From Clavaria fumosa (taxonomy: Eukaryota > Basidiomycota > Agaricomycetes > Agaricales > Clavariaceae), in the NCBI GenBank assembly GCA_951802425.1, contig OX637802.1:2108001-2172000 (forward strand): a stretch of 64,000 nt of DNA. Direction: 5' to 3'. The stretch's first letter is position 1. Each line of letters begins with the position of its first letter. This document shows positions 1-64,000 of the stretch, in pieces. The translations under genes and the position numbers were made by a program. A model generated the notes under the pieces. That model made no database searches and was not told where the DNA came from. It saw only the letters and a program-made list of their open reading frames with translations.

Positions 1-179
1 ATATTCAAACCTGTGCATGGCCCACCCCCCCATTTCCTTTTGTAGCTTACTTCACTTCTTTATTCGCCCCTGTCGCACAGACTCTTTCTACTCACTAGAA
101 CCATTACTGCTGTAATAACTAGTCTACTGTCCTTACTTGCTACCCCCTCTCACCATGCCAGTATATAGTTTGTGAATAC

Positions 180-905
180 CATGCACTGTACTCCCAATGA
201 CTCTTGTTGCTTGGGAGCTTAACCACTTATTTAATATGATTCTGTATATACTCTAATGCCTGTTGATATGCAGGGTCACTTTCCTCCCACCATTTGTCCA
301 AGCCTAACCTTTGCTCCAGGTCCTCAACAATGTTCATCATAAGAGCAAGCTTCCCAGCCACAGCTTTTCACAATGCTTCTTGGGAGTGAGCAGTGGAGTG
401 GGTACTCTTGGAGAGATGACCAGCAGTCACAAAATTGGTAGGGGTATATGTCATGAAAGGAACAGTTGTAATTCCACTGTAAACTTGCCTGTCAAGGAAG
501 TCAATAAATATCTGCTGGATGAACATATGACCTACTCTGCATGCTTCAGGCCCTGCAGAGCCTCTACATATGACATGGCAAGAATGTCTTCTTCAGGTTT
601 GTGGGCAAGATTCTTCAGATACTCAAACTCTTCGGTGTGCCAACTTTCAAAATCATGTGCCTGGAAGCCAAAGGTGCATTTAAAGGCCTCAAGCTCAACA
701 GTATACTCAGAGATTATTGTGAGGGCTTGCTTGTAATTGTTGAGGATGAAATTACCTGAATTGTTTGCAGTCAGTTTAAGTAAAGACAATTTGTTGGCAT
801 TAGGCATACTGAGCTCAAGGTACTTGTCATGGTCCCACTGGTCAAAGTGAAGGTCAATGTATTGATGCCAGTGGAAGTGTGAGGAATGTCATATAAGGTG
901 AGTGA
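180..905 (-). pseudogene. KDZ transposase C-terminal fragment, decayed
   Basis: On the minus strand the pieces read HFDQWDHDKYLEL, then NYKQALTIISEYTVELEAF, then KPEEDILAMSYVEALQGL, and further down EDLEQRLGLDKWWEESDPAY. This order and wording match the C-terminal half of Kyakuja-Dileera-Zisupton transposases as I know them. Only one stretch (about 532-807) is open for 91 codons. The rest is broken by stops and frame changes, and no catalytic motif lies in the window, so it is a relic. CpG is very rare here. The fragment sits downstream, in its own direction, of a decayed gypsy pol, which may have inserted into it. Family assignment is by recognition of conserved wording, not by search. Confidence 0.5.
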
Positions 906-999
906 CAGTGTTGGATGACACAAAGACACATTCACACATCATTGGAATTGGCTCCTGCATTATTTTTGAGTTGTTGGAGGTGTTCTTGGGCATAAGGGT

Positions 1000-2050
1000 C
1001 ATGGGTGAGTGCACTCCAGATTCAGTAGTGTATTACTGCCAAGTCCATTGTGACTGCCACAAGGACCTGTCTAGGGTTAAACAAAGATTGAAAGTTTTGT
1101 GGGTTAGCTTGGGCATCAGCCCTATCTTCCTCTTTAGGGTAAATGTCTGAGCAGTGGGTAAGCATGTTGGGTTTTGTTCCAAGGCAACCCAGATGGTATT
1201 TGATAACAAAGTTGAAGCTGGAGAGGAATTCTGACCAGTGGGCTTGCTGTTGGGAGAGTTGTTTCACACTATGGTGTATTCTGACCCATCTGTCTATATG
1301 ACAGTGGGGTTTTCTGGGTCATAATGTGCAAGGACTGGAGTGGATGTAAATGCCAACTTCAAGCAGTTAAATGCCACTTGGCAGTCCACAGTCCAGTTGA
1401 AGTGGAGCCCTTTCCGCATAAGGTTATTGAGTGGTCAGGTTATTCTCAAGTAGCCATGGATGAATCATTGGTAAAAATTTGCAAAACCTAAGAATGACTG
1501 TGTTTCTTTGACATTAGTGGGTCTCAGCCAGGTCAGAATGGCATCAATTTTCACAGAGTCCATAGAAATTCCACCAGGTGAAACAATGAAACCCAAATAC
1601 TCAATGGAATTAAGGTGGAAACTTGATTTCAATGGGTTTGCATGAAGTTGGTTGTCATGGAGCTGCTGTAGGATGCAGTGGATGTGACCCTCAGCTCTAT
1701 CATGTTGTCAGAGTAAATTATGATATCATTAAGATAGATGACCATGAAGGAGTTGACCATGTTGGCAAAGATATCATTCATAAACTGCTGGAGCATTGCT
1801 GGAGCATTGGTTAGTCCAAAAGGCATCACCAGGTACTCAAAGGCACCATATTGGGTGCAGAAGGTGGTCTTCCACTCATCACCCTCCTTGATGCAGACAT
1901 TGTTATATCTGATGCAGAGGTCAATTTTCAAGTAAATCCACACACCCCATACTTCAATGGTAAGAAAGTATTTGTGCTCCCTGTTGGGTAACTGCTGGAG
2001 TATGTTCTGCAAAATATTGCCCTCCATCTCTGCATCTGAAAACATCCAAA
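1000..2050 (-). pseudogene. Ty3/gypsy pol relic (reverse transcriptase and RNase H)
   Basis: The minus strand holds a reverse transcriptase core around 1629-1900, with KEGDEWKTTF, VMPFGLTNAP and the catalytic box degraded to VIYLNDIIIYSDN (normally YLDDIL). An RNase H/connection piece at 1022-1267 has HWSEFLSSFNFVIKYHLG and GTKPNMLTH. The first catalytic Asp of the YLDD box is Asn, and the frame is broken between the two pieces, so it cannot be active. It belongs to the chromovirus-like gypsy group by motif wording. No LTR could be assigned. Sequence on either side is equally poor in CpG, so decay looks old. Confidence 0.75.
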
Positions 2051-2999
2051 TATCCTTAAGAACAAGGAACTTGTTTGGATGTCCATGGGATGGATGTGCC
2101 AGACATGCATTGCATGCCCCTTGATGGAATTGGCTTGGAAATCAACCAGGGGACTCTCTGTTGTGATAAACAGTTGGTCGGCAACAGCATATTCATATTG
2201 AATCTGGCCCCCAGTGGCAAGGACATGTTTGACAGCAAGATCATACCCAATTGCTGATTGGTGCACAAAAGCAAAGCTGGCAAATAGGTGAATAATGCTT
2301 TCATGATCCTGAAATAGATGTTAGTTATATATGCATGGTGAGAAGTCTTACACTAACATTCCTCAGTCCAAATAATTGGCATGGTGGGCATGACACCAGA
2401 TTGGGCAAAATGCCACACCCTTAAATTCATGTCCTCAATGGTGATGCCAGATGTAAATTGATGACAGGGATCAGTCTTCAAAATGTGGGAACCATTTGCC
2501 AAAAGCTTTTTTGCATTCTACAAAACAGAGATTAAACAGTGCCAGAGATTCACACATGTCATAACAGTCTTGTAGTTATCTTCCTTCTTAGATTCCATTG
2601 GCACAACTGTATTCTCCCAACTCCTGCAGCTTCTCAGTGGCTTCTCAGTGGGGACCAGTTCAGTTACAGTCACCAGCTCTATGATTGTTCTTGGATGAAG
2701 AAGATTTTCCTCAGTGGTCCTGCATTCATGTTGTAGACACCAATAATTGAATGAAATGTACATGTCATTGCTGACACATGTGGGTCCACAGCTCAAGCTA
2801 TGGCCACTGGGGACATTATTGTCCCAGATGGCTTTCTCCCTTCCTTTGTTCACTATGTGTTGGAGGAATGGTGCCCTCTTAAGCTCTCTCTCAACCTGGC
2901 TTCAAATCATTTGAGAACCTCTGGAAAAATTTATATGAACACCTGTTCCTATGTGTTTTGCAACTGACATCTTGCTGTGTCCTTGAGGCTGAAGCCATT
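2051..2999. other. Unassigned, CpG-poor sequence
   Basis: No gene recognised. Minus-strand open stretches at 2056-2304 and 2518-2853 have no motif I know. Their codon patterns suggest old coding DNA, possibly the gag/protease side of the gypsy relic, but this is a guess. Confidence 0.3.
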
Positions 3000-3126
3000 C
3001 TTGGGTGACCTAAGATTTCAGCTGAGCTGATTATGCAATATCTCAGCCAACACTTGGCCAGGACTATAATCAGTCAAAATGGGCTGGCCCTATAAGATAG
3101 GGATTAGGTATATTGAAGGGTGTGTT
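3000..3126 (-). repeat. Inverted, diverged copy of the Harbinger-associated sequence at 31.49-31.62 kb
   Basis: The run from GGGTGACCTAAGAT to GCTGGCCCTATAAGAT and on to GAAGGGTGTGT matches the reverse complement of 31,490-31,620. The internal word TCAAAATGGGCTGGCCC is identical in both. It is likely the terminal part of the same DNA-transposon family, here without coding sequence. Confidence 0.55.
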
Positions 3127-3127
3127 A

Positions 3128-3305
3128 GCAAGGGGGCACCTCCAGGAGGGCACCCAAGGCCAGGAAGAAACCCAGGACCAGGAGAGCCAGGAGAATAAAA
3201 AGGACCAGGAGGACCAGGACCAGGAGAGCCAGGAGGACTAGGAGGACCAGGAGGACCAGAACTAAGACCAGGACCAGGACCAGGACTAGCATTAGGACCA
3301 GGACA
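3128..3305. repeat. AGGACC-type microsatellite
   Basis: About 180 bp of imperfect AGGACC/AGGAGGACC repeats. Its reading as a Leu/Val-rich protein on the minus strand is an artefact of the repeat. Confidence 0.9.
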
Positions 3306-3319
3306 TCCTCAAGGATCAA

Positions 3320-4790
3320 TTTGATCTAGGTGACCACCCAATAAGAATGGGCACATGAGAAATTAACTTAAATTTTGCTAACCTGGGGATAAGGACAACA
3401 TACAGAGGTTGCCCATAGTGGAAATGCTTGATGCTCTTGAAGTCACCAATGCAAAAATCCATAAGATGGCTAGTTTCTGCCCTGAATTTTAGAGAAAGCA
3501 CCATGTAAAATGGTGAGGGTCAGCATTTGGAAAAAATTCACACACTCTGGAATTCATGATGGAGGTGGATCCAAGATAGTGTCATTGACAGTCCCCATCA
3601 AATAATCTACCCTACCCAGACTGGATGAGCCTTCCTCTCACTTCACCAAGACCATGCCAAGACCCTTCCTGTTCATCACTGCCTTCCCTCCCCTCACCAC
3701 TCCCTTCCTGTTTCAGTCTGCCCCTTGCTCAGTACTGCTATTGTGATTCTTCATGATTCCCTATGTGTAGCCTCATTCCAGGACATGTGGCTCACAGTCC
3801 ACACTGCCTCACCCTATAGTGTATGTAGAATTTTTGGTTCAAGTCGGTTTGTGGGGCACCTGTTGTCACACTAGAAGCAAGTTAGTGAACAGAAGAGGAC
3901 AAATAGAAGACCACTTACTCATCTGATGGACAGTGCACACAGGCAATGTCCTAGGTTTACTAGGATCCTCCCCATCTACCTTGATCTCCACAAGCTGAGT
4001 CCCATCAGCCATCCTCACTGTCTTGACAACAGTTCCATATAGGATGCCTAAGTGCCCAAAGATCCAGACTCTGGTGCCATTGGGGAAGTGGGGAGGAGAG
4101 TCCATGAGTTTAGAATGTGGAGTTTATTGTTAGAGAATAGCAGTTGAAATGAGATGAGAGAAGAATGAGAGAGCGAATAGCTGCACCTGCATTGTTCAGA
4201 GTGTCACGTGATGAGCACGTGACAACAATGGATGCACCTGCGCCACACCAAGGCCACACCCCCAGAACACATTTATTTTCCACCACCACCACTACCTTTT
4301 ACCACCACCACTACACTCTATTCCTACTCAGACCACTCAGAAACACTAGTATGTTCTTGATTCTACACTATTAGAGATTCTCTAATGTGCTATTCCAAGC
4401 AGAATGTTCTTTTTCACTATTGTCAATATGGATCAGGCCTCCCTCCTTGGGCAGGACCTCCCCTCTCTCTCCTGGGGAATCACCATTCACCCCATCGACC
4501 CCATTGTCCCCTGGACAATGATAGGAGTGTGGCTAGATGGACAGGTTGTCCCAGTTATTTTTGGTCCAGTGGCTCATGTTAGACCAGATAGGATTTCTTT
4601 TCATCTTTTTCATGACCACCCTCAGCTCCCCTCTCATGTCTTTATTATGAGAAGACCAGGGATGTATAACTTTACTGTCCCTGTCCTATGTTCTGAACTC
4701 TTTTACTATGACTTGTAATTTCCTTCACCTCCTTGATTTTTTTTGTTCTATGGCAATAATGATGTTCTGATTCAGTTACAAGTCAAATGA
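3320..4790. other. No recognised gene; CACGTGAC inverted words and two orphan open stretches
   Basis: A 79-codon minus frame (3866-4105) and a plus frame starting at 4428 (reading MDQASLLGQDL, ending at 4718) are open, but I recognise neither. At about 4205-4222 GTCACGTG and CACGTGAC face each other, like the ends of a small inverted-repeat element. Nothing else is supported. Confidence 0.3.
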
Positions 4791-4794
4791 GGGA

Positions 4795-5395
4795 AATGGA
4801 GTACCTCTACAGGCCTATGGAAGGTCTATCATATTACATAAGCCTATGGAAGGCAAAGATCATGTTACATAAGCCTATGGAAGGCTAATGAATGTCATGG
4901 AAGCCTATGGAAGGCTGAAGAATGTTATGGAAGCCTATGGAAGGCTAAAAGAATGTTATGGGAGCCTATGGAAGGCTAAAGAATGTTATGGAAGCCTATA
5001 GAACATCATTCAAAGACAGTCATGGAAGGTTATGGAAAGTTATGGAAAGTCTTGGAACATTATGGAACATTCTAGAATTTGAAGGAAGCTCATGGAATGT
5101 CATGGAAAGTTATGGAAAGCTATGGAAACTCAAAGAAAGTTATGGAAGTTTATGGAAGGTTCTAGAAGAACAGTAGAACATTGTAGAATGTTCTAGAATT
5201 TGATGGAAGCTCATGGAATGTCATGGAATGCCATGGAATGCCATGGAAACTCAAGGAAAGTCATGGAAGTTTATAGAAGGTTCTAGAAGGTCAAGGAAGG
5301 CTACTGGAAGCTTATGTAAACCTTATAGAATGTCAAGGAAGTCACATGGACATGTTATGGAACATTACTGGAATGTAATGGACATTACTCAGCAG
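4795..5395. repeat. Degenerate TATGGAA-rich minisatellite
   Basis: About 600 bp of imperfect copies of words such as GCCTATGGAAGGCT and GTTATGGAA, with units of roughly 15-30 bp. The short open frames inside are repeat artefacts. Confidence 0.85.
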
Positions 5396-5575
5396 GATGA
5401 TTTGTCATTTGATTATTCATCTCAACTATAGCTTATTCAGCATTTATATTGTGATTACTCAGCTCATGTATTCTGCTTACTAAGACTCTTTTGTTGATTA
5501 GTAATCTTATTACTAATGGTCTGATGACTCAGCTAGTTACTTTATTTAGTCTACTTTTCCCATGTGCTGACTAAG

Positions 5576-5650
5576 TCAGTCATGTGAAAGTCATGTGACA
5601 GTCATGTGACAGTCATGTGAAAGTCATGTGATCACTAGTATATAAGGCCA
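5576..5650 (+). promoter_or_regulatory. Array of AGTCATGTGA words followed by a TATA box
   Basis: Five copies of GTCATGTGA lie within about 55 bp and are followed by TATATAAGG. This looks like the promoter of an LTR retrotransposon, because the repeat tract and leader-like sequence follow it. CATGTG would be the deaminated form of CACGTG. Function is inferred. Confidence 0.45.
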
Positions 5651-5867
5651 GCTCACTGGTCATTTGCAATATATTCCATCTTAACCTTTAACCACCATCA
5701 TCTCAGCCTGAGTCCAGTAATTGTATAGGGTACTCTAAGTGCAGTACTAATACAACTACTCAGTCATCAATCAGTTGTATAGGATACTCAAGAGCAGTAT
5801 TAATACAGCTACAGTCTATTGAGTTGGATACTCAGTGAAGTATTAACTCAAAGCCCTACAGCCTCAA

Positions 5868-6050
5868 CAACACACACTCAAAGACTATAGGAGTCTATCC
5901 TTAGTCCTCATCACAACACATCCTCAAAGACTATAGGAGTCTATCCTTAGTCCTCATCACAACACATCCTCAAAGACTATAGGAGTCTATCCTTAGTCCT
6001 CATCACAACACATCCTCAAAGACTATAGGAGTCTATCCATAGTCCTCATC
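5868..6050. repeat. 46-bp tandem repeat, nearly four copies
   Basis: The unit contains CCTCAAAGACTATAGGAGTC and TATCCTTAGTCCTCAT and is repeated with almost no change. It lies just after the TATA-bearing segment and before a CTAACA end, so it is probably inside the LTR or leader of an unidentified retroelement. Confidence 0.85.
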
Positions 6051-6217
6051 TGACCCTAACAAAGAGAACAACAGGGGAAAATTTGAGCTCAAGACTGTTC
6101 CAAGGACCCCTGGAAGTTTGATTAACAAGAATACTTCTAATCAAATTTCAACCTGAGACCATTGTAAAGGGAGACGTTGTCAAGGGGACTAAAGGGCATG
6201 CTCGACAAAGGAGGGAT

Positions 6218-6673
6218 TAGTGAATGGCATGGGTAACCCATGGGTAAATTTGACTGTACCCATACCTGCACCTGACAGTACCCTTACCCATGGGTATGGG
6301 TCCACTAAACTGCCGGGTACGGGTATGGGTTTGTACTTCTAACTACGCTATGCACAAATACAATGGTGTCCTACCCATCTGCCATCTCCTCCTCATCTCC
6401 TTCAACTTCAGCCAGTACTGTGACACCCATAACATCATTGTCCTTCACTAGACCTAACTTACTCCACATACCAATGCAAATCACTGCCCAAGTTGACTGA
6501 GCTGACAGCCAAATCTGGACATGCGACAATACGATCCATGCTTGACTGGCTACCCATGTACCCCTATGAAGGGTACGGGTTTTGGAAGGGTCCAGAATCT
6601 GTTACCCATACCCACACCTACCTGTACCCGTGAAGAAAACCTGTGCAGGTACCAATACCCATGCAATTCACTA
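6218..6673. mobile_element. hAT-like MITE (456 bp) with TIRs and perfect 8-bp TSD
   Basis: The left end is TAGTGAATGGCATGGGTA. The right end reads, in reverse complement, TAGTGAATTGCATGGGTA (17 of 18 match). Both sides are flanked by GGAGGGAT, at 6210-6217 and 6674-6681. Many subterminal ACCCAT/GGGTA words occur, typical of hAT elements. No transposase is encoded, so it is non-autonomous. Removing it and one TSD copy rejoins the surrounding sequence cleanly. Confidence 0.85.
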
Positions 6674-6681
6674 GGAGGGAT

Positions 6682-7793
6682 TCCTGGTGTATAGTCCGTA
6701 ATCCGATGGGTATCCAGCCCCATCGTTGCTACCTAAATACACATGTCCCAAGGCAGTGCTACTAGGACATTACAAATCGTACAGATTTGATAAGAATCCA
6801 TCAATCAGATATGCTATCCATCAGATGATCATCGCTCGGCAGCTTCGATTCCAACAGTGTATATACTCCTCATGTCTGGTGAATCAGGTGTGCAGACTCA
6901 GAGGAGAGAGAGGTTGCAAGTGCAGGAGTCAAAGAGGAGGTGGCAGGGTTGTGGGGGGAAGAAAAATAGTTCACAACCAGCAGACATCATTTTTCTTGTT
7001 TTCTTATCTGAAGAGCTGACAAGATTCAGGGGGTAAGAATACAGCCAGTCCTCTCCATCTATGTCATTGATGTGAGTAGAATATTTTGTGGATGCATACA
7101 TCTGATGCTGACCACTGGTGGGCAGACATTGTCAAAAGTTTAGGACTGCAGGTTGTTGGAGCCTATCTTCAGTGTTCAGCACTTTGGAGACACCTTAAAA
7201 TCCTGAACCTAACTGTCAACATGTCTGGGACCAGAGCAGGTGGAACAAGAGTTTGGACAGTGGCAGCTTGATGTTAGGCATGGAAAAAAAGGTATGACAA
7301 CTGCAACCTCAAACTTCCTGAGCACTTTAAGTGGACTAGCAATACATTGGCCTCCCTGGTTCACTTCATCTATCCAGGTTAGTTTGTGTTTAAATAATAC
7401 ATTGGATCCAAGCAGGCATTTCAGATTTCCCTCATCCACCTGATCAGTACTTCATTGATCACATGCTTCTCTCTGCATGGAATGAAAAAATATTAACACC
7501 ACAGCCTTCAGGAGAGGAGAGTCTTCCACAGGGCAGCAGTGGGGAAGGGGATGAGGGAGAAATACTCTATCCAGTGGAACGCCTCAATTCCATCAATGCC
7601 TCTGTGCTTCCATTGGCCAAGCTCACTCTCAAATTGGCTGCACAATCATGGTGTTGAAGAATCTGAATCCAGTGCAAGGAGTTTGCAATGGGACAAGGGG
7701 TATCTTGACATGGATGTCAATAGAGTGCTGGAAGTTCATCTGTTGAGTTGAGCATGCTGGCCAGAAAATTTTCATCCCTCACATCACACTTAC
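6682..7793. other. No gene recognised
   Basis: About 1.1 kb without recognisable coding motif, RNA gene or repeat. Short open frames occur on both strands but none has a known domain. Confidence 0.4.
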
Positions 7794-8063
7794 TGTTATG
7801 GATCTGGTACTAGACATAGATAGAAATGAGTCAATGGGAGTCAGAATGACTCAGACTATTCCCCATTCTATCCATAGTCTAACCTACAGGCCAATTCAAT
7901 GTGGTGGGGTTTAAGAATAAATATTGAATAACTAGTTAATCAAGAGTCAGAGAATTAGGGTGAAGGAACCATGAGATTCCCCTGGTTATCTAGAGCATTC
8001 CAGCTCTATAAACCATCCCTTGATTCTCACTGGTTCTCTAGTTATTCACTAAACATACCTTTG
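7794..8063 (+). repeat. LTR-like fragment beginning TGTTATGGATC
   Basis: Its first ~110 bp match, inverted, the sequence at 27,880-27,994 (shared words GGATCTGGTACT and AGTCTAACCTACAGG). It starts with TG and truncates the gypsy relic that follows. I could not find a convincing TSD or right end. Confidence 0.45.
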
Positions 8064-8067
8064 TATA

Positions 8068-9257
8068 CTCTGATCAGTATGCAGGTGGGTGTGAGATGTG
8101 CCAACAGGTGAAGCCCAACTGTACCAGGCATGCTGCTCTGCTCCATCCACACCCTGTCCCTGAAGGGCCCTGGGCAGTGATCTCTTGGGACATTGTCAGA
8201 CCTTTCCCCCTCTTGCATGGCCACAATGCAATCCTTGTCATTGTTGACAAGTTCACAAAATGGACCATCATTGAAGCAATTGGCCTTGACCTCATGGGAC
8301 TTGGTGCTGCTCGAATCCTTTGAGACTGGGTCTTCCATGACCATGGGGTCCTGCAGAAAGTCATGAGTGACCAAGGGACCCAATTTGTGTCCAGATTCAT
8401 GAGGGAGTTCTATGGGATGATTGGAGTTAAGGCAAACCCAAGTACAGCCTTCCACCCACAGACAGATGGACAGACAGAATGGGTCAACCAGGAGGTTGAG
8501 GTATATCTGCAGGCCTATGTTGACCATCTGCATGATGACTGGGCAGAGTGGCTGTCTATGGCAGAGTTTGCACTCAATAACCATGAGCACTCTGCCACTG
8601 GATTCACACCTTTCTACCTGGAGTATGGCTGGCACCCATGGAACAGTGGAATCTGGCCACCCTCCAAGGTGAACCCTGCTGCAGACAAGTGGATGGCCAA
8701 GCTCACAGAATCCCAAAGAGCAGCCAGGGAAGTGATGGGGAAGGCAGCAGACACAATGAAGGCCAGCTATGATAAGGGGAAGCACCTGAGTCATGAATAC
8801 TCAAAGGGGGACTTAGTCTGGCTAGATACCCAAAACTTAAAAATGGATTGACCCTCCAAGAAGCTTGACAACAAGTGGGCAGGACCTTTCATCATTGAAG
8901 AGAAGGTTGGACCAGTGGCATACCAGCTCAAGCTCCCCTGAGCATGGCGCATTCACTGGGTTTTCAATGAGGTGCTGCTCACCCTGTATGTTGCTCCCTC
9001 TTTCCCTTCTCAGAACTTGCCTCCACCCCCACCTCCCATGATTGATGATGACCACTTGGAGCACAATGTTGAGGAAATTCTTGATGTCAAACAGGTTGGA
9101 TGTGGGGTGAAGTACCTGGTGAAGTGGTTGGGATACCCTGTGGAGGAGAACACCTGGGAGCCTTGGTGGAACCTCACCAATGTGGTGATGCTGCTCTGTG
9201 ACTTCTTCCAGCAGCACCCTGAAAAAGCAAAGTTGGCAGGTCAAGATGCCCAGCCTT
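8068..9257 (+). pseudogene. Gypsy A-family pol relic (integrase and chromodomain), CpG-decayed
   Basis: This is the same protein as gypsy A below, here on the plus strand. It starts in the integrase zinc region (CEMCQQVKPNCT) and runs through VISWDIV, the DDE residues (SDQGTQF, TDGQTEW) to a chromodomain (KYLVKWLGYPVEENTWEP). Arg codons of the better copy are Trp, His, Gln or stop here: around 8320 the sequence matching LLRDRVFRDHG reads with stop, Trp and His in place of Arg. All are C-to-T or G-to-A changes at former CpG. Frames are broken near 8320, 8850 and 8940. The 5' side is cut off by LTR-like sequence. Confidence 0.85.
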
Positions 9258-9269
9258 AAGAGGGGGTGA

Positions 9270-9541
9270 TGTTAGGATTGCTTACATAAGCCATCCCGAA
9301 GAGGAGTTGTGGAGAAACTGGGGAGGGTTGTTGGAAGGTCACATGACCTGTGGCTGAGGGTTGGATTACATAATCCCAAAGTCACATGACCTGCACCTTG
9401 GCACATCATGTGACCCAAGAGGGAATGCCGGCAAATGCCAAAGCATTCAGTATATATACCTTCACTTTTTTTTTTTGTACTCTTTTCCCTGTATGTTAGT
9501 ATTGTTGTCATGACCTTACCTTTAAGTTGTGTGAGACCCTG
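9270..9541 (+). repeat. 3' LTR of the gypsy A-family relic
   Basis: It follows a purine tract (AAGAGGGGGTGA) and begins TGTTAGGAT like the gypsy A LTRs. It shares TGGAAGGTCACATGACC and the TATATA region with them and ends near GTGTGAGACC. Its end abuts copia gag sequence, interrupted by the hAT-like element that follows. Confidence 0.8.
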
Positions 9542-9549
9542 GATGACGA

Positions 9550-10305
9550 TAAGGCATCTCATGAGTGCACTCACAGGTGATTCAGATCCTTACCCATGGG
9601 TCTTACCCACTATCAGAGGCATACTCAGATCTGTGTATTATGAGTATAAAGAGAGATCTGGACCTGTAAGTCAAGTCTATGGGTATCAACAAGCACCTAT
9701 GAGTTTTGACTGAGGATCCAAGTCAAGTCTGGGTCAGGTAAATACCCACAAGTACCTATGGGTACCCAAGGGTACCTGTGAGTTTGGAGTCAGAATACAT
9801 GGCACCATTAGACTACTCAATGATGAGAACATCCTTGCCATCATCCTGCACCACCACATCCTTAGTTCCTTTCAGTCACTTACTCTTCTCTTTGAACACA
9901 GCTAAGATAGTTGATTGTTTTGCAATTGCTCTTGTACTTGTTTGTGAACAAGCCTGTTCATCTGAGTATATTGAAAAGTATTCTGATTCCTACTTTAACA
10001 TAGGCCTGACTGATTTGGTGCTCCAACTTTTGTTGATACTTCTGATGTGGATGATGAGGAGCTACCAAGCTTGGAAGATTAGATGCTAGACAACAGCTGA
10101 AAGTATTGCCTATGAAATTGGTATTTTTTCTCCACTACAGTGGCAGGTACCCGTGTGGGTACCCATGGATGTTTTTCAGCTGTACCCAGATCTGTGGCAG
10201 AGGAATCCAGGAGTTACCTGAATCTGTGAGTTGTGTGACCCACAAGTATTCCCACAGGTTTACTTGTTAAGACTTGTGGGTAACCCGGAGTTGTGAGATG
10301 CCTTA
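9550..10305. mobile_element. hAT-like non-autonomous element (756 bp), TIR TAAGGCATCTCA
   Basis: The ends are perfect inverted repeats, TAAGGCATCTCA and TGAGATGCCTTA. The flanks GATGACGA (9542-9549) and GATGACAA (10,306-10,313) are an 8-bp target duplication differing only by a CpG-to-CpA change. Inside are many GGGTACCC/ACCCATGGG words but no transposase. The family differs from the 6.2-kb MITE. Confidence 0.75.
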
Positions 10306-10873
10306 GATGACAATGATAGAGTTGACATTAGCAATGAATAGATTGTTTGAATACTGTGACAGTAGATTCACAAAACCTATGAGTGGAGAGAGAGCTATCA
10401 ACTGGGACTGCGCAAATGCACTTGTCAAGTCAATCATCACAACGAACATGACTGACAAGATAGTAAACCAAATTGGACACTTCCAAACAGCAGCCAAGAT
10501 CTGGCAGGAGGTTCGATGACTCTTTTCTGGTCAAACTATAACTGACTGGACCCTCACAATAATGGCCCTCATCACCACACAATATGTTGATGGAGAGGAT
10601 CTCGTTGCTCACCTTGCAAAAATGAAAACCCACTGGCGTGACCTGATCCTAATGAACAGGAACATTGATGATGACATGTTTGCCTGTTTTCTCCACATTT
10701 CCATGCCACCCTCCTGGAATTATGTCTTTGCCAGACTACCTGCGAAATACATGGCCACTGAAGTTGAATGTCACATAAAAGATGAACATGGAGTGCGAAC
10801 AAACCAGGAGGCGACAACAAATTCCTACCATACAACCAGCAAGGGAACCAAAACGAGGAATGGAAAGGACAGA
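10306..10873 (+). pseudogene. Ty1/copia gag, 5' half (continues at 24,033)
   Basis: The frame reads MTMIELTLAMNRLFEYCD through AAKIWQEVR, then a TGA at 10,517 (CGA expected), then LFSGQTITDW and FLHISMPPSWNYVFARLP. This is the fungal copia gag (UBN2-like) pattern. It stops where gypsy A is inserted (target ATAGC). The frame resumes beyond 24,032 with the zinc knuckle CTNCKVAGH. The 5' LTR of the copia element is missing, replaced by the gypsy A relic. Confidence 0.7.
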
Positions 10874-10878
10874 ATAGC
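10874..10878. repeat. Target site duplication ATAGC of gypsy A (left)
   Basis: The same five bases occur at 24,028-24,032, on the other side of the element. Joining the flanks restores the copia gag reading. Confidence 0.85.
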
Positions 10879-11168
10879 TATCAGACTGGGTCTCACACAA
10901 CTTAAGCATAAGGTCATGACGACAATACTAAGATAAGGGGAAAAGGGTACAAGAATGGAAAAGACGTAGTATATATAGCGAATGCTTCGGCATTTGCCGG
11001 CGTTCCCACGCTCGGACCTCTCAGATCACGTGATGCGCCCAGGCCCAGGTCATGTGATCTTACGATTATGTAATCTGACCACAGCCACAGGTCATGTGAC
11101 CTTCCAACAACCCTCCCCAGTTTCTCCACAACTGCACTTTGGGATGGCTTACATAAGCGATCCTAACA
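10879..11168 (-). repeat. Gypsy A 3' LTR
   Basis: Read on the minus strand it starts TGTTAGGATCGC and ends CCAGTCTGATA. It matches the 5' LTR almost base for base apart from one 41-bp indel. It contains GCTATATATACTACG as a TATA box. Confidence 0.9.
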
Positions 11169-11179
11169 TCACCCCCCTC

Positions 11180-11831
11180 TTAAGGCTGGGTGTCCCGACC
11201 AACTAGCTTGGCCTTGTCGGGGTGGGAGAGGAAGAAGTCCCAGAGAAGCAACGTTACATTAGTGAGGTTCCTACGGGGCTCCCAAGTGTTTTCCTCCACT
11301 GGATATCCCAACCACTTCACCAAGTACTTCACCCCACGTCCCACCTTCTTAACATCAAGGATCGCCTCCACATCATACTCCAGGTGGTCATCATCAATCG
11401 TAGGGGGTGGAGGGGGAGGCAGGTTCTGAGAAGGGAAGGAGGGGGGGTGGTATGGTGTCAACAGCAACTCATTGAAGACCTGATGGATGCGCCAGGCCCG
11501 AGGGAGCTTGAGGCGATACCCAGCAGGTCCCACCTTCTCCTCAACTGCAAAGGGGCCTGCTCTCTTGTTGTCAAGCTTTTTACAAGGCCGGTCCATCTTC
11601 AAGTTTCTAGTATCCAGCCAGACCAGATCTCCCTCAGAGTACTCCCGACTTGGGCATTTCCCCTTATCATAGCTCTTCTTCATCACTGCCACCACTTTCT
11701 CCATTGCCTCCTTGGCTGCTCTTTGGGACTCCGTGAGCTTAGCCATCCACTCGTCCGCCGCCGGGTTCACCTCAGAAGGTGGCCGGAGCCCCCCATTCCA
11801 TGGGTGTTGTCCATAATCGAGGAAGAAAGGT
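11180..11831 (-). pseudogene. Gypsy A pol, 3' part (integrase C-terminus and chromodomain)
   Basis: It continues the protein broken at 19,403. After excision of gypsy B and one AAAGG copy, the reading passes through TGQTPFFLDYG without interruption. It contains the GPAGYRLKLP region of the integrase C-terminus, a proline-rich linker and a chromodomain (KYLVKWLGYPVEENTWEP). Chromodomains of this type direct integration to marked chromatin. The frame is open to its stop, so this part is well preserved. Confidence 0.9.
11827..11831. repeat. Target site duplication AAAGG of gypsy B (left)
   Basis: The identical AAAGG is found at 19,403-19,407, directly after the right LTR. Confidence 0.9.
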
Positions 11832-12577
11832 GTCACGCCCGTGCCAACCGGAGTATTCTCCGGCCTTCTCCGGCCTTCTCCGGCAGTCTCCGGACCCCCG
11901 ATCGCAACTCCGGGCTCTCGGACCTAGGTCCAGAGTGCCGGACTTCACTTGCGCGATGTAGCGCAGGATCAGGAAGTGTGCCTGAAGGGCCACCAACTGA
12001 TGTCCGCACTAGTTGCTGTTGCCTCGGGCAACCAGGAACTGGTCCTGCCCCGGACCCGTCGCCCGGACAATTTGATGGACTCCCGGAAACGCCTGTACAT
12101 CATAGTTAGTAGTTTAACCTTTGTCCCGATCAGATTCCGTCTCCGTCTCGTAGTCCCGTAGTTTAGTTTATTTCCTGACTCCCGGACATTACTCCATAGC
12201 TACGAACTGATTCCGTAGTCGTACCGGAGTTATCTCCGTTGCTAGCATCGCCCCGGACTTTTGTATAAGTACTTGTAGATTATGGCCTTAGTCTAGCCAG
12301 TCTGATTATCAACCCCGCCTACTCGCACTCTACTCCGCATTGCCTGAAACCCGTCTCCCGACTTCTTCCGAAATCCGAGACACTGATCCGCAGAGGGCGT
12401 CGTTTCAATATGTTCACCAAGTCTTGTCTGAACCCAAGTCCAACTCCATCCAAACTCCGGTTTGCTCCATCGCACCCAGACCTGGTTACTCTCACCTGGA
12501 CTTTATTGTTCCCCACCGGACTTTGTTATTTCCGCCCGGACTTTACTCCGCCCGACCCCCGCGACATAGATGTAACA
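11832..12577 (+). repeat. Gypsy B 5' LTR (746 bp)
   Basis: It begins TGTCACGCCC and ends GTAACA. It differs from the 3' LTR by only a small number of substitutions, mostly CG/TG, which suggests recent insertion. Confidence 0.93.
12264..12309 (+). promoter_or_regulatory. Gypsy B promoter: TATA box and inferred RNA 5' end
   Basis: TATAAG (12,264-12,269) lies 35 bp before AGTCTGATTAT (12,299-12,309). Those 11 bases are exactly complementary to the PBS at 12,580-12,590, which marks them as the likely first bases of the transcript, as in Tf1. Confidence 0.7.
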
Positions 12578-12579
12578 GT

Positions 12580-12590
12580 ATAATCAGACT
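12580..12590 (+). other. Self-priming primer binding site of gypsy B
   Basis: ATAATCAGACT, two bases after the LTR, is the perfect reverse complement of AGTCTGATTAT inside the LTR. It does not have the usual TGG start of a tRNA-primed PBS. Self-priming by the mRNA 5' end is known from Tf1 and sushi-type chromoviruses. Confidence 0.75.
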
Positions 12591-12608
12591 GACCACTCTG
12601 CGATCATA

Positions 12609-13784
12609 ATGTCCGAACCTCCCCGACGCAGTGGCCGCTTACGCCCAAGCGCCAAGCCGACGACCCCTGGTGGGTCCAACCTCGGAGAACTAATCAACCC
12701 GACCCCTCCTGGCGAGGGGGACGAACCAACCGTACCCGCTCCATGCGAAACCCGATCCCGATCTCCTCCGGCTGAACAGCCCGACTCCCCGTTATCCGAA
12801 CCCAACCCCGAAGCCCCGAACCTCACGGACGCGATCCGCGCCTTGGCCGCATCCACCAAGGAACAAGGTTCCCCGTCTTCCCGCGTCAAGGAACCAGAAC
12901 CGTTCAATGGTTCCAACTCCAAGAAACTCTGTAGTTTCTTGGTTCAATGCGAATTGAACTTCCGAGACCGCCCGAAGACTTTCAGCGAGGACTCGGTAAA
13001 GATAAATTTTGCCATCTCCTTCCTGCAGGGAACCGCTCTCGAGTGGTTCGAACCCGCTCTCCTAGGCGAAGCCCCGGACGCCGACTGGATTTCCAACTGG
13101 AATCTATTCGTCCAGGAACTCTGGGATAACTTCGGACTGCATGATCCCGTCAGAGATGCGGAGGCCGAACTCGACCGCCTCCACATGAAGGACTCCCAAC
13201 GGATCACGACGTACAACATCGAGTTTAACCGGATAGCTGCGCAGCTCCGGTGGGACGAAGCCGCGCTCCGGTGGGACGAAGCCGCGCTCCGGCACAACTA
13301 TTACTGCGGACTCCCGAACCGCCTCAAGGACGAGATTTCCCGAGTCGGGAAACCGACTTCCCTCCCCGTCCTGCGCAAACTCTGCCAGGACATCGACGCG
13401 CGATACTGGGAACGTCAAGGCGAACGTTCCTGCGATGCACCCGCCAAATCCGACAACAAGCCCTGCCAAGCAAATAACTCCGGACAATCGTCCAGAGGAA
13501 ACAAACCTGCCAACAACTCTGGAGCAGCATCGAACACCTCCGGATCTGCACGAAAGACCGATCCCCCGAAGGATAATAAGATCGGCAAAGACGGAAAGCT
13601 AACTCTGGAGGAACGGAAACGCCGCTTCGACAACAACCTCTGCCTCGTTTGCGGAGGAACCGGACATGTTGCGAAGGACTGCCCGAAGTCCCGGAACACG
13701 CAGGGCAAGAAAGCCCGAACCGTCACGACCTCCGACACAGTTCCGGAGGTTAAGGCTGCGGCTGCTCAGGCAAAAAACTCCTGA
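12609..13784 (+). CDS. Gypsy B Gag (391 aa)
   Basis: Capsid/nucleocapsid protein that packages the element RNA. The central region (about residues 95-250) follows the retrotransposon gag pattern, with LQGTALEWFEPAL and YNIEFNRIAAQLRW. A CCHC zinc knuckle CLVCGGTGHVAKDC sits near residues 343-356, after a low-complexity basic/Asn-Ser-rich stretch. A 21-bp tandem duplication (13,245-13,286) repeats the residues LRWDEAA. The start at 12,609 is the first ATG after the PBS and leaves a short leader. The frame is intact. It ends with AAAAAAC followed by TGA, the likely frameshift signal into pol. Confidence 0.92.
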   Translation: MSEPPRRSGRLRPSAKPTTPGGSNLGELINPTPPGEGDEPTVPAPCETRSRSPPAEQPDSPLSEPNPEAPNLTDAIRALAASTKEQGSPSSRVKEPEPFNGSNSKKLCSFLVQCELNFRDRPKTFSEDSVKINFAISFLQGTALEWFEPALLGEAPDADWISNWNLFVQELWDNFGLHDPVRDAEAELDRLHMKDSQRITTYNIEFNRIAAQLRWDEAALRWDEAALRHNYYCGLPNRLKDEISRVGKPTSLPVLRKLCQDIDARYWERQGERSCDAPAKSDNKPCQANNSGQSSRGNKPANNSGAASNTSGSARKTDPPKDNKIGKDGKLTLEERKRRFDNNLCLVCGGTGHVAKDCPKSRNTQGKKARTVTTSDTVPEVKAAAAQAKNS

Positions 13785-16700
13785 GCGGCCCTTCGAAGTC
13801 TGCACTACCGGAGGACCACGCCGCCCCAGCCAGTGCACATTACGAGTTCCGCCTCGGCGCATCTGCCGTTTCCCCTTCATCCGACTCCTTGTACATAACT
13901 CTGTCTGCTCCGAATATAGATCGTTCTCCGTATTTCCGGACCCTGGTTGATTCCGGGTCGTCGCATTGTTTCATAAGTCCCGAGTTCGTCAAGAAACACA
14001 AACTCCGGACAACTCCGATTTCCCCCATGTCACTCCGCCTTTTCGATGGCTCCTCTACGGACATCATCAAATCCACACTCACTCTCCCTGTCCAATTCCC
14101 TACCGGAGAACTTTTTGATATCGAATTCCTGGTAGCCCGAATGGATCCCGCCTGCTCCGCTGTCCTCGGATATAACTGGCTCACCCGCTACAACCCGTTG
14201 GTTGACTGGGTAAGAGGCAGTATCGAATTCCGGACACCGAAGTATTCCCGAACATCAAATCCGACCTCCGACACCCAAACCCCGACTCCGAAAGTGGGAA
14301 CTACCGTCCTCATTCCCCCTCCGAAATCACCACCGTGGCACCCGGAGATTCGTTTTGTCAACGCAGCTGAATTTTCCAAGATCTCCGAGTCAACGGGATC
14401 TCGGACTTTCATGCTGCACCACTTTGGTGACGAAACATCTGTCCGCTCCGTCGCGACCAAACCGGTGGACCTGTCCTCCGTCCCGGAGGAATATCACGAC
14501 TTCGCTGATGTGTTCAGCAAGACGAAAGCGGACACCCTAGCTCCGCATCGACCGTACGACCTCCGGATTAATCTGGAAGAAGGTAAAACTCCGCCCCATG
14601 GGCCGATATATTCCCTCTCCCAGACAGAGCTCCGTACACTGCGGGATTTCCTCGATGAACATCTCCGCATTGGATTTATCCGCCCGACTAGCTCTTCCCA
14701 TGGAGCTCCTGTTTTATTCATCTGGAAAAAGGATGGAAGTCTCCGGCTATGCATGGACTTCCGAGCCCTTAACCAGATCACCCGGAAAGACCGATATCCG
14801 ATCCCCCTGACCCGCGATCTGCTGGACGTAGCCGGAAGTGCTAAGGTTTACACCAAAATCGATCTCCGGCATGCCTACCATCTGGTCCGGATCGCGGAAG
14901 GCGATGAATGGAAAACCGCCTTCCAGACCCGGTATGGTTCGTTCGAATGGTGCGTTATGCCCTTCGGACTTACTAACGCCCCTGCAGCATTTCAACACTT
15001 CGTAAACAATGTGTTTTCTGACCTCCTGGACAAGTTTATGATTGTCTACCTGGACGACATCCTGGTATACTCTGACAACCTGGAGTTGCACATACAGCAT
15101 GTCCGAGAAGTATTCCGGCACCTACGTGCCAACGGACTTTTCGCTCACGCAGGAAAATGCTTCGTCCATACTGAACGAGTTGAGTACCTAGGTTTCCTGC
15201 TCTCTCCAGAAGGACTCGTGATGGACCCGGCGAAGGTGAAAGCCATTACGGAATGGCCGGAGCCCCGGAAAGTGAAGGACGTCCAGTCCTTCCTCGGATT
15301 CGCCAACTTCTACCGGAGATTCATCTTCCGGTACTCCGACATTGTCGTCCCTCTTACTTGACTCACGCGGAAGTCCTCTATCTGGAACTTCAATCCCGAC
15401 TGCTGGGAAGCCTTCGAAACCCTGAAGACGGCTTTTTCCTCGGCCCCGATACTGGCGAACTTCGTCCCCGACGTCCCTATAATTGTGGAAACAGACGCTT
15501 CGGACTACGCAGTCGCCGCGATACTCTCCGTGGAATCGCCACCTGGAGAAATTCATCCGGTCGCTTTTCACTCCCGGACACTCCACGACGCGGAGTTGAA
15601 CTACAACACCCACGATAAGGAACTCCTGGCCATATTCGAGGCATTTGGTGAGTGGCGTCACTACCTCGAAGGTTCCGCTATTCCGGTCCACGTCATCACG
15701 GACCATAAACACCTGGAATACTTCGGAACTACCCAGACTTTGTCTCGGAGACAAGCCTGGTGGTCGGAATTCCTCTCCGGTTTCAACATGGTTATCCGAT
15801 TCCGCCCCGGAAAACTTGGAACAAAACCCGACACCCTCACCCGACGATGGGACGTTTACCCCAAAGAGGGAGATAGTGGCTACGCCAGCGTAAATCCGCA
15901 AAACCTCTGACCGATTTTCAACTCCGAACAGCTGGCCACCTCCCTCCAAGCAACTTCCCTCGAAGGACTCGTACTCCGATCCGTCCTTGTCATGGACGAG
16001 GAAAAACTCCGAACCAACATCCGGAACTCGCTCCGCGATGATCCGGTCGCAAGCACACGCCTGGACAAAGTTCTCTCTGGCACCGGAGATAATCCCCAGT
16101 GGACTGTAGATGTGTCCGGCTTCCTGCGACTGGACGACCGGATATATGTTCCGGACTCCAACGACCTCCGACTCCATGTCCTACTGTATAGGCACGACCA
16201 CCCGATTTCCGGACACTTCGGACAAAACAAGACTCTGGATTTGATCCGAAGGGAGTATACGTGGCCCGGACTTCGCAGTTTTGTCTCAGAGTATTGCAAC
16301 TCCTGTACTAACTGCGGCAGATCGAAGACCCGAAGGCACCGGCCTTACGGTCTCCTCCACCAACTCCCGGTCCCGGAATTACCATGGAATTCAATTTCCA
16401 TGGACTTTATCGAACACCTCCCGCAATCCGACGGATTTAATTCCATCCTCGTCGTCGTTGACCGCTTTTCCAAGCAAGGAATCTTTACTCCGACCTACGA
16501 CACGGTTACATCGACGGACCTCGCCGGACTTTTCGTCCAGCATGTTTTCTCCAAGCACGGGGTTCCCTCGCACGTAACCTCCGATCGCGGACCGGAATTT
16601 GTTTCTCACTTTTTCCACTCCCTCGGAAAAGCCCTTGACATGACTCTCCATTTCATGTCCGGACATCACCCGGAAGCAGATGGTCAAACCAAACGGTTGA

Positions 16701-17479
16701 ATCAGACACTGGAGCAGTATCTCCGGTCTTACTGCAATTATCAGCAAGATGATTGGTCCGAGCTCCTCCCGCTCGCGGAATTTGCATACAACAACGCTCT
16801 GAGCGAGACGACCGGAATTTCACCATTCTTCGCTAACAAAGGTTACCATCCGAACATCTCTGTCCGAGTTGACCAGGACATGACTTCCTCCCATGCCCGG
16901 ACTTATGTTGCTGACCTGGAAACACTCCACCAGGTACTCTGGCAACAAATCCTTGCCACGCAGCAGCGGTACCAAAAGTCTGCTGACCAGCATTGTATTC
17001 CGGCCCCGGATTTCCGCGTCGGAAACAAAGTTTTCGTTAAGGCGGAATTCTTCCGCACCACCCGACCGTCCAAAAAGCTCAGCGAGAAAATGCTCGGACC
17101 TTACGAGATCATCGCTCAAGCCGGATGAAGCTCCTTTACTCTCCGACTCCCGGAAACCCTCCGCTCCATACATCCGGTATTCCACGTTTCAATGCTGGAA
17201 TTGGCGACAGCCAACACAATTCCGAACTGGATCCAGCCCCCTCCGGAACCCGTAGTTGTCGACGGAGAACTGGAATTCAAGATCACGGAGATTTTGGATT
17301 CTAAGTACGACAACCGGAGGAAGACTTGTAAGCTACTCTACTTGGTCCGGTGGACGGGTTACGAAGGAACCAACGAAGAAACTTCCTGGCTGCTCGCTAC
17401 GGAGCTTGAGCGTGCACCGGATCTCGTCGCGGACTTCCATTCCGTGTACCCCGACAAACCCGGACCTCTCGGAGCTTAG
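13754..17479 (+). pseudogene. Gypsy B Pol (protease, RT, RNase H, integrase, chromodomain), three TGA stops
   Basis: One frame covers the whole polyprotein. Visible are aspartic protease LVDSGSSHCF, reverse transcriptase with VMPFGLTNAP and YLDDILVYSDN, RNase H ETDASDYAV, integrase zinc region (HDHPISGHFG and CNSCTNCG), catalytic MDFIEHL and TSDRGPEF, and a chromodomain (LYLVRWTGYEG). It is interrupted only by TGA at 15,359, 15,908 and 17,126, each where relatives carry Arg (CGA). The integrase catalytic Glu in QTERLNQ is Lys here (QTKRLNQ; GAA to AAA at a former CpG). It is thus inactive, but recently so. Confidence 0.92.
13772..13778 (+). promoter_or_regulatory. Candidate -1 frameshift site A AAA AAC between gag and pol
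   Basis: In the gag frame the codons are GCA AAA AAC TCC TGA, giving the canonical slippery heptamer in correct phase, four bases before the gag stop. A -1 shift enters the pol frame (CTC CTG AGC), which has been open only since a TAA at 13,751. GCGGC just downstream can pair with GCCGC near 13,820, a possible stimulatory stem. Confidence 0.65.
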
Positions 17480-17562
17480 GCTTCACTCGGACTTAGTTCA
17501 CACGAAGTCCGATCAACGGAAATCCGATTCGCACAAAACACAAAAAAAATATACGAAATAAT

Positions 17563-18446
17563 TTACACCGGACCTAAGTCCGGTTCCCCCTCCGCATCCT
17601 CCGTCTCCATCTCCTGCTCTGCTCCTTCTCCCACCTCCGGCCGGACATCCATCAATGAAGAACGATGGGAGCGCGCGATCTCCTGCTCCACCGCCCGGGC
17701 CATCTCCGGATCTCGTCGCTCCAGCACCCTCCGCAGGATCCGGTTATCCTGCGCAAGCTGATCCCTCTCCACGATCATCTTGTTCATGTTGAGGTGCTCG
17801 ACGAAGTCCATGGCATCGGACTTCGTCCCCTGATGCGCGACCCGCTTTCCCTTGTCTTTTCCTTTTCCCTTGCCCTTCGCCTTCCCCGGCCACATGCACC
17901 CGACCCGCTTCTCCTGGCACTCGTCACAACTCCGAGTTCTCGCTGGCCCCGTCCATTTGCATTCCTGGCCCGGACTTTAGCGCGAACTCCAGTGGAGACA
18001 GGAGAACCTACCAGTTTTTTCTGGGAGCAACGCTCGCACATTACTCCGGCCGAGGTCCCCTGGGCCTCCGCGATCTCCACTGCGCGCTTCCTCCGCGCCT
18101 CCTCCTCCTTCTGCTCCCGCACCGCTTTCTCCGCTGCCTCCTGGAGGTTTACTGACTCCTCCACGCTGGCCACCAGCTTCGTTGTGGCCCGCGCCGCCTC
18201 CAACTCCTTCCTCCGTTCCCGCGCTCTTTTCCCCGCCTCTTCCTCCTTCCTTCTCGTCTCCGCCTCCTCCTCCTTCCGTTTCTGCTCCGCTTCCTCCTCC
18301 CTCCGTTTCATCTCCGCTTCCTCCTCCTCTCGTCTCCTCCGCTCCGCCGCCTCCTTCTCCCTCCGCGCCTTGTTCGCCTGCAACACCTCCATCTCCACCT
18401 GGAGTTTCCGGAGTTGGACTTCGTACTCGGTGTCTTCTTCAGCCAT
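17563..18446 (-). CDS. Antisense accessory protein of gypsy B: coiled coil plus paired Cys clusters (278 aa)
   Basis: Exon 1 is 18,446-18,012 (145 codons). A 47-nt intron 17,965-18,011 (GTAGGT...CCAG) follows, then exon 2 17,964-17,563. Without splicing the frame breaks; with it the protein is continuous. Residues ~1-100 form a highly charged coiled coil (Glu/Lys/Arg repeats). Next come two C-x2-C-x6-C clusters, CERCSQKKLEC and CDECQEKRVGC, the second resembling the first half of fungal Zn2Cys6 motifs. A lysine/glycine run (KGKGKGKDKGKR) and a second helix-rich segment follow. It is encoded opposite to pol, between pol and the 3' LTR, and not broken by stops. Similar Cys-pair proteins are common hypothetical proteins in Agaricomycetes, so it may be a captured host gene. 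Function unknown; nucleic-acid binding is an inference. Confidence 0.7.
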
Positions 18447-18642
18447 GCCTGGTGGTGGTTCAGGTCTAAGGAGAGGGGACCGGTGGTGGATTGATGCCCC
18501 GGATTATATACCCGGCCACGGATTTCGAACTCCGACGAATCTCCGATCCCATTTCCGTCCTCGGATCGCGATCACCTTGATCCGAATGCCCCAATCCGGC
18601 CCAGGGGTGGTAACGGATCTAGGGCCTCGAAGGCTCGGCCCT

Positions 18643-18652
18643 GAGAGGGAGA
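18643..18652 (+). other. Polypurine tract of gypsy B
   Basis: GAGAGGGAGA, three bases before the 3' LTR, in the right place to prime plus-strand DNA synthesis. Confidence 0.7.
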
Positions 18653-18655
18653 TAC

Positions 18656-19402
18656 TGTCACGCCCATGCCAACCGGAGTATTCTCTGGCCTTCTCCGGCC
18701 TTCTCCGGCGGTCTCCGGACCCCCGATCGCAACTCCGGGCTCTCGGACCTAGGTCCAGAGCACCGGACTTCACTTGCGCGACGTAGCGCAGGATCAGGAA
18801 GTGTGCCTGAAGGGCCACCAACTGATGTCCACACTAGTTGCTGTTGCCTCGGGCAACCAGGAACTGGTCCTGCCCCGGACCCGTCGCCCGGACAATTTGA
18901 TGGACTCCTGGAAATGCCTGTACATCATAGTTAGTAGTTTAACCTTTGTCCCGATCAGATTCCGTCTCCGTCTCGTAGTCCCGTAGTTTAGTTTATTTCC
19001 TAGACTCCTGGACATTACTCCGTAGCTACGAACTGATTCTGTAGTCGTACCGGAGTTATCTCCGTTGCTAGCATCGCCCCGGACTTTTGTATAAGTACTT
19101 GTAGATTATGGCCTTAGTCTAGCCAGTCTGATTATCAACCCCGCCTACTCGCACTCTACTCCGCATTGCCTGAAACCCATCTCCCGACTTCTTCTGAAAT
19201 CCGAGACACTGATCCGCAGAGGGCGTTGTTTCAATACGTTCGCCAAGTCTCGTCCGAACCCAAGTCCAACTCCGTCCAAACTCCGGTTTGCTCCATCGCA
19301 CCTGGACCTGGTTACTCTCGCCCGGACTTTATTGTTCCCCACCGGACTTTGTTATTTCCGCCCGGACTTTACTCCGCCTGACCCTGCGACATAGACGTAA
19401 CA
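18656..19402 (+). repeat. Gypsy B 3' LTR (747 bp)
   Basis: Nearly identical partner of the 5' LTR, starting TGTCACGCCC and ending GTAACA. It repeats the TATAAG and AGTCTGATTAT words (19,125-19,135). Confidence 0.93.
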
Positions 19403-22400
19403 AAAGGTGTCTGTCCTGTCACTGAGTGCTCACGATTATTAAGAGCAAACTCCGCAGTGGACAACCATTCAGCCCAGTCATCCTGGAGATGGTCCACATA
19501 AGCCCAGAGATAGATCTCCATCTCCTGGTTCGCCCGTTCCATCTGTCCATCAGTCTGTGGATGAAAGGCAGTACTTGGATTTGCCTTTACCTGGATCATG
19601 GAGTAGAACTCCTTCATGAAGCGGGACACAAACTGGGACCCCCGGTCACTCACAACCTTGTGAGGGACTCCATGGTCACGAAACACTCGATCCCGGAGGA
19701 GACGCGCTGCTCCAAGTCCTGTGAGGTTGAGCCCAATCGCTTCGAGCAGTGTCCGTTTCGTGAATTTGTCGACAATAACAAGGATGGCATTATGTCCGCG
19801 GGAGAGGGGGAGGGGACCGACTATGTCCCATGAGATCACTGACCAGGGACCATCAGGCACCAGATGGGGGTGCAGTGGGGCAGCACGCTTGGTACGGTTG
19901 GGCTTCGTCCGCTGGCATGTCTCACACCCCTGGGCATACCGATCCGCATCTTTTACCATGTCCGGCCACCAATAACCCTTCACTAGTGCTGCTCTCAACT
20001 TCCGGGGCCCAGGGTGTCCAGCAGCGGGGAGGTCATGCTCAAACTCGAGAACGGCCTCACGAGCTCCTAGGGGGACCCAAGTGACTATCCCCTTTCGCCA
20101 GAGTCCAGCACGATCTCGTGTCCACTCATCATCAAGCTCCTCCGGCTTCTGTATGTGTACCGTGCTATTTTTCTGGAGTAGCGTCTCCATTTCCGATGTG
20201 AATGACACACGGACTTCCATTTCTGGGAAAACCTGCACCGGTGCATCCTCCTCCACCATCTCTCCATAGTCCAGTCTCCGGGAGAGTGCATCTGCCTTTG
20301 TATTCGACTTGCCAGTGCGATACTTTATCTCAAAGTCAAAGCACTGGAGCTCTCCAACCCAACGAACCTGCCTCGGCTTCAACTTCTGGGGCTTCCGGAA
20401 GTACTGGAGGTTCGCATGGTCTGTCCAGATCTCAATCGTCTCCTCTGCTCCAATGAGGTATGCTTGCCACTCGCGAAGTGCCCGAATCACAGCCAAGAAC
20501 TCCTTGTCGTACACATCATAGTTCTTCTCAGCTGCAGTGAGGGCCTTGGAGATATAGTCAACAACTCTCCAGGTTCCATCCGTCTGCCACTGCGAGAGCA
20601 CTCCACCAGTTGCCAGGTTGCTTGCATCTGTCTCTACCTTCCATCTCCCTTTGTCCTGAGGCAGAGCCAAGACCGGGGCCGATACAAGTGCCTGGTGGAG
20701 ATCTCAGAAGGCTGCTTCCTCCTCCTCCTCCCATTTCCATGGAACATTCCCAGTCAGCCGGAAGAGTGGCTTTGCCCGGGCAGAAAGATTCGGGATGTGC
20801 CGGCGGAGGTAGTTCAGCATCCCATTGAACCTCTGGACATCCGTCACATTCTTAGGACATGGCCAATCTCGGACTGCCGCACCCTTGGCCGGATCATGCT
20901 CTAGTCTGTTGTGGGAGATCTTCATCCCCAGGAAGATGATCTCACTCTTCTCAAACTCGCATTTACTGAGTTTGAGACACAACCCATTCTCTCCAAACTT
21001 CCTCAAGACCCGATCCATCCAGTACCGGTGTGTAGCCAAGTCCTCTGCAAACACAATGACATCATCCACATAGGCCCTCACATGTCCTCCTGCAATCTCC
21101 TCCCTCAACACATGGTTCATGAAGCGTTGGAAGGTAGCAGGGGCATTCTGCAGTCCAAACCACATGACAGCTGGTTCGAAGAGTCCACGGGGTGTCAGGA
21201 AGGCGCAGCGGTGCTGGTGCTCAGGCCAGACCTGCATAGATGGGAAACCTCCCTTTGCATCAATCTTAGAGTAGATCGATGCTCCTTTAAGCACATCCAC
21301 TGTGTCTCGGATGCGGGGGAGGGGGTACTTGTCCTTGATCAGGTGTGCATTCAGCCTCGAGTAGTTGATGATTGGCCGCAGTTTGTCCTTCTCATGTTTG
21401 AAGAAGAAGGGGCTGGCATACAGGGATTTTGAGGGCCGGATTCATCCAGAAGCAAGCTGCTCATCCACCCAACAGTTCATCTCCACCATCTCCTGCCGTG
21501 TCAAAGAATACAGCTTGGAGGAGAGGTGCTCAGGGTCCTTTTTGAACTCGATCTTAATATCGAAGTCTGGTCGGGAGCGGGGAAGTTCATCCCACTTCGC
21601 TTCACTAAACACCAAAGGGTAGTGGCTGGGCCAATCGGGGGTAGGGCCAGAGTTGGGAAAACAGGTGTCCAGAATACTCGTGGATGCGAGGGTACTCGTT
21701 TTCAGGGGTGCAGAGGCTCGAGGGGATGGGGAACACTGTGGGGGGCAGCGGGTAAGGCTCAGCTCTGCCTTCTGCCAGTCGATATCCGGGTTATGCCGCT
21801 TGAGCCAGTCATGCCCAAGGATGACCTTGTGGGACTGGGTCTTTCCCAGCAGAAAGTGGATCCGCTCCTGGTGGTCACCAACTCTCACCAGCACCTCTAT
21901 CCCATACCGGACCTTTCCATTCCTGTTCTGTGTCCCATCCACATTATACATGGTGATTGGGTTCAGCAGGAGAGATGGCTCCAGTCCCACTCCTTTCGCC
22001 CACTCCAAATCCATGAAGCAGTTGGTGCACCCTGAGTCAACAAGGGCCTTCATTGTGGTCCCTTTGCCAGTGCTGAAAGCCTCCAAGTGCACCTGGATGG
22101 CTAGCTCTCGTGGCACATGTTTCTGCACTTCTGGCCGCACTCTGGTTAGGCGCTCTGCCAGTCTCACTTCCTCCTTCACCTCAGCCCCAATTCGGGTATG
22201 TCTCCGCTGCAAGATAGTATATCGGGGTATACTTGCAGCAGGCACAGGGACGGAAAGGGGGCTGGCACACTTCTTCTCCCCAGTGGGAGTCCTCCTCTCT
22301 CTCTCACACAGCTCTATGCAGGCTCGGAGCCATGCAATCTCTTTCTCATATCCCTCCGCCATTTGGGGGGCACATGGTGCTGCCCGGGTTTGGGCCCTTG

Positions 22401-23208
22401 GGACCTGCAGACGCGTATCAGGCAGGGGGCAGAAACGGACAGCATGGCCAGTCTGGTGGCATCGGAAACAACATCTCTCATCAGCAGGGGCCCATCCTCG
22501 GGCCATGGCCACATCTGGAGTACACAGCAGAGGGGTCACAAGAGGTCGCGAAACGGTCACGGCAGGTCGTGGTAGGGTCGCGGCGGGTTGCGGTAGGGTC
22601 GCGGTGGGTCACGGTGTCCGTTCCGTGAGTATCCCATCCAGTCGCCTTTGCTGGGCATCAAGCCTCTCAGCCAGCACCTTCCATTCTCCATATGTCTCTG
22701 GCATCGGGGAGACACCATAGATTCTCTCCACCAACCTCCTACTCAGGTTCAACTCCAGCCAATGGACTAGGATTCCTGAGTCCTTCTCTGCACTCAACTT
22801 CGCCCGTCGGAACAGTGTCTCGAATTTCGCGAAGAACTCTGGTGCTGTCATGGCACCCTGTTTCAGCCCTGCAATATCGGCAAGGGCAGTCGCACGGTCA
22901 TTCGGGTCATCGAATGCGCACTTCATCTCCTCCACAAACTCTGCCCAGGTTCCAGCCTCGCCACTACCCAGGATCTCTTCCGCCTTCATATTCGCCCACT
23001 CTGCAGCGAATCCTTCTCCAGTAATTTTGCTCAGAGCAAGAAGGACCTTCACCAGGTCCACAGCATAGACAGTCGGGTTCGCCATAAACAGGAGGCGAAG
23101 GGATCGGAGGAACATACGGAAGTTCCTTTTCTGCCCATCAAAGGGGGCAACAGATAGGTCAAGCCTCATAGGTTGGGCTACAGGCGGGGCGACATGGTCT
23201 GCCATCAC
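19403..23208 (-). pseudogene. Gypsy A Gag-Pol, main part (gag, protease, RT, RNase H, integrase), three TGA stops
   Basis: Gag and Pol share one frame from the ATG at 23,208. In order there are a gag domain (APFDGQKRNFRMFLRSLR, LNLSRRLVERIYG), a zinc knuckle CCFRCHQTGHAVRFC, protease ALVDSGCTNCFMD, reverse transcriptase with FGLQNAPATFQRFM and AYVDDVIVFAED, RNase H VETDASNLATGG, and integrase with CETCQRTKPN, ISWDIVGPL and VSDRGSQF. TGA stops at 22,609, 21,442 and 20,704 replace expected CGA Arg codons. The integrase is cut at 19,403 by gypsy B. A single fused gag-pol frame contrasts with the frameshift layout of gypsy B. Confidence 0.92.
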
Positions 23209-23767
23209 AGGCCCTGGATGCTGTAAATAAAGTTCTGGGCCTTGGGCACTCAGGATTTCTTCGATCTCTTAACAGTCCTGTCCTCTTAGGCTGCTCTTCT
23301 GTGTACTTATGTACCTATAGAACTCTTATTCTATGAAACTTTTGTTAACGTGGGGCCCAAATGGTGTCCCAGGTGGTCGCTCCACAACTCCTAATGAGTT
23401 GCCCGTGCGCCCTTCTGACAATGGTCACAGAGCAAGGGCCCTGTCCACTGGACCAGGAAACTACAGAAAGACTATGTAGGGGCCTTTCCTTGCCCTGTAC
23501 ACTACACGATTCACTGGTACGTAGCTGTAAAACAAAGTTCCAGGCCTTGGGCACTCGGTATCACTTGGGGAGGGTCACAGTTGACTTCCTCCTGGTCTGG
23601 TCACGTGTATCTACACACAGTAAAAATTTCGCGCGGTTCTGTTACACACTGCGGGCAGGGTAAAGGAGAAGAGGATGATAGGGGCTGAGCTGTGACAACG
23701 TGTCACAGTTTGAAATTAAGGGTCCAGGCTAGCCGGGTTAGGACACGGGGCTAGGGCGGACAGGCGG
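23209..23767 (-). other. Gypsy A leader between PBS and gag
   Basis: About 560 bp without coding motif, rich in short open frames on both strands. It is the untranslated leader of the element. Confidence 0.6.
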
Positions 23768-23778
23768 ATCTTAGTATT
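23768..23778 (-). other. Self-priming primer binding site of gypsy A
   Basis: Read on the minus strand, AATACTAAGAT follows the LTR by one base. It is the exact reverse complement of ATCTTAGTATT inside the LTR (23,825-23,835), which lies about 43 bp after the TATATATA box. This is the same Tf1-like design as gypsy B in an unrelated sequence. Confidence 0.72.
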
Positions 23779-23779
23779 A

Positions 23780-24027
23780 TATCAGACTGGGTCTCACACA
23801 ACTTAAGCGTAAGGTCATGATGACAATACTAAGATAAGGGGAAAAGGGTACAAGAATGGAAAAGACGTAGTATATATAGCGAATGCTTCAGCATTTGCCA
23901 GCGTTCCCACGCTCGGACCTCTCAGATCACGTGATGCACCCAGGCCCAGGTCATGTGACCTTCCAACAACCCTCCCCAGTTTCTCCACAACTGCACTTTG
24001 GGATGGCTTACATAAGCGATCCTAACA
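23780..24027 (-). repeat. Gypsy A 5' LTR (248 bp)
   Basis: Same sequence as 10,879-11,168 except for the 41-bp deletion. It is flanked on its outer side by the ATAGC duplication (24,028-24,032). Confidence 0.9.
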
Positions 24028-24032
24028 ATAGC

Positions 24033-27000
24033 ATCCCCTGGTGAACCATTCTGCACAAACTGCAAAGTTGCTGGTCATTGAATCAATGCATGCTGGTCAA
24101 AGGGAGGTGGAGCAGCCAGGAAAGGCCCCCAACAGCAGAAGAGAAAACAAAAGAAGCCTCAAGAGAAGAAACAGGAGGGCAGAGATAAGGAGAAGACAAA
24201 ACTGCGCACCAATCAAGCCACAGCTGAGTTGGATGAATCTGACTCAGAACACTCATCCTATATGGCAACAAAGGGCCACATATCCTCCAGGTACTGTTTC
24301 ATCCTTGACAGCAGATCAATGAACCATATTTGCAATGACCATGGGGCTTTCGAAACTTTCTTGCCAAAATCTGCAACAATTGGGAGCATCAACAAAAAGG
24401 GCCCAAAACTAGAAGTCCTTGGAGAGGGGCGTGTTGATGTCATCTGCTCTGTAAAAGGCCAATGCGACTGGGTCATTTCCCTACTCCATGTCAGCTACTG
24501 CCCTGATGCAGCCAACAATCTCATATCTGAAAGCAAAATAGACAAGAAGGGACTTGAAATACACAAAAAAAGGAGGGAAAGTCACAATCCACAAACCGAA
24601 TGGGGAAATCGCAATTGAAGGCACCCTACACAATGGCCTATACGAGCTTGATTGTGCACTTGCTCTACCACCTACTCAACCCTACGATGTTGCATTCACT
24701 GTGCAATCAGCTTCTCCACCTGATATTGAAGTCTGGCACCAACATCTTGGCCATCTCAACAAGAAGAGCATTAGACACATGCTCAAACACAAGATGGTGA
24801 ATGGACTTGACATAAGAACAAGCAAATCCCTTGGACTGTGTGAAGGATGTGCGAAGGGGAAACACCCTCAGGCACCCTTTCCCACAGAGACCAAATGGGC
24901 AAAGGGCATTCTCGACTGCCTGCACATGGATCTCCAGGGCCCATTTGACACATCAATTGGGGGACACCAATATACCCTGACCATGCTGGACGACTATTCT
25001 CACAAGGGGTGGAAAGAATTTATGAAGAAAAAGAGTGATACTCCTGAACTGATTAAATCACTCATCAATCAGCTTGAGACTTCCACTGCACGAACAGTCA
25101 GGACTATCAGGTCTGATGCAGGAGGAGAATTCGTTGAGGCTGAGTTAGCAAAGTGGTTCAAATCCAAAGGAATCACTCACAAACTCTCAGCACTGGACAC
25201 CCCACAACAAAATGGCATTGCGGAGTGCTTTAATCGCACAACCCATGAACACGCACTCTGCCTACTACATGAGGCAGGCCTGAGCCATGGCTTTTGGGCA
25301 CTCGCACATCAGTTCGCCTCAGATGCCTGAAACACCAGCCCAACACAAGCCCTTAAGAACATGACTCCTGAGGAGGCTTTCTCAGGTGAGAAGCCTGACA
25401 TCTCAGGGCTACGCATTTTCGGCTCAAAGTGCCATGTCCGTGTCAACCCCAATAAATGCCATAAACTTGATGCTCACTCACTCAATGGGATTTTCTGTGG
25501 ATTAGCATGCAACACAAAGGGCTACATCATCTGGATTCCATCCAAAAGAAAACTTGTTACCTCCAGAGATGTTATTGTCTATGAGACTGTCCCAAAACTT
25601 GATGAGAGATTGTTCTCCCTGCTCAAAGTGAGGGGGTGACAACAAACAGCCTAGATAACACTCTGAGCAAGGACAACAACCCTAGTCCCAATGACAATCC
25701 ACTCACAAACAACCCAGAACCTTCAGATCTATCCAACATCACTGACAATCACATGCTTTCTCCAGTTATCCAACAGACAACCTGTGTTTCTAGACCAACC
25801 TGAGCCAAAATAAGAAGTGACTCCCAACGACAGGAGGAACTCACAAAGAAAGCCCAGAACAAGGCAATCCATGAGACACGAGCAAAGCAAAAGGAAAATG
25901 TAGAAGAAGAAAATAAATCATCAGCAACACCCACACAACACAAAGAAATCACTCAACCAACCCAACAATCCGAGGCAGCACAGTATGCCTATCTCGCCAC
26001 ACATGGTCCAGAAACTCCTGTGAACTTTAAAGAGGCTACAACAAGCCATGATGCTGACCACTGGTGGAAAGCAATGAGTGAAGAGATAGACCTATTATGA
26101 AGGCGATGCACCTGGGTGATCAAGGATTTACCTCATGGCAGAAAGGCTATTGGATGCTGCTGGACCTATGTCCTGAAATATGGATCAGATGGCAGCATTA
26201 CATGGTACAAGGCACACTTAGTCACTCAAGGTTTCGCTCAAATCCCTGGCATCAACTACAACAATACTTTTTTGCTGACAGTATGCCTGGACTCTGTCCG
26301 AACCCTCCTTCACCTCTCAGCATCTCATGGATGGTCCCACAGACAAGACAATGTAACCAGCACTTTCCTAAATGGCAACCTTGACCATGTCATATACATG
26401 CGACAACCAGAAGGTTTTGATGACAGTACCGGCTGGCCAGTAAGGCTGATTCGTAGTCTCTATGGCCTTAAACAGGCTTTGTGTGCTTGGAATCAGTTCA
26501 TGAAAGCCAAACTTGAGTCAATCGGCTACCATCAGTTGATATCTGATGGCGCAGTATTCATACAATGCACCAAAACCGGCGACACAGTCCTGGCCATCCA
26601 CGTTGACAACTTCCTTTCCTTTGCCAGTTCTCATCATGAGCTCAAGAAGTCCAATCCAAGCTTCATGAACTGTTTGAGATGAAGGAAGAGAATGCTAACT
26701 GGGTCATGGGCTTTGAAATCAGTGAAAACCATGCAGCATGAACGATATTGATCTCTCACCACCAGTATATTGGTGCGATTCTCAAGCGCTTTGGCATGGA
26801 CAACTGTACGCCACAGAAGACGCCCATGGAGTCAAAACTTGTGCTATCGAAGTTGGACTGCCCAGGAGATGATGAGGAAAAAGAGGAGATGAAAAAGTGT
26901 CCATATCATGAACTGGTCGGAGCCCTAATTTGGATTGCACATGTCTCACGACCAGACATTGTCTTCGCTGCTCGCCACCTTGCGCAATTCAATGCTAACC

Positions 27001-27560
27001 CTGGTCAGAAACACTGGACAGCCACCAAACGTGTCCTACGATACCTCGCAGGGACCTGCGGGATGTGCCTGACACTAGGCGAAACTGGTGGCGATCCGAG
27101 AGGCCTGGTGGGCTGGGCTTGTGATATTGACAACCATCACTCAATCTCGGGTTATGTTTTCCAGTTGGGAATGGCAACCATCAGTTGGGGAAGCAAGAAG
27201 CAAGCAACTGTTGCGGCATCCTCAACCAAAGGCGAGTACATGGCTCTTTCATATGCTGCAAAGCAGGGGCTATGGCTTCGCCACTTTCTGATGGAGATCG
27301 GCCTCAAATTAACCTCGACTGCGACAACGCTCTACATCAACAACATCAGTGCTATCAAGCTATCAAAAGAGGGCCATCACCATTCGAGAACCAAACATAT
27401 TGATATCCACCATCATTTCATCCAGGACTGCATCACAGACAATACGTTCATTACTTTACACATTCCCTCTACTGAACAATTAGCTGATATATGCACCAAA
27501 CCACTCCCTCTTGATGCTTTCTCCCTCTTCGTCTCACAAATCGGACTCAAACCATCTTGA
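24033..27560 (+). pseudogene. Ty1/copia Gag end and Pol (protease, integrase, RT, RNase H)
   Basis: It continues the gag split at 10,878, with zinc knuckle CTNCKVAGH then TGA, INACW. A degraded protease follows (LDSRSMNHIC, normally LDSGAS.HIC). GAG-pre-integrase VWHQHLGHLNKKSIRHML and an integrase core (DLQGPF, TIRSDAGGEF, NGIAECFNRT) come next, then TGA at 25,328 where Arg is expected. The RT has QDNVTSTFLNG, SLYGLKQALCAW and a catalytic box HVDNFL (HVDDFL expected, Asp to Asn). RNase H has WGSKKQATVAASSTKGEY and ends LADICTKPLP. A run of A near 24,565 marks a frame slip. The element is dead. It is the oldest layer of the nest. Confidence 0.88.
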
Positions 27561-27629
27561 GGACATCAAGCTCATTCCATACCATACAGCCACATTATGT
27601 AATCTCATAGTTGAGTCCGCGTTTTGCAT

Positions 27630-27790
27630 TGTATCCCCTCAGTCACCGTTCCGTTGACTGAGGGTACATACTCTGACTTTCTCTTACCTTTATCTCACAT
27701 CCTGACACATAACTATAGAATCTTGTTAGGTAGCTTATATCACAAATTCAGTCGCTGTTCCGTTGACTGAGGAATCTTGTTAGGTTTCAT
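27630..27790. repeat. Two hairpins with CAGTCA...TTCCGTTGACTGAGG after copia
   Basis: CTCAGTCACCG faces GTTGACTGAG at 27,637-27,664 and again, diverged, at 27,748-27,773. They lie in the 3' region of the copia element, perhaps in its LTR, and could be an RNA stem or terminator. Function not known. Confidence 0.45.
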
Positions 27791-27879
27791 CAGGTTACTG
27801 AAATGATAATATCAGCCCAAAGCAGTACCTTGCTGAATGGACTAGTTATAGTACATTTGGCAGGCAGGTGTGGAACTGA

Positions 27880-27994
27880 GTAACCTACTAGTCCTGTAGG
27901 TTAGACTATGAATAGATTGGGGAAGGGTTTGAGTCAGTCTGACTCCCGACTACTCAATTCTATTTATAGACAGTACCAGATCCATAACACTGAT
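27880..27994 (-). repeat. Inverted partner of the LTR-like fragment at 7,794
   Basis: Read on the minus strand it starts TGTTATGGATCTGGTACT and continues with AGTCTAACCTACAGG, as at 7,794-7,900. The match fades beyond that. Confidence 0.5.
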
Positions 27995-28324
27995 GAAGAG
28001 ATCACACAACTGTGTGTCATGCATCAATATGGGGGGTTCAGGCAGTGGATACATGTAGGGTGAGATGGAGGGAGGCTGCATGAGTATGGTGTTGTGGTTG
28101 TGAGTATTGTGGAACAATGTGGGCAGTTGAGGAAGGTTCTGGGGGGTCACAGCGAGTGTCAGAGGCATGTGGGATGGTCCACAAGGTTATGGAAGGGTGT
28201 TGGGAGGCTTGCAGGTGCTGATAGGGTCAAATTGGGTAAGGAAAAATGGGTGGATCCTGACACATATTTGGCTGCCTCTGTGTCTTTCTTATGGTACATT
28301 TCCAGCAAGTGTTTGCTTCCATTT
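27995..28324. other. No gene recognised
   Basis: G-rich, plus-strand repetitive words (GTGGGATGG, GGTTCTGGGGGG). No domain or RNA gene seen. Confidence 0.35.
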
Positions 28325-28615
28325 CTTCTTAGCACATTTTAAAAACATTTTTGCAATTTCGCATTTTCTAGCATATTTCTGCATCAACTTGCATTTTTTT
28401 ACATTTTTGCATTTTCCAGCACATTTCTGCATCAATTCACACCTTTTTACATTTTTGCATTTTCTAGAACATTTCTGCATCAACTCACATTTTTAAACAT
28501 TCTTTTAAACATTTTTGCATTTTCCAGTACATTTCTGCATCAACTCATATTTTTTTACATTTTTACATTTTCTAGCACATTTTTGCATCAACTCACATTA
28601 TGTTGCACACACTTT
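28325..28615. repeat. AT-rich tandem repeat (ACATTTTTGCATTTTCTAGC type)
   Basis: About four imperfect copies built of TTTTGCATTTTCYAGCAC and TTTCTGCATCAACTCACA. The cysteine/lysine-rich minus frame here is an artefact. Confidence 0.85.
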
Positions 28616-28708
28616 TTACTGGGGATGGGCAATCCCCACTAAGAGTGCATGACACTTATATAAGCATTCTGCCTCTAAGGCTCTGACCCAAAAACACATC
28701 TCAGTATA

Positions 28709-28935
28709 GAGCCTTCCACACAACAGCTACAAAAAAACTTTGAGTGTAAAAGATGTCTGAAATTAAATTTAAAAACTTTTGTCCAAGATGAAAAATGCCC
28801 TATTTATTGAGATATTGTTGCTATCTAAACAACAAAGACATTTAAAAACATTCCATCTTGAACAAAATGTTCAAATAATATTTCTGAACATTTCCCCTCA
28901 GCAAAAGTAAGTTCCAAAATGTGTGTAGAAGGCTC
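28709..28935. mobile_element. Tc1/mariner-like MITE (227 bp) flanked by TA
   Basis: The ends are GAGCCTTCCACACA and, inverted, GAGCCTTCTACACA (13 of 14 match). TA lies immediately outside each end. The interior is AT-rich and non-coding. Confidence 0.6.
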
Positions 28936-29296
28936 TATGAGGCCCACAAATTTGGCACTGCTGGACTTGTGCGCTTATGTAATCAGTGGCTGTGCGCACA
29001 CACTGCAAGGTTTCCTGCAGGTTTCTGTGGCCTCATTCTCTGGCTCTCATTCTCCCCCCACTTTCAAACACTCTGTGTGCACTTTGTGTGCAATCTAGGT
29101 TACAACATAAGCCTCCCAAACTTCATATTGGATGCCTTTCCATAGGCATTTAGTATCCCAATTATATCCTAGATGTGTGACACCAGAGTGTGAAAAAGAT
29201 TTGTGTTTAGAATACTAAACCATAGAACGGAGAATTGTCTGGAATAATATTTTTTCGATTGGTGGCACTGCTTGCGCCAGCTTGCCATCACGCACT

Positions 29297-30629
29297 ATGG
29301 ATGGGAGCATCTTTGCTCTGTTGGCCCAGACCAATCTGGATGCTGACGAAGATGAGGATGAGTATCAAACCATGGTGTATACATCCCTGGCCCTTGGTCT
29401 ATTGGAAGCCCACTCTGTCCATGCAGAGCGATGAAGCCGCAGCCGACACTACCTCACCTGCCCTGAGCTTCCTCCCAACCCTCAGTGTGAAACATCATGG
29501 CAATACTTATATCAGAGCCGTTGCGACTGCACATACATTATGACGATGGGCATTGATGTCTCAACATTTCAATTTATCCTTGAAAGTGGCTTTGAAACCA
29601 CCTGGAATAATGTTTGTATTCTGCAAAGCAATGTTCCCCTCACAAGTGCTCCCTGCCTCCACCGCCATTCTCTTGATGTGGCTGGTTCGCTAGGCCTTGT
29701 CCTCCATTTTCTCAACTCAACAATGCAAGATGTCAGTCTAATGCAAATCTTCGCCCTCATACTGTCGACTGTCACCCACTATATCCAGTTTTCGCTTGAG
29801 ATACTTCTCAAGACACTCCGAGGTCTTGAGGGTGCCCAAATCAGTTGGCCCAAGGATGATGAATTTCAAGAACTGAGTGCGCTCACCACCCTTCGTCACC
29901 CGCTGCTTGTAGGCGCATTTGGAATGATGGATGGCTTGAACCTGCCAGTCCAAGAGTCAGCGGAGCAGGAAATTGAGAATGCAACATATAATGGGTGGCT
30001 GCATGCCCACTTTGTAAGCTCAGTTTCAGTCTTTTCATCCTCAGGTAAGCCAAGGCTGCATGTACTTGCATGTGCAATTCACAGCCTGCAGGTACCATCA
30101 TTGGGTGCTGGCTCAATGCACCTGGAAGTTGGCATGATTCCCATGTTGCCCAACCAATCTATCACAAACTGTGTGCTGTACACCTGAAGGATTTTATCTT
30201 GTCACTGACACAGCTTTCCCTCAGGGCACAGATCAAATCCAAGGGCGAATCCGAGCTGCGATGAAGGAAGAGACTCAACTCCCTGTGGACCCAATTGTTC
30301 GGGCTAATGCCCTTGCATTTGACCGTCAACTCCTTTCTTTTCGCCAAACAGCCGAGTGGGGAAACCGCATGCTGCAGCATGTCTTTGGAAGGCTTCGGGT
30401 TCCCCTTGCAATAAACTATACAAATTGTTGTGCAGACATCTTGGAGAACTGTGTGCGGCTCTGCAATCTTCAAACACACCACATTGGCCTCAATCAAATT
30501 CGCACCGTTTACATGCCAATTTGGAAGAATGAGGAAGAGGAGTTGTGGAGCTCATTTGGGGATATGCTGTTTTCTGATCAGTGCAGAAATGATTGTGTTC
30601 ATCGTTTTCATCTTGTTTCGAGTACTTAG
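29297..30629 (+). pseudogene. PIF/Harbinger-like DDE transposase
   Basis: The frame starts MDGSIFALLAQTNLDADED. After TGA at 29,432 (CGA expected) it continues through LFNSTMQ-type linker residues, LRGLEGAQISWPKDDEF and the first catalytic motif GMMDGLNLPVQ. It then reads ENATYNGW, a 47-nt intron (30,045-30,091) and GCWLNAPGSWHDS. At about 30,170 one base is lost and the frame shifts to TPEGFYLVTDTAFPQG (second Asp) and RQTAEWGNRMLQ (Glu). The layout is that of DDE_Tnp_4 fungal transposases. A coiled-coil partner ORF lies convergent at 30.8 kb, as is usual for the two-protein Harbinger system. Two lesions make it non-functional. Confidence 0.85.
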
Positions 30630-30811
30630 TTTCAAGCTGTAATATTAATGTTTTCATGTTCAAGTTTTTAAGGTAACAAAGAGTATGCTGAGCGATGAAG
30701 TTTCAAAAGTGTCTCTGGGTTTCCATAGGGGTCATATATGTACTAATAGAGGAGCAAGAGCAGAGGTCAAATGATAGTGCATACATATACTAAATGGCAA
30801 CAGCAGTGAAA

Positions 30812-31489
30812 CTAATCAGAGGAGGGGGTGGGGGAGGAGGCCTTGCTCAATGGAGGGGACGAAGCTGGTGAGTCAAGAGGAATGGCAGTGTGTTTGACTA
30901 GCCTCAGAAGAGGACATTCAATGGGAATTTGTGTGTCCTTCAGAAGTGCCAACATCTCTGAACAGTCAGCACGGTGCTTGGCAGTATTCTGTTCACACTC
31001 GCATACAGAGAGTTGACCACGGAGGGTCTTGATAATTGCTTGCACATCACAAAGTTGGTTGGATAGTGTGAGAACCTGCGCCATTTGGAATGAGTGAGTT
31101 GTACGTTCCTGTGTATGCACAAGCTGGGCATTTGGGTCAACATTTGAAAGGGTCTTCAAAAGGCTATGGGCATCATTCTTGGGCTGAGCACGCATCTGAG
31201 CAGAAGCCGCACAGCGCATGACAGGACCAGTGTTGTCGCCTGCCTCAGTCTTGGCTTTGCCACCCTTTGGGGGAAGCGGGATGGGGAAAGGGGTAGGGGG
31301 CAGATTTTCATCATTGCTTGTATCAAGGGCTTCGGTATCTACGATGTCTTCATCATCAAGATCTCTTGTTCCTGCTTTCTCATTCATTGCCACCTCGATA
31401 GTGTGAGCACGATCAATCTCAGGCAGGCAATCTGCACGGCCAGTAGGTTTTTCAGTCCGGACAAGCTGTGATGAGTAGGTCATACACAC
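30812..31489 (-). CDS. Harbinger-associated coiled-coil protein, C-terminal part (225 aa)
   Basis: Open from 31,489 to 30,812, convergent to the transposase. It has an acidic N-terminal half (DLDDEDIVDTEALDTSNDEN), a proline-rich linker and a helical segment (HSFQMAQVLTLSNQLCDVQ, IIKTLRGQLSVCE). Fungal Harbinger elements often carry a second protein with an N-terminal Myb/trihelix DNA-binding part and such a helical tail. The DNA-binding half is not visible here, so this may be a truncated gene or the Myb exons may be lost upstream. Role as transposition accessory factor is inferred. Confidence 0.5.
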   Translation of the reverse strand: MCMTYSSQLVRTEKPTGRADCLPEIDRAHTIEVAMNEKAGTRDLDDEDIVDTEALDTSNDENLPPTPFPIPLPPKGGKAKTEAGDNTGPVMRCAASAQMRAQPKNDAHSLLKTLSNVDPNAQLVHTQERTTHSFQMAQVLTLSNQLCDVQAIIKTLRGQLSVCECEQNTAKHRADCSEMLALLKDTQIPIECPLLRLVKHTAIPLDSPASSPPLSKASSPTPSSD

Positions 31490-31625
31490 CCTTCAGCGTA
31501 CCCAAACCCCATCTTATAGGGCCAGCCCATTTTGACTGGTGGCCATCTTATAGGCCCAGCCGAGCATGCCGAGATATTACATAATAGGCTGGGCCGAGAT
31601 CTTAGGTCACCCAAAATTGGTAACT
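31490..31625. repeat. Terminal-type sequence of the Harbinger element
   Basis: Contains CTTATAGGGCCAGCCC and GATCTTAGGTCACCC. The same block occurs inverted and diverged at 3,000-3,126, which suggests it is the conserved end of a transposon family. Confidence 0.5.
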
Positions 31626-33142
31626 AGAGGTTCAGATGACTTGATATGCATGGGGCCTTTAAAATAGGCTTGGCCCAGGTCAGTAGGGCTTGGCTCAGAA
31701 TAATATTCTTCAACCTGCATTCCAGGTCTAATATCACTACCTTACATCTGGTAGCACCCATATTATGATTTTCCAGCCCTAATGCACTGCTCACTCATCT
31801 AAATTACCAGATACTGTAGTAATACCAATGTACCTGAGCAAGAAGAGCTTAGCCCAGACAATTATTCTGCATCCAACATCCTATATCAAATGTCCCCTGA
31901 TCTAATATGACACCCTACAATAAATTGTTAGTTATTGAATGTTAGGTGTGACACATTGTCACACTTGAAATCTGGGTTAACTGTAACTGAAGCAGCTATG
32001 GAAGTGTGGTAAATATGTTGTCCATGTTCTAATATAGCTGTATCAGAGGTCTCTGTATAGCTATTGGACTTGGCACATTAATACCACCGTATTAATATAC
32101 CTGACTTGGCACATTGATACCACCAGATATTAATGTACCTGAGCAAGAAGAGCTTAGCCCAGACAATTATTCTGCATCCAACACCCTATATCAAATGTCC
32201 CCTTATCTAATATGACACCCGGCCAAAGTCTATATTCTTGACTGTATATTCAAGCTCAATACTCTTGTATATGCTAGCTCATTATTCCTGTGTAAGTAGC
32301 ACTGTTGCTCTTATTTTATCAGCAGCAGAAAATGATTTTTGAGGTAGTCAATTCAGCTGCATTTCACACTCTATACTACTATCCTAAATGTGAAACAACT
32401 TGCTGCAATGGTATTACCTATAATCTTATCTTCACCACATCAATAAACCACTCACCCATCTGGACCACCTGATATGAATATGCCTTTAAAAAGGGCTCAG
32501 CTGAGATGGTCATTCTCAGGTCTACATTTTATATCAGATATTCTCTCCTTGCAGATCAAAATCATAAATCCTGAGCAACCCTATTATTATTATTCCAACC
32601 CCAATGAGCCACCCATCTGGATTTCTTCATTTGAATATGCCCTTTCCAAGGGGTTATCCCAGGTGGTTTTACTCACTCAGCATAGCCTTCTTTCTCAGTC
32701 ACAGCAGACACCTCTGGAAGTAGATCATTTTATATTAATACCTCTTCATAAAGGGCTTGGCTCAGTATTCTCCAAGCCTAATCCCTTGTTAAATATGCTC
32801 TACCTGCATAGCATGAACAAATTTCATGATTACAATGATTGTATTATTTTATTTCTAGCCCCAATGAACCACCCACTCATCTGGACCACTTGATATTATG
32901 ATGCGTTTACAAGGGTTTAGCCTGGATGGTTATTCTTCAGTCTACGTTACTTCAAATATCCCCTCTCTACAAGTATTGAACAATCTGCATATGGAAACAA
33001 TCACCATTATTATTTCAGTCATAATGAGTTGCCTCTCACCAAATGGTTATTGTTCAGCAAGCATACTGCATCACTATCCTCTTCTTGTATATCTTAAATC
33101 ACCTTTGCACATGCTAACACCCTTGTCTTCATTTTTACAGCT
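31626..33142. repeat. AT-rich degenerate repeats; ~90-bp direct repeat
   Basis: A block with GAGCAAGAAGAGCTTAGCCC occurs at about 31,826-31,914 and again at 32,131-32,219. A longer degenerate unit containing CACCCATCTGGACCACCTGAT recurs near 32,450, 32,600 and 32,870. No gene seen. This may be more of the left inverted arm, since the right arm is cut by the end of the window. Confidence 0.6.
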
Positions 33143-35928
33143 TTGATCAACTCCCATTAATTTACACCCCCTCATATTAATACATTGTTATCAGGAGCTT
33201 GATTCAAATGGTTACTCTTAATATATTTGTCAATTTGAGAATAATATGAAGGAACCAACATACTAGGCATGCCTTGAGATGTCTCTTGTATTTCCTGTGA
33301 TATTTGTTTGACAAGGGGTAGATTTTAAACAATAGAAACCTGTTAAAGTGAGGCTCAATATCATAGATTTGAAGAATGTTCTAATTCAAAGACATTGGAT
33401 TGCCATTTCTCAGGATACTGATTTATTTGATTGTCCTTTCTGAAATGCATGGATATGAAAACTTAATCTACAATGTGCATTATTCACACTTGTAGGGCTA
33501 TGAAATCAATAAATATACATTTGTCAGAAAAAAAACTACCGCCTTTTTGCCCTTGGTCTGAGCACCCGCTGCTTTGCCTCCATGGATGCTTTCCTCTTAC
33601 TTCGTGTTCAGTATGGAAGATGAGGCTCCCCTTCATCTCTGGCTCTTCTCTTCTTCAGTGAGCCAAACTGCTGATCAGCTTGACAATCATTCTCTACCTC
33701 GCTCTCCACTTGCAGTTGATCCCTCTGCCTCTCCTGCACCTCCCCCAGTATATTTAGATTGGCCATCTCATATGATCCACCAACCTTAGAATTGCCATAG
33801 TTGATATTGTCATCAGTGTCCTCTTCGTAATTGGCACTGTCTTCATCTGTAGTGTCCTTGTCATCACCAGTGTGGTCTTCATCATCAGTGTCTTCTCCAT
33901 CACTGTTATTGACTGGTTTCTCTGAACTGGATCTGACTCACATTAGCCAATGATATTTTCAAGTGAGAAAAGATCTTACACTTCAGAGACAAGCTGGATA
34001 TGCTTAGCTGTTTGAGACAGCCTTGACACTTCATCGTCAGTATCTTGTGTATGACTCTTGTCTGCATCCCTTAATGCCTTCCCTCTCCTATGGGTGGGTA
34101 GAACATTCTTGAATTCAAGGACCCTTTGACCAAGAGTTTGTCGATGGTGGAGGAAGGCACAAAGCCTTCTCACATCTGCTGATTGCATTTTTGAGGGCTC
34201 ACGGAGGTGTACTCCTTTAGGAATGTATTGCGCTTGTATAAAAGCGCTTGGGTTGTCAGATATTTGCAGCCATGGAACAGCAGCCTTTTTGTTGTTACTT
34301 TTCTTGCCTACAAAATACAACATTTTTTCAATTTATAAAATAATCAATTGCAAAAAGCTTACGGTATGCAATCGTAAAACATGATCTCAAGATCTCCTTG
34401 AGCTGAGCCAAGGGAAGTGCCAGCTCTAGAGGTAGTAATGGCCAACCATCCTTGTCTTTTGCAAGATCCCATGGGACACTTGTATCTGTTCTCTTAGAGA
34501 GAAGCACAGCATCCCAATCATCATTTTGCAGCCTTGTTGCATCCTCTGGACTCGGATTAGAGTTCTTCTTACACACAATTGTGCAGAGCACACTTACTGT
34601 TCCACATATCCCCTAAATACTCATCCCATTTTTGCCAAACAACATCTCCCGTCTGTTGAAACACATCCTTGAACCCAGCAGTGGAGGGTCCAGGCGTCTG
34701 GACTCTAAGAAAAATTCAAGAACATACACATTAGTCAGGAATGTGGAACATCTCATTGGAAAACACTCACTTTGCCTTCTTGATCTGCCCTTTATCATCT
34801 TGCCAACCAGCCAACATAAATATCTCTACTCCCATCTGCTCTTTGGCCAACCGGGAAAACTCCAATGCATTACGCATAAACTTTCGTGAAGCCAATCTTA
34901 CAGTAAAGGAAGCAGCCGACATAAGTTGCAAATGAATAATGTGCAGAGATTCACTCACTCTCTTTGAATATTAGATGGTACAGGCTCTGTATTCCACTTC
35001 TCAGCCAAGCCTTCAAATTCAAGCCGCTCTTGTGTTGACAACTCCTGGCAAACTTGAGTCCTGGCTCGACGATAGGCAGATAAGAAGTCTATTGTGCCTC
35101 TCTCAGCCTTTGAGAGCTCTTCTGCGCGGGCATTGATTTTTTCCTTCTCATGCTGCTCAACAACACCTTGGAAGGTCCACCTTTTGCGTTTCCAAATGGT
35201 GAGGCCTGGCTTTTGACCTGGCTCAGAATCAGAACCGTTATCCATTCCTGCCCCTACCCTGCGATGGTTGTGCAGCCAGTTGCGAATTTTCTGCAAAAGG
35301 AGAGCATCAAAACATAAGTGAATCAGATGTGTGAAGTTCTGCTTTACCTGGTTTAAGCCATCGGGAGGATGTTCCTGTGCAGCTTCGGCCAGGTCTCGGA
35401 TTTGTCTCTTGATCTCCTTGACAATACTAGCACGTTCCTTGGTGTCCGCCATCCCATATACTTCCAGGCTGCCTTTGAGAAGCTCGACATAAGCAGGGGT
35501 TGTCCACTTGGTCATTTACTCGAGGATTGTGACAAGGCAATACGCAAGATGTAGGTAGAAGTAAGAGAATGATGATTCTAACACGTGATGTCGATTGCTT
35601 CAACGACGAAAGAGATATTTCGAAGTCACGTGCCATTGGCGTTACATGTCACACCCCTTTCAAAAAATCAAAGTGCATCTGTATTACCAACCAAGTCAAA
35701 TGTAGATGAAGGGTGGTTCCAGACTAAGAATGGAGACTTCTGTATCGTTGCTTATTGAGTTTTCAACGGGGATGTGCTATCGGATAATTTTTGAGATCTT
35801 TACATTCTCTAGAATCTTACTCCTAAGCCATTCTGTGAAGCGATAAACAAAACGACAAAAGGCCACAGATTTGAATTTCTTACCAGACCAGTCAGCATTA
35901 CATGTCACTATGTGACCAGCGGCGAAGT
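33143..35928 (-). repeat. Left inverted arm (2.8 kb)
   Basis: Reverse complement of 61,163-64,000. From 33,143 to 35,646 position x matches 97,143 minus x without any indel. Beyond that the offset changes by 52 because the right arm has an extra palindrome. Identity is very high, with scattered CG/TG differences. The match ends at GGCGAAGT, the centre of a palindrome. Confidence 0.95.
33608..35515 (-). CDS. Seven-exon gene of unknown function in the left inverted arm (522 aa)
   Basis: Mirror copy of the gene at 61,628-63,535, with the same exon structure. The protein starts MTKWTTPAYVELLKGSLEVY. Its middle (RKRWTFQGVVEQHEKEKI, STQERLEFEGLAEKWNTE, MGVEIFMLAGWQDDKGQI) follows a pattern I know from abundant hypothetical proteins of Agaricomycetes. 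A very acidic tail (GEDTDDEDHTGDDKDTTDE) precedes a basic end (KKRRAR). Compared with the right copy it keeps CpG at several sites, encoding Arg where the right copy has Cys or Gln (e.g. INARAEE, SAYRRART). No catalytic motif is seen. A nuclear, chromatin- or nucleic-acid-related role is a guess from the charged tail. Confidence 0.7.
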
Positions 35929-36450
35929 CCTCTGCTGCTCAGGCTGACTCGTTAGCGCTACCAAGAAGGCCACAGCAGGGCCTTCTCAAACGGGATTTGA
36001 ATTGGGAAGCGAGCAGAGAAACAAGCTACGGAAGTACAACTAGAGATATGAACAGAAAACAACAAAGCAGAAAAGGCGAACAACCCAAGGGAGAGGTGGG
36101 TGGGCCGATGAAAGAAACAAAAGAGAAGGCGAGGAGAGGGGCTGGGGAAGAGTAGCTAATGAAAACTACACGGTGTAAAAAAGAGATCAAAGTCAGAGAC
36201 AAACTGAGAGAAGTGCATGCGTACTCAGATACGTGTATGTGGCAAGCTAACAAAGTGAGGAGAAGCCACGAAGTGTATCTGGAGCGAAGGAAGGTCAGCT
36301 CGAAGAGCTGAGGTGCGGAAGGCTGAGCCGTTCACCTGTGCTGGTCTTTGAGTGACACGAGAGGAGCAGAAGAGCAGCACAGACGAAGGAGCTGAGGGTC
36401 GATAGCACTTATCAGACTCGAGTGAGACATCCGCTACGACAATAGCATAA
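35929..36450 (-). repeat. Repeat R, copy 1
   Basis: From GCTGCTCAGGCTGACT to AGCACTTATCAGACT it is repeated at 43,650-44,165 (copy 2), and its first ~100 bp at 44,330-44,427 (copy 3). All contain the hairpin AGAAGGCC/GGGCCTTCT. It is likely the end of a retroelement whose coding remains lie next to copy 1. Confidence 0.7.
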
Positions 36451-36745
36451 TCACGGGCTCCGGTTGTATAATGTCTTCGAGTTGAGGCCTCGATGGCACT
36501 CATGCGAAGGAACTGAACCTGCAAGTCCAAATCCTGCAACGAGATGCGAGGGCGAGCCATGTTGGATGACTTGCCCGATTGTTTCAAAAGCAACTCTGCC
36601 ATCGCGCCGGCAGCAGAATCTAGGCTATCAGTCCAAATGAGAACCCGATGGGGAGGGTGAGGTAAGCTGGCAGCATGATGAATTGCAGACATGATACGAT
36701 GAGCTCCAAAAAGAAGATATCGACAACCATGCCCGAAGCGGGTTC
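36225..36745 (-). pseudogene. Possible tyrosine-recombinase retroelement fragment
   Basis: A minus frame reads FGAHRIMSAIHHAASLP and RVLIWTDSLDSAAG (RNase H-like), then IEASTRRHYTTGARDY. That last motif resembles the start of the core-binding domain of DIRS/Ngaro-type tyrosine recombinases. It then runs into repeat R and loses the pattern. No catalytic Arg-His-Arg-Tyr set is present. Identification is by motif resemblance only. Confidence 0.4.
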
Positions 36746-36892
36746 TTGAATCTGGTAAGCAAACCCATTCCCTGCATGGAGACCTCTGTATCTTTGCTTA
36801 TTGCCTTGTAAATTATATTACTCCAATTCTATTATCAATCAAACATCATGTGACAAGATGTGACAGTCGCTTTGATCTCCACCACTTCGACA

Positions 36893-38648
36893 ATGTCTTC
36901 ACCGATAATTCTTCCTTGTTCCGCCTATCACATTGACAAACAGACGAAAAAGATGGAATCACTCTATGTGTCTCTGCAGGTACAGGGAGCAATGTAAGCT
37001 TTTGTTGTTTGCTGTGCTTCGTGTGATAACTAACTAGCTCTCTAAAGGGCAACAATGACATTAACAGATCCCGGATTGCCTGATGTGCGCATCCGATTAG
37101 AAAGAGACGCTTATTCTTGTAAGGTGAGATTCAAGTGCAGATGAAATCAGGCCAACGAATCTCACCATTCTAGATGAGTGACCCCCAGGATAAGGGAGAC
37201 CACATCATAATGGTCTTGAACATGAATCTCGTCTGTCCAACAACTTCTGCAGCAATGGAATTTTGGAAGAAAACTGATGCAAGTAAGTACTCATTCCAAC
37301 TTCTATTCAAAATCAGCAGTCTGAGCGTAATTTCCAGATCGCGCTGCATTTCGAGAGCTCATGCTTTTGTTCGATCAAAATGAAGAGATGTGGACTAATA
37401 AGAAATATCGCATTTTTGTCCAATCTGTCAAACCCAATTTCCCTGGAGACTCTTGGGGGTATCTCGAGTAAGTTTCCGTTCAGACAGGTGTAGTTCTGAA
37501 TCTAAAGGATGTCTCAAGGAGTGAAGAATCAACAACTATTTGGGAAAGCTCTTCAGTGTAGATGAGCTTTCATTCACTGCATATAACAAGTATTCTCATA
37601 TATTGTAGTCTACCAGATCAAACAATGATTGCAGGGGACTTTGAGATGGATGTCAAAGAGCTTGAACTCTTGGATGATGGTCGGTGGATCAATGATCACA
37701 TTGTGGACTTTGCCCTGCGGTAGGCATCAGTGCTCTTTAGCAGTCTTACTAACATAAAGAAATTTATGCAGTAAGACAGTAGCTGATGTGCAGACACAAC
37801 ACGGCTCTGCAGCAGCATCATTCTGGTTAGCCAGCTCATTTTTCCTTACTAAATTACGGTAAATATTTTAATCTTTAAGAAGTATCAGCTAATGAGCTTG
37901 GAGCAGAAAAGATGGAGCAGAGAATGCTTCCAGATGGATTCCAGATCTCACACCGAGATATGCATATTGGATTATTCCAGCCTTCAGCGACAACAAGCAA
38001 GTGATTATCTCTTTTTCCATCTTCCTCTCAACTTATTACTGCTGTTATTCCAGAAAACATTGGTACTTAATAGTTGTAGTTAACCCATACCAATGCTTCA
38101 TGAAAGGTAGCAATGAAGTAGAGGGATGGTAAGTTCTTGATCATTAGCATTGGTGTGGAATAACGGACAGAAAATATCACAGTTTCATAGTTGTCCTCGA
38201 CAGCCTTTATGACAAAATGCCCGCTGAAGATGAGGTGGCAATTATGGGTGTCTTTCACTCTGCTGGGAAGGCCCAAGGGTTGGCGTCTATCAAGCTGCCC
38301 AAAGTCATTTATCCGAAAGTTGGTGTGAATTCTCTAAGGATTTATTACTTGTTCCTCATGTCGCATAATTACAGGTTATCAAGCAAGGAAATGGAAGTGA
38401 TTGTGGCATTTATATGATCCATTTTGGAAGGCTTTGGATGACAGATGGTAAAAGACTTTGGGATGCGGTACAGGTGAGACCCCCCGCCTTTAATTTCTAT
38501 TTTTCTCATTGCTTCGCAGAATGGCTCAGGTTTTGAGCTGGGCATGGACAACGTGTGGAAACGTTCAGCAGTCACAAATCTCCGCGAACAGCTAAGGAGT
38601 GAGATTCTAAGGAGTGTAGAGGAAGGGTGGTTCGAGAGACAGAAGTAA
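36893..38648 (+). CDS. Ulp1/C48-type SUMO-protease-like gene, 11 exons (380 aa)
   Basis: Exons: 36,893-36,993; 37,048-37,123; 37,174-37,282; 37,338-37,467; 37,609-37,719; 37,772-37,858; 37,907-37,996; 38,054-38,128; 38,183-38,318; 38,375-38,473; 38,520-38,648. The sum is 1143 nt in one frame. The C-terminal domain shows the Ulp1 fold markers GRWINDHIVDFAL, KHWYLIVVVNP (catalytic His), IVVLDSLYD (Asp) and KQGNGSDCGIYMIHF (oxyanion Gln, nucleophile Cys). All catalytic residues are present and there is no internal stop. The seventh intron (37,997-38,053) has a GC donor, GCAAGT. C48 proteases remove SUMO from proteins, often in chromatin. Similar genes are carried by several eukaryotic DNA transposons. 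The N-terminal exons are less certain. Confidence 0.82.
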
Positions 38649-39289
38649 GAATGTAGATTTCTGTTTCAGGGCCTATCAAGTTCTCAGACCACACTGTCTC
38701 TTTCGGATGTCTGAAAGGAAACCCTCAATGACCATCTGTTCTGCATCATCTCTTGTCTTTACCATGCTGTTGAATTGAATTTTGGGATACTTTTGTATTC
38801 ATCTAGGCCTGTAGAGCGTAAGAGGTATGTGACAAGTCACAATGTGACGCGTGACGAAGTACTTCGTCGCTCGTCACATAGTGACAGGTAACGCTGATGG
38901 CACGTGACTTTGAAATAATCTCAACGTTCTTGCCGTTGATGATGAAGGACTCAAAGACAGATCAATCAGGCTGTAAATTAATAAATGAACAGAGATTATT
39001 CAACAACTAGAGGTACTCTCAATGAGAGCATTCTCACACGAAGTCCAGGCAACAGGTTTTGGATTGTTGTCACATTGCAATCTCAAAAACACAGAGCTCT
39101 ACATATTTTAGGCAGCAATATCTCAATCTCGTCTCTCAATCTCATCGTGACACAAGCCTCATCAAACACACCTCTGTCACATGCAAAATTTTGAGATTGC
39201 AATTTTAATTTTTAGGTGTTGCGGCACTGTGAGACAACCCTGCGCCAAACGCTATCCAAAATGTTTTCATAACTAATCACGCTGCAATT
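38649..39289. repeat. Intergenic: palindrome P1 and a small inverted repeat
   Basis: 38,836-38,885 is a near-perfect palindrome around GAAGTACTTC, followed by GTAACGCTGATGGCACGTG as next to the inverted arms. TTGCAATCTCAAAA (about 39,075) faces TTTTGAGATTGCAA (about 39,190), perhaps a tiny MITE. No gene seen. Confidence 0.7.
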
Positions 39290-42200
39290 TCACTGCTTTC
39301 CACGCTTCCTCCGCTTCAAGTCAGCCCCATCACCTTCAGATTCATCTATAATATATACAATATAAATAGCTTGGAAAGAAAATATAATCAGGCAGTACGC
39401 ACCATCAACCAACCTTTTCATTGGGGGTTCTTCATCCGAAGGATCACTGTCGGCATTGCTAAGGCCATCTTCAAGCATGAGGGTGTTGGTGTAAATGGGA
39501 TCCTCAAGACAGTCGAGTAGTTCAGTCCAAACTTGCGACTCATCGCGCCGGAGAATCCTAAAATCACAACGCCATACAAACTTGTGAGCCTGACCTTTGT
39601 TTCGACATAGCCCTTCAAAAGGCAACAAGAGGTCCTGCCATTCGCTTCAAATGTGGCTGTACACGAGCGTGACAACCATTGGGGAGACACTGAGATTCGT
39701 TTTCTTCTCCCATCTCTTGACGTATGTGCACATTGCGGCTGCAAAACTGATCAATGATTGGTTGAAAATATAACAGGGGTTTACACCCTGTCCACTGATA
39801 TCGAGGATATAATGTTTGTTGAACCAGCTCTGGAAGATCCGGTATCGCCACATCGCAACATTGTGTTCTTCAACAATGGCTGGAGGAGCCTTCTTGCCAG
39901 GGATATTACGATCAAACGCATGCCCAAACTCAAGCATGTTCCCAACCATGATGAGGTCCAGAAGGCCCTGCTTTGTCATGATATCTGGAATATGTGCCAG
40001 GGCTTCTGCAGAGGCTAGAAAACACTTAGACGTAAGGCAGAAAAACATGAGGAGAGTAATAAGATACCATATTTTGAAGCACCACCAACAAAATGGTCCA
40101 CCCACATTGACATCATCCTCGCGAAGTACGACCGGGTTGTTTTATGATACTGATTTGTGATGACGGGATTGAGGACCATCATGTGGAGAGCTGCGGCACA
40201 ACTGCGAGACATCGTCGAGGCACAATAAAAATGACCACCATGTATGATGGTGTTGTCGGTGCCTAGAACAAAATGGAGGGTCCCAGGGCACATGAAGCTG
40301 CAAGGATGCTATTAAATAAACTGAGTGACACTATTAAAAACTTACAATGAATCCCCTGCTTTCAGATAGACTGCCTCAGCCTCCAAAAACTCCTTCCCTG
40401 TGCTGCAGTGCTCCCAATTGAGGGGGAACGAGTGGGCCGAGAAGAGATCACCACGATGGTCACCCGTATCAGCATCCAGGCGACGGCGGAGCAGTACCCA
40501 CCATTTGGAACCTGCCATGATCATCACGACAGCTGCTAGGCCGTCATCATCGATGTGGGGCATCGACATTGATCCCTTCGTCGCTGCCAATCCCCAAACA
40601 AGATCTTCTTCTGTCGAGGAATTTTTTACAAATCCTTCTACTTTACGCGTTTGATGCTTCGCAAACTCATGTGTGGCAAGAGCACTAGAAGAAATTGAAA
40701 CGAAATAAAAAATAAAAAATCACAACTTGGAGTCAGATCTAGCAAAGGTCCTTACTTGAATCGTGGTGGTGGGGGTAGGCTGGTGGCCCATGGGAAAATC
40801 GAGGCCGTTTAAAATCCTCCTCTGTCCTTCATTATGAGTAGCGTCCAATAGTTCATAAAGCGTCGCATTTCGAAGTAGGTCGCCTGAGACATCTTTGTGC
40901 ATCTCTGCGACTACAGCAAAATGAGCGTGAACAACTGAAGCGAAGTAAGGGGTACTACAAACCTTGCACAACGCATCTTTGGTTGAGTGGTGCCAATGTC
41001 GATAGTCCTTCTTCATCAAACTGCAAAGTGCGGATAGGCGTTGGCGATACGAGGATATGCCGGTGCCAAAAAATATCTTGAATCTCTTTGCTTGGAATGT
41101 CCATGAAGTCATCCCATGACGTCACAAAGATCGACGATGCCTCTGGCTCGAATTTACGAGACCTGGCTGCTGGGAGGTGGTGCTTTGGGACCCCTTGCAC
41201 ATACTGTGCTTCAACCATCTCCACAATATCATTCAATACTGGATATTTGCGAAAAGCCTGTGATAAATTGAATAAATAAGAGAAGAAGCAACCGTATTAG
41301 ACAAACCGAATCGGAGGTTGCGTAGTGCTTGTAGGTTGTTGGACCAGAACTAGGGTCAGCACCCCACATCGTTACATCTATGCTGCGCCCTTCAATCTGT
41401 TGAACTGTGAGTAGAACAGTTAAGGACTTTGAGATGAGCTTACCTGAGGAGCAGGAAGAGAAGAGAGCTCAGGGACATCAGATTTCTATCCAACTATGAG
41501 ACACATTTGCGAAGGGAAACAATCCAAAAGGACTTACCTCTACCTTCAGATCGACAATGACACCTATAGGCTTTGTCCAGCCCATTTGAGTTGGCTCGTT
41601 TATTGTTTGGCGGGGCATGATTTTTCGAGCAGGTGTCGGCTCAAGGTCGTGTTTCACCTCCAAAGAATCCAGGCCTAGTGCTCGCATTGCCGCCTTTCAG
41701 ACAGGACGACCAGATCTCGAAAGGGGAAGTGCTTTTCTTTTCCCCTCAGCTTCTTCTACCCCCTCCATTTCATCTGCTTCGACAACTTCATCGGCTTCAT
41801 CAGCTCCCTCCCCTTCCTTCGCTTCTTCTACTTCCCCTACTTCCTCCGCTTCCTTCACTTCCTCTGCTTTTTGTGCCCCCTTCAAATCTGCTGGTTCCTC
41901 TGGTTCTTCTACTTCATATTCTTGCTCCCACAGTGCTTCACCTGAGACGCGAGACCCCTCCTCCGCCAAAGCCAAATTAACCTCGCCATGGGACGACAGT
42001 TCGCTCTCTCCCCTCTCTGGAGCTGTAATAACATGGACAACTTTGCCTAGACACTATTTAGCCACTGCAACAGGCACCTCATAACCACTTACGAGAACGA
42101 GAATACCAATCTATTTCTACTACTGGACCTTTATGTTCTGTTTCTAGGTCTTGGAATTCAGTGATGAAGCTGTTGAACGCTGTCATCATTTCGCCGGTTA

Positions 42201-43530
42201 GACTTGCTCGCAACAGGGATCGCCAGAGCGCCTTCTCTGTCCGTGCCAAAAACACCGGCTTCTCATTTCCAAGGCTCAGTGCAGTCTATACAATTTGTTA
42301 GCCGTGCAATCGGGAACAACTGCAACACTCACTGAAACAAGATAACTTCGCTGGACAAATGTGGAATCAAATGGCCTGAAAGACAAGGCAAACAAGGGCG
42401 ATATTGCGACGCAGAAATGGAAAAGGGCTTGAACAGTGCTGAACAATGGGCTAATACGAGGATCTTGGAAACTTGCGATGATGTCAGGTGATATGGTGAG
42501 GCCTAGTGCGCTAGCCTCTCTAGATAGAGTTTACTATTAGATCTAAGAGAGAAAAAAAGACACGTATTGCTCACCCTGTGAGAATTTTCACCCAGTCTTG
42601 TAAAGATTGGGAAAAGTTGGCCCGACTATTCTGCAGTAAAATTAGCTTTCGGATAAGAGTTATAACGACACCGATACGCACTAAACCAAACCAAGAAATC
42701 GCAAATGCCGTCATTTCAAAGTTTTGGACAATAGTGTTTATCTGGATTTTTCGCATTCTTTCTGTCCCTGTGCCAAGGAACCTCACCATGCGTATGAGTT
42801 TCGCCTGTTGTGAGGTAGGATTTGTCGGAAGGGGGGTAGAAAAGAAAGATGTCAAATCCCGCAAAAGTTGGCCTTCGTCTTGCGATCCGATTGCCGACCG
42901 AATGGGTTTAACCCAATCTTTCAAGAGGGAGACGAACTGTGTTGCATAAGCGAGTCAACGTTCCAGCCACTCTAGAAAACATTAAGGCTCTATACCTCTT
43001 TCAGCCTTGACGGGACATCGGGGAATTCTGACCGCGGGGACAGTTGAAAGGGAGCATCATTATCGGACGTTGAGAAAACTATACAATCTAAGAGGGCATG
43101 GCGAAACAACAAATGGGCGGCACCCATGAGACCGGCAGAGTCAGATTTCTTCCAGCGTTGTTCATCGTTGATATCAGCCAGGGGTGCAAGGAAATACTTT
43201 GCCAATGTTAAGTTCTGCCGCGCCAAAATAGGCTCAGTTTGCACGCTTAGATCGTCTAACATGCTGGCCATTGACTTTTGATCTATAGATTAGCTAAGGA
43301 AAAATTAATAAGTAGACGTGTTTCACCAAGCAAAACTCTGTGACGTCTCCTTCCGTGTTCTGAAATCGCCCGAGCCAATGCGCTGTATTCTCTTGCAGCG
43401 AACCAGGACCGAGCAAGATATCGGTGAGCCAAGGATAGTTCTTATATACTTCAGAGCTACGCAACAGTTGGGCTCCGAAGATGGTATTGGAAGTTGAAGA
43501 TTGAATAGACATATTGAATTGAGCAGACAA
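39290..43530 (-). pseudogene. JmjC-domain (2OG-Fe(II) dioxygenase) gene, 14 exons, two TGA stops (~1186 aa)
   Basis: Exons on the minus strand: 43,530-43,327; 43,274-42,996; 42,936-42,575; 42,519-42,333; 42,285-42,093; 42,022-41,538; 41,485-41,444; 41,396-41,307; 41,257-40,963; 40,910-40,724; 40,684-40,346; 40,297-40,068; 40,014-39,403; 39,345-39,290. All phases fit. The C-terminal third has the JmjC core: MPHIDDDGLAAVV (HxD iron ligands), GSKWWVLLRRR, LKAGDSLFMCPGTLHFVL and IIHGGHFYC (distal His). An acidic Glu-rich region precedes GLDSLEVKHDLEPTPAR. TGA at 41,697 and 39,647 interrupt the frame where CGA (Arg) is expected. JmjC enzymes demethylate or hydroxylate proteins such as histones; the substrate here is unknown. 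The family is common in mushroom genomes. It could be a recent pseudogene. Translation from 41,687 would still include the JmjC core. Confidence 0.82.
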
Positions 43531-43567
43531 TCAGTTAGATGTGATCAGAGGTAGATGAGTCGCATGA

Positions 43568-43656
43568 GAGATGTCACACTATGTGACCAGCGGCGAAGTA
43601 CTTCGACGGTGGTCACAGTGTGACCACCGTTGAAGTACTTCATCGCCGCTGCCGCT
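43568..43656. repeat. Double palindrome around GAAGTACTTC
   Basis: Two overlapping palindromes (centres near 43,600 and 43,635) built from CACTATGTGACC and GGTCACAGTGTGA. They lead directly into repeat R copy 2, just as the half-palindrome at 35,905-35,928 leads into copy 1. Confidence 0.8.
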
Positions 43657-44165
43657 CAGGCTGACTTGTTATCGATACCGAGAAGGCCACGGCAGGGCCT
43701 TCTCAAATGGGAATTTGAATTGGGAAGCGAGCAGAGAAACAAGCTACAGAGGAATGACTAGAGAAATGAACAGAAGTAATGAAGCAGAAAAGGCGAACAG
43801 CCCGGGGGAGAGGTGGGCGGGCCGATGAAAGAAAATCGGAAGGAGAAGTGAGAGGGGCCGGAAAAGAGTAGATAATGATAACTACAGGGTGTAAAAAAAG
43901 TAGTCAAAGTCAGAGACAACTAAGAGGAGTGCATGCGTACTCTGATACACGTATGTGGTAAGCTAACAAAGTGAGGAGAGGCCACAACACATATCTGGAG
44001 GCGAAGGAAGGTCAGCTCGGAGAGCTGGGGTGCGGAAGGCTGAGCCGCTCACCTGCGCTGATCTTTGAGCGACACGAAAGGAGCGGAAGAGCAGCGCAGA
44101 CGAGGGAGCTAGGGGTCGACAGCACTTATCAGACTTGAGTGAGACATCTGCTATGACAATAGCAT
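43650..44165 (-). repeat. Repeat R, copy 2
   Basis: About 515 bp matching 35,935-36,450, with small indels. No open coding frame of note. Confidence 0.8.
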
Positions 44166-44879
44166 CTCACTAAGACAAAGCACAGACCAGATGTCGAAGC
44201 CGAGAAAAAGAGCCGGCGAAGCAGTGAGAAAGGAACGGGATCGGCGAAGCCGAAATAGGGAGACTCACAGCGTGCACAGAGGCCTAAAAAGCTGCTCCCT
44301 TCCCTTGGAATCTGCGCCTGAACCAACCTCTGCCGCTCAGGCTGACTTGTTAGCGACACCGAGAAGGCCACAGCAGGGCCTTCTCAAACGGGAATTTGAA
44401 TTGGGAAGCGAGCAGAGAAACAAGCTAAAAAGAGCATACGCGTGCGTGTGAGGGGGATGGCGGCGGTGCGAGAGGATGAGACCGAGCAGGGAAAGGAGGA
44501 AGGTGGCGAGACCGAACGCTGGTCACACTGTGACCGTTCTCGAGCTTCTCTTTTTTTCATCTTCAGACTTTTTTTAGACAAACAGCCGCCTTCTCAATTG
44601 CGACTGGCGAGGGACAGTGCCTCTGGCATTGCACCTGCAGAGTAATGCCAGAGGCACTGCCCCTCTCTACGCAAGACTATTCTACCCGTCTCAGCTCACA
44701 AGTTTTCTGTTTTAATTATTATCAAGACGAGCTACCCTCGCCCTCGGAAGGGATTCAAGGCAGCAGGGCTAATTTTTGGATAGTCAGCGGTACGTCTTCG
44801 CTTCGCTTCTTGTTCCGGCTCTTTTTTTAGAATGTTTTGAGAGAGAAAGCATTGTCGAGAAATGAGAGGGCAATACGCC
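44166..44879. other. No gene; repeat R copy 3 and a strong hairpin
   Basis: 44,330-44,427 is a ~100-bp copy of the repeat R start. At 44,614-44,659 AGTGCCTCTGGCATT faces AATGCCAGAGGCACT, a perfect 15-bp inverted repeat with a 16-base loop. Nothing else recognised. Confidence 0.65.
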
Positions 44880-45985
44880 CGCCGTTTGCCCTTGCAGGAA
44901 GATTAGAGCGAGCAGATGGGGCGGTCTGTCGATAGGTACGCCGTCTTTACTTTGCGCAATTGCTCACTTCTGTTTCTTTTCCGAGAAAAAGACTGTCACT
45001 ATGAGATGAGAGAGGCGATATGCCCGCCGTTTGGATTGCATTCGAGTCTCAAAGAAGGCTCAGGGCATCCTTCTCTCAAGGCTCAATTTGCTACGAGCAG
45101 GGAGGCGTATGCATGCCGTCGAGATCAAATGCACACCTTGATGCAGGTGTGCTTTGTCTTGCCCTTGCAGGAAGATTAGAGCGAGCAGATGGGGCGGTCT
45201 GTCGATAGGTACGCCATCTTTACTTCGCGCAATTGCTCACTTCTGTTTCTTTTCCGAGAAAAAGACTGTCACTACGAGATGAGAGAGGCAATATGCCCGC
45301 TGTTTGGATTGCATTCGAGTCTCAAAGAAGGCTCGGGGCATCCTTCTCTCAAGGCTCAATTTGCTACGAGCAGGGAGGCGTATGCACGCCGTCGAGATCA
45401 AATGCACACCTTGATGCAGGTGTGCTTTGTCTTGCCCTTGCAGGAAGATTAGAGCGAGCAGATGGGGCGGTCTGTCGATAGGTATGCCGTCTTTACTTCG
45501 CGCAATTGCTCACTTCTGTTTCTTTTCCGAGAAAAAGACTGTCGCTACGAGACGAGAGAGGCAATATGCCCGCCGTTTGGATTGCATTCGAGTCTCAAAG
45601 AAGGCTCGAGGCATCCTTCTCTCAACGCTCGATTTGCTATGAGCAGGGAGGCGTATGCATGCCGTCGAGATCAAATGCACACCTTGATGCAGGTGTGCTT
45701 TGTCTTGCCCTTGCAGGAAGATTAGAGCGAGCAGATGGGGCGGTCTGTCGATAGGTACGCCGTCTTTACTTCGCGCAATTGCTCACTTCTGTTTCTTTTC
45801 CGAGAAAAAGACTGTCGCTACGAGATGAGAGAGGCAATATGCCCATCGTTTGGATTGCATTTGAGTCTCAAAGAAGGCTCGAGGCATCCTTCTCTCAAGG
45901 CTCGATTTGCTACAAGCAGCCTGAGGGAGGCATATGCACGCCGTCGAGATCAAATGCAAACCCTGATGCCGGTTTGCTTTGTCTC
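44880..45985. repeat. 273-bp tandem repeat, four copies
   Basis: Copies begin near 44,893, 45,166, 45,439 and 45,712, each with AGATGGGGCGGTCTGTCGAT and an 87-codon open frame. The unit is 91 codons long, so the same frame recurs, but each copy ends in a stop. The last copy has a small insertion and diverges after 45,960. Tandem duplication rather than a gene is the simpler reading. Confidence 0.85.
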
Positions 45986-46396
45986 ACCCTTGGTCGGACA
46001 ATTTTGGAGCAGTCCAGTACCTCTGTGCTCTCTGAGCAGGTGGGTTTACTTGGTTGCACCGTAGGTTTAAGAGTTTTAATGAGTTCTGCCCAGTTTCTAT
46101 TTCGCCGTTTTTGTTTTGATTGATTGTTATAAGAGGCTAGCGAGGGACCGAACTGGCCACTCGGTCTCTCGCACCGGCCCTACATTTGGTTCCTTTTTAC
46201 AAGATTTCTTAGCGTACAGTTGAGTAGAGTTGAGTAGAGCAGAGCCGCACCGATACCACTTTGAGACCTTAGAGCTAAAGGGGAAACCTTGTCAGTTCGC
46301 TATAAGTCACGTGACCACAGAGTTGACTTAGCCCGCCGGCGTGTCTTGTTCCCTCTGCCGAGCCCAGCGTGGAAGACACCGTTTCACTTCTCCAAG

Positions 46397-47888
46397 ATGC
46401 CAGCTAAAAATCTTGTGCATGCCCTCGTTTGCCGTATTAGAAAATTCTCTGCTCACAACCTTCGACACGCAGCGTTGTTATATGTGCCTTGCTACTCTCC
46501 GCCCAATGACTACCTGCGACTACTGCCCATGTGCTCTATGCCCAAATTGCATCGATATTGGCGCAGCGCCTCCTGCTCAAAACGTAGTGTTTTTATGTCT
46601 CCATTGCCATGAGCAAGCGTTCAAATCTGACCCCTACACGGTGAGCGATCTGCTCTAGTGTTTCTTCTCCCTCAAATCTGTGAAAAATGCAAGGGTTTTT
46701 ATATTCGAAGCAATACGAGCCTCCTAGAGATCGCTGGCAAACTAAATGCTGCTGCCTTACGCCCCTTGGAAGCATCCCCTTTGAAGGTCACTGGAAATTT
46801 CCAGATGACTGCACATTCACAGGTAATCTATGAAGGTACAACAATCCTACACCTCTTGTCGGAAGGAATCAATGCAAGTGGGTCTCCTGCAAGGATCATG
46901 GCCGAGCATTTATCTGCGGCCCTGGGTCCCGAAGACTTTCTTTTCGAAGAGATAAGGTTTAACCTCTCAACTCCTGCCCTGGTTTGCTCCCATGGGCATC
47001 GGCTAAGAGAGATCGTCAAGGGAGCCACCGAATAGTGAGTTTGTTGATTTACTTTGATCTCTTTGTGAAGGAGCAACTTTGCAGCAAGCACCATAAACGT
47101 TGTATCATATTCATCACCAACCACTTTCAAAACGACAATGGTGTATTGATGGCCTCTCATTCGAGCAAAACAGTCAAGGAAGTGAGCAACTGCTTTTCTT
47201 GTTTTGTTTTGCCCAATATCCAACCTCTGTATAGTTGATGCAATCGCTCCTTCCTACCTCTGTATTCCCCTTAAAAATGGATGTCACGTTGTGGATGCTC
47301 TCTTCAAATTGCCTTGTCGATGAACCTCGAAGTTATGAGGATCTTGTGGACAGTTTTAACCGGTATATTTAACTTGTGCCTGTAGTTTTAACTCTCATTC
47401 TCTATCCTAGCCTCTATCTTTCTCACCTCATTGCCTTCACTGCCAAGGAATTACAACCTTCCCTTGTATCGTTGCTTGTCCTTGCCTATGCCCAACATGT
47501 CCTCATCGAAGGCTTCCCTTTTGCCGATTTCGAGAGACGATTTCTTCCCAGCATTTCTTCAATTCATCGGCACACTGGCATTGTCCACATATTCCGGGAC
47601 CAAAGCAAACTACAAAGTCTCCGGTACATTTGGACGCACCGGAACATCTACCCATGGGGTCATCCTCTGCCTGTGCAATGCGATAAGTGTGGGCGTATCC
47701 GCCCCTGGATATCGGTAAACGGCCGCGATTCATCTTGCTTGTTTGCTTGTCGTGGCTGCCCAAAAAAGCTGAAGTTTCCACCTCCAGAGTCTGTGAAATG
47801 GGTAGGCAGTGAAGTTGCAGGCGGTCGGTGGATGGTAATAGAGCAGGAAAAATATCTGAGGGATGGTCTGATTTATACCAAAGAATAA
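46397..47888 (+). CDS. Gene A: PHD-like zinc finger plus caspase/CHAT-like and Cys-cluster domains (413 aa, 6 exons)
   Basis: Exons: 46,397-46,426; 46,473-46,640; 46,694-47,034; 47,085-47,181; 47,235-47,362; 47,411-47,888, all in phase. It is paralogous to gene B at 51.3-52.9 kb, and introns fall at matching points, such as just before the first zinc-finger Cys. The N-terminus is only ten residues long. Then comes a PHD-like finger (CYMCLATLRPMTTCDYC, CPNCIDI, FLCLHCH). A middle region has FITNHFQNDNG and MLSSNCLVDE, at the spots where the paralogue has FLRTHSNPDNG and LLVCGG. The C-terminal part has RPW-type wording (YPWGHPLPVQCDKCG) with a C-x2-C...C-x2-C cluster. The His/Cys pair in beta-strand-like contexts suggests a caspase/CHAT-like fold; this is inference. 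I know this family as recurrent hypothetical proteins of mushrooms. No stop codons interrupt it. Confidence 0.72.
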
Positions 47889-48575
47889 GCTATATTAGAG
47901 CTTTAGAATACAAATCTTGACCTCTGTTACAGAAGCTATATAGTTCTGTTGTCTGTAAGAGGAAGATTTTGTCTTGTAGGCGCTTCTTCGTTCGAGAACA
48001 CCGCTACAGGCGGACTAGCTCTGTCGCAGCGTCATACTGTGAGTCTGCATAAGCACAGTTTCTTCTATAATTCTTTACAGTTTCTTTCTGTCTCTTTAAC
48101 ACCAAACGCATCTCTTGGCCAATATCCCGCTGCGGGTAAGACGTATCGCCCTGCTTGAAATGCACGACATGTACATCTTGACCGTCCTGCTCCAGGTCCT
48201 GCTCCAGCCATAGGCGACATCCATGCAGCATCTCCAATTCTCCTTTGAAGAAGGGTGGGCTCCTTGGAGAGATTGAGAATAAAAATGGTGTGGAGCCGAG
48301 CCGGCCGTTTCGACGTTTGTATGCTGCATGGGTTTGAAGTTGCCGTTGCTGCCGGAATAGTCAAGCCAACAAAAGGCAGACGAACCCGAGACGCATACCG
48401 GCAAAATACAGACGAACCGGAGACACATACTGGCTAATGTACGTAGCTTCTGCGCTCCCCAGGCTGTATTGCGCTCCAAGTCATTCTGGGACAAGGCGTG
48501 GTGGGCTGCACAAACTAAGTAGATAACTGGGAGACACCCTGTTCACCACACTCCCTACAACTTGTAAATCAAAAA
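47889..48575. other. Intergenic, no gene recognised
   Basis: No domain in any frame. It serves as the region between gene A and the TET/JBP gene, which run in the same direction. Confidence 0.4.
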
Positions 48576-50137
48576 ATGAATTTGGTGCTTTGGGCATGTA
48601 TGTGTCACGACAGTGATTTGTTTTCAGGATTTACAGACCTGGTCCTGGGTCGTTGTAATCTTAATTTTGCTAGTACGGCGGTTATTGTGGCACAAATTCG
48701 TCCTTGTTTTTCTACCTCTGTGAATGAAACAACGAAAGAGACAGAAGACACAACACGAAAAATCTGTAGCTTGTTCAACTCCTTTTGGACCTCTTTCCCT
48801 GAAGGATTCAATGTGGGCCCGCCTCCGAGGTGTTTTGCAAACGTTTTGCTGAGATCCCGCCGAAAACTCCAAGAAAAAACAGTAAGTTCACCTTTCATTC
48901 TAGATCGAGTTTTAATGCTTTCCTGCTAGACTTAAGATTTGGTCAGAACTTGAAACTCTGACAGCTGCTTCAGATTCAAGGGACACTAGCTCTCTTAGCG
49001 ACGCTGACTTCCAAAGGGTCGCGCTTACTGTAGCGTATGCATTGATGAATCCCCGTAAGGATCATTTACACTTGCAAATTGATCAATTGCCTTATGTCCA
49101 CACACAGTTCAGACAGACTGGGACGTTGAGCGGTTTGTAGATAAAATCAAGGCTGTTAAGATGGCTGGAAGCTATGACTCAAGAATACAGGAAGAGGTGG
49201 TTCGTTTGAAGGAAAAATTCGGACTATTTGTCAACCCCAGGCGTATTGAAGAGCCTGCGACTATTGTTGACAAATTTGGTCGAATTCTAATATGGCATCT
49301 TCCTGGTATTCTTTCCAAGTCTCATTTGGTGATTGCATTTTGGCTTTAGTTTCTTAAGTCCTCGAAGAAGACTGACGGTAGAAAATCCACAGGCCAAATA
49401 CAATGAAGCTTCTGCAGCAATCAAGGACTACTTGGTAACCCAGGCATCTAGCGGTGAAAAGTCTTGGAGGTTGACTGGATTTCACCCCCCTGCTAACACT
49501 GTATTTGGGGCTGGTTCTCTGAACTTTTCTCCAGGTTGGTTTATGAGGCTCAGAGATGTAAGCAAACACAGTTGCACAAATGGACGGAGTCCTCACAACC
49601 CCACAGCAACCGCACGAGAAGCTCAGGATGTCGGCCATCCTACAAAGCGCACAGGGCGGCTCATTCTTGACTGCAATCTCAAATTCTGAACTTATCTGCA
49701 ACAGCGTTGCAGCGCTGATAACCCCAGAGCTATATGACTTAGGACTGTCTGCAATCCAGAAGGTGAAGGAGGGTGTTGAGATGGCAAACAACTACAAAAA
49801 CGTTGAGTTGTAGCCCTCTGTTTACACGGCAATGCAGGTCATTGTGAATCGAGTGACGCCTCCTCATCGGGATGAAGGTGGCTGCCTGACGCATTACGAT
49901 CTCCTTGTCAGCGCAGGTACACATACAGGCGCGACATTCGATATCCCAGAGCTTGGAATTACTCTTGCTTATTCTCCTGGCACCATAGTCTCGCTCTGCG
50001 GGAGGATCTTCTTCCACCAAGTGCTTCGATGGGAGGGAGAGAGAATATGTGTCGCACATTTCATTAAAGACAATGTCCACGAAAGGTTGCAGCTACCTCG
50101 GCCTACATGGCCTAAACAGTCAGACTATTTTGCGTAA
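48576..50137 (+). pseudogene. TET/JBP-family dioxygenase, 5 exons, one in-frame TAG (441 aa)
   Basis: Exons: 48,576-48,881; 48,937-49,054; 49,108-49,328; 49,393-49,557; 49,622-50,137, all in phase. The catalytic domain reads FGRILIWHLPGIL and LNFSPGWFMR. It then shows VNRVTPPHRDEGG (HxD iron ligands), YDLLVSAGTHTGATFDIP, YSPGTIVSLCGRIFFHQV (distal His) and WEGERICVAHF (Arg for 2-oxoglutarate). TET/JBP enzymes oxidise 5-methylcytosine in DNA. In basidiomycetes they are expanded and linked to KDZ transposons, as here. A TAG at 49,811, 36 bp before the HxD codons, replaces an expected Trp (TGG). This one is not a CpG change. Unless a sequencing error, the copy is a near-intact pseudogene. The true start may lie elsewhere, as the first exon has no known domain. 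Confidence 0.83.
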
Positions 50138-50257
50138 CACTTTTTTCTAGTCTGCGCATTGTCAGAATTCACAATTGATCTATATGTATTTTATCTAATG
50201 AGGAAGCGCCGGCTGCAGAACCCTTGCTTGTCCACGCAAAGAATGATGTAAAACATT

Positions 50258-51229
50258 AGGAGAGATCGCAGTAGCGATTTCGACCTGTTTTCGGCTTGTT
50301 TTCAACTTGTTTTCAAATCTGGTTTTCAATCCTGTTTTCGCAGCTTGTCCCGAAACTCATTTTCAGCTTCGAGCTGTTTTCACTGGCCTGCCACGCCATG
50401 TCGGACTGTGAAAATTACAAGCGGTACACTCAAAATGGCTGAACCAATGGTCGAAACGGTACAGTAGTAATCGTTCTAATTCCTTGCTTCGTTAATGGGG
50501 GCTCCTCTTCAGCCTTGGCCCGCTCCCTTGCTACCCTACCTTTCCCTCTCGCGAGATTCACCTCTCTCCAGCACAACTCCGCCTCCTTGACCAGGACACC
50601 AGCGGCATCATACGTATCGAGAACACTTCTGATGAAAAGACTTCTTCGACTTTGTCTGGTTCTGTTGAAGTCAAGACCTTCCATATGCATCATACGTATC
50701 GAGAACACTTCTGATGAAAAGACTTCTTTGACTTTGTCCAGTTCCGTTGAAGTCAAGACCTTCCATATGCCTAGTAAGAAATGCTCGACTGCTGAGAGAT
50801 TGTGCAAGACCAAAATGGAATGAGATGCCATCTCATGCATGTGTAAGAGATGATGGAGATATGCACACGAATAGGGTGGGAGTGACAGGCCCGCCGTCGC
50901 GTCCATCTCGTCCAGCGAGCTGTGCAGGATTCGGGTCGGCGGTGCCATCGGTGAACACACAATGTATTTGCAGACTGGTCGATCCCCGCTCGAGCCCGAT
51001 GAAAGACCATCAAGGAAGCCGTCAGTTGCCTGCTGTCGTTCCGTGCGACGAGGCATAGAGATGGCCAGCGGAGTATGAAGTCCTTCGGCAGACCGAGCAC
51101 GAAAACAAGTTTCACAGTGGGGTTGTCAGAGTCGAAAACGGTTTTCATTCCAAAACAGCGCTGAATTACAATTTGAAAACAAGTTGAAAACAGGTCGAAA
51201 ACAGGTCGAATTCACTACTGTGATCTCCT
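50258..51229. mobile_element. ~970-bp element with long terminal inverted repeats
   Basis: The left end AGGAGAGATCGCAGTAGCGA and the right end (inverted) AGGAGATCACAGTAGTGA both continue into TTCGACCTGTTTTCG and CAACTTGTTTTCAAAT, giving TIRs of about 60 bp. It lies between the TET/JBP gene and gene B and contains the orphan frame below. No clear TSD was found. Confidence 0.55.
50430..51056 (-). CDS. Orphan ORF with an internal 82-bp duplication (208 aa)
   Basis: Open from 51,056 to 50,430. It contains RQQATDGFLDGLSSGSSGDRP, HNLSAVEHFLLGIWKVL and CWREVNLARGKGRVARERAK. Two 82-bp copies (50,607-50,688 and 50,689-50,770) repeat the stretch around KVKEVFSSEVFSIRMMHMEG. Because 82 is not a multiple of three, the second copy is read in another frame, so one copy is likely an error-type duplication. 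I recognise the wording loosely from mushroom hypothetical proteins but no domain. It may be cargo or a broken gene. Confidence 0.4.
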   Translation of the reverse strand: MPRRTERQQATDGFLDGLSSGSSGDRPVCKYIVCSPMAPPTRILHSSLDEMDATAGLSLPPYSCAYLHHLLHMHEMASHSILVLHNLSAVEHFLLGIWKVLTSTELDKVKEVFSSEVFSIRMMHMEGLDFNRTRQSRRSLFIRSVLDTYDAAGVLVKEAELCWREVNLARGKGRVARERAKAEEEPPLTKQGIRTITTVPFRPLVQPF

Positions 51230-51282
51230 GTATTGTGCTACAGCCATTTGCGAAATTATCAGCGCTGTCCTTCTCATCTTTG

Positions 51283-52900
51283 TCATGTGTGTTGTTTGCC
51301 CCACCAGACATCCGCCTTCCATCCAGATGGCTTCTTCCTGTCACCAAACTGACAGTCCGAGGGAATAACAGAAACCGCACAACAATTTTTGCCGCTGCAA
51401 GAAATTTTGATGCGGTCTTGATCGTACGAAACTCTTGCAGATGAGAGAAGACCGCAGTAGCAGCATTGGTGGCCAATTTGAATTCCTTCGGGCCTCAATT
51501 GAGAATGGAACCAGGTCCATTTCTGACCAATAGATGATGAGAGATGCACAACAGAGGTGTGGGCACCTAGGCCTTCCTCTTCTGTCAAAAGCTTTGGAAG
51601 GATATGGTGAATAGAGAAATGTTCGACAAAGATTTTCATGGAAAGCTTCATCAACAAAGATGATGTCTGGATTGGGAAAAGTGTTGTGCTGCCGAAACCG
51701 ATAATGTCGTGAAAAATTCCCCTGGATATGGTGAGACAGATACCTTGACATATACAGGAAACACATACTCTTGGGCAAAATCCTGTAACACCTTCCGGGA
51801 GTTCATATGAGCGTAGACGCCGCCGCATACAAGTAAGTAAAGCAGCGAATGCGTTGACTTTGCAAGTGCCCTGAGTTCATCGCCAAAAATGACAGATAGG
51901 AACTAAAACGCGAGTCAGTGTTCATCTGAGTATTCAAGAAAGGAAGCCGACATCATTGATTGTTAAACCAAATCCCTGCTGGATGTGAATGTCGCCATTG
52001 TCGGGATTACTGTGTGTGCGAAGGAATACAAGAAGGCGGGTACAGCCCGCACTGATGTACAATTGAGATGGCTTAATGATACTGTTAGGAATAGAAAGAG
52101 TACCTTCGTATAGAGATCGCGATTTCGTCCATGAGACAGCGGTGACGTTCCACGGCAGTGATATTGCCAGGGTCGATGGTAAAAGGAACATGAATGTAAC
52201 AGAGTTCACGATCGCCTTGACCGGACGATTTGAAGTAGGCATCCAAGTAGTGATGGACAATCGGAGCAGGATCCCCCTTTTCGCCAAGCGAAGCAAGATG
52301 GAGATTGATAATGAAAACAGATGAGTCGTCAAAATGTGGAAAATTTCCGCGAACAGTTGAGTTCTTCAGCTTGGCAATGCCATTGCATGGATTGAAATCC
52401 TCCCCATTGAGCTTGAGCCCCTACAAAAAGCCGAGGAATGATAGGGATGTCACGACGTGAGGGGATGTTACGCACAGTGTATGGAGCGGCTGGCCGACAC
52501 TCAACGCCTGCTTTCCTAGCTTTTGATGAATGCCAATCTCTTCCCAAGTGGCAGCTAGGACAGATAAATTGGTATTCAGGCTTCAAAAACTCCACGTCGG
52601 AGATGGGTAGAGTGACGCAAGCACAAGTTGAACGTGGGCACTGATCACATTCTTTGAGATCACCCCCTTCACCACATACACAGCACCACTGGTAACATAA
52701 TTAGTCAAGGCTATAATGTGAGATAATTGAAGAAACCTAACGTTATCATGGGCTGCTTCTTGATGGGACACAGGTTTGGTCGACGTGCTCTTCGCCAACG
52801 GGACCTTTGGACCAGCGATGCGAAATGTCCTCCCTTTGAGAACAATGCGAACCGAGGGTGATCCTGTGGACGTTTTCGCGGTTTGTTTTGTTCGGGCCAT
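51283..52900 (-). CDS. Gene B: histone H3 tail mimic, PHD finger, caspase/CHAT-like and Cys-cluster domains (453 aa, 6 exons)
   Basis: Exons: 52,900-52,742; 52,688-52,425; 52,369-52,104; 52,051-51,952; 51,902-51,769; 51,721-51,283, in frame throughout with no internal stop. Residues 2-13 are ARTKQTAKTSTG, against ARTKQTARKSTG in histone H3: the first seven residues, including K4, are identical, while K9 is replaced. After a ~40-residue basic linker comes a PHD finger (residues ~54-100): WCCVCGEGGDLKECDQCPR, then C-A-C and FICPSCH. This is the GEGGDL..CD.CPR type seen in readers of the unmodified H3 tail. The rest parallels gene A: LLVFLRTHSNPDNGDIHI, YLLVCGGVY (possible caspase/CHAT-like His and Cys) and a C-terminal cluster HQCCYCG...CSGKNCC. 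The ATG chosen is the one that exposes the tail. The tail may be bound by the protein's own finger or by other H3 readers; this is inference. Confidence 0.8.
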
Positions 52901-53038
52901 AGGAAGTTGATGAAATTAGGCACGGGTGAGACTGACTCGCGACGCGTAGACACGAAACGCACGAAACGCGCAAAACACACGGCGTGAGCGAGACCGCACG
53001 TGATGCTTATGTAAGGTTGGTGTCTGCCGTCCTCGCTT

Positions 53039-53073
53039 CCTTCCTTCCTTCCTTCCTTCCTTCCTTCCTTCTG
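53039..53073. repeat. (TTCC)n microsatellite
   Basis: About eight TTCC units upstream of gene B. Confidence 0.95.
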
Positions 53074-53195
53074 TGAGGCCCACGTCTTCGCCTCGGGTCC
53101 CTGAACAAATGAAAGCACTGGTCACTGCAAGCCCCAACAGCAAGAATGTATTCCTAAATTGCTGACAGGGACTTGACTTCTATATCTTGCAACAG

Positions 53196-53795
53196 ACCCG
53201 CTGACGAACGCGTCCCTGCAGCCAATCACCCTTGTCAACGGCAAAACCGTCGCTAGGGGCGAAGGCAACCACGTCAGCGTCGAGTTCAACCTGCTCTACC
53301 ACATACGTTTTCCTTACCTCCTCCGAAACAAACAGGAGAAGAGCTGATGGCGTTGAACATAGTGGCATGTCACGGTCTCGACTGCCGACGAGAAGTGGAC
53401 CGAGCTGGCCCTTGAGCGCGCGTTCAATAGCAGGCCGGCTGACCAGGTAAGCTTCCCCCCGTTTCCTCTCTCCATTCGTGACTGACCCGTCCGGATAGCT
53501 CACGATGCAAGACTTTGGCGCCCGCCTGCGGAAGGCCTTCCAAGAGGTCAACTCCGACCCGAAGCAGCGCACCTTCAAAGTGTGAGTGAGGGCGCGTGCG
53601 CGCTGCGCCCTCCCGTCTTTGTCGCTGTGCTGCGCAGAACTGACCTGCAGCGTATAGCATGAAGCGCGGCATGGACAGCCGCGGATGAGGGCGATGGCGA
53701 ACCCAGCGAGGCAGTACCACGCGGGGGGGACGCCGCCTGTGCTTCTTCGCACTGTTAAGATGCTTGGCATTGAGCAGGGCAGACGGTGAGGTGTT
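53196..53795 (+). pseudogene. Fragment of a Ppo-type fatty-acid oxygenase (linoleate diol synthase-like)
   Basis: Exon pieces read KTVARGEGNHVSVEFNLLY, WHVTVSTADEKWTELALERA (53,363-53,446), then a normal intron (53,447-53,498), LTMQDFGARLRKAFQEVN (53,499-53,581) and GGTPPVLLRTVKMLGIEQGRR. This is the haem-peroxidase domain of psi-producing oxygenases, including the NHVSVEFNLLYRWH motif, here with Trp-His after a broken splice donor. The last piece is out of frame after a TGA. Both ends are missing, and the C-terminal side runs into satellite DNA. It is the only recognisable ordinary metabolic gene in the window and is probably host debris picked up by rearrangement. Confidence 0.7.
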
Positions 53796-54039
53796 TGTAC
53801 GGTGCGTTTTTGTTGGCCCCTTTCCTCGTGTGCATTTTTTTGTAGATGGTGTGTTCATTGGTTGGGTCATTTTTCGAGGAGGGTCCCTGCTCACTGTGTG
53901 CTAACCGTGCCGCAATTGATGGATTTCACCATGTGAGTAATCCGCCAAAGCCTCCCTGCTTGTTGTGCGCTGCAATCCCTTGTCCTCCGACACGTAGTGA
54001 TGTAGTGTGGTGGGGCCAGGCGGCAATGCCTTGCCTTGT

Positions 54040-56140
54040 ACCGCATTTACAAGCCCTATCCATGTCGATGTGGACAAGGTTTGGTGAGGCGGCGATGCCT
54101 CACCCTCATACTCTCGTTTGCAGGCCTCGTCCACAGTGATGTGGATGCGGTGTGGTTAGGCGGCGATGCCTTGCCTTGTACTTTTTATCCAAGCCTATCC
54201 ATGTCAATGTGGACAAGGTTTGGTGAGGCGGCAATGCCTCACCCTCGTTTGCAGGCCTCGTCCACAGTGATGTGGATGTGGTGCGGTTAGGCGGCGATGC
54301 CTTGCCTTGTACTGTATATCCAAGCCTATCCATGTCGATGTGGACAAGGTTTGGTGAGGCGGCGATGCCTCACCCTCGTTTGCAGGCCTCGTCCACAGTG
54401 ATGTGGATGTGGTGCGGTTAGGCGGCGATGCCTTGCCTTGTACTGTATATCCAAGCCCTATCCACGTCGATGTGGATGAGGTTCAGTGAGGTGGTGATGC
54501 CTTGCTCTCATATCGTATATCCAAGCCCTATCCATGTCGATGTGGACAAGGTTTGGTGAGGCGGTGATGCCTCACCCTCATACTCTCGTTTGCAGGCCTC
54601 ATCCACGATGATGTGGATGTGGTGTGGTTAGGCAGCGATGCCTTGCCTTGTACTGTATATCCAAGCCTATCCATGTCGATGTGGACAAGGTTTGGTGAGG
54701 TGGCGATGCCTCACCCTCATACTTGTTTGCAGGCCTCGTCCATGGTGATGTGGATGTGGTGCGGTTAGGCGGCGATGCCTTGCCTTGTACTGTATATCCA
54801 AGCCTATCCATGTCAATGTGGACAAGGTTTGGTGAGGCGGCGATGCCTCACCCTCATACTCTCGTTTGCAGGCCTCGTCCACGGTGATGTGGATGTGGTG
54901 CGGTTAGGCGGCGATGCCTTGCCTTGTACTGTATATCCAAGCCCTATCCACGTCGATGTGGATGAGGTTCAGTGAGGCGGTGATGCCTTGCTCTCGTATC
55001 ATATATCCAAGCCCTATCCATGTCGATGTGGACAAGGTTTGGTGAGGCGGCGATGCCTCACCCTCATACTCTCGTTTGCAGGCCTCGTCCACGGTGATGT
55101 GGATGTGGTGTGGTTAGGCGGCGATGCCTTGCCTTGTACTGTATATCCAAGCCCTATCCACGTCGATGTGGATGAGGTTCAGTGAGGCGGTGATGCCTTG
55201 CTCTCGTATCATATATCCAAGCCCTATCCATGTCGATGTGGACAAGGTTTGGTGAGGCGGCGATGCCTCACCCTCATACTCTCGTTTGCAGGCCTCGTCC
55301 ACGGTGATGTGGATGTGGTGCGGTTAGGCGGCGATGCCTTGCCTTGTACTGTATATCCAAGCCCTATCCACGTCGATGTGGATGAGGTTCAGTGAGGCGG
55401 TGATGCCTTGCTCTCGTATCATATATCCAAGCCCTATCCATGTCGATGTGGACAAGGTTTGGTGAGGCGGCGATGCCTCACCCTCATACTCTCGTTTGCA
55501 GGCCTCGTCCACGGTGATGTGGATGTGGTGTGGTTAGGCGGCGATGCCTTGCCTTGTACTGTATATCCAAGCCTATCCATGTTGATGTGGACAAGGCTTG
55601 GTGAGGTGGCGATGCCTCACCATCATACTCTCATTTGCAGGCCTCATCCACGGTAATGTGGATGCGGTGTGGCCAGGCGGCGATGCCTTGCCTTGTACTT
55701 TTTATCCAAGCCTATCCACGTTGATGTGGACAAGGTTTGGTGAGGCAGCAATGCCTCACCCTCATACTCGTTTGCAGGCCTCGTCCACGGTGATGTGGAT
55801 GTGGTGCGGTTAGGCGGCGATGCCTTGCCTTGTACTGTATATCCAAGCCCTATCCACGTCGATGTGGATGAGGTTCAGTGAGGCGGTGATGCCTTGCTCT
55901 CGTATCGTATATCCAAGCCCTATCCATGTCAATGTGGACAAGGTTTGGTGAGGCGGCGATGCCTCACCATCATACTCTCATTTGCAGGCTTCGTCCATGG
56001 TAATGTGGATGCGGTGTGGCCAGGCGGTGATGCCTTGCCCTTGTACCATATTTACAAGCCCTATCCATGTTGATGTGGACAAGGTTCGGTGAGGCGGTGC
56101 TGCCTCACCATCATACTCGCATTTGCAGGCCCCATCCGCA
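54040..56140. repeat. Satellite with 210-bp higher-order unit
   Basis: Built from blocks containing TTGGTGAGGCGGCGATGCCT and TTAGGCGGCGATGCCTTGCC with GATGTGGA(C/T) words. From about 54,770 to 55,560 two variants alternate in a 210-bp unit repeated almost perfectly; the edges are degenerate. Repeated 62-codon frames inside are artefacts. Confidence 0.95.
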
Positions 56141-56925
56141 GCGACGGCAGAGTGGGGGTCAAGCGGCATGCGATGCATCATTGCGATGACGGTGTGTAGC
56201 GTATTTGATGCATTGCATGTCGGTGGTAACTACTGTACACTGTTGCATGATAGCCCATTTATCTAGTGCCCCATCTTCCTTCCTATCTGACATCTGGGAT
56301 TGTCTTGCGTCTTCTCCTCGGAACTCCAACATCCTGTATCCACAATTTGAATGCCCCCTGCGATCGGGGAGTGGCTGCATTAGCCGCTTCTAGCTGCGAG
56401 AAGCCTGGCTCAGGCACTGGTCTATACACAACCGATATTACGCACTTCCAATGCAGCCAGAAGGGCCTTATCAGGCAAGCTGCCTTGTTCTCCCATCACC
56501 ATTACATATACCACTATCTCCACAACCACCATTCCTGCTTCCTCTCAGCACTAATGTGACAATCCGAAATCTCTGTCCTGGCAAGCTTCGAGAGATGCGC
56601 AGAACTTCGCTTGTTGGAATTCAAGCTTGATCCATACTTATTTTAGTGTATAGATTACCTAATTTGCTACCTTGTGCCTTATCGATGCTTATTTTAATGT
56701 ATAGATTACCTAATTTGCTTGCACGTTTGTATCGCACCGCTGTGCAGACCCGCTCCTTTTAATCACACCGTCATTCCTTCTTTCTGCCATGCTGTCTTAT
56801 CAATTTCCAGATGTGAGTCTGGACAGTTGTATCTTGATTATGAAGCGAAGGCGTCACAAGGGAAGGTTCTTTGTTCTTTCAAAATACCCCACACATGACT
56901 TGTACTTCTTTCTCTGTCTCTACTT
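56141..56925. other. Upstream region of the KDZ gene
   Basis: No gene recognised. The word TGTATAGATTACCTAATTTG occurs twice (about 56,649 and 56,700). Any transposon end of the KDZ element on this side should lie here or within the satellite, but I could not identify it. Confidence 0.4.
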
Positions 56926-59900
56926 ATGGCTGGACTGCCTGGTTCAAAACAAAAAGAAAATGCTCAGGAGGTTGAGTTTGTTTCAGTTTATAACAAGCGT
57001 CTCCGAAAGTCATTTATACGAGCTCACGATGTTCGTAAATCCACCTCCTCTCGATCCCACACCGCCTCCCCGAACAAACTCTTGTCCGAAGAATTTGAGA
57101 CCTCTGCCATTGGCTTCTCTTCCTCCAATATTGCACCAGCTCCAGTTCTTCGCTCTGAGGCATCTGTTGATCCCGGCTCTGTCCCTGTTATTCGTGTAGA
57201 GAGGTCAAGGAAGCGAAAACAAGGAAAAGTACGGGTTGATGCTTCCTCATAATGTGTATCCACTGACATAATTTTCAGGCCCAGAATGTGTTTCTGGAGG
57301 AATGGTTGTCGCTACGATCAATCTACGCTGAGGAAATCTTGGGATTGGAAGCTCCATCCCTGTCAACCACTTGCCAAGGCTGCCACAAGACAGAATTCAA
57401 GTTTCAATGTCGCGATTGCTTTTATCGGCCTCTGACTTGTAAAGCATGTTGTGCTAAAGGACACGCCAATACCCCATTCCATTCTGTTGAATTATGGAAT
57501 GGAATGTGTTTCTTACCATCGGATCTCGCACAAACAGGATTGGTGATTTGCTTAGGGCACAAGGGCTCCCCTTGTCCAGAGTACCAAGACAGAGGAGAGG
57601 ACGAGAATGAGGATCAGTTTTCAAGCAACGAAGGTGACGTCGATTCAGAGAGTTGCCATGCAAGACAACTGCAAATCATTCATTCCAATGGAGTGTGTGA
57701 AAGGACTATACAATACTGCAAATGTGCAAATGCTCCAGCATACCATATCCAACTACTTCAGCACCATCTCTTTCCTGCAAGCTCCAAGAGACCGCAAACT
57801 GCTTTCACTTTTCAAGTTCTTGATCATTTTCATATCGATGCAATGGAGTGCAAAACTTCAGCCGGAGCATTTTACACCAAATTGAGGCGGCTAACCTCTA
57901 ACGCTTTCCCAGACAATATCCCCGTTCATCCAATTCATACTTTTCTAGATTTTGCTTATTCATTGTCCTGGATCGTGATAATTAGGATCAGTACCGAGAG
58001 TTGATGAGAGTCTCCCGGCAATGGAGAGATCTGAAGAATAGAAAATGATTTGGATACGGACATGATGTGGATATAATGCCAGGCACAGGCGATCTAGCTC
58101 TTTTCTGCCCAGCGTGCCCTCAGCCGGGAATCAATCTTCCCGAAAATTGGAGAAGTCACCCAGACCAGTGAGTCTTACCTGAGTAATCTTGCCTCATTCC
58201 TGATGATGAAAGGTGGCTTTTCCGGAGATCTCTCGTCGTGGACGTAAATTTTTCTGCGGAGCACTTGAAGATGCCCAGAGCAGAAAAAGATGTGTGGCTG
58301 ACTAATGGAGAGGGATATATGGTAGAAAAATCGAATTATCAGCGGCACCTTTTAGAGGCAATGGATATTCGTGAGGTGAGTGCCTCAGCCAAAACAGTTA
58401 CGTTTGTATCTTGAATACTTCTTCTAGAAGTCAAAATGCTCAAACCACCGAGCAATTAGCCAGGCGCTCACTGCACGTTCTAGTCACCTTGAAGCCACTG
58501 GAATTGGGGCATGCGCCTGTTCTCGGCATGGATGCTTTGTTCCTCATTGTGTGGTTGATTTTCAGAAGGGCGAGCGGTAAGTGAGAGCAAATACATTCTT
58601 TAAATCTTTTCAACTTTTCTCTCGGCAGTCACGTCAACATCGACTATGCAATATGCCAAGCTATGAAATATCGCACAGAAGGAATGTCTGAAATATTAGT
58701 CATTTACGATGTCTGTTGCCAGTGGATTTGCAACTTCAGAGTACGAGTTGAAAGAAGCGCATACCTATACATGCCAGCTGCAACAAAGGTCATAGGAGCA
58801 GTGGGAAAATTCCACTTGGGGGCACACATTCCTTCTTGTTTTCCTCTTTTCTCGCTCAACTTTATTCCTGGTGCAGGACAACAAGATGGAGAGATTTTGG
58901 AGACACTGTGGTCCAGTTTGAACAAGATCTCCAGCAGCATACGAGCCATGAGCAAAGCGCATCGTCAGGAAGTGCTGGATGATTACATGTGGGACTCAAA
59001 CTGGAAGAAGTTAGTGAATATTGGTGAGCATTAAGAGCTTTTACAAGATATCTTTCAAACTGAATGTTCAATCAAGTGAAAGCCCTCTTCTCCAAATTCA
59101 AAGCAGCAGTGGAAGGCGTTCAGCAAACCAAAACGCCCTTTGAAGCTCTGAATCGCAATATTCCCAGCCATTTAAGAGAAGCATGGAAAGAAAGTGAGAA
59201 GGTTGCTTTGGAATGTCGTGGGGAACACCTGTCGATATATGATGTACAATTGGACAAAGGTGGGTTCAATTCTTGCCACAGACCCCTAGACAAAACTGAA
59301 GACATAAAAATAAAGCACCATCTCTTGCAGAAGTGCAGTTAATGCTGTCGACAAAGGAGAGGACTGCTGGATTACCTTCAGGCATAGTTTCCCTGCTGAT
59401 GGAAGGAATGGCTTTGGAAGAAATTCAGTGAGTAATGCTCTTGAGTGTTTTTATTAGCGCCCCTGTAACAAGTCCTTTCCCAGGCATTCCATTATGACAG
59501 AACTATCCAAGAGGCAAAAGCTTGCCATCCCTCAAAAACAAAGCGTTGTAGATCAGCTAAACAAACTTGAATCAAAAATCGAAGGCCACAATTTAAAAAT
59601 CTCTGCAGTTCTTGGAGATTTTGAATGGAACCAAGATGAGTCAGACCTGCAAGGGGATGAAGACTCCGAAGGGGGTATGGATGGGATTGATGAAGGTGAT
59701 CATTTTGAAGACCTTGTGGGAAATAGCATGCAAGCCAGGCTCTTGATGCCTTCGACTTTTGGTCGAGATTTCTGCTTGAAAAATGGATGGGGCCAGATTG
59801 TCGAACAAGAAATACAACTTCGGACAGCACAGGCAGGCGAGTCCCTTGATGCACTCAGGCTAGCTATCGGACACAAATCACTGCTCTACAAATTATGCAT

Positions 59901-60491
59901 CCGAAAATCCAAAACACAGAGCAGCAAGACAAGGAGTCAAGCAGAGCTTCTTCAAATCAGTTCCAAGATTAAAGAGCTGGCTGGGAGATATCAACGAGCA
60001 AGAGCTGCCTTGTCTGACTTAGGTGCTCCTGCAGATACACTTGCCAAATTCCAAGCGCTCTCAGATTCGGACTTAAAGGTGAACACAGATGTCATAGAAG
60101 AGAACCGAGTGGGCCAGAGAAATGATAAACTACCTTGGATTTGGAGGACTGGAGGAGGTAATGAAAGCCCTTGGATGAATGAAAGTGAGATATGCTCATT
60201 TACCTCTCAACGTTGCTCTAACCCTGAGAAGTTTGCCGGGTCAATTGGCTTCAAGCGAAAGCTCGACATGACAGGTGGAACGAAGAGTTGGAATTGGTGA
60301 AACATGAGATGACTTGGACTTTGTCTTGGTTTGCAAACCGAGAAAGTGAATGGAAGAGGAGATCTGTTTGGGCAGACAGAGAGCATAAGCCTGGGCACAA
60401 ATGCTATGCCGAGAAGCAGATTATTTTGTGGAGGAGGATGCATACCGCTGCTGAACTTGCCTGGGAATCTGTTTTGAACCCGGGAAGATGA
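56926..60491 (+). pseudogene. KDZ (Kyakuja-Dileera-Zisupton) transposase, 10 exons, one TGA (1025 aa)
   Basis: Exons: 56,926-57,228; 57,279-57,923; 57,986-58,167; 58,213-58,375; 58,428-58,576; 58,629-59,023; 59,077-59,259; 59,331-59,427; 59,484-60,184; 60,232-60,491 (3078 nt, in frame). Domains in order are a basic Ser-rich N-terminus, a CxC2-type cysteine cluster (CQGCHKTEFKFQCRDC, CKACCAKGH), and VLDHFHIDAMECKTSAGAFY. The RNase H-like catalytic core follows, with VVDVNFSAEHLKM, TGIGACACSRHGCFVPH, VIYDVCCQW, KFHLGAHI and GQQDGEILETLWSSLN. A long helical C-terminus has GQRNDKLPWIW and HKCYAEKQIILWRRM. TGA at 58,046 stands where CGA is expected and is the only lesion. KDZ elements are cut-and-paste transposons. 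A near-intact copy next to a TET/JBP gene fits the known fungal association. Confidence 0.9.
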
Positions 60492-61162
60492 ATATTCCTA
60501 AATTGATTTCTCTAGCTTTTTTGATTGTGAGCCTTATCGCTGTGGGAGATATAACTTCTTCATCTTTGCCTAGCACCTCATCAATGACATTTCTCTATGG
60601 CAAGTCCTCTCCCGCCTATAGGTCTCTTGGAACAACAGCTAAACTCCACAAATTGCGCGACAACCCGATTGGCAAAGGGCCGGATAGAAAAAGAGAAGCT
60701 GGTTAAGCTATCAATGACATACTAGAGGGTGGTAGGTTCTCCATTGTTGGTATGGAATAACGTCTAGAAAATATTACAGGGTACTGGTCTGGTAAGAAAA
60801 CTCAAAGCTGTGGCCATGGATCATTTTGTTTATCGCTTCACAGAATGGCTTAGGAGTAACATTCTAGAGAGTATAAAGATCTCCAAAAATTATCCAATAG
60901 CACATCCCCGTTGAAAACTCAATAAGCAACAATACAGAGGTCTCCATTCTTAGTCTGGAACCACCCTTCCTCTGCATTTGACTTGGTTGGTAATACTGAT
61001 GCACATTCAAATTTTTGAAAGGGGTGTGACAAGTCACTATGTGACCAGCGTCAAAGTACTTCGCCGCTAGTCACATAGTGACATGTAACGCCGACTGGTC
61101 TGGTAAGAAATTCAAATTTTTGAAAGGGGTGTGACAAGTCACTATGTGACCAGCATTGAAGT
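60492..61162. repeat. Downstream repeats with palindrome P2
   Basis: 60,790-61,025 is repeated, diverged, at 61,205-61,440 (shared words CAGAATGGCTTAGGAGTAA and GAAAACTCAATAAGCAAC). Palindrome 61,033-61,082 follows the first copy. Parts resemble the 3' end of the Ulp1 gene (AGGAGTGAGATTCTA). No gene. Confidence 0.7.
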
Positions 61163-61187
61163 ACTTCGCCGCTGGTCACATAGTGAC
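61138..61187. repeat. Palindrome P3 at the inner edge of the right arm
   Basis: Near-perfect palindrome centred on GAAGTACTTC. The inverted-arm identity stops at its centre (61,163), as it does at 35,928 on the left. Confidence 0.8.
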
Positions 61188-61444
61188 ATGTAACGCTGAC
61201 TGGTCTGGTAAGAAATTCAAATCTGTGGCCTTTTGTCGTTTTGTTTATCACTTCACAGAATGGCTTAGGAGTAAGATTCTAGAGAATGTAAAGATCTCAA
61301 AAATTATCTGATAGCACATCCCCATTGAAAACTCAATAAGCAACGATACAGAAGTCTCCATTCTTAGTCTGGAACCACCCTTCATCTACATTTGACTTGG
61401 TTGGTAATACCGATGCACTTTGATTTTTTGAAAGGGGTGTGACA

Positions 61445-61496
61445 AGTCACTATGTGACCAGCGTCGAAGTACTTTGCCGCTGGTCACATAGTGACA
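61445..61496. mobile_element. 52-bp palindromic insertion absent from the other arm
   Basis: Between TGTGACA and TGTAACGCC the right arm has 52 extra bases that are a near-perfect palindrome (GTCACTATGTGACC...GGTCACATAGTGAC). The left arm has the empty site at 35,646/35,647. Either a tiny mobile hairpin inserted here or the left copy lost it. Confidence 0.75.
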
Positions 61497-61627
61497 TGTA
61501 ACGCCAATGGCACGTGACTTCGAAATATCTCTTTCGTCGTTGAAGCAATCAACATCACGTGTTAGAATCATCATTCTCTTACTTCTACCTACATCTTGCG
61601 TATTGCCTTGTCACAATCCTCGAGTAA

Positions 61628-63535
61628 ATGACCAAGTGGACAACCCCTGCTTATGTCGAGCTTCTCAAAGGCAGCCTGGAAGTATATGGGACGGCGGACA
61701 CCAAGGAACGTGCTAGTATTGTCAAGGAGATCAAGAGACAAATCCGAGACCTGGCCGAAGCTGTGCAGGAACATCCTCCCAATGGCTTAAACCAGGTAAA
61801 GCAGAACTTCACACATCTGATTCACTTATGTTTTGATGCTCTCCTTTTGCAGAAAATTCGCAACTGGCTGCACAACCATCGCAGGGTAGGGGCAGGAATG
61901 GATAACAGTTCTGATTCTGAGCCAGGTCAAAAGCCAGGCCTCACCATTTGGAAACGCAAAAGGTGGACCTTCCAAGGTGTTGTTGAGCAGCATGAGAAGG
62001 AAAAAATCAATGCCTGTGCAGAAGAGCTCTCAAAGGCTGAGAGAGGCATAATAGACTTCTTATCCGCCTATCGTCAAGCCAGGACTCAAGTTTGCCAGGA
62101 GTTGTCAACACAAGAGCGGCTTGAATTTGAAGGCTTGGCTGAGAAGTGGAATACAGAGCCTGTACCATCTAATATTCAAAGAGAGTGAGTGAATCTCTGC
62201 ACATTATTCATTTGCAACTTATGTCGGCTGCTTCCTTTACTGTAAGATTGGCTTCACGAAAGTTTATGCGTAATGCATTGGAGTTTTCCCGGTTGGCCAA
62301 AGAGCAGATGGGAGTAGAGATATTTATGTTGGCTGGTTGGCAAGATGATAAAGGGCAGATCAAGAAGGCAAAGTGAGTGTTTTCCAATGAGATGTTCCAC
62401 ATTCCTGACTAATGTGTATGTTCTTGAATTTTTCTTAGAGTCCAGACGCCTGGACCCTCCACTGCTGGGTTCAAGGATGTGTTTCAACAGATGGGAGATG
62501 TTGTTTGGCAAAAATGGGATGAGTATTTAGGGGATATGTGGAACAGTAAGTGTGCTCTGCACAATTGTGTGTAAGAAGAACTCTAATCCGAGTCCAGAGG
62601 ATGCAACAAGGCTGCAAAATGATGATTGGGATGCTGTGCTTCTCTCTAAGAGAACAGATACAAGTGTCCCATGGGATCTTGCAAAAGACAAGGATGGTTG
62701 GCCATTACTACCTCTAGAGCTGGCACTTCCCTTGGCTCAGCTCAAGGAGATCTTGAGATCATGTTTTACGATTGCATACCGTAAGCTTTTTGCAATTGAT
62801 TATTTTATAAATTGAAAAAATGTTGTATTTTGTAGGCAAGAAAAGTAACAACAAAAAGGCTGCTGTTCCATGGCTGCAAATATCTGACAACCCAAGCGCT
62901 TTTATACAAGCGCAATACATTCCTAAAGGAGTACACCTCCGTGAGCCCTCAAAAATGCAATCAGCAGATGTGAGAAGGCTTTGTGCCTTCCTCCACCATC
63001 GACAAACTCTTGGTCAAAGGGTCCTTGAATTCAAGAATGTTCTACCCACCCATAGGAGAGGGAAGGCATTAAGGGATGCAGACAAGAGTCATACACAAGA
63101 TACTGACGATGAAGTGTCAAGGCTGTCTCAAACAGCTAAGCATATCCAGCTTGTCTCTGAAGTGTAAGATCTTTTCTCACTTGAAAATATCATTGGCTAA
63201 TGTGAGTCAGATCCAGTTCAGAGAAACCAGTCAATAACAGTGATGGAGAAGACACTGATGATGAAGACCACACTGGTGATGACAAGGACACTACAGATGA
63301 AGACAGTGCCAATTACGAAGAGGACACTGATGACAATATCAACTATGGCAATTCTAAGGTTGGTGGATCATATGAGATGGCCAATCTAAATATACTGGGG
63401 GAGGTGCAGGAGAGGCAGAGGGATCAACTGCAAGTGGAGAGCGAGGTAGAGAATGATTGTCAAGCTGATCAGCAGTTTGGCTCACTGAAGAAGAGAAGAG
63501 CCAGAGATGAAGGGGAGCCTCATCTTCCATACTGA
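61628..63535 (+). CDS. Seven-exon gene of unknown function in the right inverted arm (522 aa)
   Basis: Exons: 61,628-61,795; 61,853-62,184; 62,247-62,372; 62,439-62,545; 62,598-62,780; 62,836-63,163; 63,211-63,535 (1569 nt, in frame). All introns are GT-AG; the first is 57 nt and lacks a stop, so an unspliced reading stays open there. The protein matches the left-arm copy apart from a few changes such as Arg to Cys and Arg to Gln, mostly CpG-type. It has a central charged helical domain and an acidic then basic C-terminus. No catalytic motif is seen. The two copies point away from each other relative to the 25-kb core: each reads outward from the inner edge of its arm. Confidence 0.72.
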
Positions 63536-64000
63536 ACACGAAGTAAGAGGAAAGCATCCATGGAGGCAAAGCAGCGGGTGCTCAGACCAAGGGCAAAAAG
63601 GCGGTAGTTTTTTTTCTGACAAATGTATATTTATTGATTTCATAGCCCTACAAGTGTGAATAATGCACATTGTAGATTAAGTTTTCATATCCATGCATTT
63701 CAGAAAGGACAATCAAATAAATCAGTATCCTGAGAAATGGCAATCCAATGTCTTTGAATTAGAACATTCTTCAAATCTATGATATTGAGCCTCACTTTAA
63801 CAGGTTTCTATTGTTTAAAATCTACCCCTTGTCAAACAAATATCACAGGAAATACAAGAGACATCTCAAGGCATGCCTAGTATGTTGGTTCCTTCATATT
63901 ATTCTCAAATTGACAAATATATTAAGAGTAACCATTTGAATCAAGCTCCTGATAACAATGTATTAATATGAGGGGGTGTAAATTAATGGGAGTTGATCAA

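Follow-up and report, generated by a model that had tools for sequence, protein, structure and literature searches.

A histone H3-like tail and an H3-reader-type PHD finger in one protein family of KDZ transposons in Clavaria fumosa

Why would a protein of a fungal transposon begin like histone H3 and also carry a finger of the type that reads H3? The question is raised by a gene on the minus strand of a 64,000-nucleotide stretch of the Clavaria fumosa genome (the whole of which is here called the window). The original prediction for this gene was of a start identical to H3 over residues 1-7, with K9 lost, and of a reader-type PHD finger in the same protein. That prediction was borne out, and the pairing proved wider than claimed, with 86 tails found in the genome. 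The features of the window on which the analysis depends are as follows.

51283-52900, minus strand: focal gene (H3-like tail, linker, C8 PHD finger, His/Cys region, C-terminal Cys cluster), from spliced alignment to a paralogue, with an open frame and GT-AG introns
52900-52742, 52688-52476 (or 52506), 52420 (or 52411)-52104, 52051-51952, 51902-51769 and 51721-51283, minus strand: exons of the focal gene, the ends of intron 2 being ambiguous
52847-52897, minus strand: codons A1 to R17 of the H3-like tail, found at all 77 finger loci that we examined, although a stop replaces R2 at two of them; pN/pS 0.39
52548-52688, minus strand: C8 PHD finger, in which every one of the eight ligands is a Cys, from alignment A2 and the PDB profile (ATRX ADD first)
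51769-52051, minus strand: exons 4 and 5, which encode a His (FLRTHSNPDNGD) and a Cys (LVCGG) that do not vary among the seven A2 members; putative function, from motif order only
49562-50137, plus strand: TET/JBP dioxygenase core, interrupted in the window copy by a single in-frame TAG (PF12851, 4.3e-14, the stop passed over)
53996-56137, no strand: tandem-repeat block between the focal and transposase genes, seen as multiple overlapping self-matches
57267-59034, plus strand: KDZ transposase pieces, a CxC2 cluster at 57267-58004 (PF18803, 3e-28) and a KDZ domain at 58585-59034 (PF18758, 4.2e-28)
46332-47888, plus strand: tail-less, partly decayed copy from a sister clade of the focal family, in the same block and colinear with the C8 copy

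The focal gene and the constraint on its tail

The focal protein starts at the ATG at 52900, six codons downstream of an in-frame TAA, and reads MARTKQTAKTSTGSPSVR... (M-ARTKQTAKTSTGSPSVR). Its tail is identical to H3 at residues 1-7 and the same at S10, T11, G12 and R17, with K9 replaced by T. Splice-aware alignment to a paralogue gave a model of six exons and five GT-AG introns with an open frame of 440 aa, in which intron 1 occupies 52741-52689 (GTTAGG...CCAG) and WCCVCGEGGDLKECDQCPR opens exon 2. A donor at 52475 and an acceptor before 52420 were judged the better ends for intron 2, and these yield a model of approximately 453 aa. The tail is followed by an unconserved linker, the PHD finger at the start of exon 2, the His/Cys region and the C-terminal Cys cluster.

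The window contains the pattern of the focal tail a single time, and none of 100 shuffles contains it. A slightly wider pattern occurred 34 times in the 48.8-Mb genome, compared to 0 times for the reversed pattern; 2 of the 34 were histone H3 genes, and the other 32, when matched by coordinates, were loci of the focal family. When the tail-linker-finger part of the focal protein was used as the query, 92 places were found in the genome. We examined 77 finger loci, of which the finger led us to 76 and the tail exon to one (L043). Tails were scored by BLOSUM62 against Met plus residues 1-17 of H3, taking the best segment upstream of the finger. At 75 of the 77 loci an H3-like start with a score of 37-69 lies 146-268 bp upstream of the finger, the highest score of the control (one shuffle per upstream stretch) being 22, and at the remaining two (L010 and L089) the tail is present with a stop at R2. 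A second query added 20 loci, of which 9 have a tail (7 of these without R2) and 11 belong to a tail-less clade. A chance match is rejected by the counts of the pattern and its reversal, by the shuffles and by the tails at the 77 finger loci. These data confirm that the pairing of an H3-like tail with an H3-reader-type finger in one protein is real, because it is kept in more than 80 copies.

The tails fall into subfamilies that include MARTKQTPKKSTGGRALR, MARNKQTAQRSTGGRALR, MARTKQSAKRSSGAPAMR, MARTRQSAKRSSGACATR, MARTKQNPKKTTGGHSIR and MPRTKQSASRSTGAPCVR. The 77 loci have 35 distinct tails. In these, Q5 (35) and R2 (33) are nearly invariant, followed by R17 (31), T11 and G12 (28 each), K4 and A1 (27 each), S10 (25), T3 (23), A7 (22), A15 (18), T6 (17), G13 (16) and K9 (11); R8, K14 and P16 are kept in none. 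K4 is replaced by R, T, M or H at 10/77 loci. The Met is followed by A, P or V, other than in the shifted rows of decayed copies.

We also compared subfamilies at synonymous and non-synonymous sites, with 16 copies and the 114 pairs that differ by at least 20% in tail DNA (63 pairs from 12 copies for the finger core). The pN/pS ratio was 0.39 for the tail (pN 0.295, pS 0.763) and 0.38 for the finger core (0.296, 0.788). Note that no gaps were allowed in the comparison of the linker, which was made place by place, so that its ratio of 0.85 (0.652, 0.767) stands for unaligned sequence. The tail is thus under the same constraint as the finger core, and the linker is not so constrained. The focal protein is a non-histone protein whose N-terminal likeness to H3 is under constraint, a feature expected of an H3 mimic.

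Repeated recent capture from H3 was rejected as the main account of the tails, since the tail codons differ and synonymous sites are near saturation (pS 0.76). In two of the three host H3 genes read (MARTKQTARKSTG-G), moreover, exon 1 stops short of R17, which also disfavours recent capture. The tails may stem from one old capture from H3. In two of the three host H3 genes (G000:C3 L037 and L038; C8 L028) exon 1 ends inside the codon of G13, near the point where strong conservation of the mimic ceases, a position compatible with ancient capture of the exon.

A separate observation concerns the decay of the tails. Nine of the 86 tails (L010, L089, L114, L116, L118, L119, L121, L122 and L123) have lost R2, in each case by a change of CGA to TGA or CAA, and no loss of R2 was seen in the subfamilies that write R2 as AGA or AGG. 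This pattern is a mark of methyl-CpG decay and suggests that the elements are methylated.

Relatives were also sought elsewhere. No match to the focal protein was found in the protein collection, where intron-bearing genes are probably stored as pieces, and no relative was found in viral and prokaryote contigs. A profile of the last exon matched 21 proteins in public environmental sequences, the best 12 of the 21 having 38-91% identity to the first row of the profile. A profile of the first exon matched five public environmental proteins at E up to 10, three of which resemble the family (MARTKQSAKRSSGAPATR, MARTTQTPKKTTGSRSVR and MARNKQMAKRSTGGCALH). The other two, P0025 and P0026 (E 0.0085 and 0.15), have H3-like starts (MARTKQTAKRSTGAPAPR, and MARTKQTARKSTGG, which is exact), and the sequence that follows is unlike H3 and unlike the linkers of the focal family.

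The PHD finger, the His/Cys region and the tail-less sister clade

The eight Cys of the finger are invariant in the seven-member alignment A2, save for a gap in the focal sequence beside one of them; between the fifth and sixth Cys the focal finger has one residue fewer than its relatives, a shortening common to its three sister copies. A profile of the seven members was compared by sequence to the PDB, and the best match was the ATRX ADD (5e-6), followed by PHF12, CHD4, BHC80 and AIRE (to 0.003). TRIM24 and others came lower, near 0.01, and chance matches such as a sodium channel subunit appeared at 0.02. The fingers of ATRX, PHF12, CHD4, BHC80 and AIRE are mostly readers of unmodified H3. 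The tail-bearing fingers have GG in 67/77 cases and CDxC in 69/77. By these likenesses the focal finger can be placed, as a prediction, in the class of unmodified-H3 readers. Two single fingers compared to Pfam PHD scored 10.4 and 17.5 bits, under the cut-off of 24. The fifth zinc ligand is Cys, as in ADD domains, but we do not call the finger an ADD domain because no GATA-like finger of the ADD kind was seen in the linker of the family sequences before the PHD.

The region beyond the finger had been described from the sequence as caspase/CHAT-like. In this region a His is followed by GD, and a Cys-Gly lies approximately 46 residues further on. The His and Cys (H175 and C221 of A2) are invariant in 7/7 members, which represent two deep clades, and stand in the order found in caspases. 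The description held to this extent, but no convincing match to Pfam or the PDB was found by sequence, and the tail-bearing copy L050 is without the Cys. At the level of motifs, the region may be regarded as caspase-like.

The tail-less sister clade occupies about 18 places genome-wide, including 46332-47888 of the window. No H3 tail reaching the score of the shuffle control was found in 11 upstream stretches of this clade or in that of the window copy. At 12/12 places of the larger branch (13 loci, two of one place) the finger sequence is GNKPLIICYNC, in which both GG and the Asp of CDxC are missing. Two members of this branch, L129 and L130, were read further, and these have Gln for the His and have lost the Cys. 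The window copy and L131 have neither GG nor the Cys but retain the Asp and His. Tail, reader site and His/Cys dyad thus appear to decay together, although this is weak evidence, because the joint loss amounts to a single event or two and because both CDxC and the His survive in the window copy. Fingers kept without the first 12 residues of the protein, which the original prediction had named as a refutation, were not seen in the main family; they occur only in this clade, where reader features of the finger itself are gone. At 13/18 places the tail-less genes lie within 10 kb of a tail-bearing gene, as if paired.

Linkage to KDZ transposons

The focal gene is flanked by KDZ transposase pieces on one side and by the TET/JBP core on the other, and the element carries a transposase with a CxC cluster, as KDZ transposons do. 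The window block is colinear with the C8 copy (over 43.3-64 kb of the window) and the C7 copy (over 47.1-63.2 kb), ranges that are set by the limits of the fetched sequence, and the long pieces are 92-99% identical. The tandem-repeat block at 53996-56137 is common to the C8 and C7 copies, and to the C1 copy as far as fetched. Elsewhere in the window, 32766-35939 is 96-97% identical to pieces of C7 and C8 that also match the window at 61-64 kb, and is a second partial copy of the transposase-side flank of the element.

The association extends to the family. CxC2 was found within 10 kb of 53/77 family loci and TET/JBP within 10 kb of 33/77, compared to means of 4.0 (highest 11) and 1.8 (highest 6), respectively, in 200 draws of random points, which were uniform and so ignore the clustering of transposons. 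For these counts we used 128/132 CxC2 matches (three second fragments and one match under the cut-off were left out) and 56/64 TET/JBP matches (eight under the cut-off were left out). One or the other lies within 10 kb at 63/77 loci and neither at 14/77. The spacing is nearly fixed within subfamilies. Most MPRTKQSA loci have CxC2 near +2.75 kb and no TET/JBP match within 15 kb, and most MARNKQ loci have TET/JBP at +3.5-3.9 kb and CxC2 near +6.7-7.0 kb. These data indicate that the focal gene is not a cargo gene on a transposon-rich stretch, as had been supposed, but a recurrent integral gene of KDZ transposons, with or without TET/JBP.

The same KDZ transposase and TET/JBP are found in the TET/JBP-carrying Kyakuja (KDZ) transposons of Agaricomycetes, as described in the accessible text of Kojima 2025 (PMC12730594). 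Kyakuja elements have CA..TG ends without TIRs and 7-bp target duplications, according to that text, and the word PHD is absent from its main text, unlike the focal element with its PHD gene. Our label Kyakuja-type rests on the TET/JBP partner and on the host group described for Kyakuja.

Possible roles of the tail

We propose, as a reading whose chances we consider evenly balanced, that KDZ (Kyakuja-type) transposons have a dedicated chromatin-effector gene in this family, and that its tail would serve as a ligand for readers of unmodified H3, above all the protein's own finger, in the service of anti-silencing. An initial Met is removed when the next residue is A, P or V. Because one of these follows, the Met should be removed here, and the free N-terminal A, P or V, followed by R-T-K-Q, would mimic the unmodified H3 tail. 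The mimic might then dock on its own finger, in cis or on a neighbouring molecule. Real H3 tails could compete it off, a displacement that would place the protein, with its enzyme-like His/Cys region, on chromatin, and the element might in this way counter silencing, beside TET/JBP where that is present. H3K9 writers use R8-K9. The residues kept in the tail are those used by readers of the H3 N-terminus and not R8-K9, which fits a reader ligand, and the joint loss of the tail and of features of the protein's own finger would point to docking within the family. An H3K9-writer decoy is unlikely, with R8 kept in 0/35 and K9 in 11/35 distinct tails. In broader terms, the H3-like protein is probably of use to the elements against chromatin silencing.

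We favour a self-ligand switch acting on chromatin over its main rival, a pure decoy, in which the tail binds and displaces host readers and modifiers of unmodified H3 (SRA/UHRF1-type proteins, LSD1, COMPASS, PHD complexes) and the protein's own finger is only a chromatin tether. We consider a pure decoy possible but unlikely. It has a precedent in mouse DPPA3, which inhibits binding of UHRF1 to chromatin by the accessible text of PMC11187062, and it agrees with the TET/JBP partner in many elements and with the host genome, which has one SRA match and one match to DNMT1-RFD, given as a CpG maintenance enzyme of Basidiomycota in the accessible text of PMC13297926. A pure decoy leaves unexplained, however, why the tail and the features of the protein's own reader are lost jointly in the sister clade. 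An elaboration of the favoured switch, which we regard as improbable, is that the mimic locks both reader and active site until real unmodified H3 displaces it, that the enzyme then clips or alters H3 at the element, and that in some elements a paired, inactive, tail-less paralogue regulates the process.

Little credence is given to the related idea of the His/Cys region as a peptidase for clipping the H3 tail, with the finger delivering H3 and the N-terminal mimic acting as a pseudo-substrate or pro-segment that keeps the enzyme off. The invariant His and Cys in caspase order across two deep clades, the absence of the Cys from the tail-less copies read, and the clipping of H3 by proteases, described in the accessible portion of the literature, speak for such a peptidase; the want of a convincing Pfam or PDB match and the tail-bearing L050 without the Cys speak against it. 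Very little is given to a basic peptide for nuclear targeting or DNA binding, with its H3 likeness inherited or convergent and no binding to readers. The tails are rich in K and R and K4 is changed in some copies, as such a peptide would allow, but the uncharged Q5 (35/35) and G12 (28/35) are kept and the basic R8 and K14 (0/35) are not, and the H3-like block begins exactly at the Met. Chance likeness in a decayed gene is negligible: several copies do contain stops, but the focal frame is open across five introns, the tail is constrained, and the wider pattern is absent from the genome when reversed.

The favoured self-ligand switch has partial parallels in known systems. The fingers of ATRX, CHD4, BHC80 and AIRE share sequence and GGxL..CDxC with the focal family, and that of ATRX also has Cys in the fifth ligand place, but as far as known they have no ligand-like tail. 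The SNAG domain of SNAI1 and GFI1 is an N-terminal P-R-S mimic of H3 that binds LSD1. It is comparable to the MPRTKQ subfamily, but is followed by C2H2 fingers and not by an H3 reader. DPPA3 and PAF15, ligands of the UHRF1 finger, are non-histone proteins with an A/V-R-T motif as in H3, and so resemble the focal tail; their V-R-T motif occupies the H3 site of the finger, according to the accessible text of PMC11187062. As far as known they differ from the focal protein in that the likeness is shorter, a reader of their own is absent, and they are products of host genes and not of transposon genes. Among the accessible papers we found none that contains both Kyakuja and PHD as whole words, and a literature search for H3 mimics and transposons gave nothing of such kind among the matches listed. 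To our knowledge, the union of a histone mimic, an H3 reader and a putative anti-silencing gene in one transposon protein is new, each part being of a known kind.

Transposons are thought to counter DNA methylation by means of TET/JBP enzymes. If the proposed mechanism is correct, the focal family would represent a second anti-silencing arm, based on protein mimicry of the histone tail and present also at elements without a nearby TET/JBP match. Since the family naturally fuses a ligand to a reader and has a tail-less clade for control, peptides would allow a direct test of what H3 mimicry does in anti-silencing, and the family may account for part of the H3-like starts in mushroom proteins.
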